A stretch of DNA of 64,000 nucleotides from an uncultured cyanobacterium (lineage in GTDB: Bacteria > Cyanobacteriota > Cyanobacteriia > PCC-6307 > Cyanobiaceae), in NCBI GenBank assembly GCA_903823115.1, contig CAIJRN010000029.1, forward strand, positions 1 through 64,000. Reading direction: 5' to 3'. The position numbers were made by a program, and so were the translations under genes. This document shows, one piece after another, positions 1-64,000 of the stretch. How positions within the stretch are numbered: position 1 is the first letter of the stretch; each line of letters begins with the position of its first letter. The notes under the pieces were generated by a model, which was given only the letters and a program-made list of their open reading frames with translations, searched no databases and was not told the origin of the DNA.

Positions 1-240
1 CTGGCGACCGAGGGCGCCGTTGCTGGCCCGATCCAGCTCGGCCAGATCACTGTTGCCCTGCCGCAGCTTTTGGCGGCTGCCGAGCTCACTCACCTTGATG
101 ATGAAGTTGGTTTCGAGCAGGGGCAGCCGCAGCTGGATTTCCTCCAGGGCTCGGGCGGGGCGGCAGCAAAGGCTTGAGGTACTGAACAGAGCCAGCAGGC
201 CACAGGCCAGAGCCCGGCCACGAAGAGGACTGATCCGCAA
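1..240 (-). CDS. N-terminal part of a DUF1400-like alpha/beta hydrolase, truncated by the window edge; putative TTG start
   Basis: Reverse-complement frame ending at base 1 reads LRISPLRGRALACGLLALFSTSSLCCRPARALEEIQLRLPLLETNFIIKVSELGSRQKLRQGNSDLAELDRASNGALGRQ. It has a signal-peptide-like start followed by a DUF1400-type motif similar to the product at 12068-12703. Not in the ORF track because it runs off the edge. Confidence 0.55.
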   Translation of the reverse strand, partial: MRISPLRGRALACGLLALFSTSSLCCRPARALEEIQLRLPLLETNFIIKVSELGSRQKLRQGNSDLAELDRASNGALGRQ

Positions 241-458
241 GACACCGGCGTGGAAAAGAGGTCTTCAGGCTCGCATGAACCGGGGTGGAGGGGAAGCGGG
301 CGGGACAGATTCGGTGTCTCCTTGCCTCGCCGGCAACAAACAGCGAAGGGGGCCGGCGTGGCGAGCGTCAACGCGTGTATGCATCGCGGGACCACGGATG
401 TTGCGGAGAGGGGGGCAGACAAGAAGCAACCGAAACTGGCCCCCAGGCCGATTGGCTT

Positions 459-1850
459 CTAGAAGGCGGCAAGAACAGCCGTAGCACCGGCGCAGCCAAA
501 AATTGAAGCATGGGCATTAAGAAACAGATCAGCAGATGAATGGACATCTACAACAGCTGGATCAAGAGGAAGAGAACCATCTCGCTGGCCAGACATTGCT
601 CGGTTTAAAGACAGAGCCGACCCATCAAAGCCAAGATTTCCCTTTGCACTATGGGCCAAATCGTTACTGCTGGCACTGAAGCCGGAATGGCGATCAATGG
701 AGTCACCCAAACCAGAAATTGAATCACCACCAAAGGGTCGGCGACCATGATTATTGCCCATATTATCCGCGTGTCCCAGCACTTCTCCCGTCACCACATC
801 CTTGAGAACAATCGAGCCTGGATGCAGAGCCGATCCGCTGATGTGACCATAAACCTCACTAATATCGCCACTCGGGGTTGTGAAAGCAAAAAATATATCA
901 ACCACCGGTATTACATCGCCAGAAAGAGAGAGCCTTTTATCCGACTTCTGATCCCTTGACTTCAAATCCTTAGCACAAAAGAAATAGCCTCTCCGAAATT
1001 CTTTGATAACAAAATGCTCGGCCTGCCATCCGACAACTTTTGATCAAAGACCTGCCAGTTGGTCCCCTTCAACCAGTGGCAATTATATGACTGCAACGCT
1101 TTTACCAAAGTCAGGTATCATTTCTGCCTTTTGAAAGATTTTTTCTAATTTTCGTCATGTTTGCCCACTGCACTCAACATGGAGGCTTGGACTCGCTATC
1201 TTCCAATATCACCTGCATAGCATTCGCTATTGGCCTTCGAGAAACATCATCTGACCTACGGCATGTTGAACAGGATTACCACGGTCAGACTGGGATGTGA
1301 TCGTCATTGCGATGTGGCCACTATCATCAATATCACCAGTCATCAATGCCACTGGCTGCAGAGAAGATTTCCAGTTAAATTTAAAGAGGCTAGCTGGAGG
1401 AGCTATGGCCGAGACTGTTGTGGCAGCGAAGTGTCCATCAACAATGTGCATGTTATAAACGCTCTAAAAACCTGGCTGCGCATGATTACCTAGTGAGTCA
1501 ACAAAATAGGCGGTAGCATTTGGAATTAGGACGAACCATTTCCCTTCAACAATTGAATCCATTTAGCGTTCATTTAACCAGTCGAAAGCTGGCACCAGCG
1601 TAAAGACAAGTTGGCCAGCAACCTCGGAAAGCACATGCGCCTCTACGGCAAAGTAGCTCTCTGTGACATCCTTCAATAAACCAACCCTGCTAAATTACGA
1701 GAACTCATTTCATTATTTTTTTCGAACAAACGAACATCAAGCCGGAAGCGAGTCCATCCAGTCGCACTAAAATATCCAACCAGTTGTTTAGCAAACGATA
1801 GGGCGCCGCCTAGGAGAGAGGCAAGAACAACGGACAAAATCTGACGTTAA
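459..1850 (-). pseudogene. Decayed or fragmented gene(s) of unknown function on the minus strand
   Basis: Consecutive minus-strand segments look protein-like but are broken by stops and frame changes: SVVLASLLGGALSFAKQLVGYFSATGWTRFRLDVRLFEKNNEMSSRNLAGLVY*, then KDVTESYFAVEAHVLSEVAGQLVFTLVPAFDWLNER*MDSIVEGKWFVLIPNATAYFVDSLGNHAQPGF*SVYNMHIVDGHFAATTVSAIAPP..., then the 459-965 ORF. A+T-richer than the flanks. Confidence 0.4.
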
Positions 1851-1951
1851 CTGGCTCAAAGGACATGCCCAATTTAGATCATCAGATTTATAGATATTCA
1901 AATGATTCAAACTTAATCTGTGACAATCTCAAAACCGTTGCTTTTCATATT

Positions 1952-1992
1952 AAAAAGCCGGGTTCTTTACCTCAAAGGCAAAGAACCCGGGC
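1952..1992 (-). terminator. Rho-independent terminator of the 1996-2277 gene
   Basis: Perfect 11-bp inverted repeat CCGGGTTCTTT (1958-1968) / AAAGAACCCGG (1980-1990), followed on the minus strand by CTTTTTA, directly after the stop codon of the minus-strand gene. Confidence 0.8.
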
Positions 1993-1995
1993 ATA

Positions 1996-2277
1996 TCATT
2001 GGGTCAACAAATTAAAGCATTCCGCCGAGCGCTCCTCTGGTTCTCCGGAAAATCCACCTGGCTCAGGCACATGGGGCATCAGGACCTCGGCGACAAAACG
2101 ATCAGATGATTCCTTCGAATCCCAGACAGCCACAATCAACACCCCACCCTCAGCATTGCCAGCCGCGTGATAAAGCTGCCCCTGCGGCAGGCCACCATCG
2201 GGATGAACAGCTGCGACTTCAGCCCTGTACTCTTCCTCCGTGGCACCGGGCCAGAAATGGGTGAGAATGTAAGTCAT
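1996..2277 (-). CDS. Small protein, possibly ferredoxin-like / antibiotic biosynthesis monooxygenase (ABM) fold
   Basis: 93-aa ORF MTYILTHFWPGATEEEYRAEVAAVHPDGGLPQGQLYHAAGNAEGGVLIVAVWDSKESSDRFV..., followed by a strong terminator. Confidence 0.7.
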   Translation of the reverse strand: MTYILTHFWPGATEEEYRAEVAAVHPDGGLPQGQLYHAAGNAEGGVLIVAVWDSKESSDRFVAEVLMPHVPEPGGFSGEPEERSAECFNLLTQ

Positions 2278-2477
2278 GAATCAGAAGAATGGTGCACTCA
2301 ATACTAAAGACGCCCAGCCCAACATGCCCCTACAGAAGATTCACTTAAGCATCTTCTTAACATCTTGAGTCAACGGCCTTGTTCGGGGACTGGGAAAACA
2401 CCATCCAAGCCGAGATACTCCTCCGCTTGGCCATCGCGTCTCCGATCAACAACGTGGCGCAACCGATCAGATCCCCC

Positions 2478-5555
<3,078 letters not shown>

Positions 5556-5683
5556 CCAGCATCTTCGTGAACAATCGATCTTACGGGGGACAGGTAGTCA
5601 CCAGTGGGCAAGCCAGCCGAAGGCAGAACCAGCAAAGTGGAGACCGTGACCTGTCGGCCGCTCCCCGTCACCCCAACACCGCC

Positions 5684-7528
5684 ATGACAACCACCTCGGA
5701 CCTCAGCGGACCCCATCCCCTGGCGCTGCTGTTCGACTCGCTGGTGGCAAGCCGGCCCGATGGGCTGGAAGGGGCGCTGGGCGCCGCAACAGGCCGCCCC
5801 TGGCCGCTGCCGCAGGCGTGGAGCGCCGCTGCCCAGACACCCCCTGAGCTGCGGCGCCAAGACGGAGCGCCAGACCATCTGGAGCTGAACGCCGTCACCA
5901 GGCCCAGTCTCAACCCGGCCGAGGCGCTGCCGGCCCAGCCGCAGTCGCCCCCAACAGCGGCTCCAGTGGTCACGGGCGTCGCCGGGGTGGCCGTCGGCGT
6001 CTGGAGAGCCCTTGATCCCATCGCCGGCAGCAGCACCACCCCGTCGCGCCGCCTGTGGCTCTATGACCCCAGTGGCACTGGCGCCACCAGCATGGCGGGC
6101 CTCCCAGCCCTGGACACCGTGGTGGTGACCCATGGCTGGCGGGGCAGCGGCGTCAGCACGGCACCGAGCGATCCGACGGGCTTCGGGACCGCGTTCACGG
6201 CCATGGCCAGCGCCATCTCCAATCCAGGCAAGGTGCAGGTGCTGTTTCTTGACTGGGGGCCGGAATCGATCGACCCCAGCCCTGCGGGCCTGGCTCCCTA
6301 CAACGCTGCCGGCCGCGTCAAAGCCGTGGCGAGCTGGGCCAGCCAACAGCTGCAACCCCTGGCCAGCAGCGGCAAGCTCCTGACCCTGGCGGGCCACAGC
6401 CTCGGTGCCTATGTCAGCGCCCAGACGGCGCTCGCCCTTGGATCCTCCAGCAACCTGCGCCTGGTGGCCCTGGACGCGGCAGCCGCGGGGCTGAACGGGG
6501 CCTACGACCTCGACAGCAGCAACAAGATCGCCGATCCGGTACCGAAGCTCAGCGCCACGGTGGCCGCTGGCGCCTCCCGGGCCTTTGTGGTGGCCGATAC
6601 GAATCTCAGCATCGGCATCGCCGGCGACAACGCCGAGGCCGGCACCGCCAGCCAATCCTTCGTCGTCAAAGGCTTCGCCAGCAACACCTCAGCGGGCGAC
6701 GCCCATGGGGCGATCCCGACGCTCTGGGCCGACCTGGACCGCTATCTGAGCCCGAACAGCAAAGTGACGGAAGGGATTCTCGGCAGCTTCCTGGCCAACC
6801 GCTACAGCGACAGCGGCAGCACCAGCGGCACCTTGCGCCATGAGGGCGTGGCCAACCTGCGCAGCAACAGCCTGGGACTGATCGCTTCGCTGGACGGCTT
6901 CACCGCCACAGGCGTCGCCCAGAAAGTCAGCTTCGTCGAAGCGGGCATCGCCGATCCGACCGGCTCCAGCAGCAGCCAGGACACCCTCGTGTCCCTGCGC
7001 GATGTCGCCCTGAGCAGCAGCGCCAACATCGAGACGCTTGTGCTGGGTGGTCGCAGCAACCTGGCGGCCACAGGCAACGGACTGGCCCAGACCCTGATCG
7101 GCAACGAGGGCAGCAATCGCCTCGAAGGCGGCGGCGCCGTGGATCTCCTGACCGGCGGCGATGGGCCCGACACCTTTGCCTACACCAACCTTCTGGATGC
7201 CTTGATCGGCGGCAGCAGCCAGGCCCCCAGCTTTGAGCGCATCAGCGATTTCGATCTGCTCAACGACCGCATCGATGCCCCCGGCACCAGTCCTCGCACC
7301 GTGACAACACTGGGCCCGCTGGGCTCGCTCACCGTGACGACGATCACCACCCTGCTGAGCAGCAACAACTTCGGGGCTTCAGGAGCAGCCAGCTTCAGCT
7401 ACGGCAATCGCACTTTCCTGGGGATCAACGACGCGTTCGCCGGCTTCAATCCAGCCCAGGACGCCGTTGTGGAACTGACTGGATATATCGCCAACGGCCA
7501 GAGTCTAAGTAATCTGATGATCACTTAA
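5684..7528 (+). CDS. Alpha/beta hydrolase (lipase-like) with RTX-like repeat and C-terminal bluetail-type domain; putative surface or secreted protein
   Basis: GHSLGAYVSAQTALALG nucleophile motif, HGWRGS oxyanion region, GNEGSNRLEGGGAVDLLTGGDGPDTFAY nonapeptide-like repeat, and C-terminal RTFLGINDAFAGFNPAQDAVVELTGYIANGQSLSNLMIT. Confidence 0.75.
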   Translation: MTTTSDLSGPHPLALLFDSLVASRPDGLEGALGAATGRPWPLPQAWSAAAQTPPELRRQDGAPDHLELNAVTRPSLNPAEALPAQPQSPPTAAPVVTGVAGVAVGVWRALDPIAGSSTTPSRRLWLYDPSGTGATSMAGLPALDTVVVTHGWRGSGVSTAPSDPTGFGTAFTAMASAISNPGKVQVLFLDWGPESIDPSPAGLAPYNAAGRVKAVASWASQQLQPLASSGKLLTLAGHSLGAYVSAQTALALGSSSNLRLVALDAAAAGLNGAYDLDSSNKIADPVPKLSATVAAGASRAFVVADTNLSIGIAGDNAEAGTASQSFVVKGFASNTSAGDAHGAIPTLWADLDRYLSPNSKVTEGILGSFLANRYSDSGSTSGTLRHEGVANLRSNSLGLIASLDGFTATGVAQKVSFVEAGIADPTGSSSSQDTLVSLRDVALSSSANIETLVLGGRSNLAATGNGLAQTLIGNEGSNRLEGGGAVDLLTGGDGPDTFAYTNLLDALIGGSSQAPSFERISDFDLLNDRIDAPGTSPRTVTTLGPLGSLTVTTITTLLSSNNFGASGAASFSYGNRTFLGINDAFAGFNPAQDAVVELTGYIANGQSLSNLMIT

Positions 7529-7532
7529 AGTT

Positions 7533-8237
7533 TCAATTAAGCGTGTTAATTGCTCGAGCAACAATTATTATAAATACTAAAATCATGGATAATGTATGAA
7601 TAATTTGAAGCGTCTTGAGTTGATTTCCAATTAACATATGTCCCTCAGGCGAGCCAAAACAATTGCTGGAAAGAATTGTGAAATAAAAATAATCGACTGG
7701 ACCTGGTATCCAATTGTCACTCTTTAAAACTCGATCTTCTATTTGCTCTTCCGGAAACAGTATTCCCTGGGGAATATAAGCTGAAGGCCGGTGATTGACT
7801 AAGTTGTTCTTCAGTGGATAATCCCAGTACCAATACCAAAAAACAAAAACCAGATTAATGGCAACATAGAGCGCTAAAGACTCAGCGAGAAGTTCATAGG
7901 ATTCTATATGCAACCTATAGATTGTAATATTGACTGAAATGATATTGGTGACCAACTGTAACGAGGCCACCAGGCCGATCAACCGCAGCAACTTTCTCCG
8001 GATCGTCTGCCTCTGGCGCCGCAGATTCGGCAACCAGAAAAAGAAAATAAGACAGAAAAATGCCAACAATAAAGCTGCATAAAAGATCTGCAATAAATCT
8101 CGAACAGTGTTCAATGGAATATTGAACTTATAATGCTGGGTAGAATAATAATAGAAAATCTGAAGCCTGAGCAGTAAATCAATCAGCACCGAACCTGCGA
8201 GAGCCAGCACATAGGGGCGGCCAATTGATAGAGCCAC
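7533..8237 (-). CDS. Multi-pass membrane protein, possibly ion-channel-like
   Basis: Hydrophobic minus-strand ORF (GTG start inferred) ending PVDYFYFTILSSNCFGSPEGHMLIGNQLKTLQIIHTLSMILVFIIIVARAI, which resembles a pore-loop plus TM2 layout. Low GC. Confidence 0.55.
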   Translation of the reverse strand: MALSIGRPYVLALAGSVLIDLLLRLQIFYYYSTQHYKFNIPLNTVRDLLQIFYAALLLAFFCLIFFFWLPNLRRQRQTIRRKLLRLIGLVASLQLVTNIISVNITIYRLHIESYELLAESLALYVAINLVFVFWYWYWDYPLKNNLVNHRPSAYIPQGILFPEEQIEDRVLKSDNWIPGPVDYFYFTILSSNCFGSPEGHMLIGNQLKTLQIIHTLSMILVFIIIVARAINTLN

Positions 8238-8265
8238 CGTTTCATCGGTTAATAGCGACACTGAT

Positions 8266-9951
8266 CTAGGCCACTCGCTTGTCCAGCAGGCTGGCCGCAT
8301 AACTGTGGGCCTCGCCGGAATCGCCGCCGGCCAGTTCCACCAGCTCTGCCTGGCGCTCGCCAGTGTCCCGCAGCTGGGACACCCGGGTCTGGGTGATGCC
8401 CCCTTCCACCGCCTTGCTGACCCGGAAGTGATGATCAGCCGCGGCCGCCACCAACGGCTGGTGCGTGACACAGAAAACCTGGCGCTGCTGGGCCAGACGC
8501 TGCAACAGCTCGGCCATGGCGCCGCTGATCCGGCCGCTGACGCCACTGTCGATCTCATCGAACAACAGCGTCACGTGAGGGTCGGCAGCGGCCAGACAGG
8601 TTTTCAGGGCCAGCAGAAAACGACTCATCTCGCCGCCGGAAGCGACCTCAGCCAGGGGAGCCAGGGGCTGGCCGGGATTGGCACTGAAGCGGAACTGCAC
8701 GGCGTCAGCCCCCTCCTCCCCCGGCTCCGCCGCTTCGATCGCCACGGCGAAGCGCACATTGGCCAGTCCCATCGGCCGCAACGCCGCCATCAGCCGGGTT
8801 TCCAGCGCCGCCGCCGCGGCCCGACGAGCCTGACTGAGGACCTTGCAGCGCCGATCCCGCTGCTGGACGGCCAGTTGCTCGCGCTGTTGCAGAGCCGCCA
8901 CGGAAGCCTCAGCAGAACCGGGGGCCAGGCTCTGGCGCAACTGATCCCGCTGGCCGATCAACGCCGCCAGATCCTGGCCGTGGCGCCGCTCCAGCGCCCT
9001 GAGCTGGGCCAGACGCTCCTGCAGCTCCGCCAGCCGCTCGGGATCACTCTCCAGGCAGGTGCCATAGCGATCCAGCTCCCGGGCCAGATCCTGCAGAGCC
9101 ACCAGGCCATCGGTGCACCTCTCCCTCAGCGCCGCCACGCTGGCATCGAGATTCTCCATCTGCTGCAGTTCCTGCTCGCAGGCAGCCAGGTGATCGAGGG
9201 CTGAAGGAGCGGCCTCCGCCCCCTCCACCAGCCGACCCAACAGGGTCGTCACCCCCTCTTGCAGACGCACCCCATGGGCGAGGCGATCCTGCTCGATCTG
9301 CAGTTGCTGGGCCTCAAAGGGATCATCCAGACCAGCAGCTTCGAGATCCTCGAGCAGCTGCTCCTGCTGCTGCCGCTCTCGCTGCAGCCGATCGCGATCG
9401 GCCAGGGCCGCCGCCAGTTCCGCCGCCAGGGAGCGCCACTGCCGGTGCGCCGTGCGCACCGCCTCCAGCAAGGGCAGCTGGTCCTCGCCGGCAAAGCGAT
9501 CCAACCAGCGGCGCTGCTGACCTGGACGGGCCAATTGCTGGGTCTGGCCCTGCACCGTGAGATCGAGCAGCAGGGGGCGCAGATCCAGCACCTGGGCCCG
9601 GCTGACGACGATGCCATTGAGCCGGTGGCGACTGCTGAGCCGTTCGTCCTGCAGCCGCCAATCCCGACTCAGCAGCAGTTCGTCCTCCACCTCCAGCTCC
9701 TGGCTCTCCAACCAGGCGCGCACGGGGGGTGAAAGCTGAAAGCTGGCTTCAATCCGGCCCCGCTCGCAGCCGTTGCGCAGCAGACGTGCCCCCTGGGACC
9801 CCTGGGCTCCGCCCAGCAGGGCATCGAGAGCATCCAGCAGGATCGATTTGCCCGCCCCGGTTTCGCCGGTGAGCACCGTGAAACCCGCCTCGAAGGTCAA
9901 CTCGAGGCGTTCGATCAGGGCGATGTTCTCCAGGCTCAGGGCCGTGAGCAC
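8266..9951 (-). CDS. recN: DNA repair protein RecN
   Basis: LENIALIERLELTFEAGFTVLTGETGAGKSILLDAL, long coiled coil, LFDEIDSGVSGRISGAMAELLQRLAQQRQVFCVTHQP. Confidence 0.97.
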   Translation of the reverse strand: MLTALSLENIALIERLELTFEAGFTVLTGETGAGKSILLDALDALLGGAQGSQGARLLRNGCERGRIEASFQLSPPVRAWLESQELEVEDELLLSRDWRLQDERLSSRHRLNGIVVSRAQVLDLRPLLLDLTVQGQTQQLARPGQQRRWLDRFAGEDQLPLLEAVRTAHRQWRSLAAELAAALADRDRLQRERQQQEQLLEDLEAAGLDDPFEAQQLQIEQDRLAHGVRLQEGVTTLLGRLVEGAEAAPSALDHLAACEQELQQMENLDASVAALRERCTDGLVALQDLARELDRYGTCLESDPERLAELQERLAQLRALERRHGQDLAALIGQRDQLRQSLAPGSAEASVAALQQREQLAVQQRDRRCKVLSQARRAAAAALETRLMAALRPMGLANVRFAVAIEAAEPGEEGADAVQFRFSANPGQPLAPLAEVASGGEMSRFLLALKTCLAAADPHVTLLFDEIDSGVSGRISGAMAELLQRLAQQRQVFCVTHQPLVAAAADHHFRVSKAVEGGITQTRVSQLRDTGERQAELVELAGGDSGEAHSYAASLLDKRVA

Positions 9952-10048
9952 GCCAGCCTCCGCAGCGCTGTCGGTATGTGGCCTGACCGTAGCGGCTACA
10001 GCTTTCGTTTAGAAGGGGTCACAATCCAATTGACGCCGTCCGCCCCGT

Positions 10049-12061
10049 GTGGCATGGCACCCCATCGCCATGGTCAGCTCGCCCCCAGCCATCTCGAGCA
10101 ACCTGAAGCCGCTGGACCCCCCTCAAGGCGAGGCCGGCCCGTCTCCCCAACCCGCCGCCGTCAAACCCGGGGATCTGGGCGATTTCATTGAGGCGGCCGG
10201 GCTGCTGAGCTACGACCCCGATGCCATCACCCGCATCTACGCCGGCCATCCCCAGCGGCTGATCCGGCGGCTCTGGCAGACCCTGGTGCCGATTGGCCTC
10301 TACCTGCTGGGCGTGGGTTTCGACTGGATCAGCGGCGCCCTCAACATCAAGGACCGGGCCCGCGCCCGCGCCCGCGAATGCGCCGAGCTGCTGGCCCAGC
10401 TGGGACCCGCTTTCATCAAGGCCGGCCAGGCCCTCTCGACCCGGCCCGACATCGTGCCGCCCCTGCTGCTGGAGGAACTGGCCCAGCTCCAGGACCAGCT
10501 GCCCGGCTTCGACAGCGCCCTGGCGATGGCCTGCATCGAGGAGGACCTGGGAGCTGCTGTCGATGAGATCTTCAGGGAGCTCGACCGCGAACCGATCTCG
10601 GCCGCCTCGCTGGGACAGGTGCATCGCGGCGTGCTGCACAACGGCGAGCGGGTGGCGGTCAAGGTGCAACGGCCCGGCCTGAGGGAGCAGATCACGCTCG
10701 ATCTGTACATCGTGCGCAACATCGCCGCCTGGATGAACACGAATGTGGGCTTGATCCGCAGTGATCTGGTGGCGCTGATCGATGAACTCGGTAAGCGGGT
10801 CTTTGAAGAGATGGACTATCTCAACGAGGCCGCCAACGCCGAGCGTTTTGCCGCACTGCATCGCCACAATCAACGCATCGCCGTGCCACGCATCTTCCAT
10901 CAGGCCACCAGCCGGCGGGTGCTGACCATGGAATGGATCGAAGGCGTCAAACTCACCAACCTCGAAGCCGTGCGCGCCATCGGCGTCGATCCGGACGACA
11001 TGGTGCAGGTGGGCGTCAACTGCAGCCTGCAGCAACTGCTGGAGCACGGTTTCTTTCATGCCGATCCCCATCCAGGGAACCTGCTGGCCCTCGCCGATGG
11101 TCGATTGGCCTATCTCGATTTCGGCATGATGAGCGAAGTCACCCGTGAATCGCGCACTGGTCTGATTCAGGCGGTTGTGCATCTGGTGAATCGCAACTTC
11201 GGCGCCCTTTCCAAGGATTTCGTCTCCCTGGGTTTTCTGGGTGAGGAAGTGGATCTGGAGCCAATTGTTCCCGCCTTCGAAAATGTTTTTGGCCAGGCCC
11301 TTGAGATGGGCGTCAGCCGCATGGATTTCAAGGCCGTCACCGACGACCTCTCGGGCGTGATGTATCGCTTCCCTTTCCGGGTTCCGCCCTATTACGCCCT
11401 GATCATCCGTTCCTTGGTCACCTTGGAGGGGATTGCCTTGAGCGTCGATCCCGCATTCAAGATTCTCGGCGCCGCCTATCCCTATTTCGCCCGCCGGCTG
11501 ATGGAGGATCCCGATCCCTCCCTGCGCCGCAGCCTGCGCGAGATGTTGTTCGACGGTGACGAATTCCGTTGGCAGCGCCTCGAAAACCTGATCAGCAGCG
11601 CCTCGCTCCAGGCCGAACTGGACATCGAAGGCCTGCTCGATCAGGTGCTGGACTTCCTGTTCTCCGCCAACGGTGGCCTGCTGCGCCAGCAATTGGTGGA
11701 AGCGGCGGTGGAACGGATGGACAACCTGGCCTGGACCACGACCCTGAGACTGGGTCACCGCCTGCCCCGCTCGCTGCAACCGCCCGGCCTGCGCCAGCCC
11801 AGCCTCCAGGCCTTCGGCAGCAGTGGCCCCCTGCTCGATCTCGAACCGCTGCGGCAACTGGTGGCGATTCTCAAGGATCTGCCGGGATTCGAGCCCAAAC
11901 TGCTGTTGCGCCGTCTGCCCCGGGTGTTGGGTGAACCGGACCTGCGGCGCATGGGACTGGATCTGGCCCGAGGGCTGGCGGAGCGGGGCGTGGTGCGCCT
12001 GCTGCGGGATGTGCTGGTGACCCCTGATGTGCGGAAGACCGTCGAACTCGCCCCGAGCTGA
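10049..12061 (+). CDS. ABC1/UbiB/AarF family kinase-like protein
   Basis: LGPAFIKAGQALSTRPDIVPP, AAASLGQVHRG-type motif, HADPHPGNLLALADGRLAYLDFGMM. Confidence 0.95.
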   Translation: MAWHPIAMVSSPPAISSNLKPLDPPQGEAGPSPQPAAVKPGDLGDFIEAAGLLSYDPDAITRIYAGHPQRLIRRLWQTLVPIGLYLLGVGFDWISGALNIKDRARARARECAELLAQLGPAFIKAGQALSTRPDIVPPLLLEELAQLQDQLPGFDSALAMACIEEDLGAAVDEIFRELDREPISAASLGQVHRGVLHNGERVAVKVQRPGLREQITLDLYIVRNIAAWMNTNVGLIRSDLVALIDELGKRVFEEMDYLNEAANAERFAALHRHNQRIAVPRIFHQATSRRVLTMEWIEGVKLTNLEAVRAIGVDPDDMVQVGVNCSLQQLLEHGFFHADPHPGNLLALADGRLAYLDFGMMSEVTRESRTGLIQAVVHLVNRNFGALSKDFVSLGFLGEEVDLEPIVPAFENVFGQALEMGVSRMDFKAVTDDLSGVMYRFPFRVPPYYALIIRSLVTLEGIALSVDPAFKILGAAYPYFARRLMEDPDPSLRRSLREMLFDGDEFRWQRLENLISSASLQAELDIEGLLDQVLDFLFSANGGLLRQQLVEAAVERMDNLAWTTTLRLGHRLPRSLQPPGLRQPSLQAFGSSGPLLDLEPLRQLVAILKDLPGFEPKLLLRRLPRVLGEPDLRRMGLDLARGLAERGVVRLLRDVLVTPDVRKTVELAPS

Positions 12062-12067
12062 CGGCCG

Positions 12068-12703
12068 GTGAAACCAGGATCTCGCCCTAGATTTGTTTCT
12101 CTCTTCGTCCCGGTGATCAGCTTGCGCAAACGGCAACGGCTCCTGGCAGCACTGCTCGGCCTTGGCCTGTGCTGCGCATCTCCAGCTGCGATGGCAGCCC
12201 AGAACGTGGTCTTCGTCAGCGGCGCTTTCCGCCGCTCGATCTCCGTCGCCGATCTTGAACATCTGGCTGTCACCGGAGAAGCCAGGGGCCTGCTGGCCGA
12301 CGTGCTGAAGCTGAGCCATCAGCAACCGGAGGCGGTCGCCAAGCTGCTCAACCAATCGGTGAGCCTGCCGGTGGTTCTGGTCAGCCGTCTGCTCAACACC
12401 CGCATCGGCGAAGCGCTGCTGAATCGGCTGGCTCAGATCATCTTTCCGCTCAATGCCTCCAACGTCGGCCTGCCCGCCCTGCGCTCAGCGGTGATCCTGG
12501 GCATTGCCGACAGCAAGAACGGTCTGTCGGCCATCTCCTTCCTGCAGGCCTATCCCACCCAGGAAATCGCGGTCAGCCTGCCGGCCCTGATGGGTCTGAT
12601 GAACAAGGCGAGCTCGATCACCGATCTGGTGCGCTTCTTCTCCGACTCACCCCTCGATGGGCTGCGCGGCGACAAGAGCACCAGCAGCAGCACAACCCCC
12701 TGA
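12068..12703 (+). CDS. DUF1400-like alpha/beta hydrolase-associated protein, putative signal peptide
   Basis: N-terminal hydrophobic segment then AQNVVFVSGAFRRSISVADLEHLAVTGEARGLLADVLKLSHQQPEAVAKLLNQ, typical of DUF1400. Confidence 0.75.
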   Translation: MKPGSRPRFVSLFVPVISLRKRQRLLAALLGLGLCCASPAAMAAQNVVFVSGAFRRSISVADLEHLAVTGEARGLLADVLKLSHQQPEAVAKLLNQSVSLPVVLVSRLLNTRIGEALLNRLAQIIFPLNASNVGLPALRSAVILGIADSKNGLSAISFLQAYPTQEIAVSLPALMGLMNKASSITDLVRFFSDSPLDGLRGDKSTSSSTTP

Positions 12704-12789
12704 CCCGACCACCGCTCTGACAGACGGGGGCAGGAGAGGTTGAGCGAGAAGTGGCGACGTAGATTCGCCACAGCGCCGCAATTTCACCC

Positions 12790-13893
12790 GTGCCCCTGCT
12801 TCGAGCTCTGCAGCGCCTGGGCCACAGGCCCACGATGCAGGACTGGCCGGGCTTGATCGAGGCCTACCGCTCCTGGCTGCCGGTGTCGTCCGCCACGCCG
12901 GTGATCACCCTGCACGAAGGGGCCACGCCGTTGATCCCGGCCCCGGTGATCGCCGAACGCATCGGCCGCGGCGTCAAGGTGTTCCTGAAATACGACGGCC
13001 TCAACCCCACCGGCTCCTTCAAGGACCGGGGCATGACGATGGCGATCAGCAAGGCCCGCGAAGCCGGTTCGGAAGCGGTGATCTGCGCCAGCACCGGCAA
13101 CACCTCAGCGGCCGCCGCCGCCTACGCCCGTCGCGGTGGCATGCGCGCCTTTGTGCTCATCCCCGACGGCTACGTGGCCCAGGGCAAGCTGGCCCAGGCC
13201 CTGCTCTATGGCGCCGAGGTCCTGGCGGTTCAGGGCAACTTCGACCGAGCCCTGGCCATCGTGCGCGATGTGGCCGATCGCTATCCGGTCACCCTGGTCA
13301 ACTCCGTCAATCCCTATCGGCTGCAGGGCCAGAAAACCGCCGCCTTTGAAGTCGTGGATGCCCTCGGCGAGGCCCCCGACTGGCTCTGCATCCCCGTCGG
13401 CAATGCCGGCAACATCAGCGCCTATTGGATGGGCTTCCAGGAGTACCAGGCCGCTGGCCACTGCCGCAAGCTGCCGCGGATGATGGGTTTCCAGGCCGCC
13501 GGTTCGGCGCCACTGGTGCTCGGCCACACGGTGGAGCAACCCGACACCATCGCCACGGCGATCCGGATCGGTAACCCGGTCAACCGCGAGAAAGCTCTCA
13601 AGGTGGAAGCCGAAAGCAAGGGGGGGTTCATGGCCGTCACCGATGCCGAAATCATCGACGCCTACAAGCTGCTGGGCCATGGGGAAGGCATCTTCTGCGA
13701 GCCGGCCAGCGCCGCCTCGGTGGCCGGCCTGCTCAAGCGGCACCAGGAGGTGCCGGCCGGAGCGACGGTGGTCTGTGTGCTGACGGGGAACGGTCTCAAG
13801 GATCCGACCACCGCGATTGAGAACAACGATTCCAAATTCCATACCGGTCTGCCCCCTGAAACCGATGTGGTGGCAAAGGTGATGGGCTTCTGA
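12790..13893 (+). CDS. thrC: Threonine synthase
   Basis: KYDGLNPTGSFKDRGMTMAISKA PLP-binding motif, CASTGNTSAAAAAYARR, VGNAGNISAYWMGF. Confidence 0.97.
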   Translation: MPLLRALQRLGHRPTMQDWPGLIEAYRSWLPVSSATPVITLHEGATPLIPAPVIAERIGRGVKVFLKYDGLNPTGSFKDRGMTMAISKAREAGSEAVICASTGNTSAAAAAYARRGGMRAFVLIPDGYVAQGKLAQALLYGAEVLAVQGNFDRALAIVRDVADRYPVTLVNSVNPYRLQGQKTAAFEVVDALGEAPDWLCIPVGNAGNISAYWMGFQEYQAAGHCRKLPRMMGFQAAGSAPLVLGHTVEQPDTIATAIRIGNPVNREKALKVEAESKGGFMAVTDAEIIDAYKLLGHGEGIFCEPASAASVAGLLKRHQEVPAGATVVCVLTGNGLKDPTTAIENNDSKFHTGLPPETDVVAKVMGF

Positions 13894-14167
13894 GCCAGCC
13901 GGCCGACCAACCCCGCACAGAGCGACCGCAGCCGCAGTAGCTGCTGAAGAACGCTGCCTGCAATCAGGGCGTTTCCAGGGAGTGGCTGCTGGGCGGTGCT
14001 GCTCGCTTTCCCGTCGCTCTGGCGTCTGAGACCGATGAGGTGGCAAAGGGGATGGGCTTCTGAGCCAGCCGGTCAGCCCACCTCCGACTGAGCAGCTGCA
14101 GCCGCCGTAGCTGCTGAAGAACGCTGCCTGTGATCAGGGCCCTCCCCTGACGTGGTCGCTGGGCGGT
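13856..14167. repeat. Diverged tandem duplication, unit about 142 bp or more, offset exactly 170 bp (13856-13997 and 14026-14167)
   Basis: Both units read ctga(a/g)accgatg(t/a)ggtggcaaagg(t/g)gatgggcttctgagccagccgg ... gtagctgctgaagaacgctgcctg ... gctgggcggt. The first unit begins inside the thrC 3' end. Confidence 0.85.
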
Positions 14168-14459
14168 ACACGGCCCTGTTCCCCCCTGGGGAGTGGCTCG
14201 CAGCGCAGTTGCGCCCGCGCCTGTCCCTCGATGGCGCCACCTGCCGGCGGCAGTTCGAACCGCCGCGGACGTGCGGCGGCATGGCTTGATCAGGCCCTGA
14301 GAACGGTGTGAACAGGGTCGTTCAGCGCTGCATCCGCGTTCCGATGGAACCGTTCACGCCGCCATGGCAGCAGCAAACCAGCCGGCAAAGCGTCTGAGGG
14401 AGACCTGGGGAATTCAGGCCCTCAACACTGGTAAAACAACCGGAGAGTTTCACCCCCCA

Positions 14460-14645
14460 GAACAAGCCTGTTTTCCCCATTCAGGGGAAACGGTGGAAAA
14501 GCGGATTTAACGCCTTTGGTTCAGCGGCGATTTCCCCAGCCGTGACGCGACAATCGCTAGATGGCGCAAGGGTTTTGGATTGTTTCTGCCGTTTTCCACC
14601 GCCTCTACTACGGCTCAAGATTTCTTTTTTTTAAAAATCAATCCT
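14460..14645. other. oriC: Candidate chromosomal replication origin (oriC) core upstream of dnaN
   Basis: DnaA-box-like sites: TTTTCCCCA (14471-14479), TTTTCCACC on the minus strand (14492-14500), ATTTCCCCA (14530-14538), TTTTCCACC (14592-14600); then the A/T tract tttcttttttttaaaaatcaat (14621 on); 7-bp hairpin TTTCCCC-attca-GGGGAAA at 14472-14490; noncoding gap before dnaN. Confidence 0.6.
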
Positions 14646-14760
14646 TCTTGAGCAGAAGAACAGGATCAGCGGATGGGCCCGGGACGTTGCGCTTTTGACC
14701 AGCGTGTGAAACCGTAGGCCCGCCCATGACATCGCCCCGGGCAGGCCAGGACCCCCACCC

Positions 14761-15924
14761 ATGAAGCTGGTCTGCTCCCAGACCGAACTCAATGCCAGCC
14801 TTCAGCTGGTGAGTCGGGCTGTGGCTTCACGGCCGACCCATCCGGTCCTGGCCAACGTTCTGCTCACGGCTGATGCGGCCACCGGGCGATTGAGCCTCAC
14901 CGGCTTTGATCTCAACCTCGGTATCCAGACCAGCTTTGCGGCCGCAGTCGAGAGCAGTGGTGCGATCACCCTGCCCTCGCGGCTGTTCGGCGAGATCATC
15001 AGCCGCCTGTCCTCGGACAGCCCGATCACGCTGAATTGCGTCGAGGGCGAAGAGGTGGTGGAGCTCACCAGCCTCTCGGGCAGTTACCAGATGCGGGGGA
15101 TGCCCGCCGACGACTTCCCCGATCTGCCCCTGGTTCAGAGCGGCACCCCGATCCGCATCGATGCTGAAGCGCTGGTCAAGGGGTTACGCGCCACCCTGTT
15201 CGCCAGCAGTGGCGATGAGGCCAAGCAGGTGCTCACCGGCGTGCATCTGCGCCTCGATGACGACGGATTGGAGTGCGCCGCCACCGATGGTCATCGCCTG
15301 GCGGTGCTGCGGTTGGCCAACATCACCGAGCCAGCCGCTGCGGCGGCCAAGGAGCTGGTGGAAGGGGAGCCCTTCGCCGTCACCGTGCCGGCCCGTTCTC
15401 TGCGTGAACTGGAAAAATTGCTCAGCGGCCGTCCCAGTCATGAGCCGCTCAGCCTGTTCTGCGATCGCGGCCAGGTGGTGGTGCTCTGGGCCGATCAGGT
15501 GCTGACCAGCCGCATCCTCGACAGCGCCTACCCCAACTACCGCCAGCTGATCCCGGAGTCGTTCAATCGCCGCATCGTCGTCGATCGCCGTGGCTTCGCC
15601 TCCGCCCTGGAGCGGGTGGCCGTACTGGCGGATCAGCACAACAACGTGATCAAAATCAGCAGTGATCCCGTTGCCGGCAAGGTGATGATCCGCGCCGATG
15701 CCCAGGATGTCGGCAGTGGTGCCGAATCGCTGGCGGCCGAGATCAGCGGCGAGGAGATCGACATTGCCTTCAACGTCCGCTACCTGCTCGACGGTGTCAA
15801 GGCGATGGCCTCCGATCAGGTGGTGTTGCAGTGCAACGCCCCCACCACCCCGGCGGTCCTGGCGCCGGTGGGTGAGGAGAATCCCTTCACCTATCTGGTC
15901 ATGCCGATCCAGATCCGCAGCTGA
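14761..15924 (+). CDS. dnaN: DNA polymerase III subunit beta (sliding clamp)
   Basis: MKLVCSQTELNASLQLVSRAVASRPTHPVLANVLL... ending TYLVMPIQIRS. Confidence 0.98.
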   Translation: MKLVCSQTELNASLQLVSRAVASRPTHPVLANVLLTADAATGRLSLTGFDLNLGIQTSFAAAVESSGAITLPSRLFGEIISRLSSDSPITLNCVEGEEVVELTSLSGSYQMRGMPADDFPDLPLVQSGTPIRIDAEALVKGLRATLFASSGDEAKQVLTGVHLRLDDDGLECAATDGHRLAVLRLANITEPAAAAAKELVEGEPFAVTVPARSLRELEKLLSGRPSHEPLSLFCDRGQVVVLWADQVLTSRILDSAYPNYRQLIPESFNRRIVVDRRGFASALERVAVLADQHNNVIKISSDPVAGKVMIRADAQDVGSGAESLAAEISGEEIDIAFNVRYLLDGVKAMASDQVVLQCNAPTTPAVLAPVGEENPFTYLVMPIQIRS

Positions 15925-15928
15925 GCCC

Positions 15929-16981
15929 GTGTCTCTTCCCGAGCAGCTGCTGCTGAGCGATCTGCTGCGCCGGAAGGTTCGCTGCGATCAGGGCCTGGAC
16001 CATGGCGGCGGTGTCAGCGGCTGGATGCATCCGCCGGTGCATCGGTTGCTGGGCTGGGTGAGCCGTCCCTCCGCCCTCTCCCGCAGGCGGCTGGTCTGGC
16101 GGCTGGATCAACTGCGGGGCCTGGGGGAGCTCGAAGCCTTCGTCCAGGGTCCCGGCGCTGAAACTGAGCCGGCCATTCTCGAACGCCTGCCCACCCTGAT
16201 CGGTGCTGCCCTGATCGCAGCCGATGGCCAATCCCTCGGCATGGTCAGTGACGCGGCGGTGGAGCTGGCCAGCGGCCGCATCCGCCACTACCTGGTGTCA
16301 CGCAGTGATCCGCGCCTGCCGGGCAGCAGCCGCTGGCGATTGAGCCCCGAGCGCATCGTCGATCAACAGCCCGGCCGGGTGGTCACGGCGCTGCAGGGTC
16401 TCGATGATCTGCCTCTGGCCCGGGCCAGCGTGCGCCAGGAGTTCCTGCGGCGTTCGCGGCGCTGGCGGGAGCAGATGGGTGAGGAGAGCAGCCGCCTGCG
16501 GGATCGCGTTCAGCAGGCGAGCGGCCGCTTTGAGGAGCGATTGGAGGGCTGGTTGGAGGAGCCCCCCTGGGATGGCCTGGAGCGTCCGGAAGGGCGCGAG
16601 CAGGGGCCATGGGAGGAGGAGGACGGCGACGACGTCAGGGCGGCTTCCCGGCGGCGGCGGCAGTCGGAGGCGCTGGGATCGGAGGCGCTGCAATCTGCGG
16701 CGCTGGAATCCGATCCCCTCGAGGACTGGTCCCCAGAGGACTGGCCCCCGGACGATCGTCACCAGCCGGACGATGGCGAGCAGCAGGCCTGGCAGGACCG
16801 GCAGGCAACAGAGCAACCCTGGCCGGATGAGCCTCCCAGCCGTGATCTCCCGGAGCAGGATGGGCCGGGCTGGGGTCGAGCGGAGCGACCCGCGTCGGGA
16901 CGGCAGCGGCCCAGGCGGTCGTCCGATCCCCGCCAGGATCGCTTCCGCGGCCGTGACTCCGAAGACGATCCCTGGATCTGA
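15929..16981 (+). CDS. PRC-barrel domain protein with charged, low-complexity C-terminus
   Basis: GTG start 4 nt after the dnaN stop; two PRC-barrel-like segments ([62 protein letters not shown]); conserved position after dnaN. Confidence 0.8.
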
Positions 16982-17009
16982 TACTGGAGGCCTGCTGCTA
17001 CAGCCCGCT

Positions 17010-19403
17010 TTGGTCTCCTCCCCCCCTTTGCCCTTCTCGGTGCCCGAGGCCCTGCGTAAGGAAGGCCTCAGCCTGAGCGACTACGAGGAGATCGTGCGGC
17101 GGCTGGGCCGGGCTCCCAACCGGGCCGAACTGGGCATGTTCGGCGTGATGTGGTCGGAACACTGTTGCTACCGCAATTCCAGGCCCCTGCTGAGCCAGTT
17201 CCCCACCACCGGCCCCCGCATCCTGGTGGGGCCGGGTGAGAACGCCGGCGTGGTGGATCTGGGCCAGGGGCAGCGCCTCGCCTTCAAGATCGAAAGCCAC
17301 AACCATCCCTCTGCCGTCGAGCCCTTCCAGGGAGCCGCCACCGGGGTGGGGGGCATCCTGCGCGACATCTTCACGATGGGGGCCCGGCCGATCGCCCTGC
17401 TCAATGCCCTGCGCTTCGGGCCGCTCGAGGACGAGCGCAACGTTGGCCTGATGGAGGGGGTGGTGGCCGGCATCGCCCACTACGGCAACTGCGTCGGCGT
17501 GCCCACCGTCGGCGGTGAGGTGGCCTTCGATCCCAGCTATGGAGGCAATCCCCTCGTCAATGCCATGGCCCTGGGGCTGATGGAAACGGACGACATCGTC
17601 TGTTCCGGCGCTCGGGGGGTGGGCAATCCGGTGGTCTATGTCGGCAGCACCACCGGTCGCGATGGCATGGGCGGCGCCAGTTTTGCGTCAGCCGAGCTCA
17701 CCGAAGCCTCCCTCGATGACCGCCCCGCCGTGCAGGTGGGCGATCCGTTTCTGGAGAAGGGGTTGATCGAGGCCTGTCTGGAGGCCTTCCAGAGCGGCGA
17801 TGTGCTGGCCGCCCAGGACATGGGCGCCGCCGGTCTCACCTGCAGCTGTGCCGAGATGGCCGCCAAGGGCGGTCTGGGCATCGAGCTCGATCTCGATCGG
17901 GTGCCGGCCCGGGAGAGCGGCATGACGGCCTACGAGTTCCTGTTGAGCGAATCCCAGGAGCGGATGTTGTTCGTGGTGCAGGCCGGCCGCGAAGAGGTGC
18001 TGATGGCCCGCTTCCGCCGCTGGGGCCTGCAGGCGGCCGTGGTCGGCCGGGTGCTGGCGGAGAACGTGGTGCGGGTGCTCCAGAACGGCGAGGTGGCGGC
18101 GGAGGTGCCCGCCAATGCCCTGGCGGATGACACACCGATCAACCGGCATGAGCTGCTGGCCGAGCCCCCTGAGGCGATCCAGCGCCACTGGCTGTGGCGC
18201 GAAAGCTCCCTGCCGGCGGCCACGGGCCAAGGCATTGCCCTGGGCGATGGCCGCTTGCCCTGGGGCGATGTGCTGCTGCGGCTGCTCGATGACCCGACGA
18301 TCGCCAGCAAGCGCTGGGTGTACCGCCAGTACGACCACCAGGTGCAGGCCAACACGGTGATTCCCCCCGGTGGCGCCGATGCGGCCGTGGTGCGCCTGCG
18401 GCCCCAGCAGGGTGCCGGATCCCTGGAAGCGGCCAGTCGGGGCGTGGCGGCGGTGGTCGATTGTCCCAACCGTTGGGTGGCTCTCGACCCGGAGCGGGGC
18501 AGCATGGCGGCGGTGGCTGAAGCAGCCCGCAATCTCAGCTGTGTCGGCGCTGAACCGCTGGCCGTCACCGACAACCTCAACTTCCCGTCCCCGGATACCG
18601 CCACCGGTTACTGGCAACTGGCCCTGGCCTGCCGGGGCCTCTCGACCGCCTGCGCCGCCCTCGACACGCCGGTGACCGGCGGCAACGTCTCCCTGTACAA
18701 CGAAACGCGCCTGCCCGACGGCAGCATGCAGCCGATCCAGCCGACGCCGGTGGTGGGCATGGTGGGGCTGGTCCACGACCTGGCTCACGTCACTGGCCTG
18801 GCCTGGCGCCAGAGCGGCGATGCCATCTGGTTGCTGGGGGTGCCCCTGGAGGCCGGCGACGCGGCTGGACAGGCGCCCGATCCGCGCCTGTCCCTGGCGG
18901 GCAGCAGCTATCTGGAGGTCATCCACGGCCAGCTCACCGGTCGCCCTCCGGAGGTGGATCTGGATCTGGAGCGCTCCGTGCAGGCCTTTCTGCGTCGGGC
19001 GATCACGGCTGGCCTGGTGGCCTCGGCCCATGATCTCAGCGATGGCGGTCTGCTGGTGGCGGCGGCGGAGGCGAGCATCGCCTCCGGTCTCGGCGCCCAT
19101 CTGGAGATTCCCGCCAGTGGCGCCCGCCTCGATCGTCTCCTGTTCGCCGAAGGCGGCGCCCGGCTGCTGGTGACGGTGCCGCCGGCCCGGACTGTGGCCT
19201 GGCAGGACGCACTGGAGGCCACCGCAGCTGCCGGTACCGTGATTCCCGCCCAGTGCCTGGGTGTGGTGGAGTCGGGCCAGCAATTCACGATTGTGCAGGC
19301 CGGAGCGCCACTTGTGGATCTGCCGGTGGGCGATCTCAAGCGGGCCTTTGAGCAGGGCATACCCCGGCGTCTCGGGCAGGCCGGTCCTCCACCGGATCAC
19401 TGA
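17010..19403 (+). CDS. purL: Phosphoribosylformylglycinamidine synthase subunit PurL
   Basis: [96 protein letters not shown]. Start codon inferred. Confidence 0.97.
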
Positions 19404-19432
19404 AGGAGGCCCATGCGGCAGGATGAGCGTCG

Positions 19433-20989
19433 ATGACGGTGATGCACCCCGTGCCCTTCGACGAGCCTGAGCCCGTCCGCTTTCCAGCCGGTGTCTCCGT
19501 CGAAGGGTTCACACTTGCTCAGCCAGACGAGGAGCTGCTGAGCGAGCGGCCCGACAAGCCCGAGGAAGCCTGCGGCGTCTTTGCCGTGATGGCGGCTGGC
19601 CAGGCTGTGGCCAACCTCACCTATTTCGGTCTCTATGCCCTTCAGCATCGCGGCCAGGAATCGGCCGGCATTGCTGTGTTTCAGGGCGATCAGGTGCGTC
19701 TGCACAAGGACATGGGCCTGGTGAGCCAGGTGTTCGATCAGGAGGTGCTCGAACGCATGCCCGGCGAGCTGGCGATCGGCCATAACCGCTATTCCACCAC
19801 CGGCAGCAGCAAGGCCTGCAATGCCCAGCCCGTGGTTTTGATGACCCGGATCGGTCCCTTTGCCCTGGCCCACAACGGCAACCTGGTCAATGCGGCCGAG
19901 CTGCGGCTGGCTCTCGACCATCTCTCCGGTGAGTTCACCTCCACCACCGACTCGGAAATGATTGCCTTTGCTTTGCAGCAGGCGGTCGATGGCGGTCAGG
20001 GCTGGAGTGAGGCGATTCGCCATGCCGCCTCCCTTTGCCGCGGTGCGTTCAGCCTGTTGATCGGTACGCCTGAGGGTCTGTTTGCCCTGCGGGATGGCCA
20101 TGGGGTCCGTCCGCTCGTTTTCGGCCATCTGGGGGAATCCAGTCAGGCCCAGTGGGTGGCGAGCAGCGAAAGTTGTGGGCTTGACATCATCGGCGCCCAT
20201 TTTGACGATGACGTCAAACCTGGTGAACTGATTCATTTCCACCAGGGTGATCCCACACCGGAGCGGATTCAGTGGTGTCAGGAGCCGCCCAAGCTCTGTG
20301 TCTTTGAGATGATCTATTTCGCCCGTCCAGACAGCCGCTTTTTCGGCGAATCTCTCTATAGCTATCGTGTGCGTATCGGCGAGGTATTGGCCAAGGAAAA
20401 CCCTGTGGACGCCGACATCGTGATTGGTGTTCCTGATTCCGGTATTCCTGCTGCCATCGGCTATTCCCAGGCCAGTGGCATTCCTTTTGCCGATGGCCTG
20501 ATCAAGAATCGCTATGTTGGCCGTACCTTCATCCAGCCCACCCAGGCGATGCGGGAGGCCGGTATCCGGGTGAAGCTCAATCCCCTGCCCGATGTCCTCG
20601 CCGGCAAGCGCGTGGTGGTGATCGATGATTCGATCGTGAGGGGCACCACCAGTCGCAAGTTGGTGCAGGCGTTGCGCGATGCCGGTGCTACGGAAGTGCA
20701 CATGCGCATCAGTTCCCCCCCGGTGACCCATCCCTGTTTTTATGGCATCGACACCGACACCCAGGATCACCTGATCGCGGCTCGCCTCACCCTCGAGGAG
20801 ATTCAACAGCACCTGGGAGTGGATTCGCTGGCCTATCTCACGAAGGAGGGCATGGTGCAAGCCGCCCAGACCAACGCCGGTGAATTCTGTACGGCCTGTT
20901 TTGATGGCAACTATCCGATTGATCTCGATCCTTCGGTGCGCGCCAGCAAGCTGATGCTGGAACCTGCCGGCATCGCCGCGAGCCTCTGA
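19433..20989 (+). CDS. purF: Amidophosphoribosyltransferase
   Basis: EEACGVFAVMAAGQAVANLTYFGLYALQHRGQESAGIAV, VVVIDDSIVRGTTSRKLVQALRDAGA. Confidence 0.98.
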   Translation: MTVMHPVPFDEPEPVRFPAGVSVEGFTLAQPDEELLSERPDKPEEACGVFAVMAAGQAVANLTYFGLYALQHRGQESAGIAVFQGDQVRLHKDMGLVSQVFDQEVLERMPGELAIGHNRYSTTGSSKACNAQPVVLMTRIGPFALAHNGNLVNAAELRLALDHLSGEFTSTTDSEMIAFALQQAVDGGQGWSEAIRHAASLCRGAFSLLIGTPEGLFALRDGHGVRPLVFGHLGESSQAQWVASSESCGLDIIGAHFDDDVKPGELIHFHQGDPTPERIQWCQEPPKLCVFEMIYFARPDSRFFGESLYSYRVRIGEVLAKENPVDADIVIGVPDSGIPAAIGYSQASGIPFADGLIKNRYVGRTFIQPTQAMREAGIRVKLNPLPDVLAGKRVVVIDDSIVRGTTSRKLVQALRDAGATEVHMRISSPPVTHPCFYGIDTDTQDHLIAARLTLEEIQQHLGVDSLAYLTKEGMVQAAQTNAGEFCTACFDGNYPIDLDPSVRASKLMLEPAGIAASL

Positions 20990-21041
20990 GTTGCCGTGGT
21001 TGTGTTGTTGATCTTGTTCTGCTGTTGATGGCAGGCGCCTG

Positions 21042-22130
21042 ATGCGGATCGCTTTTCTCGATTCCTGGTTGCAGGATGCCGCCAATGGCAGTGGAACTGC
21101 TGTAGCGATCGGTGGGCTGGCCCGCAGTTTGATCGAACGGGGCCATCAGGTGGAACGTCTGGCGCCACAGGGGCGCTGGCCCCGGAATCTGCTGCTGCGC
21201 CGTCTCTGGTTCAATCTCGTCCTGCCCCGCCGCCTGGCCCGCGGCCGCTACGACCTTGTTGTTGGTTTTGATATAGACGGCGTTCGTCTTTCTGGTCGCC
21301 CCGGCCTCGCCTATGCCTGTTCGATCAAGGGGGTGCTGGCGGAGGAGGCCCGCTGTGAACGGGGCTGGCCGCGGCTGATGCTGGGGCTGCTCTCCCGCCT
21401 GGAGCGCCTCAATGCCCGCCGCGCCCCCCTGGTGCTCTCCACCAGCCGCTATTGCTGCGAGCGCATCCAGGCCCATTACGGCATTGCGGCGGAACGGCTG
21501 GCCCTGGTGCCGGAGGGCATTGATCTCAGCCTCTGGAGTCCCAGCACTGATGCGGCCGCCCTGGCCCAGATCGATGCCGCTCGCGATCCCTGCACCGTGC
21601 TCTGCGTGGCGCGCCAGTATCCCCGCAAGCGGGTCACGGACCTGCTTGCGGCCTTCCCGCTGGTGCTCTCCCAGCTGCCGCAGGCCCGGCTGGTGGTGAT
21701 CGGGGATGGTCCCGAGCACGGCGCCCTGCAGCAGCAGGTGGCCGATCTGGGCCTCGGAGCCTCGGTGCAGCTGCTCGGAGCCCTGAGCTCCGATCAGGAG
21801 GTGCGTGGCTGGTATCAGGGGGCTTCGATCTTCTGCCTGCCCTCGATCCAGGAGGGATTCGGCATCGTCTTCCTGGAGGCGATGGCCAGTGGCCTGCCGG
21901 TGGTGAGCACCACGGCCACGGCCATTCCCGAAGTGGTGCCCCATGGCGAGGCGGGGCTTCTGGTGCCGCCGCGGGATCCAGCGGCCCTGGCGGCGGCGAT
22001 CCTCAGCCTGCTGGGCGATCCGGCTTTCCAGGAGCGCTGTCGGCGGTTTGGCCGGCAGCACGCCCGTGCCTTCAGCTGGGATCAGGTGGCGGTGACGTTC
22101 CTGGCGGCGGTGGCGCGGCTTCGATCATGA
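21042..22130 (+). CDS. Glycosyltransferase family 4/1-type
   Basis: MRIAFLDSWLQDAANGSGTAVAIGGLARSLIERGHQVERL, CLPSIQEGFGIVFLEAMASGLPVVSTTATAIPEVV. Confidence 0.93.
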   Translation: MRIAFLDSWLQDAANGSGTAVAIGGLARSLIERGHQVERLAPQGRWPRNLLLRRLWFNLVLPRRLARGRYDLVVGFDIDGVRLSGRPGLAYACSIKGVLAEEARCERGWPRLMLGLLSRLERLNARRAPLVLSTSRYCCERIQAHYGIAAERLALVPEGIDLSLWSPSTDAAALAQIDAARDPCTVLCVARQYPRKRVTDLLAAFPLVLSQLPQARLVVIGDGPEHGALQQQVADLGLGASVQLLGALSSDQEVRGWYQGASIFCLPSIQEGFGIVFLEAMASGLPVVSTTATAIPEVVPHGEAGLLVPPRDPAALAAAILSLLGDPAFQERCRRFGRQHARAFSWDQVAVTFLAAVARLRS

Positions 22131-22176
22131 GCCGGCCGGTCGCTACGGTCGCTGCCGCTGTGACGACCCGGATGGC

Positions 22177-24657
22177 TCAGCCCTGGATCAGCGGCACCAG
22201 TTGCTGGAGGATGTCGCCCTTGTGCAGGGACAGGAGCTGGCCGGTGCCGCTGCAGTCCTGAGCTTCCAGTCCATCGGAGCGCAGTCGCAGGTTGCGGTTG
22301 TCGGCGTTGGCCAGGCGCACACCCACCACGCCGCCTTGATCTTCGCGCAGGTCCACCAGACCATCGCTCCGTTCCAGGAAGCGCAGGCCGATCTGGCCGA
22401 GATCACCCCGCTCCGAGGTCCGCAGGCTGTCGACGCGCAGCCGCTTGATCTGGCCCTGGCGGCTGGCCAGCAGCACGCTGCCCTCGGGCTTCACACTGGC
22501 CGCACCCACCACCGATTCGCCGGGCAACAGGCGCATCAGCACGGGCCCCTGGGCCGTGCGACCCATCACCGGCAGGTTGTTCTCGTTCACCGCCAGTCGC
22601 AGCAGCCGGCCGGTGCTGCTGGCTACCACCAGTTCCTCGTCGTCGTGGCAGGCCACCACCCGCTGCAGTTCCACTCCTTCCTTGAGCTTGAGCACGGTGG
22701 CGGCACGGCCGGAGAGTTCCTGGAAGTCCTCCAGTGGCAGGCGCTTGAAGCGGCCATCGCTGCTGAGCAGGCCGAGGCTGGTGTGGCTGCCGTCGCCGGG
22801 CAGGGGCAGCACCTGGATCAGACGGGCATCGCTGAGGCTTTCGGGCAGGAATTTCTCCAGGCCGCCCGGTTGCTGACCGGCAAATTCCCAGCGCAGCAAG
22901 GCCACCCGTCCATCGGCGCTGAAGACGAGCAGAGCCGGCTGGGAGCTGATCGGCAGGATCAACTGGGCGGGAGCTGTCTGCTCGGCCAGCTCGGCCGGTT
23001 CATCGAGATGCAGTCGGCCCAGCATCTGCGGTGTCACGATCTTGACGGCGCCGTCGGCCTGGATCAACAGGCGGCTGTCGGGGGGCAGGGCCTCAAAGGC
23101 CTGTTGGCGCTGCAGTTCGGCGTTGGGCCGGACGGCCGCGGCCCGCTGGGCCACCAGTAGATCGCCGCCTTCCACCAGGCGGGTGCGGCGCGGGGTGTTG
23201 TAGCGCTTCTTTAGCTGCTTGAGCTCGGCCACGAGCGTGTCCAGGAGGGTGTCGCGATCGTCGAGCAGATGGCGCAAGCGGGTGCGCTCGAGTTTGAGCT
23301 CTTCGGCCTCCTTGCGCAGGCTCTCCTGTTCGAGTCCGGTGAGCCGCCGCAGCGGCATCGCCAGCACGGCATCGGCCTGGCGCTCGCTCAGATCCAGGTG
23401 CACCTGCAGGCTGGCCTTGGCGGATGCCGCATCGCTGGCGGCGGTGATCATCGCGATCACCTCGCGCAGGGCATCGAGGGCCTTGGTCAGGCCTTCCACC
23501 ACTTCCAGTCGTTCTTCGCAGCGGCGCAGCGCATGGGTGGTGCGCCGGATCATGGTCAGTTCCCGGTAGTCCAGGAATTCCTGCAGCATGCGCCGCAGGC
23601 TCAGCTGCACCGGCTGGCCATGGACCAGGGCCAGCAGAATCGCCCCAAAGTTGCTCTGCAGGGCGGTGCGGCGCTGCAGTTCCGCCAGCACGGTTTCGGC
23701 ATTGGCATCCCGGCGCACCTCAACGACGACGCGCATGCCTTCGCGATCACTTTCGTCGCGGATGTCGGCGATGCCGCCGATTTTGCCGTCGTTCACCTGT
23801 TCCGCCAGCTTTTCGATCCAGCCCGCCTTGCTGAGCTGGTAGGGGAGCTCGGTGATCACCACGGCACCGCGGCGATGCCGTCCCTTACCGGGTTGGACCT
23901 CTTCGATGTGGGCGACGCCCCGCATCGGGATGCTGCCGCGGCCGGTCAGATAGGTGTCGCGGACGCCGGCGCCGATCAGGACTTCACCGCCGGTGGGAAA
24001 ATCGGGGCCAGGCACCAGCTCCAGCAGTTTTTCCTGGCTGAGATCGGGCTTGCGGATCAGGGCAATCAGGGCATCCACCACTTCGCCCAGGTTGTGGGGC
24101 GGGATGCTGGTGGCCATGCCCACGGCGATGCCGGTGCAGCCGTTCAGCAACAGGAAGGGCAGCTGGGCCGGCAGCACCGTCGGCTCCTGTTGGGAGCCAT
24201 CGAAGTTGGAGGCGAAATCGACGGTGTCGTTGCCGATTTCAGCCAGCATCCCCTCGTGGGAGATCGGCGCCAGGCGCGTTTCGGTGTACCGCATCGCCGC
24301 CGGCGGATCGTCATCGACGGAGCCGAAATTGCCGTGGCCATCGAGCAGGGGATGGCGGCTGGCGAAGGTCTGGACCAGGCGCACCAAGGCGTCGTAGACC
24401 GCTTGGTCGCCGTGGGGGTGGTATTTGCCGAGCACATCGCCCACCACCCGGGCGCACTTGCGGTAGGGGCGGTCTGGGGTGAGCCCGAGTTCGTGCATCG
24501 CGAACAGGATGCGCCGCTGCACCGGTTTGAGGCCATCACGCACATCCGGCAGGGCCCTGCCCACGATCACGCTCATGGCGTATTCGAGGTAGGAGCGCTG
24601 CATCTCCAGGTGGAGTGCGATCGGCTCGATGCGTGCTTCTGGGCGCTCCTCGGCCAT
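22177..24657 (-). CDS. gyrA: Type II topoisomerase subunit A (GyrA/ParC)
   Basis: [74 protein letters not shown]-terminal beta-pinwheel repeats. Confidence 0.95.
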
Positions 24658-24735
24658 CCGGTGCTGGGGTCTGGGGGCTGGAGACGGGGCTCAGCCTACA
24701 GATCATGATCCGAGCCCACCAGGGAGCGGGGGGAT

Positions 24736-25635
24736 TCAGGGGCTCTCGTCGTCCTTCTCGTGGCCTGTGGCGTTGGCTGAGGCCCGTTCAACGCTGGCTT
24801 TGAGTTCCGGCAAGGCCAGCAGGCGCCCCGTGGCGGCTCGCAGCTTCACACCCCAGAGCTGTTCTTTCTGGTAGGTGTCATGGACGTAGTTGGGGTCTGC
24901 GTTGAGGGCGTTTTCCGCCAGTTGCAGGGCTTCGCTGCGGTTCTGCTGGTTGCTCTCATAGAGAGCCGTGGCCAGGGCCAGGGAGGTTTCGGCTGCCTCC
25001 GGCTTGATCTTCAGCACCTTCCGCCAGCGTTCGATCGCCTGCTTGGGGTGATCCAGTTCAAACAGCACCAGCCCCTGGTTGTTCACGGCTTCCCAGAAAT
25101 CGCTGCGCAGGCCTGAGGCCTTTTCAAAGGCGGTCAGGGCTTCGGTGGGGCGACCCAGCAGCAGATTGGCGTTGCCGAGGTCGAAGTAGGCACCGGAATT
25201 GCGGCTGTCGAGCTGCAGGCCGCGGCGCAGCAGGTCGAGAGCCTCGGCTGGCTTGCCATTGCGCAGGGCCAGCGAGCCCTCCGCAAACCAGATCCCCGCA
25301 TTGGTGGGATCGAGGCGTTTGGCCCGTTCCAGGGCCACCACCGCCTTGCTGGAGTTATTGCTGCGCAGTTGGGTCTCCGCCAGCAGCACCCAGCTGCGGG
25401 GATCGTCGGGGAGCAGCCGCACGGACAGTTCGGCCAGGCGGGCTGCGTCTTCGGCCTGGCCGAGGCGCAGCAGGCGGGCTGCCGCCTGGGCAATGCCGAG
25501 GCCGGATCCCTCCAGTTCCTTCGTCTGGGGCAGATAGACGTAGGGCACCAGAGCCAGCGCTGGCGGGATCCCGCCCCACAACAACAGACCAGCTATCGGC
25601 AGGGAGGTGAGGAACTGCCACCGGCGCTGGCCCAT
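24736..25635 (-). CDS. Tetratricopeptide repeat protein
   Basis: TPR repeats (LDPTNAGIWFAEGSLALRNGKPAEALDLLRRGLQLDSRNSGAYFDLGNANLLLGRPTEALTAFEKA). Confidence 0.88.
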   Translation of the reverse strand: MGQRRWQFLTSLPIAGLLLWGGIPPALALVPYVYLPQTKELEGSGLGIAQAAARLLRLGQAEDAARLAELSVRLLPDDPRSWVLLAETQLRSNNSSKAVVALERAKRLDPTNAGIWFAEGSLALRNGKPAEALDLLRRGLQLDSRNSGAYFDLGNANLLLGRPTEALTAFEKASGLRSDFWEAVNNQGLVLFELDHPKQAIERWRKVLKIKPEAAETSLALATALYESNQQNRSEALQLAENALNADPNYVHDTYQKEQLWGVKLRAATGRLLALPELKASVERASANATGHEKDDESP

Positions 25636-25660
25636 GGAATCACAAGGAATTCGACTCAGC

Positions 25661-26644
25661 CTAGGGACCGGGAAGGGTTTCACCCAGATCTGGCATCGGG
25701 CTGGCGGCGGCGATGTTGCGGCGCCACATCCAGGGCTTGATGCGCCGCAGGGCCGAGGCTCGCAGCCGTTCGTCCCACTCCTGATCGCTCCAGCCGAGTG
25801 CCTCCGGGCCCTGCAGATTCAGCAGCCAGGGGCGGGGTTGCATGTCGGGGTCCTCGGAGCTCTGCAGCGCGTCGCCATTCCAGGGACAGACCTCCTGACA
25901 GATGTCACAGCCGGCCACCCAGCCCTGCAGGTTCTCGCTCAGCTCTGCCGGCAGGCTGGGATCGCGATTTTCGATCGTGTGGAAGGCGATGCAGCGCCTG
26001 GCATCAACCACGAAGGGTTCGCGGATCGCCGTGGTCGGACAGGCGTCGATGCAGCGGCTGCAGCGGCCGCACAGGCTTTCACTGGCCTGATCTGCCGGCA
26101 GCTCCAGGCTGGTGAGCAGGTGACCGAGCAGCAGCCAGGAGCCCCGTTGGCGGTGAATCAGGTTGCCGTGTTTGCCGATCCAGCCCAGACCCGCCTCCTC
26201 GGCCCAGGCCTTGTCCAGCAGCGGCGCCGTGTCGACGCAGGCCCGCCAGCTGGTTCCCGGGACCTGGGCCTCCAGCCAGTGGCCCAGCTGGCGCAGGCGG
26301 CGCTCGATCACGCGGTGGTAATCGCGGCCCCAGCCGTAGCGCGCCACCTTGAGGCTGCCCGCCTGGGGCCACTGGCGCACGTAATACGACAGTCCCACGG
26401 CCACCAGACTGCGCACACCGGGCAGCAGCTTCTCGATCTGCCGGCGCCGCGGATCCTCCATCCAGGCCATCGAGCCGTGGTGGCCCGCCGCCAGCCAGCG
26501 TTCCAGGGCGGCGGTGCGCAGCCGCAGGCGATCACTGCCGGCCGCTGAGGCGATCCCCACCGGGTCGAAACCCAGGCGCCGGGCCTCCTGCTTGAGGGTC
26601 CTGGCCAGGTCGCTGCCGGACGGGATGATCTTGGGCTGGTTCAT
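25661..26644 (-). CDS. queG: Epoxyqueuosine reductase
   Basis: LGWIGKHGNLIHRQRGSWLLLGHLLT, CGRCSRCIDACPTTAI, CDICQEVCPWN. Confidence 0.95.
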   Translation of the reverse strand: MNQPKIIPSGSDLARTLKQEARRLGFDPVGIASAAGSDRLRLRTAALERWLAAGHHGSMAWMEDPRRRQIEKLLPGVRSLVAVGLSYYVRQWPQAGSLKVARYGWGRDYHRVIERRLRQLGHWLEAQVPGTSWRACVDTAPLLDKAWAEEAGLGWIGKHGNLIHRQRGSWLLLGHLLTSLELPADQASESLCGRCSRCIDACPTTAIREPFVVDARRCIAFHTIENRDPSLPAELSENLQGWVAGCDICQEVCPWNGDALQSSEDPDMQPRPWLLNLQGPEALGWSDQEWDERLRASALRRIKPWMWRRNIAAASPMPDLGETLPGP

Positions 26645-26683
26645 CGCCGGTCGGTAGAGTCGGAGTCCGCTGGTTTTGATCGT

Positions 26684-27334
26684 GTGACTGCCACTTCATC
26701 TAGCCGTTTCAGCCCTCTCTTGCGCTGGATGGGTATCACCCTGGTGGCGCTGCTGCTGCTGCAGATGCTGGCGGTGCTCAATCTCTGGGACTGGAGCCAG
26801 GAGCCCTTCCGCCAGCTGGTGGTGGAACGATTGATCAACCAGTCCCCGATGGCCCTGGTGGGTCTGGTGCTGATGTATCTCTCCTCGCGCCTTGAAGACG
26901 AAGCCGAGACCCGCACGCCGGTGCTGTGGAGCGTCTGCATCATCAGTGGACTGCTGGCCGTGTTCCTGACCGCCTCCCTGCCGGTGGCCTTCGGCGGTGA
27001 CCAGATCATGCAGCAGCAGTCCGATCAACAGCTGGCGGCCAAGAAGGGCCAGTTGGAGATGGCCCGTCAGCAAAGCCAGGATCCCGCTCTGGTGCAGCAA
27101 CTGATCAAGCAGGCCGAGGCCTCCGGTCAGGTGCCCGCCAATGCCAGTGACGCCCAGAAAACCCAGTCGGCCAGGGCCTTTATTGATCGCCAGCTCGATC
27201 AGATGGAAGCCCAGTACAAGCAGGCTGAGCAGAGCAGCAAGGTGACCCTCAGCCAGCGACGCTTCGCCGGTTCCGGTGGGGCCATCGTGTTGATCATCGC
27301 CTTCACCATCCTCTGCCTCGGCAGCGTCCTCTGA
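26684..27334 (+). CDS. HpsJ-like membrane protein
   Basis: Hydrophobic N-terminal pairs, Gln/Ala-rich central coiled segment, C-terminal TM; resembles the product at 53881-54738. Confidence 0.65.
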   Translation: MTATSSSRFSPLLRWMGITLVALLLLQMLAVLNLWDWSQEPFRQLVVERLINQSPMALVGLVLMYLSSRLEDEAETRTPVLWSVCIISGLLAVFLTASLPVAFGGDQIMQQQSDQQLAAKKGQLEMARQQSQDPALVQQLIKQAEASGQVPANASDAQKTQSARAFIDRQLDQMEAQYKQAEQSSKVTLSQRRFAGSGGAIVLIIAFTILCLGSVL

Positions 27335-27415
27335 AGTCAATCCTCCGCGGCGGCTCCGGCGCTCCACCGGCTGGTTAGCGTCGGGCTGTTCGCTCCGAAC
27401 TCCCCCCCAACCACC

Positions 27416-28150
27416 TTGGTGACCTCCAGCCCCCGAACCGATCAGCCGCTGAGCGACCGACTCCAGCAGGATCTCAAGAATGATCTGATCGCCGGACTGC
27501 TGGTGGTGATTCCGCTGGCCACCACGATTTGGTTGGCCACCACGGTGAGCCGATTTGTGCTTGCCTTTCTCACCTCTATCCCGAAACAGTTCAATCCATT
27601 CAATACCCTCAATCCCCTGCTTCAGGACCTGATCAACCTTGGTGTTGGTCTCCTGGTGCCGCTGCTGGGGATTCTGTTGATCGGTCTGATGGCGCGCAAC
27701 ATCGTCGGCCGCTGGCTGCTGGAGTTCGGTGAGGGAACGCTGTTGCGCATTCCCCTCGCCGGTTCGGTCTACAAGACCCTCAAGCAACTGCTGGAAACCT
27801 TCCTCCAGGGCAGTGGCGGCAACCGCTTTCGTCGGGTGGTGTTGGTGGAGTACCCCCGTGAGGGGCTCTATGCCGTCGGTTTTGTCACCGGCACCATCGG
27901 CACTGCAGTCCAGGCTGATTTCCAGGAATCGATGTTGAGCGTGTTCATCCCCACAGCCCCCAATCCCACCACCGGTTGGTATGCGGTGGTGCCGGAGCGC
28001 CTCGTCAAGGACATCGATCTCAGCGTCGAGGATGCCTTTCGCACGATCATTTCGGCTGGCATCGTCAGCCCCGATGAGCGCGTGCCCAACACGTCCAATC
28101 GCAGCTTCTCCAGTCTGCTGGAGAAGTTGCGCGCACCCCAGCTTTCCTGA
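27416..28150 (+). CDS. DUF502 family membrane protein
   Basis: LKNDLIAGLLVVIPLATTIWLATTVSRFVLAFLTSIPKQ... VLVEYPREGLYAVGFVTG ... VFIPTAPNPTTGWYAVVPERLV. Confidence 0.93.
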   Translation: MVTSSPRTDQPLSDRLQQDLKNDLIAGLLVVIPLATTIWLATTVSRFVLAFLTSIPKQFNPFNTLNPLLQDLINLGVGLLVPLLGILLIGLMARNIVGRWLLEFGEGTLLRIPLAGSVYKTLKQLLETFLQGSGGNRFRRVVLVEYPREGLYAVGFVTGTIGTAVQADFQESMLSVFIPTAPNPTTGWYAVVPERLVKDIDLSVEDAFRTIISAGIVSPDERVPNTSNRSFSSLLEKLRAPQLS

Positions 28151-28794
28151 TGAAGAGCCGAACTCTTGCCCGCGAACTGGCCCTGCTGATGCTCGGCCAG
28201 GTCAACGATCGAGGCCCCGCAGCCACGGCTGCCGGAACGGCCGCCCTGAGCGATGGATCCCTCGAAGGGCTGTTGCATCAGGCTCTCACCAGCCTCAGCC
28301 AGCACGTGCGCGATGCCCTCGATCGCTCGGCAGAGGATCTGCAGCAGGCCCAGCAGGAGCTGCTGGACAGCGAGCTGCAGGAGGAGGGCCAGGCCCGGTT
28401 GCCGCGGGTGCGCCAGCATCTCCAGGAGGGCCTCAGCCATGCGGAGCAGGCGCTCAATCGCCTCTCCGCCAGCCTGGAGTTGCCGCGGTTGCTGTTGCTG
28501 GCCGATCAGGAAGAGGTGCGCAGCGGTGCCATCGCCCGGGCCCGGGCGGTGCTGCGCGATCGCGATCGGATCGATGAACGCCTGGATCGGGTGATGGAGG
28601 GCTGGCGGCTGGCCCGTCTGCCCCGCATCGATCGCGACATCCTGCGATTGGCGGCGGTGGATCTGGAAAGTTTTGCCACGCCACCGGCGGTTGCCTGCAA
28701 TGAGGCTGTCGAGCTGGCCAATCGCTACAGCGACGAGCAGGGCCGTCGCATGATCAATGGCGTCCTGCGACGCTTCACCTCGGCAACGGTGTAG
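28150..28794 (+). CDS. nusB: Transcription antitermination protein NusB
   Basis: SRTLARELALLMLGQV..., RLARLPRIDRDILRLAAVDLE...AVACNEAVELANRYSDEQGRRMINGVLRRF. Confidence 0.92.
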   Translation: MKSRTLARELALLMLGQVNDRGPAATAAGTAALSDGSLEGLLHQALTSLSQHVRDALDRSAEDLQQAQQELLDSELQEEGQARLPRVRQHLQEGLSHAEQALNRLSASLELPRLLLLADQEEVRSGAIARARAVLRDRDRIDERLDRVMEGWRLARLPRIDRDILRLAAVDLESFATPPAVACNEAVELANRYSDEQGRRMINGVLRRFTSATV

Positions 28795-28800
28795 CCCGCG

Positions 28801-30849
28801 ATGGTGTTCGACTGGTTCAAACGCGCAGCGGTCCCTCAGAGCCCAGCCGCTGTCACGCCCCAGCTCCCTCCGGAGCCGCCGCCAGCCAGCGAGTCAGATC
28901 CGGCTCCAGCTCCTGAAGGCACCGCTCCCCCAGGGGGCTCGGAGCCTTCGCTGGAAGCTGGGGCTGGCGTTGACCAGGTTGCCGCTGAGCCCTCATCGCT
29001 CCAGGGCGCTGTCAGTGAAGTCGTCGCTGTCACCGTGGTCGCCAGCACGGACGGCACCGCAACGGCTCAGGCCCCGGCCGTCGGAGCCGTCGATCAGGAA
29101 GCCCTGGACTGGGCCCGCCAGGCCTACGCCCGCCTCAAGGCCCAGCAGGAGGCGGCCCGCTCGGCGCCAGCTGCCCAGCCGATCCCGAGCTCTCCAGCCA
29201 GCAGCCCAGCGCTCGCCGCATCCTTACCCTCGGGCCCGGCGCCGGAGCCAACGGCTGCTGCAGAAGCAGAGGCTGTTGCCCAGCCATCGGCGATTGCTGA
29301 GTCAACGGTTGACATCCAGCAGATGCCTGCTGCCGAGCAGGCGTTCCGACCAGAACCAACGCCCCCAGACACCGCCCCAGCCCAACCCTCAGCTCCCGTG
29401 GCGGAAGCAACGGTTGTGGCTGAGCCCGCGGCTGCTCCTGGCTTCGCTTCAGGAGCCGAGCTCCCAGCGATGGCTGCACCCATCCCTGGCGCCGAGCTGA
29501 GCACCGCCGCTGCTGGCAGCTCGGCGATCGATGAGGTCACGGCTGTTGCTGTGCAAATGGCTGTTGCTGTGCAAACGGCTGTTGCTGAGCAAACGGCTGT
29601 TGCTTGGCCAACATCTGTTGCCGAACCGCCAGCGCCGCAGCCGGCAGCGGTGCTGGCTGCGGATTCCCTCTCCGGTGCCCCCGCCGTTGCCCGGGGCCTG
29701 TCGCTGCTGGAGCAGGCTGCCGCCGAGCGCCAGCAACGGCTGCAGCAGCTGACGGCGGTGGCTCCGGTTTCGGAGCGTGAGTCTCTTCCGCTGGCTGCGG
29801 TGGCTCCCCCGGCTCTGGTGGAGAGCGAGCCTCAGCTGGGTGCCTTCGACGACACCTTCACCTGGTCGGCGGAGGTGCTGGCGGCCCAGGGCCGCAAGGT
29901 CGATGACATGTCGCTCGAGGAGATCGACTGGCTCGGCCGGCTGCGCCGCGGCCTGGAGAAGACCCGGCGAGGATTCGTCACCCAGCTGCTCGAGAACCTC
30001 GGCGACGATCCCCTCACCCCGGAGGTGATCGACGACCTCGAAACCACCCTGTTGCGGGCCGATGTCGGCGTGCAGGCCACCGATCAGGTGCTGGAGGCCC
30101 TGCGACGACGGCTCAATGAGGAGGTGGTGGATCCGGCGGAAGGGTTGCGTTTTCTCAAGGAGCAATTGCGCGGTCTGCTGGAAGCGCCGATTGCGGCCAG
30201 CGCCGCGCCGCTGCTGGCTCCCCAGAAGGATCGGCTCAATGTCTGGCTGCTGGTGGGGGTCAACGGCGTCGGCAAGACCACGACCCTGGGCAAACTCGCC
30301 AATCTGGCTGTGCGCAGTGGCTACAGCTGTCTGATCGCCGCCGCCGACACCTTCCGGGCTGCGGCCGTGGAGCAGGTGCGGATCTGGGGGGAGCGCAGTG
30401 GCGTCGCCGTGATCTCCAATCCCAGCGCCAATGCCGATCCGGCGGCCGTCGTCTACGACGCCATTGGGGCGGCCCGGGCCAAGGGCACCGAGCTGGTGCT
30501 GGTGGATACGGCCGGTCGCCTGCAGACCAAGCACAACCTGATGGAGGAGCTCACCAAAGTGCGCCGCATCATCGACAAGCTGGCTCCTGAGGCCGTCGTC
30601 GAGTCGCTGCTGGTGCTCGATGCCAGCCAGGGCCAGAACGGCCTGCGCCAGGCCATGGCTTTCGCCAGCGCCGCCGGCCTCACCGGTGTCGTGATCACCA
30701 AGCTGGATGGCAGTGCCCGCGGTGGCGTGGCGCTCGCCGTGGCCTCGGAGGCCAGGCTGCCGATCCGCTTCATCGGTGCCGGCGAAGGCATCCGCGATCT
30801 GCGCCCCTTCAACAGCTTCGAGTTCGTGGAGGCCTTGCTGGCGAGTTAA
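28801..30849 (+). CDS. ftsY: Signal recognition particle receptor FtsY with long Ala/Pro/Glu-rich N-terminal extension
   Basis: LLVGVNGVGKTTTLGKLANLA, AADTFRAAAVEQVRIWGER, VDTAGRLQTKHNLMEEL, TKLDGSARGGVALAVASEARLPIRFIGAGEGIRDLRPF. Confidence 0.96.
   Translation: MVFDWFKRAAVPQSPAAVTPQLPPEPPPASESDPAPAPEGTAPPGGSEPSLEAGAGVDQVAAEPSSLQGAVSEVVAVTVVASTDGTATAQAPAVGAVDQEALDWARQAYARLKAQQEAARSAPAAQPIPSSPASSPALAASLPSGPAPEPTAAAEAEAVAQPSAIAESTVDIQQMPAAEQAFRPEPTPPDTAPAQPSAPVAEATVVAEPAAAPGFASGAELPAMAAPIPGAELSTAAAGSSAIDEVTAVAVQMAVAVQTAVAEQTAVAWPTSVAEPPAPQPAAVLAADSLSGAPAVARGLSLLEQAAAERQQRLQQLTAVAPVSERESLPLAAVAPPALVESEPQLGAFDDTFTWSAEVLAAQGRKVDDMSLEEIDWLGRLRRGLEKTRRGFVTQLLENLGDDPLTPEVIDDLETTLLRADVGVQATDQVLEALRRRLNEEVVDPAEGLRFLKEQLRGLLEAPIAASAAPLLAPQKDRLNVWLLVGVNGVGKTTTLGKLANLAVRSGYSCLIAAADTFRAAAVEQVRIWGERSGVAVISNPSANADPAAVVYDAIGAARAKGTELVLVDTAGRLQTKHNLMEELTKVRRIIDKLAPEAVVESLLVLDASQGQNGLRQAMAFASAAGLTGVVITKLDGSARGGVALAVASEARLPIRFIGAGEGIRDLRPFNSFEFVEALLAS
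29542..29613 (+). repeat. Four 18-bp tandem repeats inside ftsY
   Basis: gctgttgctgtgcaaatg | gctgttgctgtgcaaacg | gctgttgctgagcaaacg | gctgttgcttggccaaca, encoding AVAVQM-AVAVQT-AVAEQT-AVAWPT. Confidence 0.9.
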
Positions 30850-31285
30850 GAGTCTTTCTGCTGTCGAATCCTGGCAAGATTTGATAGTATTTTGTGATCC
30901 AAATGTACGATTCATTGTCGCATTGATTCGCCACATTCTTTGATCGACTCTTGCCTGCTGGTTCGGATTCCTTGTGCTTCAATTGTTCTGGTGAGGTGGA
31001 AGCGCCAGGAGTGTGATCGAACGGGATATGTCTGAGCTGATCTGATCTTGATCTATATGGTCATATCCAGTCTTGCGCATCGATTCTTTGGCTAAAAATT
31101 GAGAGTATTCCTGGCCGCAAGAAACCCAGGAGTTGGAAGCTTACTGAGTCAGCATCGATCTCAATCGCTGGATGCAGTAGAAGTGTTCTGTCGACGAGAT
31201 CAGCCTGCGATCATTGTTGGCGTTGGCCTGGGGCGAGTTGCGGATCTTCTCCCCAGAATGAGCTATGTGCACCAGGCTTTTTGAT

Positions 31286-31311
31286 TGGGATGGGCCTATT
31301 CATCCCATTTT
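31286..31311 (+). terminator. Possible weak terminator or hairpin
   Basis: TGGGATG-ggcctatt-CATCCCA followed by TTTtc, starting 2 bp after the stop of the small ORF 31099-31284. Confidence 0.35.
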
Positions 31312-31492
31312 CGGACGTTGGTCCACGGGCTTGCTCTGTCGCTCGTTGCTGCGGCTTGACGCCTTCACGATTGGCGCGCGCGAGACCAAAATCCGTCGTT
31401 TTTCCTAGGGTCTTGCGTTTTTTGCGCCTTGGTCTTGGTGTTTTGCATCCTGATCCCTAACCTTCAGCTCGCTGATCGCTCTTCGTCTGCCC

Positions 31493-32566
31493 ATGCCTGC
31501 CTGGCGATCCGCTGGCGCTGCTCCACTTCCATTCATCAAGCTGCCTGGCGCGTCGCTGGCTTCTTCCAACACCGTTGATTTCGGTGGCGTGGTGGGCACC
31601 TTTCTGCCCCTGCATGTGCACCGCTGGGATCATCCCGATCGGGATCAGCCCTTCATCAACCATTCCGGCTGTATTCGCCTGGGTGATCTCACGCTGCTGG
31701 CCACCTGGGGATCGGCGATCAACGGCGAGGTGGAGCAGAGGTGTGAGGCCCAGCTGGTGCTTCCTTATGTTGCCGGCATCAACTCTTTCAAGATTGATCA
31801 TCAAAGTCATATTTTCCGTTCCTCCTGCTTCTTCATTCCTGCTGCAGGCAGCCGCATCCAGATCAATTGCAGCATGTGTTCGGGCATCATCATCAGCTTT
31901 CCGCCCGCTTCGCTGCTGCCCGTAGCCCAGGCCATGGCTGGTCCCGGTTTCGATGGCCTGCCCCTGCAGCTTGCCCTGGAGCAACCAGCTGTTCTCAGCC
32001 GCAAGGCGGATGCCCGCCGGGATCGGGTGCAACAGCTGTTGATGGAGACCATGGCCTACGTGGAGCGCACCCTGGCGATTGGCGGTGCCATCAATCCCAT
32101 GCTCAGACTCGACGATCTGGTCCGTCGCTTGATCGTGATGTTGCTGGTGCCCGATCTGCTGGAGGCGGCTGCGGAATCAGCTTCGCCAGCGCCTGAGCCC
32201 TTCATGCATCAGGCGCTGGTGGAATGGCTGCTGGCCCATCTGCACGAACCGATCAGCCTTTCGGACATGGAGCAGCGCAGCAGTTACAGCCGTCGCTCGC
32301 TTCAGTACGCCTTCAAGCAGCGCTTCGGCTGTGGCCCGATGCAGTGGCTGCGGCAGCAGCGATTGACCAAGGCCAAGGCCCTGCTGGAGCAGGCGGGAGG
32401 CCATCGCAGCCTGCTGGACGTGTCCCAGGCCTGTGGCTATCTCTCCCAGACCTCCTTCAGCCGTGATTTTCTGGCCCGCTACGGGGAGCGTCCGTCGCGG
32501 CTGTTGCGGCGCTGCCGGGATCTCCACCTGCTGTCCCATCTGGACGGCCAATCTGGAATCTCCTGA
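31493..32566 (+). CDS. AraC family transcriptional regulator
   Basis: C-terminal ISLSDMEQRSSYSRRSLQYAFKQRFGCGPMQWLRQQRLTKAKALLEQAGGHRSLLDVSQACGYLSQTSFSRDFLARYGERPSRLLRR. Confidence 0.92.
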   Translation: MPAWRSAGAAPLPFIKLPGASLASSNTVDFGGVVGTFLPLHVHRWDHPDRDQPFINHSGCIRLGDLTLLATWGSAINGEVEQRCEAQLVLPYVAGINSFKIDHQSHIFRSSCFFIPAAGSRIQINCSMCSGIIISFPPASLLPVAQAMAGPGFDGLPLQLALEQPAVLSRKADARRDRVQQLLMETMAYVERTLAIGGAINPMLRLDDLVRRLIVMLLVPDLLEAAAESASPAPEPFMHQALVEWLLAHLHEPISLSDMEQRSSYSRRSLQYAFKQRFGCGPMQWLRQQRLTKAKALLEQAGGHRSLLDVSQACGYLSQTSFSRDFLARYGERPSRLLRRCRDLHLLSHLDGQSGIS

Positions 32567-32758
32567 CGGATCCCGTCTCCGTTCCACAGGCACTGGTCTC
32601 GTTGGGCAGCCCTGTTGATCCCTGCTTCTGCGGGCTTTCCGGCTTCGCTCTGCTGGCGTTTCCGGTGCTGAGATCCCAGGTTCGGCCGGCTTTCAGCGTC
32701 GCTCAGCCCGACGAATCCTCCGATCACTGCTACCTTTCGTGTCCTTCGCGGCCGCTCC

Positions 32759-34378
32759 TTGGGCAGCCAGCCGCCCCGCCGCCCCCCGGACCCCATCGCT
32801 GCTGCGGCCGCTCCAGGGCCAGCACCCGGATCTGCCGCCTCCGGACCGGATGCGGCCCAGCCCTTGCCAATCGCGCTCGAGTCCCTGCCTCTGGCCGGAT
32901 CGGCGTCGTCGGCCGATGTCGCCGGTTCGATCAGCCCGACGGCCCACGCGGCTCTTCCCCTGGCCGGGGTTGCACCTGCCCCCGAACCTCAGGCTGGTTC
33001 ATCCCATCCAGGTCAGAGCGCCTCGTCCCAGCCCCTGGCGGCGACCACGTCACTGCGGCAGTGGCTCGACAGCCTCAATCGCGAGCAGCGCCGCAACCAG
33101 GAGCTGTTGGCCTCGTTGGCCTTCGCCCTGCGCAGTTTCACCAATCTCAATCGCTTCCTCGAGCTGGTGCCGCTGGTGGCCTCCCGACTGGTGGAGGCCG
33201 AAGGCAGTGTCCTGGTGGTGTTTCACCCGGATGGCCGCCTCTGGCGCGACCATCTGCAGGCCACCCCGGGCGAGCGCTCCGCCGAGCTGCTGCGGCGACT
33301 GCTTGCCCTTCCCGACAGCCAATTGCAGGCCCAGTCGGGCGATGAGGCGGTGGCGGCCTTGCTCGATCCGCTGATCCGGCGGTTGCTGGGCCACGCCGAG
33401 CTGGTCGCCACCTCCGTGGTGGCTCGCAGCTGCCAGCGCGGCCGCCTCTATGTCTTCAGTGGCCGGCGCGGCTACAGCTGGAGCGATGTCCATCGCCGAC
33501 ATCTGCAGCTGGTGGCCGACCTCACGGGTGTGGCTCTGGAAAACGAGCTGCTGCAGCAGGACATGCGGCGCCATGAACGGCTCGATCGCCAGCTCAGCAT
33601 CGGTGCTGAGATCCAGGCCCAGCTGCTGCCCGATCACTGCCCGGTGATTGAGGGGGTGGAGCTGGCGGCCCGTTGCCGGCCCGCCTATCAGGTGGGTGGC
33701 GACTACTACGACTTCATCCCGGTACGGCCCGATCTGATCGGACGCCGCCGCGAACAGGGCCAGTGGGCCGTGGTGATGGGCGACGTGATGGGGAAAGGGG
33801 TGCCCGCCGGCCTGCTGATGACCCTGCTGCGGGGCATGTTGCGGGCCGAGGTGCTGAGCGGATTGCCCCCCGATCGCATCCTTCACGATCTCAATCGCCT
33901 GGCCCAGGAGGATCTGGCCCATTCGCACCGTTTCGTCACCCTGTTCTATTCCGATTACAACCCCATCAGCCGCCGGCTGCGCTATGCCAATGCCGCCCAT
34001 AATCCGCCTTTGATCTGGCGTCGCCAGCAGGCCCGGGTGGATCGTCTCGACGCGCCGGGGCTGCTGATCGGTCTGCAGAGTGAAGCGGAGTATGGCTGGG
34101 GTGAGGTGGTGCTCGAGCCGGGAGACGTGCTGCTGTATTACACCGATGGTGTCACCGAGGCCTCCGGATTCAGCGGTGAGCGCTTCGATGAGGAGCGGCT
34201 GGTGCGCGCTTTTGATGGCGCCTGTCGCTCGGGTCTCGGTGCCCAGGAGCTGCTGGATCAGCTGTTCGGGCGTCTGGATCGCTTCGTCGGTTCCGATCAC
34301 CAGCTCGAGGACGATGCCTCGATGGTGGTGCTGAAGGTGCGCGAAGACGTGCTGCTGCCGGCGCTGCCTGGATTCTGA
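32759..34378 (+). CDS. PP2C-type (SpoIIE/RsbU) serine phosphatase with GAF-like sensor region
   Basis: [84 protein letters not shown]. Confidence 0.92.
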
Positions 34379-34416
34379 GGCCGGCTGCCAAGCTGGGATG
34401 TTCAGCCCAGCCCGCG

Positions 34417-35886
34417 ATGGCCGCCGAATCCACGCCCCCTTCTTCGAGTTCCGGTGTGACGGGCGGTGCGGCCGGGGGCTGGAGCGATCGCTTCGAGCAA
34501 GGCCTGCATCCGGCGATCGAGCGCTTCAATGCCTCGATCGGCTTCGACATCACCCTGCTGCAGGAGGATCTCGATGGCTCGGTTGCCCATGCCCGCATGC
34601 TCGGCCGTTGCGCTGTGATCACGGAGCAGGAGGCCGATCGGCTGATCGAGGGCCTTGAGTCGATCCGCCGTGAGGCGGCGGCCGGCCAGTTCCAGCCCAC
34701 GATCGAGGCGGAGGATGTGCATTTCGCCGTCGAGCGGCGGTTGATCGAGCTGCTCGGGCCCGTGGGCAAGAAGCTGCACACCGGCCGCAGTCGCAATGAT
34801 CAGGTCGGCACCGATCTGCGGCTGTGGTTGCGGCGGCGTATCGATGACATCGAGCTCGCCCTGCTGCGTTTCGAGCGGGCCCTGCTCGCCCAGGCGGAGG
34901 CCCATGCCGATACCCTGATCCCCGGCTACACCCATCTGCAGCGGGCCCAGCCGATCTGCCTGGCCCATCATCTGCTGGCCTACATCGAAATGGCCGAACG
35001 GGACCGTTCGCGTCTGGCCGATGTGCGCCGCCGGGTCGACATCTGCCCGCTCGGGGCGGCGGCCCTGGCCGGTACGCCGGTGCCGATCGATCGTCGCCAG
35101 ACAGCCGCCGCCCTTGGCTTCGCCAGCCTCTATGCCAACTCCCTCGATGCCGTCAGCGATCGGGATTTCGCGGTGGAGTTCATGGCCGCCGCCAGCCTGG
35201 TGCTGGTCCATCTCAGCCGGCTCAGTGAGGAGGTGATTCTCTGGGCCAGTGAGGAGTTCGCCTTTGTCTCGCTCACCGATCGCTGCGCCACCGGCAGCAG
35301 CCTGATGCCTCAGAAGAAGAACCCCGATGTGCCGGAGCTGGTGCGCGGCAAGAGCGGCCGGGTCTTTGGCCATCTGATGGGCCTGCTGACGATGATCAAG
35401 GGTCTGCCCCTGGCTTACAACAAGGACTTCCAGGAGGACAAGGAGGCGCTGTTCGATGGCGTGCGCACCTGTCTGGATTGTCTGGAGGCGATGGCGATCC
35501 TGTTTGAGGAGGGCCTGGAGTTCCGGCCTGAGCGCCTGGAGCGGGCGGTGGAGTCCGATTTCTCCAATGCCACCGATGTGGCCGACTATCTGGTGGCTCG
35601 GGACGTGCCGTTCCGCGAGGCCTATCAGCTGGTCGGCGGCCTGGTGAAGGGTTGCCTGCGGGAGGGGATCCTGCTCAAGGATCTGCCGCTGGCCCGCTGG
35701 CAGCAGCTCCATCCGGCCTTCGAGGCCGACATCCATGCCGCCATCGCGCCCCGTCAGGTGGTCCGGGCCCGCCGCAGTGAGGGCGGCACCGGCTTCGAGC
35801 AGGTGAGGCAGCAGTTGGATCTGGCTCGTCAGCGATTGGGCGAAGGATCGTCAGCGACTTCGGAACAATGTGGCCAGGCGGTTTAA
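34417..35886 (+). CDS. argH: Argininosuccinate lyase
   Basis: [64 protein letters not shown]. Confidence 0.98.
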
Positions 35887-35965
35887 CCTTTGCGGGTGTG
35901 TGACGTTTCGGCGTCACTCGGGCCCCTCACGGTTCCAGCCCATTCCCGGTCATCAGGTCAGTTCA

Positions 35966-36508
35966 GTGAGTATTTTTGTCGGTAATCTGCCCTTCCGCGC
36001 CGAGCAGGAAGACATTCTCGAGCTCTTCGCCCCCTTTGGAGAGGTGGCGAACTGCTCCCTTCCCTTGGAGAGGGACACCGGTCGCAAGCGCGGCTTCGCC
36101 TTCGTCGAGATGGTGGATCCAGAGCTGGAGACCAAGGCCATCGATGCCCTGCAGGGGGTTGAGTTGATGGGTCGTCCCCTGCGCATCAACAAGGCCGAAC
36201 CCCGCAGCGGCGGCGGTGGAGGAGGCGGCGGCTATGGCGGCGGCGGCGGGGGCGGTGGTCGCCGCCCTGGCGGCTATGGCGGCGGTGGTGGTGGTTATGG
36301 CGCCGGGGCCGGCGGCTATGGCGGTGGAGCTGGCGGCGGCGGCGGTGAGCGCGGCTCCGGAGCCCGGGGCTGGGAAGATCGCAGCTATGGCGGTGGCGAT
36401 CGCGCTGGCGACAGCTTCGATGCCGGCCGTGCCCGCCGCCGCCGCAGTGGCAGTGGCGGTGGTGGCGATTTCGGCGGCGGTGGCGATTATCCCGGCGCCG
36501 AGGGCTGA
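35966..36508 (+). CDS. RRM-type glycine-rich RNA-binding protein
   Basis: GTG start; SIFVGNLPFRAEQEDILELFAPFGEV...RKRGFAFVEM RNP motifs; GGGGYGG-rich C-terminus. Confidence 0.93.
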   Translation: MSIFVGNLPFRAEQEDILELFAPFGEVANCSLPLERDTGRKRGFAFVEMVDPELETKAIDALQGVELMGRPLRINKAEPRSGGGGGGGGYGGGGGGGGRRPGGYGGGGGGYGAGAGGYGGGAGGGGGERGSGARGWEDRSYGGGDRAGDSFDAGRARRRRSGSGGGGDFGGGGDYPGAEG

Positions 36509-36785
36509 AGCCCCGGCTTCCGGGATCGCTGCTCGCTGTCTGCCAGCGCCCGCTTGACTGAGCCTCGGATCAGCCAAGCCCCAATGCGGCGCTTTTCCCG
36601 TAGGGGAGAGGGCCATGTGCCTTGGGCAGGCTTGTCCCAGGCCTTTGATCGTTGCGGCTCTGCAGACGCCCCAGCCAGCAGCCGTTGATGCTGGCGCTGG
36701 TTTGTTGCACCCTGATCGCCGGAACTGTTTCGCTTGATCGCCTTGCGCAATCCTGCCCCGTTGCGGCTGATCCGGGTGAGGCTTT

Positions 36786-37808
36786 TCAGTGCCCCCGTTC
36801 CTCGAGTTGCCGGGCTGCCGTTTCCAGCACCTCGACGCCGGCGTCGGCGGCTCCGGCCGCCCGGGTCAGGGCAGCGCGCCAATGGCGGGCACCGTTGACG
36901 CCTTCCACCACATGCACCAGATGGCGGGCGATCGGCCAGAGCCGCCCGCCGGAGCCGCACCAGCGCTCCGTATGGGGCACCAGGCCTCGCACCACGCTGG
37001 AGGCCCGTACCGGGGTGGCGGGCGGTGCCGCAAAGAGGTCTCCATCCACCCCTGCCCAGCGCAGCGGGTGGTGGTAAGCCGCCCGACCCACCATCACCCC
37101 ATCCACCTGCTCCAACTGCTGCCGGCACTGGTTCAGTTCCTCGAGGCCTCCATTGAGTTCGATCGTCAGGGCTGGGCGGTCCCGTTTGAGCTGGTGCACC
37201 AGATCCCAGCGCAGCGGCGGGATCGTGCGGTTCTGCTTCGGATCGAGGCCCTCCAGCCAGGCCTTGCGGGCATGGACGGCGAAACGGCGGGCGCCGGAGC
37301 GGGCCACCGTGTCCACAAAGGCCAGTAGCTCCTCGTAGGAGTCCCGGTTGTCGATGCCGATGCGGTGCTTCACCGTCACCGGCAGGGGCGAGGCTGCGGC
37401 CATGGCTTCGACGCAGCGGGCCACCTGCTCGGGAACCGCCATCAGGCAGGCGCCGAAGCGGCCCTGCTGCACCTTGTCACTGGGGCAGCCGACGTTGAGA
37501 TTCACCTCGTCATAGCCCCAGTCGGCGGCGAGCCGGGTGGCCTGGGCCAGCAGGGCCGGATCGTCGCCGCCCAGTTGCAGGGCCAGGGGCCTTTCGATCG
37601 GCTCGAAGCCCAGCAGCCGCTCCAGCCGCTGCTGGCGCTCCCCCATGCGGCTGGATCCGCCGTCCTCGGCGATGTGATGCAGGGCCCGGGCCACCACCAT
37701 CTCGCTGTACAGCAGGCAATGGCGGCTGATCTGGCGCATCAGCACCCGGAAGTGCCGATCGGTGCAGTCCAGCATGGGCGCCACACTGAAGCGATAGTTC
37801 TGCTGCAT
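36786..37808 (-). CDS. dusA: tRNA-dihydrouridine synthase (DusA type)
   Basis: MQQNYRFSVAPMLDCTDRHFRVLMRQISRHCLLYSEMVVARAL..., NLNVGCPSDKVQQGRFGACLM, VTVKHRIGID. Confidence 0.94.
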   Translation of the reverse strand: MQQNYRFSVAPMLDCTDRHFRVLMRQISRHCLLYSEMVVARALHHIAEDGGSSRMGERQQRLERLLGFEPIERPLALQLGGDDPALLAQATRLAADWGYDEVNLNVGCPSDKVQQGRFGACLMAVPEQVARCVEAMAAASPLPVTVKHRIGIDNRDSYEELLAFVDTVARSGARRFAVHARKAWLEGLDPKQNRTIPPLRWDLVHQLKRDRPALTIELNGGLEELNQCRQQLEQVDGVMVGRAAYHHPLRWAGVDGDLFAAPPATPVRASSVVRGLVPHTERWCGSGGRLWPIARHLVHVVEGVNGARHWRAALTRAAGAADAGVEVLETAARQLEERGH

Positions 37809-37814
37809 CTCCCC

Positions 37815-39080
37815 ATGCTGCCTAGCCACGTGTCCCTGGTGGTTGCCGGTGGGGGGCCAGCGGGATTCATGGCGGCGATCACGGCGGCGGAGATCACGAT
37901 CGCCGCGGGCGGCAGCCCGGCGGTTCTGGTGCTCGAGGCCACCCCAGAGCCCTTGCACAAGGTGCTGATCAGCGGTGGCGGCCGCTGCAATGTCACCCAT
38001 GCCTGCTGGGATCCTCTGGCCCTGGTGGGCTATTACCCCCGCGGCGGCCGGGCCTTGCGGGGTCCCTTCTCGCGATTCGCCACGGCCGAGACGGTGGCCT
38101 GGTTTGAGCAGCGCGGGCTGGCTCTGGTGGAGGAAGCTGATGGCCGCCTGTTTCCACGCAGTCAGCGCTCCAGCTCGGTGGTCGACACCCTGCGCCGTGA
38201 AGCGGCCCGACTGGGGGTGACGCTGCGCACCAGTGAAGCCTTGCAAGCGGCGGAACCGCTGCAGGATGGTGGTTTTCAGCTGCGCTTGCGCTCAGGGGCG
38301 CTGCTGCGGTCCGATCGGCTGCTGCTGGCCACCGGCAGCCATCCCAGCGGCCATCGCCTGGCGGCCGGCCTGGGCCACACGGTGGTGCCGCCGGTCCCCT
38401 CCCTGTTCACCCTGCGCCTGGCGGACCATCCCCTGGCCGATCTGGCGGGGGTGGTGATGGATCCGGCCGGTCTTGAGCTGATCCTGGCCGGGACCCCGTC
38501 GCGGCGCCATCGCCAGAGCGGGCCCCTGTTGATCACCCATTGGGGCCTGAGTGGGCCCACCGTGCTGCGGCTGACGGCCTTCGCGGCCCGGGATCTGAAG
38601 CAGGCCGGCTATCGGGGCGAGCTGCGGGTCGACTGGAGTGGTGGTCGCAGCCAGCTGGAGCTGCAGGAGCTGTTTGCGGAGCTGCGCCGCGACCAGGCCC
38701 GCAAACAACTGAACAATGCCCGCCCCTGGCCGGAGCTCAGCCGCCGGCTCTGGCTGCATCTGCTCGATCGGCTGGGTGTCGATGGCGAGCTGCGCTGGGC
38801 CGATCTCGGCCGCCGCCCCCAGGAGGCCCTGATTGAGGCCTTGCGGGCCAGCCGCTACCAGGTGTCCGGCCGGGGTCCCTTCGGCGAGGAGTTCGTGACG
38901 GCCGGTGGGGTGGCCCTCGGTGAGGTGAACCTGGCCACGATGGAGAGCCGCCGTCAGCCGGGTTTATACCTGGCTGGAGAGATTCTTGATGTCGATGGGG
39001 TGACGGGCGGATTCAATTTCCAGCACTGCTGGAGTTCCGGCTGGTTGGCAGGACAGGCGATCGCCGCCACTGGTCCCTGA
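37815..39080 (+). CDS. NAD(P)/FAD-dependent oxidoreductase (BaiN/HI0933-like)
   Basis: VSLVVAGGGPAGFMAAITAAE, VLISGGGRCNVTHACWDP, GEILDVDGVTGGFNFQHCWSSGWLAGQAIA. Confidence 0.92.
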   Translation: MLPSHVSLVVAGGGPAGFMAAITAAEITIAAGGSPAVLVLEATPEPLHKVLISGGGRCNVTHACWDPLALVGYYPRGGRALRGPFSRFATAETVAWFEQRGLALVEEADGRLFPRSQRSSSVVDTLRREAARLGVTLRTSEALQAAEPLQDGGFQLRLRSGALLRSDRLLLATGSHPSGHRLAAGLGHTVVPPVPSLFTLRLADHPLADLAGVVMDPAGLELILAGTPSRRHRQSGPLLITHWGLSGPTVLRLTAFAARDLKQAGYRGELRVDWSGGRSQLELQELFAELRRDQARKQLNNARPWPELSRRLWLHLLDRLGVDGELRWADLGRRPQEALIEALRASRYQVSGRGPFGEEFVTAGGVALGEVNLATMESRRQPGLYLAGEILDVDGVTGGFNFQHCWSSGWLAGQAIAATGP

Positions 39081-39096
39081 GGCAATAGCAGCGAAC

Positions 39097-40323
39097 TCAG
39101 CGAATGTGCTCGAACACGGAGAACATCGGCAGGTACATGGCCAGCAGCACCGAACCCACAATGACCCCGACCAACACAATCATCACCGGCTCCAGCATGG
39201 AGGTCATGGCTTTGACGGTGGCGGCAACTTCATCTTCATAGAAATCGGCAACTTTTGAGAGCATCGCATCCATTTCGCCAGTTTCTTCGCCGATGGCCAT
39301 CATGCTGATCGCCATGTCCGGAAATACTTTCTTGACCTCCAGGGCGGCGCTCAGAGGTACACCCTCGCTCACATCGTTGCGCGAGGAGCTGATCGCGTCA
39401 CCAATCAGGGTGTTGGAGGTGATGTCGCGCACGATTTCCAGGGACATCAAGATGGGCACACCGGCCTTGGAGAGGCAGCTGAGGGTGCGGCAGAACTGGG
39501 CGGTGGCCGTTTTCTGGATCAGGTCGCCAAACAGGGGAATTTTGAGAGAAAAGGAATCCACGGAGCGCCGGCCGGTGGGAGTCGCGTAGTAGCGGGAGAA
39601 CATGTAGGCGCCGATCCCGATGCCCCCCACCAGGAAGAAGGAGAAAGAGGAGCGCAGCAATTTGCTCAGATCGAGCATCATTTGCGTGAATAGCGGTAGC
39701 TTGGCCCCCAACTGATCGAAGATCGTCGAGAAGGTGGGGATCAGGAAGACCGTCATGCCCAGAAACACGGCGATCGCGATCACCAGCACGGTGATCGGAT
39801 AACCCAGGGCTCCTTTGATCTGGTTCTGCAGTTTGGCGTTGTCTTCCAGCAGGATGGCCAGTCGCTTGAGGGTTTCATCGAGCACGCCACCGGCTTCGCC
39901 GGCTTCCACCAGGGCGATCGTGAGATTGTCGAACACCTGGGGCCAGCGACGCATTGAATTGCCCAGGCTTTCCCCCTGATTCACCTCCCGCGTCATGCTG
40001 GTCAGCGCTTTGCGGAACAAGGTGGAGCGCTGCTGGGTGCGCATCAGGTCGAGGCTGCGCAGAATCGGCACCCCCGCATCCACCAGGGCCGAAAGTTTGC
40101 TGGCGAACAGGGCCTTTTCGCGGATGCTGATGCCGCCTTCGATCAGGTTGCGGAAATCGAAAGTTTCACCGGTTGGGGCGATGGATTCCTTGCGCACCAA
40201 GGTGTTGGCAAGAATGCCGCGTCGCCGCAATTCCCTTCTGGCGCTGGCCGGACTGTCCGCCTGAATCGTCAGCTCGCGTTTCCGGCCGGAGTTGGTGGTG
40301 TAGGTGACAAAAAACGCTGTCAT
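39097..40323 (-). CDS. pilC: Type IV pilus inner-membrane platform protein PilC
   Basis: T2SF domains: KALFASKLSALVDAGVPILRSLDLM, AQFCRTLSCLSKAGVPILMSLEIVRD, MLEPVMIVLVGVIVGSVLLAMYLPMF. Confidence 0.95.
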   Translation of the reverse strand: MTAFFVTYTTNSGRKRELTIQADSPASARRELRRRGILANTLVRKESIAPTGETFDFRNLIEGGISIREKALFASKLSALVDAGVPILRSLDLMRTQQRSTLFRKALTSMTREVNQGESLGNSMRRWPQVFDNLTIALVEAGEAGGVLDETLKRLAILLEDNAKLQNQIKGALGYPITVLVIAIAVFLGMTVFLIPTFSTIFDQLGAKLPLFTQMMLDLSKLLRSSFSFFLVGGIGIGAYMFSRYYATPTGRRSVDSFSLKIPLFGDLIQKTATAQFCRTLSCLSKAGVPILMSLEIVRDITSNTLIGDAISSSRNDVSEGVPLSAALEVKKVFPDMAISMMAIGEETGEMDAMLSKVADFYEDEVAATVKAMTSMLEPVMIVLVGVIVGSVLLAMYLPMFSVFEHIR

Positions 40324-40326
40324 CGA

Positions 40327-41406
40327 TCAGACCTGGTCCAGCAAACGGCCCAATTCGTCCGGCTTGGTTGTTTTTTCCATGGCTTCTCCCCGGGAGACCT
40401 TGCCAGCCTTGATCAGGTTGGCCAGGGAGCGCTCCAGGGTCTGCATCCCATGGTTGGCACCCGTCTGGATCTGGGAGTAGATCTGGGCCGTTTTGCCCTC
40501 GCGGATCAGGTTGGCGATGGCTGGGGTGTTGATCAGGATTTCCTGGGCCATGACACGGCCGAAGGCGCCGGTGCTGGGGTGGTTGCTCTTGCAGAGCGTC
40601 TGGGAAAATACAGCCAGCAAGCTGGAACTCAGCTGCACGCGGATCTGGGTCTGCTGGCCGCCGGGGAACACGTCCACCATGCGATCGACGGTCTGGGAGG
40701 CAGAACTGGTGTGCAGGGTGCCGAACACCAGGTGACCGGTTTCGGCGGCGGTGATCGCCAGCTGGATCGTTTCCAGGTCACGCATTTCCCCCACCAGGAT
40801 CACGTCCGGGTCTTCGCGCAGAGCGGCTCTCAGGGCATTGGCGAAACTGCGGGTGTCCTCGCTGACCTCCCGCTGGTGGATGAGGCTCTTGTCGTTGCGA
40901 TAGGTGAACTCGATCGGATCTTCAATGGTGAGGATATGTTCGGAGCGGCTGTGGTTGATGTGATCTAGCAGGGACGCCAGGGTGGTGGTTTTGCCTGAAC
41001 CTGTCGGGCCCGTGACCAGCACCAGTCCTTTGGGTTTGCGGCTGATTTCCTCGACGATCGGCGGCATCCCCAGCTTGTCGATCGGCGGAATCGAGTTGCC
41101 GAGAGCTCTCAGGCAGGCCGCATAGGTGCCCCGTTGCCGATAGACATTCACCCGGAAGCGAGCGACGTCCTTGAGGCCGTAGGAACAGTCCAGATCCCAG
41201 TTCTGTTCCAGGATTTTGCGCTGAGAATTGTTGAGAAGCGAGAAGATCAGTCGGTTGCACTGATCTTCGCTCAGCTTCATGTCTTGGATCATTGGCCGTA
41301 GCTGGCCATTGAAGCGTCCGTAGGGTGGCTGGCCGCAGGCGAGATGCAGGTCACTGCCTCCGCTATTGACGAGTTCGACCATCAGGTCTTCGATCTGAAG
41401 GTCCAC
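40327..41406 (-). CDS. pilT: Type IV pilus retraction ATPase PilT
   Basis: [66 protein letters not shown]. Confidence 0.95.
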   Translation of the reverse strand: MDLQIEDLMVELVNSGGSDLHLACGQPPYGRFNGQLRPMIQDMKLSEDQCNRLIFSLLNNSQRKILEQNWDLDCSYGLKDVARFRVNVYRQRGTYAACLRALGNSIPPIDKLGMPPIVEEISRKPKGLVLVTGPTGSGKTTTLASLLDHINHSRSEHILTIEDPIEFTYRNDKSLIHQREVSEDTRSFANALRAALREDPDVILVGEMRDLETIQLAITAAETGHLVFGTLHTSSASQTVDRMVDVFPGGQQTQIRVQLSSSLLAVFSQTLCKSNHPSTGAFGRVMAQEILINTPAIANLIREGKTAQIYSQIQTGANHGMQTLERSLANLIKAGKVSRGEAMEKTTKPDELGRLLDQV

Positions 41407-41477
41407 TGGATTGTCCCCCTACAGCTCTGATCGTGCATCGCTTTCACTTTAGCCAGGTCCAGCGGCGATCAACCTGT

Positions 41478-42935
41478 TCAGCGGCGTACGCGCAGGCAAT
41501 AAGGGCATTCCAGCCATTCGTCCAGTAGGCCGGCTCCGCAGCCCTTGCAGGTGAGGGTGGTCAGGGCCCGGGCCCGCCGTTCCGATTCCAGACCCGTGTC
41601 GGTGAGCAGCATCCGTTCGACTTCCTCGAGGGTGGTCAGGCCTTGGCGCACCAGATCGAGGCCGTAGCCGAGCAGGGTTTTCATGCCCCCCTCCAGGGCC
41701 AGGCGGCGCAGGTCTTCGGTGTTCGATCGCTTGGCCACAGCCGATGAGAGCGATTCGTTCATGCGCAGAATTTCATAGACACCCACCCGGCCGGCGTAAC
41801 CGCGGCCCTGGCAATGGGGACATTCCGGTTCCGTGCTGTTGCGGCTGGTTCTGGCTTTGAAGAAGCTGATGCTGCTTTCGTCGGTGGCCACCAGGCCGAA
41901 GCGCGCCAGTTCCTCGTTGTCGGGGTGATAGGCAATGCGGCAATGGCTGCAGAGTCGTCGCAGCAGTCGCTGGGAGATCACCCCCAGCAGTGAGGCGCTG
42001 ACCAGGAAGGGTTCCACCCCCATCTCATCCAGGCGGGCGAAGGCGCTGGCGGCGTCGTTGCAGTGCAGGGTGGTGAGCACCAGGTGGCCGGTGAGGGCAG
42101 CCTCGATGGCGGTGCGGGCCGTTTCCAGGTCGCGGGTCTCACCCACCAGCAGCACATCGGGATCCTGTCGCATGAAGGCTCGCAGGGCGGTGCTGAAATC
42201 GAAGCCTTTTTCGCGGTTCACCTGGGTCTGGGTGATCCCCTTGAGGCTGTATTCGATCGGATCCTCCACCGTGGAGATGTTGATCGTCGGGTCGTTGCGC
42301 TCCGACAACAGGGCGTAGAGGGTGGTGGATTTACCCGATCCGGTGGGGCCCGTCACCAGGATCATGCCGAAGGGTTTGGAGCCGATTTCCCGCAGGGTTT
42401 CCCGGGAGATGGGATCGGTGATCAGGTTGTCGAGCCCGAGCTGGGTGGCGCCGCTGTCGAGCAGCCTGAGCACCACCTTTTCGCCATGGCGGCTGGGCAG
42501 GGTGCTGACGCGGAAGTCCATGGTGCGGCCGCGGAAATTGCGGCGGATCCGGCCGTCCTGGGGCATGCGCCGTTCGGCGATGTCCAGGTCGGCCATGATC
42601 TTGAAGCGGGAGGTCACCGCTGGGATCAGCGTCTTCGGCAGGGTTTCGACATTGCGCAGCACCCCGTCCTGACGGAAGCGGATCAGCAGGCCGTCTTCCT
42701 GGGGCTCCACGTGGATGTCGCTGGCGGAGCAGGTGAGGGCTTCGATCAGGATCCGATCCACCAGGCTCATCACCGGTGAGAGCCCGGCGGCCTTGCTGCT
42801 GGTCTCGAGATCTTCGGATCTGGATTCGTTCTCGGACTGGGGCGTGTTCGACTGGCCCAGGTCCAGATCACCGAACAGCGAGGTCTTTGCTGTGACCTGG
42901 GCCTTGATCCCCTGGGTGGCGGTGTCTGGATTCAT
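41478..42935 (-). CDS. pilB: Type IV pilus assembly ATPase PilB/GspE with C-terminal zinc-ribbon-like motif
   Basis: [55 protein letters not shown]...[19 protein letters not shown], terminal [18 protein letters not shown]. Confidence 0.93.
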
Positions 42936-43276
42936 GGTCGCTGCCGGAGTCGGGAGCTGGAATCGGGTTGCGGTATGGCCAAGGACCTTCGGGGGGTGGG
43001 CTCCAGGTCCTCAGAGCTGGTCTTGCTTGCTGCTCCTGGGGCTGCGGCTCCAGGCCTGGATGGCGGGCTTGTAGCGCCGGACTGGATGCCGGGTGCCAAG
43101 GCCGGGTGTCAACGCCGAATGCACAGGGCCCGCCGAGAGGGTGTGGGACCAACGGTTTGAACGATTTTGGCCAGAAAATGCCAACTTTGGTGAGACTTGT
43201 CACGAATACCCCGCCAGCGCTCGCGCCTGAGGTGCGGGCTTCCGCCGCTTGTGGGAGGAGGGGCCGGCGCTTCAAC

Positions 43277-44014
43277 ATGGCTCCATTCGAAACTGGTGCG
43301 ACCGGTATGAGCGGCGACAATCCCCAGAGCAGCGACATCCCCTTGGAAGGTGACGCTCCCATCAACGGCGGCACCGAGCCTGGGCCCGTGCCCGTCGAGG
43401 CTTCTGAGTCAGATGGCCCGATCCCGGCTGCTGCTGACGCCTCGGCTCCTGGTCCGGAGGGTCAGGACGATGCCGCGCTCAGCGATGGCGACCGTCTGCA
43501 GCTGCTGGAAGCCAGGCTGGCCGCGCTTCAGGGCGAAAATGAGTCGCTGCGGGGCCAGTGCATGCGGATTGCCGCCGACTTCGACAACTTCCGCAAGCGC
43601 CAGAGCCGCGACCAGGACGACCTCCGCCTGCAGATCACCTGCTCCACCCTGGGCGAGATCCTGCCGGTGGTGGACAACTTCGAGCGAGCCCGGCAGCAGC
43701 TCAAGCCCCAGCACGAGGAGGCTCAGACCCTGCACGGCAGCTACCAGGGTCTCTATCGCCAGTTGGTGGATGTGTTCAAACAGCTCGGCGTCTCGCCGAT
43801 GCGGGTGGAGGGGGAACCCTTTGATCCCAATCTCCACGAGGCGGTGCTGCGGGAGCCCAGCCAGGAGCACTCTGAAGATGTGGTGATTGAGGAGCTGCAG
43901 CGCGGCTACCACCTCAATGGTCGGGTGCTGCGCCATGCGCTGGTGAAGGTTTCCATGGGCCCCGGTTCCTCCGGCGATTCGACTGACGGTTCCAGCGAGG
44001 AGCAGGGCGGCTGA
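43277..44014 (+). CDS. grpE: Nucleotide exchange factor GrpE
   Basis: [39 protein letters not shown]..., [44 protein letters not shown]. Confidence 0.95.
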
Positions 44015-45144
44015 TGGCCGACTACTACGAGTTGCTGGGTGTTGCCAGAAATGTCGACGCCGATAGTCTCAAGCGGGCCTATCGCCGTCTGGCGCGCCAA
44101 TACCACCCCGACATCAACAAAGAGGCCGGGGCTGAGGACAAGTTCAAGGAGATCGGCCGCGCCTATGAGGTGCTCAGCGACCCCCAGACCCGGGCCCGCT
44201 ACGACCAGTTCGGCGAAGCCGGCCTGGGCGGCGGTGGCGGTATGCCGGATGCCGGCGACATGGGCGGCTTCGCCGATCTGTTTGAGACGTTCTTCAGTGG
44301 CTTCGGAGGGGCTGCCGCCGGTGGTGGGCAACAGCGCCGTCGCAGTGGCCCGCGCCAGGGCGACGATCTGCGCCTCGATCTCAGCATCGACTTTCGCGAT
44401 GCGGTCTTCGGGGTCGAGAAAGAGGTGCAGCTGCGCCATCTGGAAACCTGCGGCACCTGCAAGGGATCAGGGGCCAAGGAGGGCAGCGGACCCACCACCT
44501 GTGGCACCTGCAGTGGCGCCGGCCAGGTGCGGCGGGCCACCCGCACGCCCTTCGGCAGTTTCACCCAGGTCGCTCCCTGTCCCACCTGCGAGGGCAGCGG
44601 CCAGGTGATCGCCGATCCCTGTGGCACCTGCAACGGCGCTGGCCTGCAGCAGGTGTCCAAGACCCTGCGCATCAACATCCCCGCCGGGGTCGATTCCGGC
44701 TCGCGGCTGCGGGTGGCCTCGGAAGGCAACGCCGGCCCGCGCGGCGGCCCAGCGGGCGATCTCTACGTCTTCCTCAGCGTCAAGTCCCATCCGACCCTGC
44801 GGCGCGATGGCACCACGATCCTCTCGGAGATTCCGCTGAGTTATCTCCAGGCGATCCTCGGCGACACCATCGAAGTGGAGACCGTGGACGGCCCCGAGCC
44901 GTTGGAGATTCCCGCCGGCACCCAACCCGGCACCGTGCTCACCCTCAAGAACAAGGGGGTGCCGCGGCTGGGCAATCCGGTGGCCAGGGGCAACCACCAG
45001 TTCACCATCAAGGTGCAGCTGCCCACACGCCTCAGCGGTGATGAGCGACAGCTGCTGGAGCAGCTGGCCGGCCACCACAGCAGCAAGGGCCAGCGACCTC
45101 ATCACAAGAGCGGGCTGTTCGGCGGCCTGTTCGGCAAGGGATGA
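44014..45144 (+). CDS. dnaJ: Chaperone DnaJ
   Basis: [32 protein letters not shown], four CxxCxGxG-type repeats. Confidence 0.97.
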
Positions 45145-45407
45145 GCGAGCCCTCTTTGCAGCGTCTCGATCTGCGCGGCACCCCCTGTCCGCTCAACTTC
45201 ATCCGCAGTCGCCTGGCCCTGGAAAAGCTCGCGCCGGGCGCTGGGTTGGAGATTTTGCTGGATCGGGGTGAACCCGAGCAGATGGTCAGTGAGGGGCTGC
45301 GCCAGGAGGGTCATACGGTGCGGGTGCTCCCCCTGGAGCCCCAGGGCGTGCAGCTGCTGGTCCGTCGCGATGGTGGTCCGGGTCTGGATGGCGGGCTGCC
45401 CGCTTGA
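45141..45407 (+). CDS. TusA-like sulfurtransferase/redox protein
   Basis: [36 protein letters not shown]; overlaps dnaJ and rsgA by 4 nt. Confidence 0.9.
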
Positions 45408-46531
45408 GTGCGGATACGGCCGCGGCCAGCCAGCGGCCCGGCCAGGTGATGGCCCTGGAGGCCAATTTCTGCCGGGTGGTCCTCGATCAACCGGGTCCCG
45501 ACGGCACCAGCCAGCTGCTCTGCACGCGCCGCACCCGGTTGGGCAAGAGCGGCCAGCGCATCTGCGTCGGTGATCGGGTGCGGGTCGATGGCATTGACTG
45601 GGTGGCTCGTTGTGGCGCCGTGGCGGCGTTGGAGCCCCGGCAGCGTCTGCTGGAGCGACCCGCTGTCGCCAATGTCGCTCGGGTGGTGGTGGTGGTGGCC
45701 CTGGCCGAGCCCGCCATCGACCCGCTTCAGCTCACCCGTTTTCTGCTCACCGCCGAGCGCACCGGCTGTGAGGTCCAGCTGGTGTTCAGCAAGGCCGATC
45801 TGGTGGCTGAGGCCGAGGTGCGGCGCTGGTGCGAGCGGGTGGCGGCCTGGGGCTATCGGGCGCTGGCGATCGCCGCGCCAGCCGGGGGCGGCGATCTTGC
45901 GGCCTTGCGCCAGACCCTCAGCCTGCCGGGCATCTCGGTCCTGTGCGGCCCCTCCGGGGTGGGCAAGAGCAGCCTGCTCAATGCCCTGGCACCGGATCTG
46001 GGCCTGCGGGTGAGCGCCGTCTCCGGCCGGTTGCGGCGCGGGCGCCATACGACCCGCCATGTGGAGCTGTTTGCTCTGGCGCCGCCGCTGGCGGGTGCCG
46101 AAGCTTCCCTGGTGGCTGATTCACCGGGTTTCAATCGGCCCGATCTGCCCCAGGATCCGGCCGCGTTGGCCGGGCTGTTTCCGGAGCTGAGATCCCAGCT
46201 GGAGGAGGGGGGCTGTCGCTACAGCAACTGCCGTCACCTCGGCGAAGCCGGCTGCCGGGTGGGGATCGCGTGGGATCGCCACGGGCTCTATCGCCAATGT
46301 CTGGCCGAGGTCGAGGCCCAGTGGGAGGCTCGATCCAGCCGTGGCAAGGAAGCTGGCCTCAGACAGCGGGGCGATCGGCTCGAGCCGCTGCTGGATCCCT
46401 CGCTGCGGCGGCGCTCCCGTCGCCGCAGCCGCCAGGAGGATCTCGATGAGGCCCGCCAGGATCAGGAGCCGTGTTCAGAGCAGCTTTCCAGTCAGCCGGA
46501 CGATGGCGAGAGCCTTGCCGGCAGGGGCTGA
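45404..46531 (+). CDS. rsgA: Ribosome small-subunit-dependent GTPase RsgA
   Basis: LCGPSGVGKSSLLNALAPD, GRHTTRHVELF, DSPGFNRPDLP; circularly permuted GTPase with C-terminal Cys/His motif. Confidence 0.95.
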   Translation: MSADTAAASQRPGQVMALEANFCRVVLDQPGPDGTSQLLCTRRTRLGKSGQRICVGDRVRVDGIDWVARCGAVAALEPRQRLLERPAVANVARVVVVVALAEPAIDPLQLTRFLLTAERTGCEVQLVFSKADLVAEAEVRRWCERVAAWGYRALAIAAPAGGGDLAALRQTLSLPGISVLCGPSGVGKSSLLNALAPDLGLRVSAVSGRLRRGRHTTRHVELFALAPPLAGAEASLVADSPGFNRPDLPQDPAALAGLFPELRSQLEEGGCRYSNCRHLGEAGCRVGIAWDRHGLYRQCLAEVEAQWEARSSRGKEAGLRQRGDRLEPLLDPSLRRRSRRRSRQEDLDEARQDQEPCSEQLSSQPDDGESLAGRG

Positions 46532-46587
46532 GGCGCGTTGCTGCCGGGAGCTCCCCAGGGCTGCGAATCCGGATTTCCCTCGGAGCC

Positions 46588-46929
46588 TCAGCCCCCCAGG
46601 CCGGGCAGGTTGAGATCGAGGCCGCCGGTGAGTTCTTCCATCCGTTCCCGCATGGTGCCGGTGGAGAGCTCGTAGGCGCTGCGCAGGGCTTCGAGGATGG
46701 CGGTTTCGGCGGCTTCGCTGTCGCCGCTGAGCAGCTCGGGGGCCACCTCAACCCGCAGTGGCTGCTGGTTGCCGGAGAGCCAGATGCTGACCAGGCCGTT
46801 GCTGCTCTTGCCCTCCAGCTCCATGGCGTCAAGCTGCTCCTGGAGCTTCTGGGCGTCCTGCTGGATCTGCTGGGCCTTGCGGAAGGCTTCGGTCAACTGA
46901 CCGAAGTTGGGGAGACCGAAGCCAGCCAT
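46588..46929 (-). CDS. YbaB/EbfC family nucleoid-associated protein
   Basis: [67 protein letters not shown]. Confidence 0.93.
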
Positions 46930-46956
46930 GCCGCTGTCGTGGAGTGCTGGCGCAGG

Positions 46957-47889
46957 CTAGGGCCCCGGCCGCTGCGTATCGACCCCTTCGAATCCGAGCC
47001 GCTTGACTTCGGTGTGCAGCTCGATGCCGTGTTCGTCGCGGATCCGCTCCTGCACCAGCCGGATCAGGGTGTCGATGTCCCGGGCCCGGGCGTTGCCGGT
47101 GTTGACGATGAAGTTGGCGTGCAGCGTTGACACCTGGGCGCCACCGACGCTCAGTCCCTTGAGTCCGAGGGCCTCAATCAGTTGGCCGGCTTTGCGCGGC
47201 TCGGGGTTGCGGAACACACTGCCGCAACTGGGTTGCTGATAGGGCTGGGTGCTGGTGCGGCTCTGCAGATTGGCGCTGGTGCGGGCGGTGATCTCGGCCG
47301 GGTCATGGCCGGCCGCAAGCCGGAAGCGGGCTGAAAGCACCAGCAGCGGTTCCGCCTGCAGACGGCTGTGGCGGTAGGCGAAGTCCAGCTCCCGGGCTTC
47401 CAGGGTGAAGGGCTGATCGGGCCGGCTCGGATCGAGCACCCGCACCGAGTGCAGCCAATCCGCCGTGCATCCCCCCTGGGCGCCGGCATTCATCACCACC
47501 GCGCCCCCCACGGTGCCGGGAATGCCCACGGCCCACTCCAGGCCGTGCAGACCGGCTCTGGCCACCTTGCGGGCCAGGGTGGGGATCGGTTCACCGGCTT
47601 CCGCCTCCACCCAGCCCTCGTGGGGATCGCTGTGGCTGCCCTGCAGGCGCCGGTTGCACAGGGTGAGGCCAGCCAGGCCGCCATCGGCGATCAGCAGGTT
47701 GGAGCCGGCGCCGATGCAGCGGAAGGGCAACCCGGCGCTGACGGCCCAGGCGGCGAGCTGGATCAGTTCGCCCTGGCTACCGGGTTCGGCGAACCATTCA
47801 GCCGGGCCCCCCACTTTCCAGGTGGTGAAGGCCTGCAGCGAGACGCTCTGCCGTACCCCGGAGGGCTGGGCGGTGGCTTGGGCCGCCAT
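46957..47889 (-). CDS. murB: UDP-N-acetylenolpyruvoylglucosamine reductase
   Basis: [61 protein letters not shown]. Confidence 0.96.
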
Positions 47890-49314
47890 TCAGGCCGCCC
47901 GGGCCATGGGCCGATCTCCCAGGGCTCCCAGGCGCTCCCAGAGGCCGTTGACGTCGCCGGCTCCCATCGCCAGCACCAGATCGCCGGGACGGCTGGTGGC
48001 GGCGATCTGGTGGGCCAGATGGTCGAGGGTCTGGGCTTCCAGCACCTCCAGATGCGGTGCCAGCGTGCGCACGGCCTGGGCCAGGGCGGCGCTGGAGACG
48101 CCCGGCATCGGGGCTTCGCCAGCGCTGTAGAGGGGGGCGATCAGCACCAGATCAGCCTGGGTCAGGGCGGCAGCAAAGCCCTGCAGGAACTGGGCGGTGC
48201 GGGTGTAGCGATGGGGCTGGAACACGGCCACCAGGCGCTGGGGGGGGCGGGGCAGGGGGCTGCGACCGCTGCTCACCATCAGGCGCGCCATGCTCAACGT
48301 GGCGGCCACTTCGCTGGGGTGGTGCGCGTAGTCGTCGACGACGATCCGCTCCTCCCAGATACCGCGACAGTCGAAGCGGCGACCGGGGGGGCGCAGCTTG
48401 GAGATGGCCTGCTGCAGGTCGGCGAAGGGCACCCCTTCAAGGCGGCAGGCGGCAATCGCCGCCAGGGCATTGCTGAGGTTGTGGCGACCGGGCAGGGGCA
48501 GGCTGAGACTGCCCATCAGGATGCCGTCTTCGTAGTAGTCGGCGAGGGTGCCATCGCCGCGCTCTTCCTGGGCGATGGCGGCGAAGTTCACCCCCTCGGC
48601 GGCCTCGGTGGACCACCAGCTGTCGGCCTTGAAATGTTCCCGCAGGATCGGGCAGTCGCGGTTGGCGAGCAGCCGGCCGGACCCGCCAGCGAAGCGCTGC
48701 AGGGTGCTGATCAGGGCGTCAAGGTCGGGGTAGTGATCGGTGTGATCGAGCTCGATGTTGGTGAGCACACCCAGCTGGGCCCTGAACTTCACCAGGGAAC
48801 CGTCCGATTCATCGGCTTCGGCCACCAGCAGCGGACCTTCGCCATGGCGGCCATTGCTGGCGAAGGCCGGCACGATGCCGCCGATCACGGCGGTGGGGTC
48901 CTGGTCGGTGGCCTCCAGCAGGGTGGCGATCAGGGTGCTGGTCGTGGTCTTGCCATGGCTGCCGGCCACGGCGATCGAGGGCTGGGCGTTGATCAGGGCC
49001 GCCAGCACGTCGGAGCGGTGCACCACCACCAGGCCGAGGCGCCTGGCTTCGATCAGCTCCCCATTGGTGTCGGGAACGGCGGAGCTGATCACCACCAGCG
49101 GGCTGGCGCCGCTGGCCTGGACCGCCTGGATCGTTGCGGCCGTCTGCTCCTGAAAGACCCGCACACCCTTGAGTTTCAGGGCTTCCACCACCGGGGCGCG
49201 CCGGGGGTCAGAGCCACTGACGCTGAAACCCCGGGCCGCCAGGATCCCGGCCAGGGCAGACATACCGATGCCTCCCACGCCGATGAAATGGACCGGTTGG
49301 AGGCGATCGAGCAT
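47890..49314 (-). CDS. murC: UDP-N-acetylmuramate--L-alanine ligase
   Basis: [66 protein letters not shown]. The ORF track over-extends upstream. Confidence 0.96.
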
Positions 49315-49500
49315 CGGGCCTGTTGGGGGCGACTCCTGACCCGCTGAAAATAGGGCTGGACAGGCCATCGGCGCTTTACGAGATGCTTCGCTTTCGTGGT
49401 CGGCCCCCATCACACCAGGCCCAGCGGCAGGCCTGGGCAGGGATTTCTGTATGATCTGCGGCCGAATCACCCTTGCTAGCGGATCTCGCCGCTTGACGCC

Positions 49501-50523
49501 ATGACCTTGAAAGTTGCGATCAATGGATTCGGACGCATCGGTCGCAATTTCATGCGTTGCTGGCTGAGCCGAGGCGCCAACACCGGTATCGAAGTGGTGG
49601 GTCTCAACGACACCTCCGATCCCCGCACCAACGCCCACCTGCTCCAGTACGACACGATGCTGGGCCACATCCGTGATGCGGAGGTGAGCCACACCGACGA
49701 CACCATCGTCGTCAATGGCAAGCACATCAAGTGCTTCTCCGATCGCAACCCCCTCAACCTGCCCTGGAAGGAGTGGGGCGTCGACCTCGTGATCGAGGCC
49801 ACCGGCGTCTTCATCGATCAGAAGGGTGCCGGCAAGCACATCGAGGCCGGAGCCCGCAAGGTGCTGATCACGGCTCCCGGCAAGGGCGAGGGTGTGGGCA
49901 CCTTCGTGGTCGGGGTCAATGCTGACGAGTACCGCCACGACGACTTCGACATCATCAGCAACGCCAGCTGCACCACCAACTGCATGGCGCCCCTGGTGAA
50001 AGTGCTGGATCAATCCCTGGGAATTGTGAAGGGGATGATGACCACCACCCACAGCTACACGGGTGACCAGCGCATCCTCGATGCCTCCCACCGCGATCTG
50101 CGCCGCGCCCGCGCCGCCGCCGTGAACATCGTGCCCACCTCCACCGGTGCGGCCACCGCCGTGGCCCTGGTCTATCCGCCGATGAAGGGCAAGCTCAACG
50201 GCATCGCCCTGCGGGTGCCCACCCCCAACGTTTCGGTGGTGGACATGGTGCTTGAGGTGGCCCGGGACACCACCCGGGAGGAGGTGAACAGCATCTTCAA
50301 GGCCGCCTCCGAGAACGGCATGAAGGGCATCATCAAGTACTGCGATCTGCCCCTGGTGTCCACCGACCACGCCGGCACCGATGAGTCCACGATTGTGGAT
50401 GCCGATCTCACCCTGGTGCTGGACGGCAACATGGTCAAGGTGATCTCCTGGTACGACAACGAGTGGGGCTACAGCCAGCGCGTCGTTGATCTGGCCGAGG
50501 TGGTCGCCAGGAACTGGAAGTGA
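49501..50523 (+). CDS. gap2: Glyceraldehyde-3-phosphate dehydrogenase (Gap2 type)
   Basis: [64 protein letters not shown]. Confidence 0.97.
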
Positions 50524-50616
50524 GGTTCGGCTGGGCCTGAGCCTTGGCTGTCGCTGAGCTCAGGCTGTAGCTGAGCCTTCGGGCCCTTTTCAGCACCAGG
50601 GAACCCATTTCTGTAT

Positions 50617-50640
50617 GGCCGCCGAGAGGTGGCCTTTTTT
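50617..50640 (+). terminator. Rho-independent terminator downstream of gap2
   Basis: GGCCGC-cgagag-GTGGCC stem (one G-T wobble) followed by TTTTTT. Confidence 0.75.
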
Positions 50641-50999
50641 GTGGAGATCACCGCGATTGATGGAGACATCGGGATCAGCCAGGGCGAAGTTCTGCAACCC
50701 CGTGGCGTTGTCAGGCGCCGGGAGTGGGCTCACGGAAAGCGTTCTGTGACGCGGCCTGGACGATGGGATCCTGCGCCTGCAGTCTGTTGCTGCTGAGAAG
50801 ACCCATGAGATGCCCCCTTTGATCCATGGCCCATCACTGGAGCTCTGGCCTGCGTCAAGACCGTTCGGTCTGAAAGCAACGGCTTTTGCTGGATCGTCTT
50901 GGGGTGCTGGCCTGCCTGGTTGGCGGCGTCACCACGGCCCGCCCAGTCTGATCCCACCGTCTCACCCATAATCGGCAGGACATCAGCTCAGGCGTTGCC

Positions 51000-51848
51000 G
51001 TGATCCCTCCCCAGAAGCAGATGACCGGGATGCTGGGACACCCGGTGGCGGAGAACCCGATTGATCAGATGTTTGATGCTGTTTATGCCCACTACGGGCT
51101 GAACTGGCAGTTCTGGAAAAGTGATGTGGCCACGACCGAATTGTTGCGGCCCGCCATCAAGGGTCTGGCACCTCTGGGTTATCGCGGCGTCGGCATCACG
51201 GTGCCCTACAAGGTGGATGTGATCCCCCTGCTCGACGAGATTGACGACGATGTCAAGGCGATCGGCGCCGCCAACTACCTGACGATCGAAGACGGTCGCC
51301 TGATCGGCCATAACAACGATGGCAAGGGTGTGGTCAAGGCGATCCAGAAACAGCGCAGCCTCAAGGGCGAGCAGGTGGTGATGCTCGGGGCCGGTGGCGC
51401 CGGCCGGGCGATGGCGGTGGAGATCGCCTGGGCCGGGGCGGCCCAGGTCACCCTGATCACCCGCCGCGAGGAGCAGGGTCGGGAGGTGGCTGAACGGATC
51501 ACGGCGGTGAGCGGCGTGCCGGCCCAGTGGCAGGCCTGGAGCTCACCGGTGCAGGTGCCCGCCGGCACCACCCTGCTGATGAATGCCACCCACCTGGGCT
51601 GCGCCCCCGAGCTCGAAGCTGTGCCGATCGACTGGAGCAGCGTCGAACCCGGCTGCCTGGCGGTGGATGTGATCACCAATCCGCGCATCACGCCTTTTCT
51701 GCAAACGGCCCGCGAGCACGGCTGCGGCGTGGTCGATGGCGTCGAGATGCTGGTGCAACTGGCGATGCAGCTGTTCACCCTCTGGACCGGCATCGTGCCT
51801 GAGGAAGAGGTGTTCCAGCGGGCGGTGGCTGAGGCGCTGGGGGAGTAG
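51000..51848 (+). CDS. Shikimate dehydrogenase-like protein (AroE/YdiB family)
   Basis: GMLGHPVAENPIDQMFDAVYAHYGLNWQFWK, VGITVPYKVDVIPLLDEID, VMLGAGGAGRAMAVEIA. Confidence 0.85.
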   Translation: MIPPQKQMTGMLGHPVAENPIDQMFDAVYAHYGLNWQFWKSDVATTELLRPAIKGLAPLGYRGVGITVPYKVDVIPLLDEIDDDVKAIGAANYLTIEDGRLIGHNNDGKGVVKAIQKQRSLKGEQVVMLGAGGAGRAMAVEIAWAGAAQVTLITRREEQGREVAERITAVSGVPAQWQAWSSPVQVPAGTTLLMNATHLGCAPELEAVPIDWSSVEPGCLAVDVITNPRITPFLQTAREHGCGVVDGVEMLVQLAMQLFTLWTGIVPEEEVFQRAVAEALGE

Positions 51849-51921
51849 GGGGCTGGCGCCTGACCCTGCCTGATCCAGTGCGGTTGAACCCGGTTCAGAC
51901 TGTTCCCATCGCCCCACCGCC

Positions 51922-52350
51922 ATGCCGCCTGACATCCGCTGGCAGCAGCGCTTTGCCAACTTCTGCCAGGCCCTGGATCAGCTGGAGACTTTCTTCCAGC
52001 CCCCCGCGCTCAACGAGCGGGAACGTCAGGGCCTGATCAAGGCGTTTGAGTACTGCTTCGAGCTGGGCTGGAACAGTCTGCGCGACCTGCTGCTGGCGGA
52101 GGGCAACGCCGGTCTGATCGGCTCGCGCGACACCTTGCGGCTGGCTTTCCGCGTGGGCCTGATCCGTGACGGCGAGGGCTGGCTGGCCATGGTGCAGGAC
52201 CGCAACCTCACCAGCCACACCTACAACCGCAGCACCGCCGAGCAGGTGAGCCAGCAGGTGGGGGATCGTTATCTGCCCTGTTTCCGGGAGCTGCGCCTGG
52301 TGCTGAGCGAGCGCGTTCAGGCCACCGCCGCTGAGGAGCTGGATGGCTGA
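51922..52350 (+). CDS. HEPN-like nucleotidyltransferase substrate-binding protein (HI0074 family)
   Basis: WQQRFANFCQALDQLETFFQPP...LIKAFEYCFELGWNSLRDLLLAEG..., MVQDRNLTSHTYN; overlaps the MNT gene by 8 nt. Confidence 0.88.
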   Translation: MPPDIRWQQRFANFCQALDQLETFFQPPALNERERQGLIKAFEYCFELGWNSLRDLLLAEGNAGLIGSRDTLRLAFRVGLIRDGEGWLAMVQDRNLTSHTYNRSTAEQVSQQVGDRYLPCFRELRLVLSERVQATAAEELDG

Positions 52351-52666
52351 GCATCCCGCCGCCATCGCCGCGATCCCTGGATTGCCGCCGGAGGTCTCGG
52401 CCCGCCTGCTGGCCCTGCTCAACGCCGAGCCCGCCGTGCACGAGGTGTGGCTCTACGGCTCCCGGGCCATGGGCCGCCATCGCCCCGGCTCCGACATCGA
52501 TCTGACCCTGGTGGCGCCGGACCTTCGCCACAACGATCGCCTGCGGCTGATGGGCGCCCTCGATGACCTGCTGCTCCCCTGGAGCATCGACCTCTCGTTG
52601 CATCACGAGTTGCCCGAACCCCTGCGCCAGCACGTGGCCCGCGTGGGGCGGAGGCTGGCGCCCTGA
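52343..52666 (+). CDS. MNT-type minimal nucleotidyltransferase (HI0073-like)
   Basis: VHEVWLYGSRAMGRHRPGSDIDLTLVAPD, GSx10DxD nucleotidyltransferase motif. Confidence 0.9.
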   Translation: MAEHPAAIAAIPGLPPEVSARLLALLNAEPAVHEVWLYGSRAMGRHRPGSDIDLTLVAPDLRHNDRLRLMGALDDLLLPWSIDLSLHHELPEPLRQHVARVGRRLAP

Positions 52667-52715
52667 AGGCAGTTGCCCGCGTCTTGCGAAGGCGCCCCTG
52701 ATCTCACCCACAGCA

Positions 52716-52900
52716 ACCGTGGCCCAGACCCGCGCCCAACGGCGGGCCGAGCGCCTGGCAGGGTTGCAGGCCGGCCTGCAGGCGCTGCTGGATCGGCCCG
52801 CCGAGCAGGAGGTATGGCTTTCGGCAACCGGGCCAGAGGGAAGCCACTGGTGTGCGCCCGCCGTCCAACTCGCGCTGGAAACACCCAGCTTCCGCGACGG
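52716..52900 (+). pseudogene. Frameshifted and truncated MNT nucleotidyltransferase remnant
   Basis: Frame 1: TVAQTRAQRRAERLAGLQAGLQALLDRPAEQEVWL; frame continues after a 1-nt shift at ctttc (about 52818-52822) as FGNRARGKP, together restoring the EVWLFGxRARG motif. Confidence 0.55.
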
Positions 52901-52943
52901 CGCCCTGACCGCCGTTGACAAACCGTTACAAACCCAGGAGGTC

Positions 52944-53052
52944 GTCTACCTATTAGTAGGTCAATCGGGGCGGTTCGGTGGGTGTCATCTACTCATTATT
53001 GAGTAGACGGGAGCCGTTCAGCGAGGGCCATCTACTCATTAATAGGTAGACC
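52944..53052. repeat. Three palindrome-like motifs in a 43-bp-period tandem array
   Basis: TCTACYYATTA starts at 52945, 52988 and 53031 (exact 43-bp steps). The middle copy is a perfect 8-bp-arm palindrome TCTACTCA-ttat-TGAGTAGA (52988-53007). Confidence 0.8.
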
Positions 53053-53113
53053 AATGTTTTGACTGACACAGCGTCACAGGCACCGGCGAGGGGGCTGCAG
53101 ATTTGCGGCAGTT

Positions 53114-53769
53114 TTGTTGCCTTCAGTGGTGCCTTTGCGAGCCTCGATCAAGGAACCGATGGTTCCCATCGTTCCTCAGTCAAGTCAAAATTCAGCGAAG
53201 CCTTCGCGCCCATCTGACCTCAGGCGATTGACCGGCCGCGCCGCCTTTGCTGCTGCCCTGCTGATGACCTGCCTCCAGGCCGGAGCCGCCTCAGCACTTA
53301 GCTTCAACTTCACCTTCACCGGGACTGGGAATCCAACCTCCCCCGCAACGGTTACGGGCACCGTTGACGGGTTGGTGGACAACCTCGATGACCAGAAGAC
53401 AGGCCTCACAGTGACCGTAACTTCGGCAACGAATTCAGGCTCCCTTCCAGATGTCTTCACAGATACAGACTATGCTCTAGGAGATGGATTCGATGTTTCG
53501 GGTGGCCAGGTCACAGGCGTTAATATCACTTACTTTAGTTTCAAATCTTTTACAATTCTTGAACTGGGCAACATCAGTCAGGGATCGCGCCCTGAGTATA
53601 CGCGGCAAGGGGTTTTTCTAACATAGATTCTGATGGTTCTCCTTCAAGCTCCCTTAGCTTCACCCCAGTGTCTTCGGCCTCTATTCCAGGCCCTCTGCCC
53701 CTCTTAGGCGCTGGTGCTGCCTTCGGTTGGAGCCGCAAGCTGAGGCGCAGGATCAAGTCTCCGGCTTGA
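53114..53769 (+). pseudogene. PEP-CTERM sorting-domain protein interrupted by a frameshift near 53611-53617
   Basis: ORF 53114-53626 has a signal-peptide-like N-terminus. The -1 frame continues NIDSDGSPSSSLSFTPVSSASIPGPLPLLGAGAAFGWSRKLRRRIKSPA* to 53769; the C-terminus is PEP-CTERM-like. Frame change lies at ggggttttt. Confidence 0.7.
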
Positions 53770-53790
53770 ACCGAGGCTCATTGATGCACC

Positions 53791-53821
53791 AAGCCCTTCT
53801 CTCCCGGAGAGGGGCTTTTTT
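53791..53821 (+). terminator. Rho-independent terminator after the PEP-CTERM gene
   Basis: AAGCCCttCTCT-cccgg-AGAGgGGCTT followed by TTTTT. Confidence 0.7.
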
Positions 53822-53880
53822 ATCAGCGTCCTTGTCAGCTGATTTCTTCTCTGATGTCTCCACCGCCCTGATCACTCTCG

Positions 53881-54738
53881 ATGCCTGCCAGCTCCGAATC
53901 TTCGCGATCGCTGCCCTCCCCCATCGCTCGCGGCGTTGGCCTGGCGGGGGTGGTGTTGATCGTGTTGTTTTTGACGATCCTCTCCACCTCGCTACTACCG
54001 GTGCGCCTGCTTGATGCGGCCTGGCAGCTGCAGGTTGGCGGGGCGTTGATCAATGCCTCCCCCTTTCCCTTGATCGGCTTGGTGCTGCTCCATGTCGCCG
54101 CCAGCCTTGATCCCCAGGATCCGCTGCTGGTGCAACGTCATCGCCTCGCCGCCCAGCTGGCGGCGGCCGTGGCGATCGGCTATCTGCTGCTTGCTCCGCT
54201 GCTGGCCACCGCCAACTTGCAACGCCAGCAGGGCCAGGCCCTGGCCTCGAGCAGCGGCCTGCTTCGTGACTCGGAGCGGCTGCAGCAGATGCGCCAGGTG
54301 GTGAGCAGCGCCAGCAGCATCCCGGAGCTGGAGCAACAGCTGGCCCCCCTGGATGGCCCCCGCCTCGATGCGGCCGATCGCAGCCTGCCCCTGCCGTTGC
54401 TGCGCAGCCGGATCGCCTCCGTTCTGGATCAGGCCGCCGCCCGGCTCGAGCGCGCCCGCAGCAGCGCACCGCCCACCAGCCCCTGGGCCCTGGTGGGCGA
54501 CATCGTTCGCACCAGCGTGGCCTGCCTGGCGTTGGCCGCCGGCTTCGCCGGGCTGGCCCGCGCTCCAGGCAGTGAGTTTTCGCTGCTGGAGGAGCTACAG
54601 ATGAGCTGGGATCACTTGCGCTATCGCAGGGCAAATCTCCGCCGGGGTTCGGGCCCGGGTGGTGCCGATGCCGACTTCTTTCGGCAACTCAGCGAAGAGG
54701 CGGAAGCGGAGGAGGCTGAAGCAGGGGGGAAAGGGTGA
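53881..54738 (+). CDS. HpsJ-like membrane protein
   Basis: SRSLPSPIARGVGLAGVVLIVLFLTILSTSLLPVRLLDAAWQLQVGGALINASPFPLIGLVLLHVAASLDPQDPLL...; layout resembles 26684-27334. Confidence 0.65.
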   Translation: MPASSESSRSLPSPIARGVGLAGVVLIVLFLTILSTSLLPVRLLDAAWQLQVGGALINASPFPLIGLVLLHVAASLDPQDPLLVQRHRLAAQLAAAVAIGYLLLAPLLATANLQRQQGQALASSSGLLRDSERLQQMRQVVSSASSIPELEQQLAPLDGPRLDAADRSLPLPLLRSRIASVLDQAAARLERARSSAPPTSPWALVGDIVRTSVACLALAAGFAGLARAPGSEFSLLEELQMSWDHLRYRRANLRRGSGPGGADADFFRQLSEEAEAEEAEAGGKG

Positions 54739-54761
54739 GGGGTGGGTGGAACTCACCTGTC

Positions 54762-54947
54762 ATGGCGCTAGCCAGCGAACGCAGCGACCACCAAGCCCAG
54801 GCCCAGGCTGCGGCCCTTTTGCAGGTTTCTGAAACGGATCTGGCGGCCGCGGTCCGCGAGCTGCTCTGCAGACCTGCCGCTGATTTTGACGCGGCTGCCC
54901 AGCGGATCCTTCACCAGAACGAGGAGCTTGATCGGCAGCTGGCTTGA
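54762..54947 (+). CDS. Small putative antitoxin-like ORF upstream of the Doc remnant
   Basis: [61 protein letters not shown]; stop overlaps the next ORF. Confidence 0.45.
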
Positions 54948-55129
54948 TGCTCTACCCCGGCGTGATCGCCAAAGCCGCCGCCCTGGGCTTTGCTTGCATT
55001 CAGAACCATCCCTCTGTCGACGGGAACAAGCGCATCGGCCCATCGTGTTCAGCAGCGGAGCCTCTCGCTCATGGGCCGGATGATGTTCACGCCGGGGCAA
55101 CGGCCATCCAGCGCAGGAAAACCCACTGA
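54944..55129 (+). pseudogene. Truncated Doc/Fic-type toxin remnant
   Basis: [30 protein letters not shown] matches the Doc HPFxDGNKRx core, but the N- and C-terminal parts are missing or scrambled. Confidence 0.65.
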
Positions 55130-55163
55130 CTTGGTTAAACTAAGTCCACCTGCCATTGCTCCC

Positions 55164-55445
55164 GTGCGCCAGGTCAATCTGCACGAGGCCAAGACCCACC
55201 TCTCCAGGCTCGTGGCTGAAGCGGTGGCGGGCGAAGGATTTGTGATCTGCAAAGCCGGCAAGCCATTGGTGCAGGTCACCCGGCTCACGGGCGCCGATGA
55301 CCCCGCCACTCCCCCCCGGCGTCGCCTTGGTCTGCTGGCGGGTCAGTGCTCGGTGCCCGACGACTTCGACCAGATCGCCGCCGAGGAGATCGCCGATCTG
55401 TTCGAGGGCCTGACGGCTGACGCACCCAGCTCCAGCGAGCCGTGA
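55164..55445 (+). CDS. Phd/YefM-type antitoxin
   Basis: VRQVNLHEAKTHLSRLVAEAVAGEGFVICKAGKPLVQVTRL (GTG start); overlaps the PIN gene by 4 nt. Confidence 0.9.
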   Translation: MRQVNLHEAKTHLSRLVAEAVAGEGFVICKAGKPLVQVTRLTGADDPATPPRRRLGLLAGQCSVPDDFDQIAAEEIADLFEGLTADAPSSSEP

Positions 55446-55837
55446 AGCTCCTGCTCGACACGCACCTCCTGGTCTGGGCCATGGGCGAACCGGCTCGGCT
55501 GGGGCCTGCCCTGCGGGAGCTGCTGGAGGATCCGCAGCACACCCTGTGCTTCAGCGTGGTCTCCCTCTGGGAGCTGGTGATCAAGGCGGGCCTGGGGCGC
55601 GAGGGGTTTCAGGTGCAACCGTCGCTGTTGCGGCGCACCTTGCTGGATGGCGGCTTCGTGGAGCTGCCGATCGAGGCCGCCCATGTGCTGGCGGTGGCCC
55701 AGCTGCCGACGCTGCACCGCGATCCTTTTGATCGCCTGCTGCTGGCCCAGGCCGAGCGCGAAGGCTTGTTGTTGCTCACCGCCGATGCGCTGCTGGCCCG
55801 CTATCCCGGTCCGGTGCGCCATCAGGGCAGCTTCTGA
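55442..55837 (+). CDS. PIN-domain toxin (VapC-like)
   Basis: MKLLLDTHLLVWAMGEPARLGPALRELL...SVVSLWELVIKAGLG...LPTLHRDPFDRLLLAQAEREGLLLLTAD. Confidence 0.93.
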   Translation: MKLLLDTHLLVWAMGEPARLGPALRELLEDPQHTLCFSVVSLWELVIKAGLGREGFQVQPSLLRRTLLDGGFVELPIEAAHVLAVAQLPTLHRDPFDRLLLAQAEREGLLLLTADALLARYPGPVRHQGSF

Positions 55838-55880
55838 GGGGTTCAGGACGGATGGCGGGGGTCATGCCCCAGGTCACCAA

Positions 55881-56285
55881 TCACCCCACGGGCCAGAGCG
55901 GCACCACCTGGCTGCGGCGGATGGTGCTGTCGAAGGTCGCCAGTGGCAGAGCGTGGGCCAGGGCGGTGGCCACGATCAGGCGATCGGCTGGGTCGCCGCG
56001 GAAATCGACGGGCAGGGAGTTCACGCAGATCACCACCTCGCAGTCGAGAGGTAGCACCGTGATCACGTCCGCAGCCGCGGCTCGGCGCAACCAGTGTTCG
56101 AAGGGCCGATCCAGCTCCAGGCGCCCCTTGGCTTGCAGCATCTGCGCTTCCCACAGGCTGATCGCCGCCAGCCGCAGCTGGCGGGCCTGGGCTGCCTGAT
56201 CGATGGCCCGCCGTTGCCCGGTTGTCAGTTGGGGTGAACCGAGCAGCCACCACAGCCAGAGGTGGGTGTCGAGCAGAACGCTCAC
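55881..56285 (-). CDS. PIN-domain toxin (VapC-like)
   Basis: MSVLLDTHLWLWWLLGSPQLTTGQRRAIDQAA...AAISLWEAQMLQAKGR...DFRGDPADRLIVATALAHALPLATFD. Confidence 0.93.
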   Translation of the reverse strand: MSVLLDTHLWLWWLLGSPQLTTGQRRAIDQAAQARQLRLAAISLWEAQMLQAKGRLELDRPFEHWLRRAAAADVITVLPLDCEVVICVNSLPVDFRGDPADRLIVATALAHALPLATFDSTIRRSQVVPLWPVG

Positions 56286-56521
56286 TGCAGGGCTTCAAAA
56301 TCGCCCGCCTGCAGCACCGATTCCTCTGGGGATGCCAGCAAAGAGCCGGTGCCCCGCAGCTGTTCCCAGGGTCTGGCGTCCTGTTCGGTTGGCCCCGGCG
56401 GTGGCGACAGACGGGCCACGGCCTTGCCGTGTCGGCGGATGGTGATCGGCTCGCCACCGGCCTCGATCTGCCGGATCAGCTCCAGACATTGGGCGCGGAA
56501 GGTCGTGACCGAAATGTCCAT
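56282..56521 (-). CDS. Phd/YefM-type antitoxin
   Basis: MDISVTTFRAQCLELIRQIEAGGEPITIRRHGKAVARLSPP; overlaps the PIN gene by 4 nt. Confidence 0.9.
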   Translation of the reverse strand: MDISVTTFRAQCLELIRQIEAGGEPITIRRHGKAVARLSPPPGPTEQDARPWEQLRGTGSLLASPEESVLQAGDFEALQ

Positions 56522-56611
56522 TTTCTGATCTTAGTGCCCATTTTGAAGGGTTCGGCTTTCGGGGATGCGTTCTCCCTGGTCTTTTGGCAGCTCGCCCCAC
56601 CCGCTCACGCC

Positions 56612-57829
56612 TCAGCTGAAGTGGCTGTAGCCGCTGGTTGCTGGGTGCCCCCCATCGCCCGCGCTCCAGGGAGCCCCATCCGCCCAGCCCAGAGCTCCCG
56701 CCTCCCCTGCCACCAGCTCGCCGATCCGTGTCGTTTCCGGCAGGGCTGCGATCAGGGCCTCCGCCCAGTGCGGCTCCAGGGCCAGCACCAGCTCGAAGTC
56801 CTCGCCGCCCTCCAGGCACCAGCTCCTCGCCTCGGGCAGGCCTGCCATGGCGGGATCGAGGGGCAGGCAGGTTGCCTGCAGCCGGGCCGCGCAGCCACTG
56901 GCAGCGGCGATCGCCCCGACGGCCGCCGCCAGGCCATCGCTGCTGTCGCAGCCGCCCACCCGCCAGGGCTCCGCAGCCGGGCGACTGGAGATCAGGGCCC
57001 GCACCGCATCGAAGCGGGGTCGGGGCCGCTGGTGGGCGGCGATCGCCCGCTCTGCCAGGGCTGGATCCAGCCTGCCGGCGACGATTTCACCTTGCAGCAG
57101 GGCCAGCCCCAGCCGGCTCAGACCGTGGGGGCCGGTGCACACCAGCCGATCGCCGGGGCGGCCGTCGCGGCGGCGGATCGGGCCGGAGCCGGGGGGGCCA
57201 GGTGCCGTTGCCATCGCCAGCCGCCCGATCGCCGTGATCGCCAGGATGCGCTGGCCGCCGCCGCTGCAGTCGCCCCCCAGCAGCACGCCGCCATAGGTGC
57301 CCAGGGCCTCCCGCAGGCCGCCGTACACCCCTTCCACCCAGCTCCAGGGCGTGGAGGCCGGCGCCACCAGACCCACGGTCAGACCCACCACCTCGGTGCA
57401 GCCCATCGCCGCCAGGTCGGAAAGATTGGCCGCCGCCGCCCGCCAGCCCACATCCGCCGCCGCGGTGGTGCTGTCGCTGAAGTGGATCCCCTCCACCAAC
57501 ACGTCGGTGTTGACCACCAGCGCTGGGCCGCCTGCGGCCGCTCCCGCCTCAGCTGCCTCACCTCCCTCGGAGCCGCCCTGCGCCGCTGCGTCGGGTTGTC
57601 TGGCCAGGCCAGGCTTTTGCGCGCCAGCCCCGGGGAGGTGCAGCAGGGCCGCATCGTCGGCGAACTGGCCTGGCGGGGCAAAGGATCCCAGCCGGCGGAT
57701 CAGCTCCCATTCGCCCAGATCGGCCAGGGTCTCCGGCTGTCGTTGCTCTTGGGCGCCGTTGATCGATCCGGCCAGTCTTGCCTCGGGATCGATTGGCCGG
57801 GGAGATGGATCGGCTCCGTGCTTCTCCAT
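56612..57829 (-). CDS. thiL: Thiamine-monophosphate kinase
   Basis: LGEWELIRRLG...DDAALL, VVNTDVLVEGIHFSDSTTAAADVGWRAAAANLSDLAAMG; start may be internal. Confidence 0.93.
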   Translation of the reverse strand: MEKHGADPSPRPIDPEARLAGSINGAQEQRQPETLADLGEWELIRRLGSFAPPGQFADDAALLHLPGAGAQKPGLARQPDAAAQGGSEGGEAAEAGAAAGGPALVVNTDVLVEGIHFSDSTTAAADVGWRAAAANLSDLAAMGCTEVVGLTVGLVAPASTPWSWVEGVYGGLREALGTYGGVLLGGDCSGGGQRILAITAIGRLAMATAPGPPGSGPIRRRDGRPGDRLVCTGPHGLSRLGLALLQGEIVAGRLDPALAERAIAAHQRPRPRFDAVRALISSRPAAEPWRVGGCDSSDGLAAAVGAIAAASGCAARLQATCLPLDPAMAGLPEARSWCLEGGEDFELVLALEPHWAEALIAALPETTRIGELVAGEAGALGWADGAPWSAGDGGHPATSGYSHFS

Positions 57830-57855
57830 GACCCGGATGGCCTCCTTGCGCTGAC

Positions 57856-59004
57856 TCAGGCGTGGGGCTGCAGGTTCTCAGCCCCATCGATCACGGTGGC
57901 CTTGACGATGCCGTCGTCGGCGGTGAGCTCCTCCATCACATCGAAACCGTCCACCACATAACCGAAGGCGGCATAGCGGCCGTCGATCAGGTTGAGGCCG
58001 GCGGGGGTCAGCTCGGGTTCGAACAGGAACAGGAAGAACTGCGATGAACCATCACCCAGGCTCTCGTCGGAATGGGCCCAGCCCAGGGTGCCCTTGGCGT
58101 TGAACGGCAGCACCGGCTCAGCCTTGAACAGGCCCAGTTCCTCGAAGGTCTGGTTGTAGAAGGGCAACTCCTGGCCCGGCACCTTGATCTCCAGCGGCAC
58201 ATTCCGCTCCGCCTTGGTCTGGGGATCGATGTAACCGTCGGCGTCGCCCTTGGGATCGCCGGTCTGCAGCACGTAGAAGTCTTCGGCGCGGATGAACGGC
58301 AGGTTGTCGTAGAAGCCCTTCTGCACCAAGTCGACGAAGGCGCCTGCGGTGAGCGGCGCGTTGTAGCCGTCCACCACGGCGATCAGATCGCCTTTGGTGG
58401 TGGTGAGCCGCACGCTGGCCCGTCCCAGCAGCCTGGGCAGATCGGCGTACGCATCCGGGATGCTGAAGGGGAAGGGACCCACCAGCAGCGCTTCGGCATC
58501 GCCGATGCTGGTGAGAACGTCACGGCGGGTGTCGAGGAAGGCGTCCCGTTCCTGGCCATCGGCCGCGCTCACCAGGAGTTGCAGCTGGCCCGACAGTTGC
58601 TCAAACAGCGCTTCGGCCCTGGGCCGGTCGGCGGGCGGGAAGCTGGCCAGGATCGCCTCCCGCTTCGAGGCGAACAGGGACTGGCTGCGGCGCACGCTGG
58701 AGGCTAGGGAGGGCCAGCGCTTGGCACGCAGATCGTCGCTGGTGCTCTCGAGCCGATGCTGGATCTCCTGCAGATCCTTCTGCTCGATCGGCAGGGCGTT
58801 GCGCAGCAGGGCGGCCGGATCGGTGACGGCGTTGCCCTGGGGCAGGGCGGCCCAGGCGCCGGGTACGGCGAGCAGCAGGAGCAACAGGGCCGCCAGGCTG
58901 GCGGCGCCGACCTGTCGCCAGGTGCCGGCCAGGGTTGTGCGGGCGAATCCGGAGACGCGTCCGGAGATGGGCCCTGCTCCGACGAACGCTGGCTCTCTGC
59001 CCAT
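57856..59004 (-). CDS. Cyclophilin-type peptidylprolyl isomerase
   Basis: [55 protein letters not shown]...[41 protein letters not shown]. Confidence 0.92.
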
Positions 59005-59117
59005 GGTTCCCCTGTCAGTGGCTGGACTCTGGCACAGGTGCCCGGAGCCGTAGGCGGCTCGCTCCGGGGGCCTGGCCGGAAGCCAGACGTACAATCCATC
59101 GGATCCGAACCGCCGGA

Positions 59118-59678
59118 ATGATCTCGAGCAACGATTTTCGAACCGGAACCACCATCGAGCTGGATGGCCAGGTCTGGCGGGTCGTCGAGTTTCTGCATGT
59201 CAAGCCCGGCAAAGGCTCGGCCTTCGTGCGCACCAAGCTCAAGGCCGTCCAGAGCGGCAGCGTGGTCGATAAAACCTTCCGCGCCGGCGAGACCATGCCC
59301 CAGGCGCAGCTGGAGAAGGCCACCCTGCAGCACACCTACATGGAGGGCGATGACTTCGTCTTCATGGACATGGCCTCCTATGAGGAGACCCGCCTGACCG
59401 CCAAGCAGATCGGCGATGGCCGCAAATACCTCAAGGAAGGCATGGAGGTGAGCGTCATCTACTGGAACGGCAAGCCGCTCGAGGTGGAGTTGCCCAATTC
59501 CGTGGTCCTCGCTGTCACCCAGACCGATCCGGGCGTCAAGGGGGACACGGCCACCGGTGGTACCAAGCCCGCCATCGTCGAGACCGGCGCCCAGGTGATG
59601 GTGCCCCTGTTCATCACGATCGGCGAGAAGATCAAGATCGACACCCGCACCGACAACTATCTGGGTCGGGAGTCCTGA
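59118..59678 (+). CDS. efp: Elongation factor P
   Basis: [58 protein letters not shown]. Confidence 0.98.
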
Positions 59679-59683
59679 TCGCC

Positions 59684-60154
59684 ATGCAGCTCGATCACGA
59701 CCAGCTCCGCTCTCTCCTGGCTCTGCTCGGTGAAAGCGACATCCAGGAACTCTGTCTCGAAGGCGACGACTTCCGTCTGGAGGTGCGTCGCAACCTTCCC
59801 GCCACGGCGCCGGTGGCCATGGTGCAGGCCCCTGTCCTGGCGTCGCCGCCCCCCCAGGCCGCCGCAGCTTCCCCGTCGGTGCCACCTCCGTCACCGCCCG
59901 CAGCCCGCAGCGATCTGCAGGCGATCACCGCTCCGATGGTGGGGACTTTCTACCGCTCACCGGCCCCGGGCGAACCGGCCTTCGTTGAAGTGGGCAGCCG
60001 CATCAGCGCCGGCCAGCCCGTCTGCATCCTCGAGGCGATGAAGTTGATGAACGAGCTCGAGTCGGAGATCAGTGGCGAAGTGGTGGAAATCCTTCTGGAG
60101 AACGGCACCCCGGTGGAGTTCGGTCAGGTGCTGATGCGGATCAAGCCTTCCTGA
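59684..60154 (+). CDS. accB: Acetyl-CoA carboxylase biotin carboxyl carrier protein
   Basis: PMVGTFYRSPAPGEPAFVEVGSRISAGQPVCILEAMKLMNELESEISGEVVEILLENGTPVEFGQVLMRI. Confidence 0.98.
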   Translation: MQLDHDQLRSLLALLGESDIQELCLEGDDFRLEVRRNLPATAPVAMVQAPVLASPPPQAAAASPSVPPPSPPAARSDLQAITAPMVGTFYRSPAPGEPAFVEVGSRISAGQPVCILEAMKLMNELESEISGEVVEILLENGTPVEFGQVLMRIKPS

Positions 60155-60174
60155 TCAGCCTGGTTCCTCCGGGC

Positions 60175-61227
60175 TCAGCCCAGTTCTCGCGCCGTGGCGA
60201 TTGCCGCCGCCATGCTGTCGGGCCTGGCCAGGCCCTGGCCGGCGATGGCAAAGGCGGTGCCGTGATCCGGTGAGGTGCGCAGGAACGGCAGTCCCAGGGT
60301 GGTGTTGACCGCGGCGTCGAAGGCCAGCAGTTTCAGCGGAATCAGTCCCTGATCGTGGTACATGGCCAGGTAGCCGTCGGGTCCGCCGGCCCCCGTCCGC
60401 CAGGCTGAGGCGGCCTCCAGCCAGCAGCTGTCGGGGGGCAGGGGTCCCTCCAGCCGCACGTCGGGATGGCGCCGGCGCCACTGCTCCAGGCAGTCCAGCA
60501 GCCAGTCCTGCTCTTCGCGGCCCAGCCGTCCAGCTTCGCCGGCGTGGGGATTGAGGCCGGCCACCACCAGCCGCGGCCGGGGCGCGAAGCGCTGGCAGAA
60601 GGCCAGCAGCACGTCCAGCTTGTCGCTCACCAGCTGGCTGTTGAGTTGGCCTGAAACGGCCGCCAGGGGGATGTGGCTGGTGGCCAGCAAGGTGTTGAAC
60701 CGCCAGGGGCCGGCGGCAGAGCGGGCCGTGAACAGCATCGAGGCTGACGGGACTCCGGCCAGTTCCGCCAGCCGTTCGGTCTGGCCGGGATAGTCGTGGC
60801 CGGCGGCATGCCAGCTGCTCTTGGCGATTGGCGCTGTCACCAGGGCCTCACAGTCGCCGTGGAGCACCAGCCGGGTGGCCTCGCTGAGCCAGTCGAAGCT
60901 GGCGGCTCCAGCGGCAGCGCCGCTCTCGCCTGGGTTGATCGCCTCGGGCAGGGGCCGATCCAGAATCTCGAACCGGGCCGGATCCGCCACTCGGCAGCGG
61001 CCCTGCAGGCGGCGATGGTTCTCGATCAGCCACTGGCGGCAGCCCACCAGCACCACCTCGCCAGGCCGGCCGGCGTTGGCCTCGTCGGCGAGCGCCCCGA
61101 GGGTCACCTCCAGACCGATGCCGGCCGGATCGCCCAGGGCGATGGCAATCCGGCGGGGTCTGGGTTTCGATGGAGGTTGATCGCTGTCGTTGTGGCCGAT
61201 GTTCCGTCTGATGTTGCTGGGAACCAT
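60175..61227 (-). CDS. pdxA: 4-hydroxythreonine-4-phosphate dehydrogenase
   Basis: RRIAIALGDPAGIGLEVTLGAL, APIAKSSWHAAGHDYPGQTERLAELAG, VAGLNPHAGEAGRLGREEQDWLLDCL. Start uncertain. Confidence 0.93.
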   Translation of the reverse strand: MVPSNIRRNIGHNDSDQPPSKPRPRRIAIALGDPAGIGLEVTLGALADEANAGRPGEVVLVGCRQWLIENHRRLQGRCRVADPARFEILDRPLPEAINPGESGAAAGAASFDWLSEATRLVLHGDCEALVTAPIAKSSWHAAGHDYPGQTERLAELAGVPSASMLFTARSAAGPWRFNTLLATSHIPLAAVSGQLNSQLVSDKLDVLLAFCQRFAPRPRLVVAGLNPHAGEAGRLGREEQDWLLDCLEQWRRRHPDVRLEGPLPPDSCWLEAASAWRTGAGGPDGYLAMYHDQGLIPLKLLAFDAAVNTTLGLPFLRTSPDHGTAFAIAGQGLARPDSMAAAIATARELG

Positions 61228-61360
61228 CTTGCTGGTGATCGGACTGAGCTTCCGCAATGGTTGGGTGGTTCTGAACTGGAGCAAGTTCCTCACTGACATC
61301 AACCTGCCGTTCCTGGCCCAGCCCGAACCGGCGAGCAAGTTTCATTTCAAGGGCCAGTGA
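61199..61360 (+). CDS. Small 53-aa putative membrane protein
   Basis: Below the ORF-track length cutoff: MFRLMLLGTILLVIGLSFRNGWVVLNWSKFLTDINLPFLAQPEPASKFHFKGQ*, one hydrophobic segment. Confidence 0.55.
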   Translation: MFRLMLLGTILLVIGLSFRNGWVVLNWSKFLTDINLPFLAQPEPASKFHFKGQ

Positions 61361-61387
61361 GGCCAGCCCTCTGGTGACGAGCCCTCC

Positions 61388-62365
61388 TCACCGGGCGGCT
61401 CGTCCGCCGGCGCCGGGGCTGTCAGGGCTGGGGCAGAGCGCTGCCCGGTACCCGTCGCGGAAACTCGGGTAGAGCAGGTGGTAGCCCAGGCCCTGGCGCA
61501 GCAGGGCACTGCTGACGCGGCGGTTCTCGCTCCAGAAACTGCGCGCCATCGGGCTCATCGTGGCGGCGATCTGCTTGTAGGGCTGCAGAGCGGGAAGTTT
61601 GCAGCCCAGCAGATGGGCGGCGTAGCCGAGGCTTTCGCTGGAGGAACACGGGTACTCGTCCGCCAGGATCAGGGTGTCCGGCCTGGCAGCGGCCGGCAGA
61701 GCCAGGTTGTGCAGCAGCGCCCCGACGATGTCGTCGACGTGGATGCGGCAGAACACCTGGCCGCGCTTGTGGATCAGGCGGGCCCTGCCCTGGCGCAGAT
61801 CGTTGAAGGGGCTGCGGTCGGGGCCGTAGATCGCCGGCAACCGGAACACCTGCAGCGGCAGGCCGCGGCTTCGCCAGGCCCGCTCACAGGCCAGCCGGGA
61901 GCGGCTGCGCTCCAGAGTCGGCCGGGTTGGACTGGTTTCATCCACCCAGGCCCCGCCGGTATCGCCATAGACGCCGGTGGTGGAGAGGTAGCCCAGCCAT
62001 TGCAGCGGCAGTTCCTTCAGCTGCTCGCCAAGGTGATCGAGCACCGGATCCCGACCGGCGGCATCGGGCGGGATGGTCACCAGGACGTGGGTGATGCCGA
62101 CCAGCTCCTCTGGGCTGGGCAGGGCCCCATGCGCCGGGTCGAAGCGCAGCTGGCTCGGCCCGGCGCTCTCGGCAGGAGGCCCCGGGTCGCTGGGCTGGCG
62201 ATGGCTGACGGTGGTGGCGATGCCCAGTCGCGTCAGGGCTGCGGCGAAGCGGTTGCCGGTGTAGCCACCACCCAGCACCAGCACGTGCCCGACAGCGCCA
62301 GGGGCCAGAGCGACAGCGGCTGCAGTGGCCCCTTCGTCTCGGGAGTTGACAGGAAGATCAGTCAT
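61388..62365 (-). CDS. NAD-dependent epimerase/dehydratase-like (extended SDR) protein
   Basis: GHVLVLGGGYTGNRFAAALTRLGI, LGYLSTTGVYGDTGGAWVDETSPTRPTLERSRSRLACE, FRLPAIYGPDRSPF. Confidence 0.9.
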   Translation of the reverse strand: MTDLPVNSRDEGATAAAVALAPGAVGHVLVLGGGYTGNRFAAALTRLGIATTVSHRQPSDPGPPAESAGPSQLRFDPAHGALPSPEELVGITHVLVTIPPDAAGRDPVLDHLGEQLKELPLQWLGYLSTTGVYGDTGGAWVDETSPTRPTLERSRSRLACERAWRSRGLPLQVFRLPAIYGPDRSPFNDLRQGRARLIHKRGQVFCRIHVDDIVGALLHNLALPAAARPDTLILADEYPCSSSESLGYAAHLLGCKLPALQPYKQIAATMSPMARSFWSENRRVSSALLRQGLGYHLLYPSFRDGYRAALCPSPDSPGAGGRAAR

Positions 62366-62400
62366 GAGTACACCTGTATCACAGCCTTCGCGTTCCAGTC

Positions 62401-62871
62401 GTGACTGCCTCCATCTTTCCTGGCTCCACTCTCTTTGAACACCCGTTTTCCGCGGGCAACGGCTCCGACGGCACCAGCGTTGACGGCTCGGCCTTCGAGA
62501 GGGCGCTCGCCGCGGCCTCCGGCTCCACGGTCCCGCACTCCACTGGCCGCCGTTCCACTGGCCGCCTCACCCCAGTCAGCCCCTGCATCAGCCAGGTCCC
62601 TGCAGTCATGGTCCTCGCCGGGACTGGGGCCGGGGCCGCTTCCGGGCTGCTCGGCTCATCCCGCCTGATCGCCGCTGCGGTTCCCGGTATCCCATCCCGC
62701 CGGCGGGCATCCATCGGCCGTTTCAGCGGTGCTGAGGCCCGTGTCGGGGCGCCCCTGGCCCTGGCGGCCGTGCTGTTGTGCGTGGCCCTGCTGGTGGCGC
62801 CGGAGCAGCCCCGCGATCAGGAGGCCATCTGCCAGCGCCACAACGGCGTGGCGGCCTGCCGGGTCTGGTGA
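62401..62871 (+). CDS. Hypothetical protein; the true gene may be only the short C-terminal portion
   Basis: ORF ends PLALAAVLLCVALLVAPEQPRDQEAICQRHNGVAACRVW; the upstream part is low-complexity Ser/Ala/Gly/Arg-rich. Confidence 0.4.
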   Translation: MTASIFPGSTLFEHPFSAGNGSDGTSVDGSAFERALAAASGSTVPHSTGRRSTGRLTPVSPCISQVPAVMVLAGTGAGAASGLLGSSRLIAAAVPGIPSRRRASIGRFSGAEARVGAPLALAAVLLCVALLVAPEQPRDQEAICQRHNGVAACRVW

Positions 62872-63341
62872 GCTGGCCTGGCCTGCCCTGGCGCGGCCGG
62901 CGATGTCGTCGCCTGTGGTTGTGACGCCCGCGGGTTCGAGGTCTGTGGTTTGGAAGCCAGCGTTGATGCGGTCGGGCTCGGTGCCGTGATTATCTCCTCG
63001 GGCCTGGTCCACTGCAGCAGACGCGTCGCCAGGCGCATGTCGCCACCGGTCCAGGCCCGCAGGGCCATCGCCCGTCTCGGGTCGTAGAAGCTCTGGCGGC
63101 GATACCAGCTGAAGGCGTCGCAGTCCCCCTTGCGGCCATTGCAGCCCAGGCAGGCCGGCACACAGTTCTCGGTGATGCTCTGGCCGCCGCGACTGAGGGG
63201 CTGCACGTGGTCGATCGATTCGGATCGCTCGCCGCAATACAGGCAGCAATGACCGGTCACCAGGTGAAGCGACTGCCGCCATCGCCGCACACGCAACTTG
63301 GGGCAGAGATCCTCAAGGAACACTCCATCCCTGGCCTGCAT
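62817..63341 (-). CDS. HNH endonuclease
   Basis: CCLYCGERSESIDHVQPLSRGGQSITENCVPACLGCNGRKGD. Confidence 0.92.
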   Translation of the reverse strand: MQARDGVFLEDLCPKLRVRRWRQSLHLVTGHCCLYCGERSESIDHVQPLSRGGQSITENCVPACLGCNGRKGDCDAFSWYRRQSFYDPRRAMALRAWTGGDMRLATRLLQWTRPEEIITAPSPTASTLASKPQTSNPRASQPQATTSPAAPGQARPAHQTRQAATPLWRWQMAS

Positions 63342-63389
63342 CGGCGCGCCTCGGTTGGCGGAAGTTTGCCGCCAGCTCCAGGCCTGTCA

Positions 63390-64000
63390 ATGTGTCGTGG
63401 ATTGCACTTTGGCGCTTTGGCCGAACCGCTGGTGCAGATGAGGCTCGGGCCCACCGGTCTGTTCGAGGTGGCCTGTCCCTTTGATCCGGTCACCCAGGCC
63501 CAGATGCGCAGGATCCGTCCCGCGGGGCGTTGGCTGACACGCCGCCACTGCTGGGAGTTTCCGCTCGAAGCCGCCGCTGCGTTGGAGCAGGCCCTGGCCG
63601 GCCGCTTCCCCATCACCGCCGAACTGGCCCAGTGGCTGGTCTGGTTGCGCCAGCCCCTGCCACCGCTGCCGCCCCATCGCCAACTGGTGGCCGCCGCCGC
63701 CCTCGAACAGCCCCTAGTCGATGGTCGCCTGCTGTTTGCCCATCAGCGGGTGGCGGCCCGCTGGTTGCTGGCGCGGCGCGGCGCTGTGCTGGCCGATGCG
63801 ATGGGCCTGGGCAAGACCCTCTCGGCCTTGGCAGCCGCCAGGGCCATGGTTCGGCTGGCCGATTGCCGCCTGGTGGTGCTGGCCCCGGCCGGATTGCATC
63901 ATCACTGGCGGCAGGAGGCCGCAACCCTGGGGCTGGTGCTGGAGCTGCACAGCTGGGCGCGGCTGCCGGCTGAGCTGCCCGAGGCGGGCTGTGTGCTGCT
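63390..64000 (+). CDS. SNF2/DEAD-type helicase N-terminal region, truncated by the window edge
   Basis: Open frame from 63390/63438 to the end: ...LLFAHQRVAARWLLARRGAVLADAMGLGKTLSALAAARAM...LVVLAPAGLHHHWRQEA. Contains Walker A (DAMGLGKT) and motif Ia. Confidence 0.88.
   Translation, partial: MCRGLHFGALAEPLVQMRLGPTGLFEVACPFDPVTQAQMRRIRPAGRWLTRRHCWEFPLEAAAALEQALAGRFPITAELAQWLVWLRQPLPPLPPHRQLVAAAALEQPLVDGRLLFAHQRVAARWLLARRGAVLADAMGLGKTLSALAAARAMVRLADCRLVVLAPAGLHHHWRQEAATLGLVLELHSWARLPAELPEAGCVL

Follow-up and report, generated by a model that had tools for sequence, protein, structure and literature searches.

The chromosomal replication origin of Synechococcus elongatus lies beside dnaN, as has been confirmed experimentally (PMC3480399, PMC7198777), and the DnaA protein of this species unwinds its own scaffold of boxes plus trios in vitro (PMC8287927). 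The species-specific DnaA box of the phylum is TTTTCCACA (PMC4674748). GC-skew profiles are irregular in many cyanobacteria, and some members of the group manage without DnaA (PMC7198777).

The DnaA-trio has the consensus 3'-GAT-5', and the search for basal unwinding systems (BUS) has relied on at least three consecutive A-centred trios, 3'-NAN-5' (PMC8287927). Roughly 15% of origins were scored in the published survey as having no BUS. In Bacillus subtilis, the G at trio position 1 is captured by Arg202 and Glu228 while position 3 is uncaptured, and cryo-EM work proposed the amino group on the central base as the feature that DnaA reads (PMC10721633). In vitro, C at the central position supports unwinding as A does, whereas G, T and U fail to, and in vivo C is the best-tolerated central substitution; this tolerance is attributed to Asn187, which contacts the amino group (PMC10721633). 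The possibility that other DnaA proteins take other sequences has also been raised (PMC10721633).

The thrC-dnaN spacer

The window (the whole stretch of 64 kb that was analysed) lies on a contig of 148 kb (C29) from a Cyanobium-like picocyanobacterium, the genome of which is in 86 contigs totalling 3.42 Mb. Among named loci, the closest are records of Synechococcaceae and Cyanobium. Two plus-strand open reading frames, thrC on the left (threonine synthase, 12790-13893; TIGR00260, 325 bits) and dnaN on the right (DNA polymerase III beta clamp, 14761-15924; TIGR00663, 325.5 bits), enclose an intergenic region (13894-14760) which, as in the dnaN-adjacent origins of other cyanobacteria, is directly upstream of dnaN. 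The dnaA gene of this genome is on a different contig. The first-pass annotation had proposed the spacer (14380-14700) as oriC, and both a conserved cluster of DnaA boxes and a switch in strand composition now support this; the spacer is very probably the chromosomal replication origin. Anatomy, conservation, the skew switch, the presence of DnaA and the conservation of its trio-reading residues were observed directly, and from homologous systems we infer DnaA dependence, binding, unwinding and actual initiation at the spacer. The points that speak against an origin are the degenerate boxes, a decayed distal box in the putative unwinding module, weak GC skew in relatives and the existence of cyanobacteria that can dispense with DnaA (PMC7198777).

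An Rfam scan of the spacer found no known RNA, and nothing resembling the region was found among phage records. The segments 13845-13997 and 14015-14167 form a direct repeat of 153 nt (80% identical, spacing 170), which copies the 3' end of thrC and sequence downstream of it, so that a partial thrC copy lies within the spacer. Among the related loci, CALPNT020000155.1 is titled Bifidobacterium breve; its organism label is probably wrong, since its dnaN is cyanobacterial and 93% identical to that of the window.

DnaA boxes and their conservation

The four 9-mers, the hairpin and the A/T tract that had been singled out earlier are all present at their reported positions. The 9-mers are TTTTCCCCA (14471-14479, plus strand), TTTTCCACC (14492-14500, minus strand), ATTTCCCCA (14530-14538, plus strand) and a second TTTTCCACC (14592-14600, plus strand), the last recognised from its sequence and conserved in relatives. 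Mean column identities of the first three are 0.89, 0.89 and 0.79, the value for the first being taken over 30 relatives, where the rest of the spacer stands at 0.55; two near relatives (L004 and L035) have TTTTCCACA in place of ATTTCCCCA. Four further features had been overlooked: a degenerate minus-strand box (14483-14491), recognised from the alignment (mean column identity 0.83) and in tandem with the box at 14492-14500; a weak minus-strand box AATTCCCCA (14406-14414; 0.67), where relatives have TTTTCCCCA; the DnaA-trios at 14605-14616; and a conserved block at 14686-14716. The hairpin TTTCCCC/GGGGAAA (14472-14490) exists mostly because two boxes face each other in opposite orientation.

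As had been remarked, the boxes deviate from TTATCCACA; the fitting reference for a cyanobacterium is TTTTCCACA (PMC4674748). The window contains no perfect TTTTCCACA box; within 200 bp it has three that differ at a single position, together with weaker ones. Three of the 9-mers fit the pattern TTTTCCMCM, which has no other site in the 64 kb; the three lie within 130 bp of one another. With an expectation of 1.25, and with three or more sites reached in 12 of 100 shuffles, their number is unremarkable; their clustering, by contrast, is unusual.

The first-pass annotation had called for the cluster to be compared across relatives, and it is kept within the genus and also in marine Synechococcus, Prochlorococcus and distant cyanobacteria. 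Boxes occupy the same positions upstream of dnaN in relatives: TTTTCCCCA near -290, a minus-strand TTTTCCACC/T near -269, and TTTTCCACC at -169; at -232, the place of ATTTCCCCA in the window, relatives carry TTTTCCACA. In a 30-sequence alignment the box columns have a mean identity of 0.81 and the remaining spacer columns one of 0.55; when the box set was moved along the spacer, 301 offsets gave the box value only twice, counting the true offset. Most of the outgroup and distant cyanobacteria sampled have 4-14 near-perfect TTTTCCACA boxes upstream of dnaN, which suggests that the genus holds an eroded form of an ancient box array.

Strand composition

Because the genome is in 86 pieces, skew was analysed in the first 144 kb of its own contig and in sampled stretches of two single-contig relatives from the same genus (G022 and G019). 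On the contig, the cumulative minima fall at 15607 for GC, 11035 for T-A and 13966 for GC and AT combined, within a few kb of the spacer, as an origin there would predict. Neither the skew nor the conservation condition by which the first-pass annotation would have been refuted was thus borne out, as far as the data reach. In G022 and G019, the AT-skew step fits best at dnaN among 168 and 184 positions, respectively, and the value at dnaN was matched by none of 300 permutations in either genome; for the best position anywhere, the permutation value is 0/300 in G022 and 0.057 in G019. Like other dnaN-adjacent cyanobacterial origins, the spacer therefore coincides with a strand-composition switch, one that is seen in AT skew while GC skew alone is weak. 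The latter gives permutation values of 0.07 and 0.057 at dnaN, and its single best position is 0.15-0.5 Mb away; it was set aside as too weak to locate an origin in these two genomes, in agreement with the irregular GC-skew profiles of many cyanobacteria (PMC7198777).

The vicinity of dnaA was also considered as the origin site and rejected. The AT-skew fit at dnaA is below zero in both relatives, the boxes nearby are isolated single hits, and no cluster comparable to that of the spacer was found near dnaA in either. The first 16 kb of both genomes, which start from dnaA, have the highest GC skew sampled (0.080).

A probable box-trio unwinding module

The last plus-strand box belongs to a module, TTTTCCACC-GCCT-CTA CTA CGG CTC-AAGATTTCTTTTTTTTAAAAATCAATCC, the sequence of which has the layout of a BUS, that is, DnaA box, DnaA-trios and unwinding element. 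Its proximal box (14592-14600) is preceded by a decayed distal one, TTTCTGCCG (14583-14591, plus strand), which is of the TTTTCCAC type in many relatives, and is followed by a 4-bp spacer, GCCT (14601-14604), of constant length in 90 relatives. Four trios on the minus strand come next (14605-14616; top strand CTA CTA CGG CTC, trio strand 3'-GAT GAT GCC GAG-5'), and then an A/T-rich tract (14619-14643), a candidate DNA unwinding element that is A/T-rich at the same place in relatives. With the box ending at 14600 and the first trio starting at 14605, the distance between them is inside the 16 bp allowed for a BUS, and the A/T-rich element is beside the trios, as such a system requires.

A weight-matrix scan finds box, 4 bp, trios and A/T tract, ungapped, upstream of dnaN in 90 of 91 relatives, the one failure being a Halothece locus. 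The best shuffled control scores 9.1 bits, most real sites exceed 20 and the weakest accepted has 15.0; a leave-one-out scan blind to trios 2-4 gives the same placement in 90 of 90. The only genomic match to TTTTCCNC-N(2-7)-CTACKA is the one at 14592-14610. The run of trios is four when C is allowed at the centre, while the longest run of A-centred trios, in any register within 16 bp, is two. Judged from its sequence, the site is thus laid out like a BUS and probably works like one, without formal membership under the A-centred criterion.

In a group of Prochlorococcus (L073-L095), both BUS boxes are A-rich (TTAACCACA GAAACCACA) and the four trios are still near-perfect CTA repeats. This box drift runs in the opposite direction to that of the GC-rich relatives.

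Between the A/T tract and dnaN there is a conserved block of 31 bp, GTTGCGCTTTTGACCAGCGTGTGAAACCGT (GTTGCGCTTTTGACCAGCGTGTGAAACCGTA; 14686-14716, plus strand), unique in its own genome. With a mean column identity of 0.86 it is as well conserved in the genus as the boxes, and it is recognisable in marine Synechococcus; it is probably a promoter or leader element of dnaN. Many relatives have CTGTGGAAGC as the second half of the block, which on the minus strand gives CTTCCACAG, resembling a DnaA box, and the block may be either the dnaN promoter or a far-side DnaA site. Its promoter-like or leader-like appearance, together with gene regulation being among the roles of DnaA boxes, would suit the idea that the conserved motifs of the spacer serve a DnaA-regulated dnaN promoter or leader while replication starts elsewhere, for example near dnaA. 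We regard this as extremely unlikely: in the two complete relatives the switch in strand composition coincides with dnaN rather than dnaA, and the boxes near dnaA are isolated single ones; trios beside a box and an A/T tract are a signature of unwinding rather than of a promoter; and box arrays on two strands are kept even in distant cyanobacteria.

The DnaA protein

DnaA is present in all 40 genomes. The protein of this genome carries the residues that read trios: Glu183, Asn187, Ile190, Ile193, Arg202 and Glu228 are identical to those of B. subtilis (residues as in PMC10721633), and the Asn196 position, which sits at the uncaptured base, has Asp. An altered box specificity through domain IV of DnaA was considered and rejected, the signature GGKDHSTV being close to the GGKDHTTV of other cyanobacteria, with no sign of change.

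Cytosine-centred trios

The location of the origin is as cyanobacterial genomics would predict, and the pattern of the trios is more informative. The centres of trios 2-4 in 47 Cyanobium/Synechococcus origins comprise 54 A, 81 C, 6 T and no G. On the trio strand, position 1 of trios 1-4 is G in nearly every case, and T or C predominates at position 3. Almost all centres are A in the 36 Prochlorococcus and the 7 other cyanobacteria compared. The sequences thus indicate that in the GC-rich Cyanobium/Synechococcus group the trios are drifting from 3'-GAT-5' to 3'-GCN-5'. This evolutionary pattern and the structural rule from B. subtilis agree position by position.

The effect on detection is considerable. 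With at least three A-centred trios demanded, 5 of the 47 origins pass in register and 12 in any register within 16 bp; 43 pass when the centre may be A or C. Of 201 family genomes, 23 from 8 genera contain a fully C-centred pattern (at most one mismatch), each a single time, and its reversed control has no match in the 201. In five genomes of the same genus the coordinates place the site just upstream of dnaN, and in three it is at the first bases of contig 1; the location of C-centred sites rests on these genomes, the remainder of the 23 being counted by pattern only. A broader degenerate pattern was set aside because chance hits to it were too numerous in GC-rich genomes. For cyanobacterial or C-centred trios, the literature covered, which left most subscription journals outside, yielded only general surveys.

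GC pressure by itself might produce such repeats, in which case the site would be oriC and its C-centred repeats neutral drift that DnaA does not read as trios. The repeats are found mainly in GC-rich lineages and trio 5 onward is unconstrained, as this would predict. Against it stand the substitutions themselves. Parsimony on the DnaN tree gives 9, 6 and 11 changes at the centres of trios 2, 3 and 4 (changes treated as independent, in 47 related origins of which some are from metagenome assemblies). At neutral sites T-C differences exceed T-G differences more than twofold (223 vs 94 at four-fold sites of dnaN, 99 vs 42 in the spacer), so that drift should have yielded G on the trio strand, yet the corresponding top-strand C is absent from the centres of trios 1-4 in all 47 origins despite at least 26 centre changes (trios 2-4). 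Unread drift is accordingly unlikely. The preferred reading, to which we give a probability of about three in four, is that this lineage has working origins whose trios have repeatedly changed from 3'-GAT-5' to 3'-GCN-5', a natural case of the C-for-A tolerance known for B. subtilis DnaA.

A further alternative is a relict origin, a site that served as oriC in ancestors and whose boxes have decayed in this lineage, with replication now largely DnaA-independent or multi-site, as in Synechocystis. It would account for the lack of a perfect TTTTCCACA in the spacer, the decayed distal box and the irregular GC-skew profile of the complete relatives, and DnaA-independent cyanobacteria do exist (PMC7198777). 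This explanation is very unlikely given that every genome keeps DnaA, that AT skew still indicates a single origin, and that box and trio columns are clearly constrained in the genus; because the trio changes also follow the recognition rule of DnaA, the protein appears still to read the site.

For a working origin, the following sequence of events is proposed. DnaA would bind the cluster of degenerate boxes, of the TTTTCCACA type and on either strand, within 14406-14600. From the last plus-strand box an oligomer would grow across the 4 bp that separate this box from the trios and along the minus strand of 14605-14616, its AAA+ domains capturing the first two bases of each trio, 3'-GA or 3'-GC. 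The adjoining A/T tract would then open, allowing helicase loading and the departure of two forks, which would pass through dnaN and thrC, respectively. Within the GC-rich lineage, position 1 of the trio would stay G and position 2 would tolerate A or C.

If C-centred trios do serve in working origins, the real trio code is 3'-G[A/C]N-5', and these origins escape surveys in which three A-centred trios are required. The central bases of dozens of natural origins vary almost solely between the two that bear an amino group, with the captured G kept and the uncaptured third base variable. Such variation supports the DnaA recognition rule from the side of evolution, supplies ready substrates for a direct test, and suggests that origin-finding software should admit C-centred trios where genomes are GC-rich.

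Comparison with known systems

The locus is a known kind of origin, and its trios are a natural and testable variant. Like oriC of S. elongatus PCC 7942, it adjoins dnaN, is apart from dnaA and has TTTTCCACA-type boxes (PMC3480399). It differs in that the latter has 11 boxes with the TTTTCCACA sequence, while those of the window are fewer and degenerate (TTTTCCCCA, TTTTCCACC); in the window, moreover, trio 3 is C-centred and the left neighbour is thrC. The cyanobacterial origins of DoriC/Ori-Finder share the dnaN neighbour, the box cluster and the A/T stretch, although these predictions centre on TTTTCCACA, perfect copies of which are scarce in the genus of the window (PMC4674748). With the B. 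subtilis BUS (DnaA boxes 6 and 7 plus DnaA-trios) it has in common a plus-strand box or tandem, a spacer of about 4 bp, 3'-GAT-5' repeats, A/T-rich DNA and a DnaA with conserved trio-reading residues. Unlike that system, the window has a decayed distal box and only two consecutive A-centred trios, the longer run requiring C at the centre.
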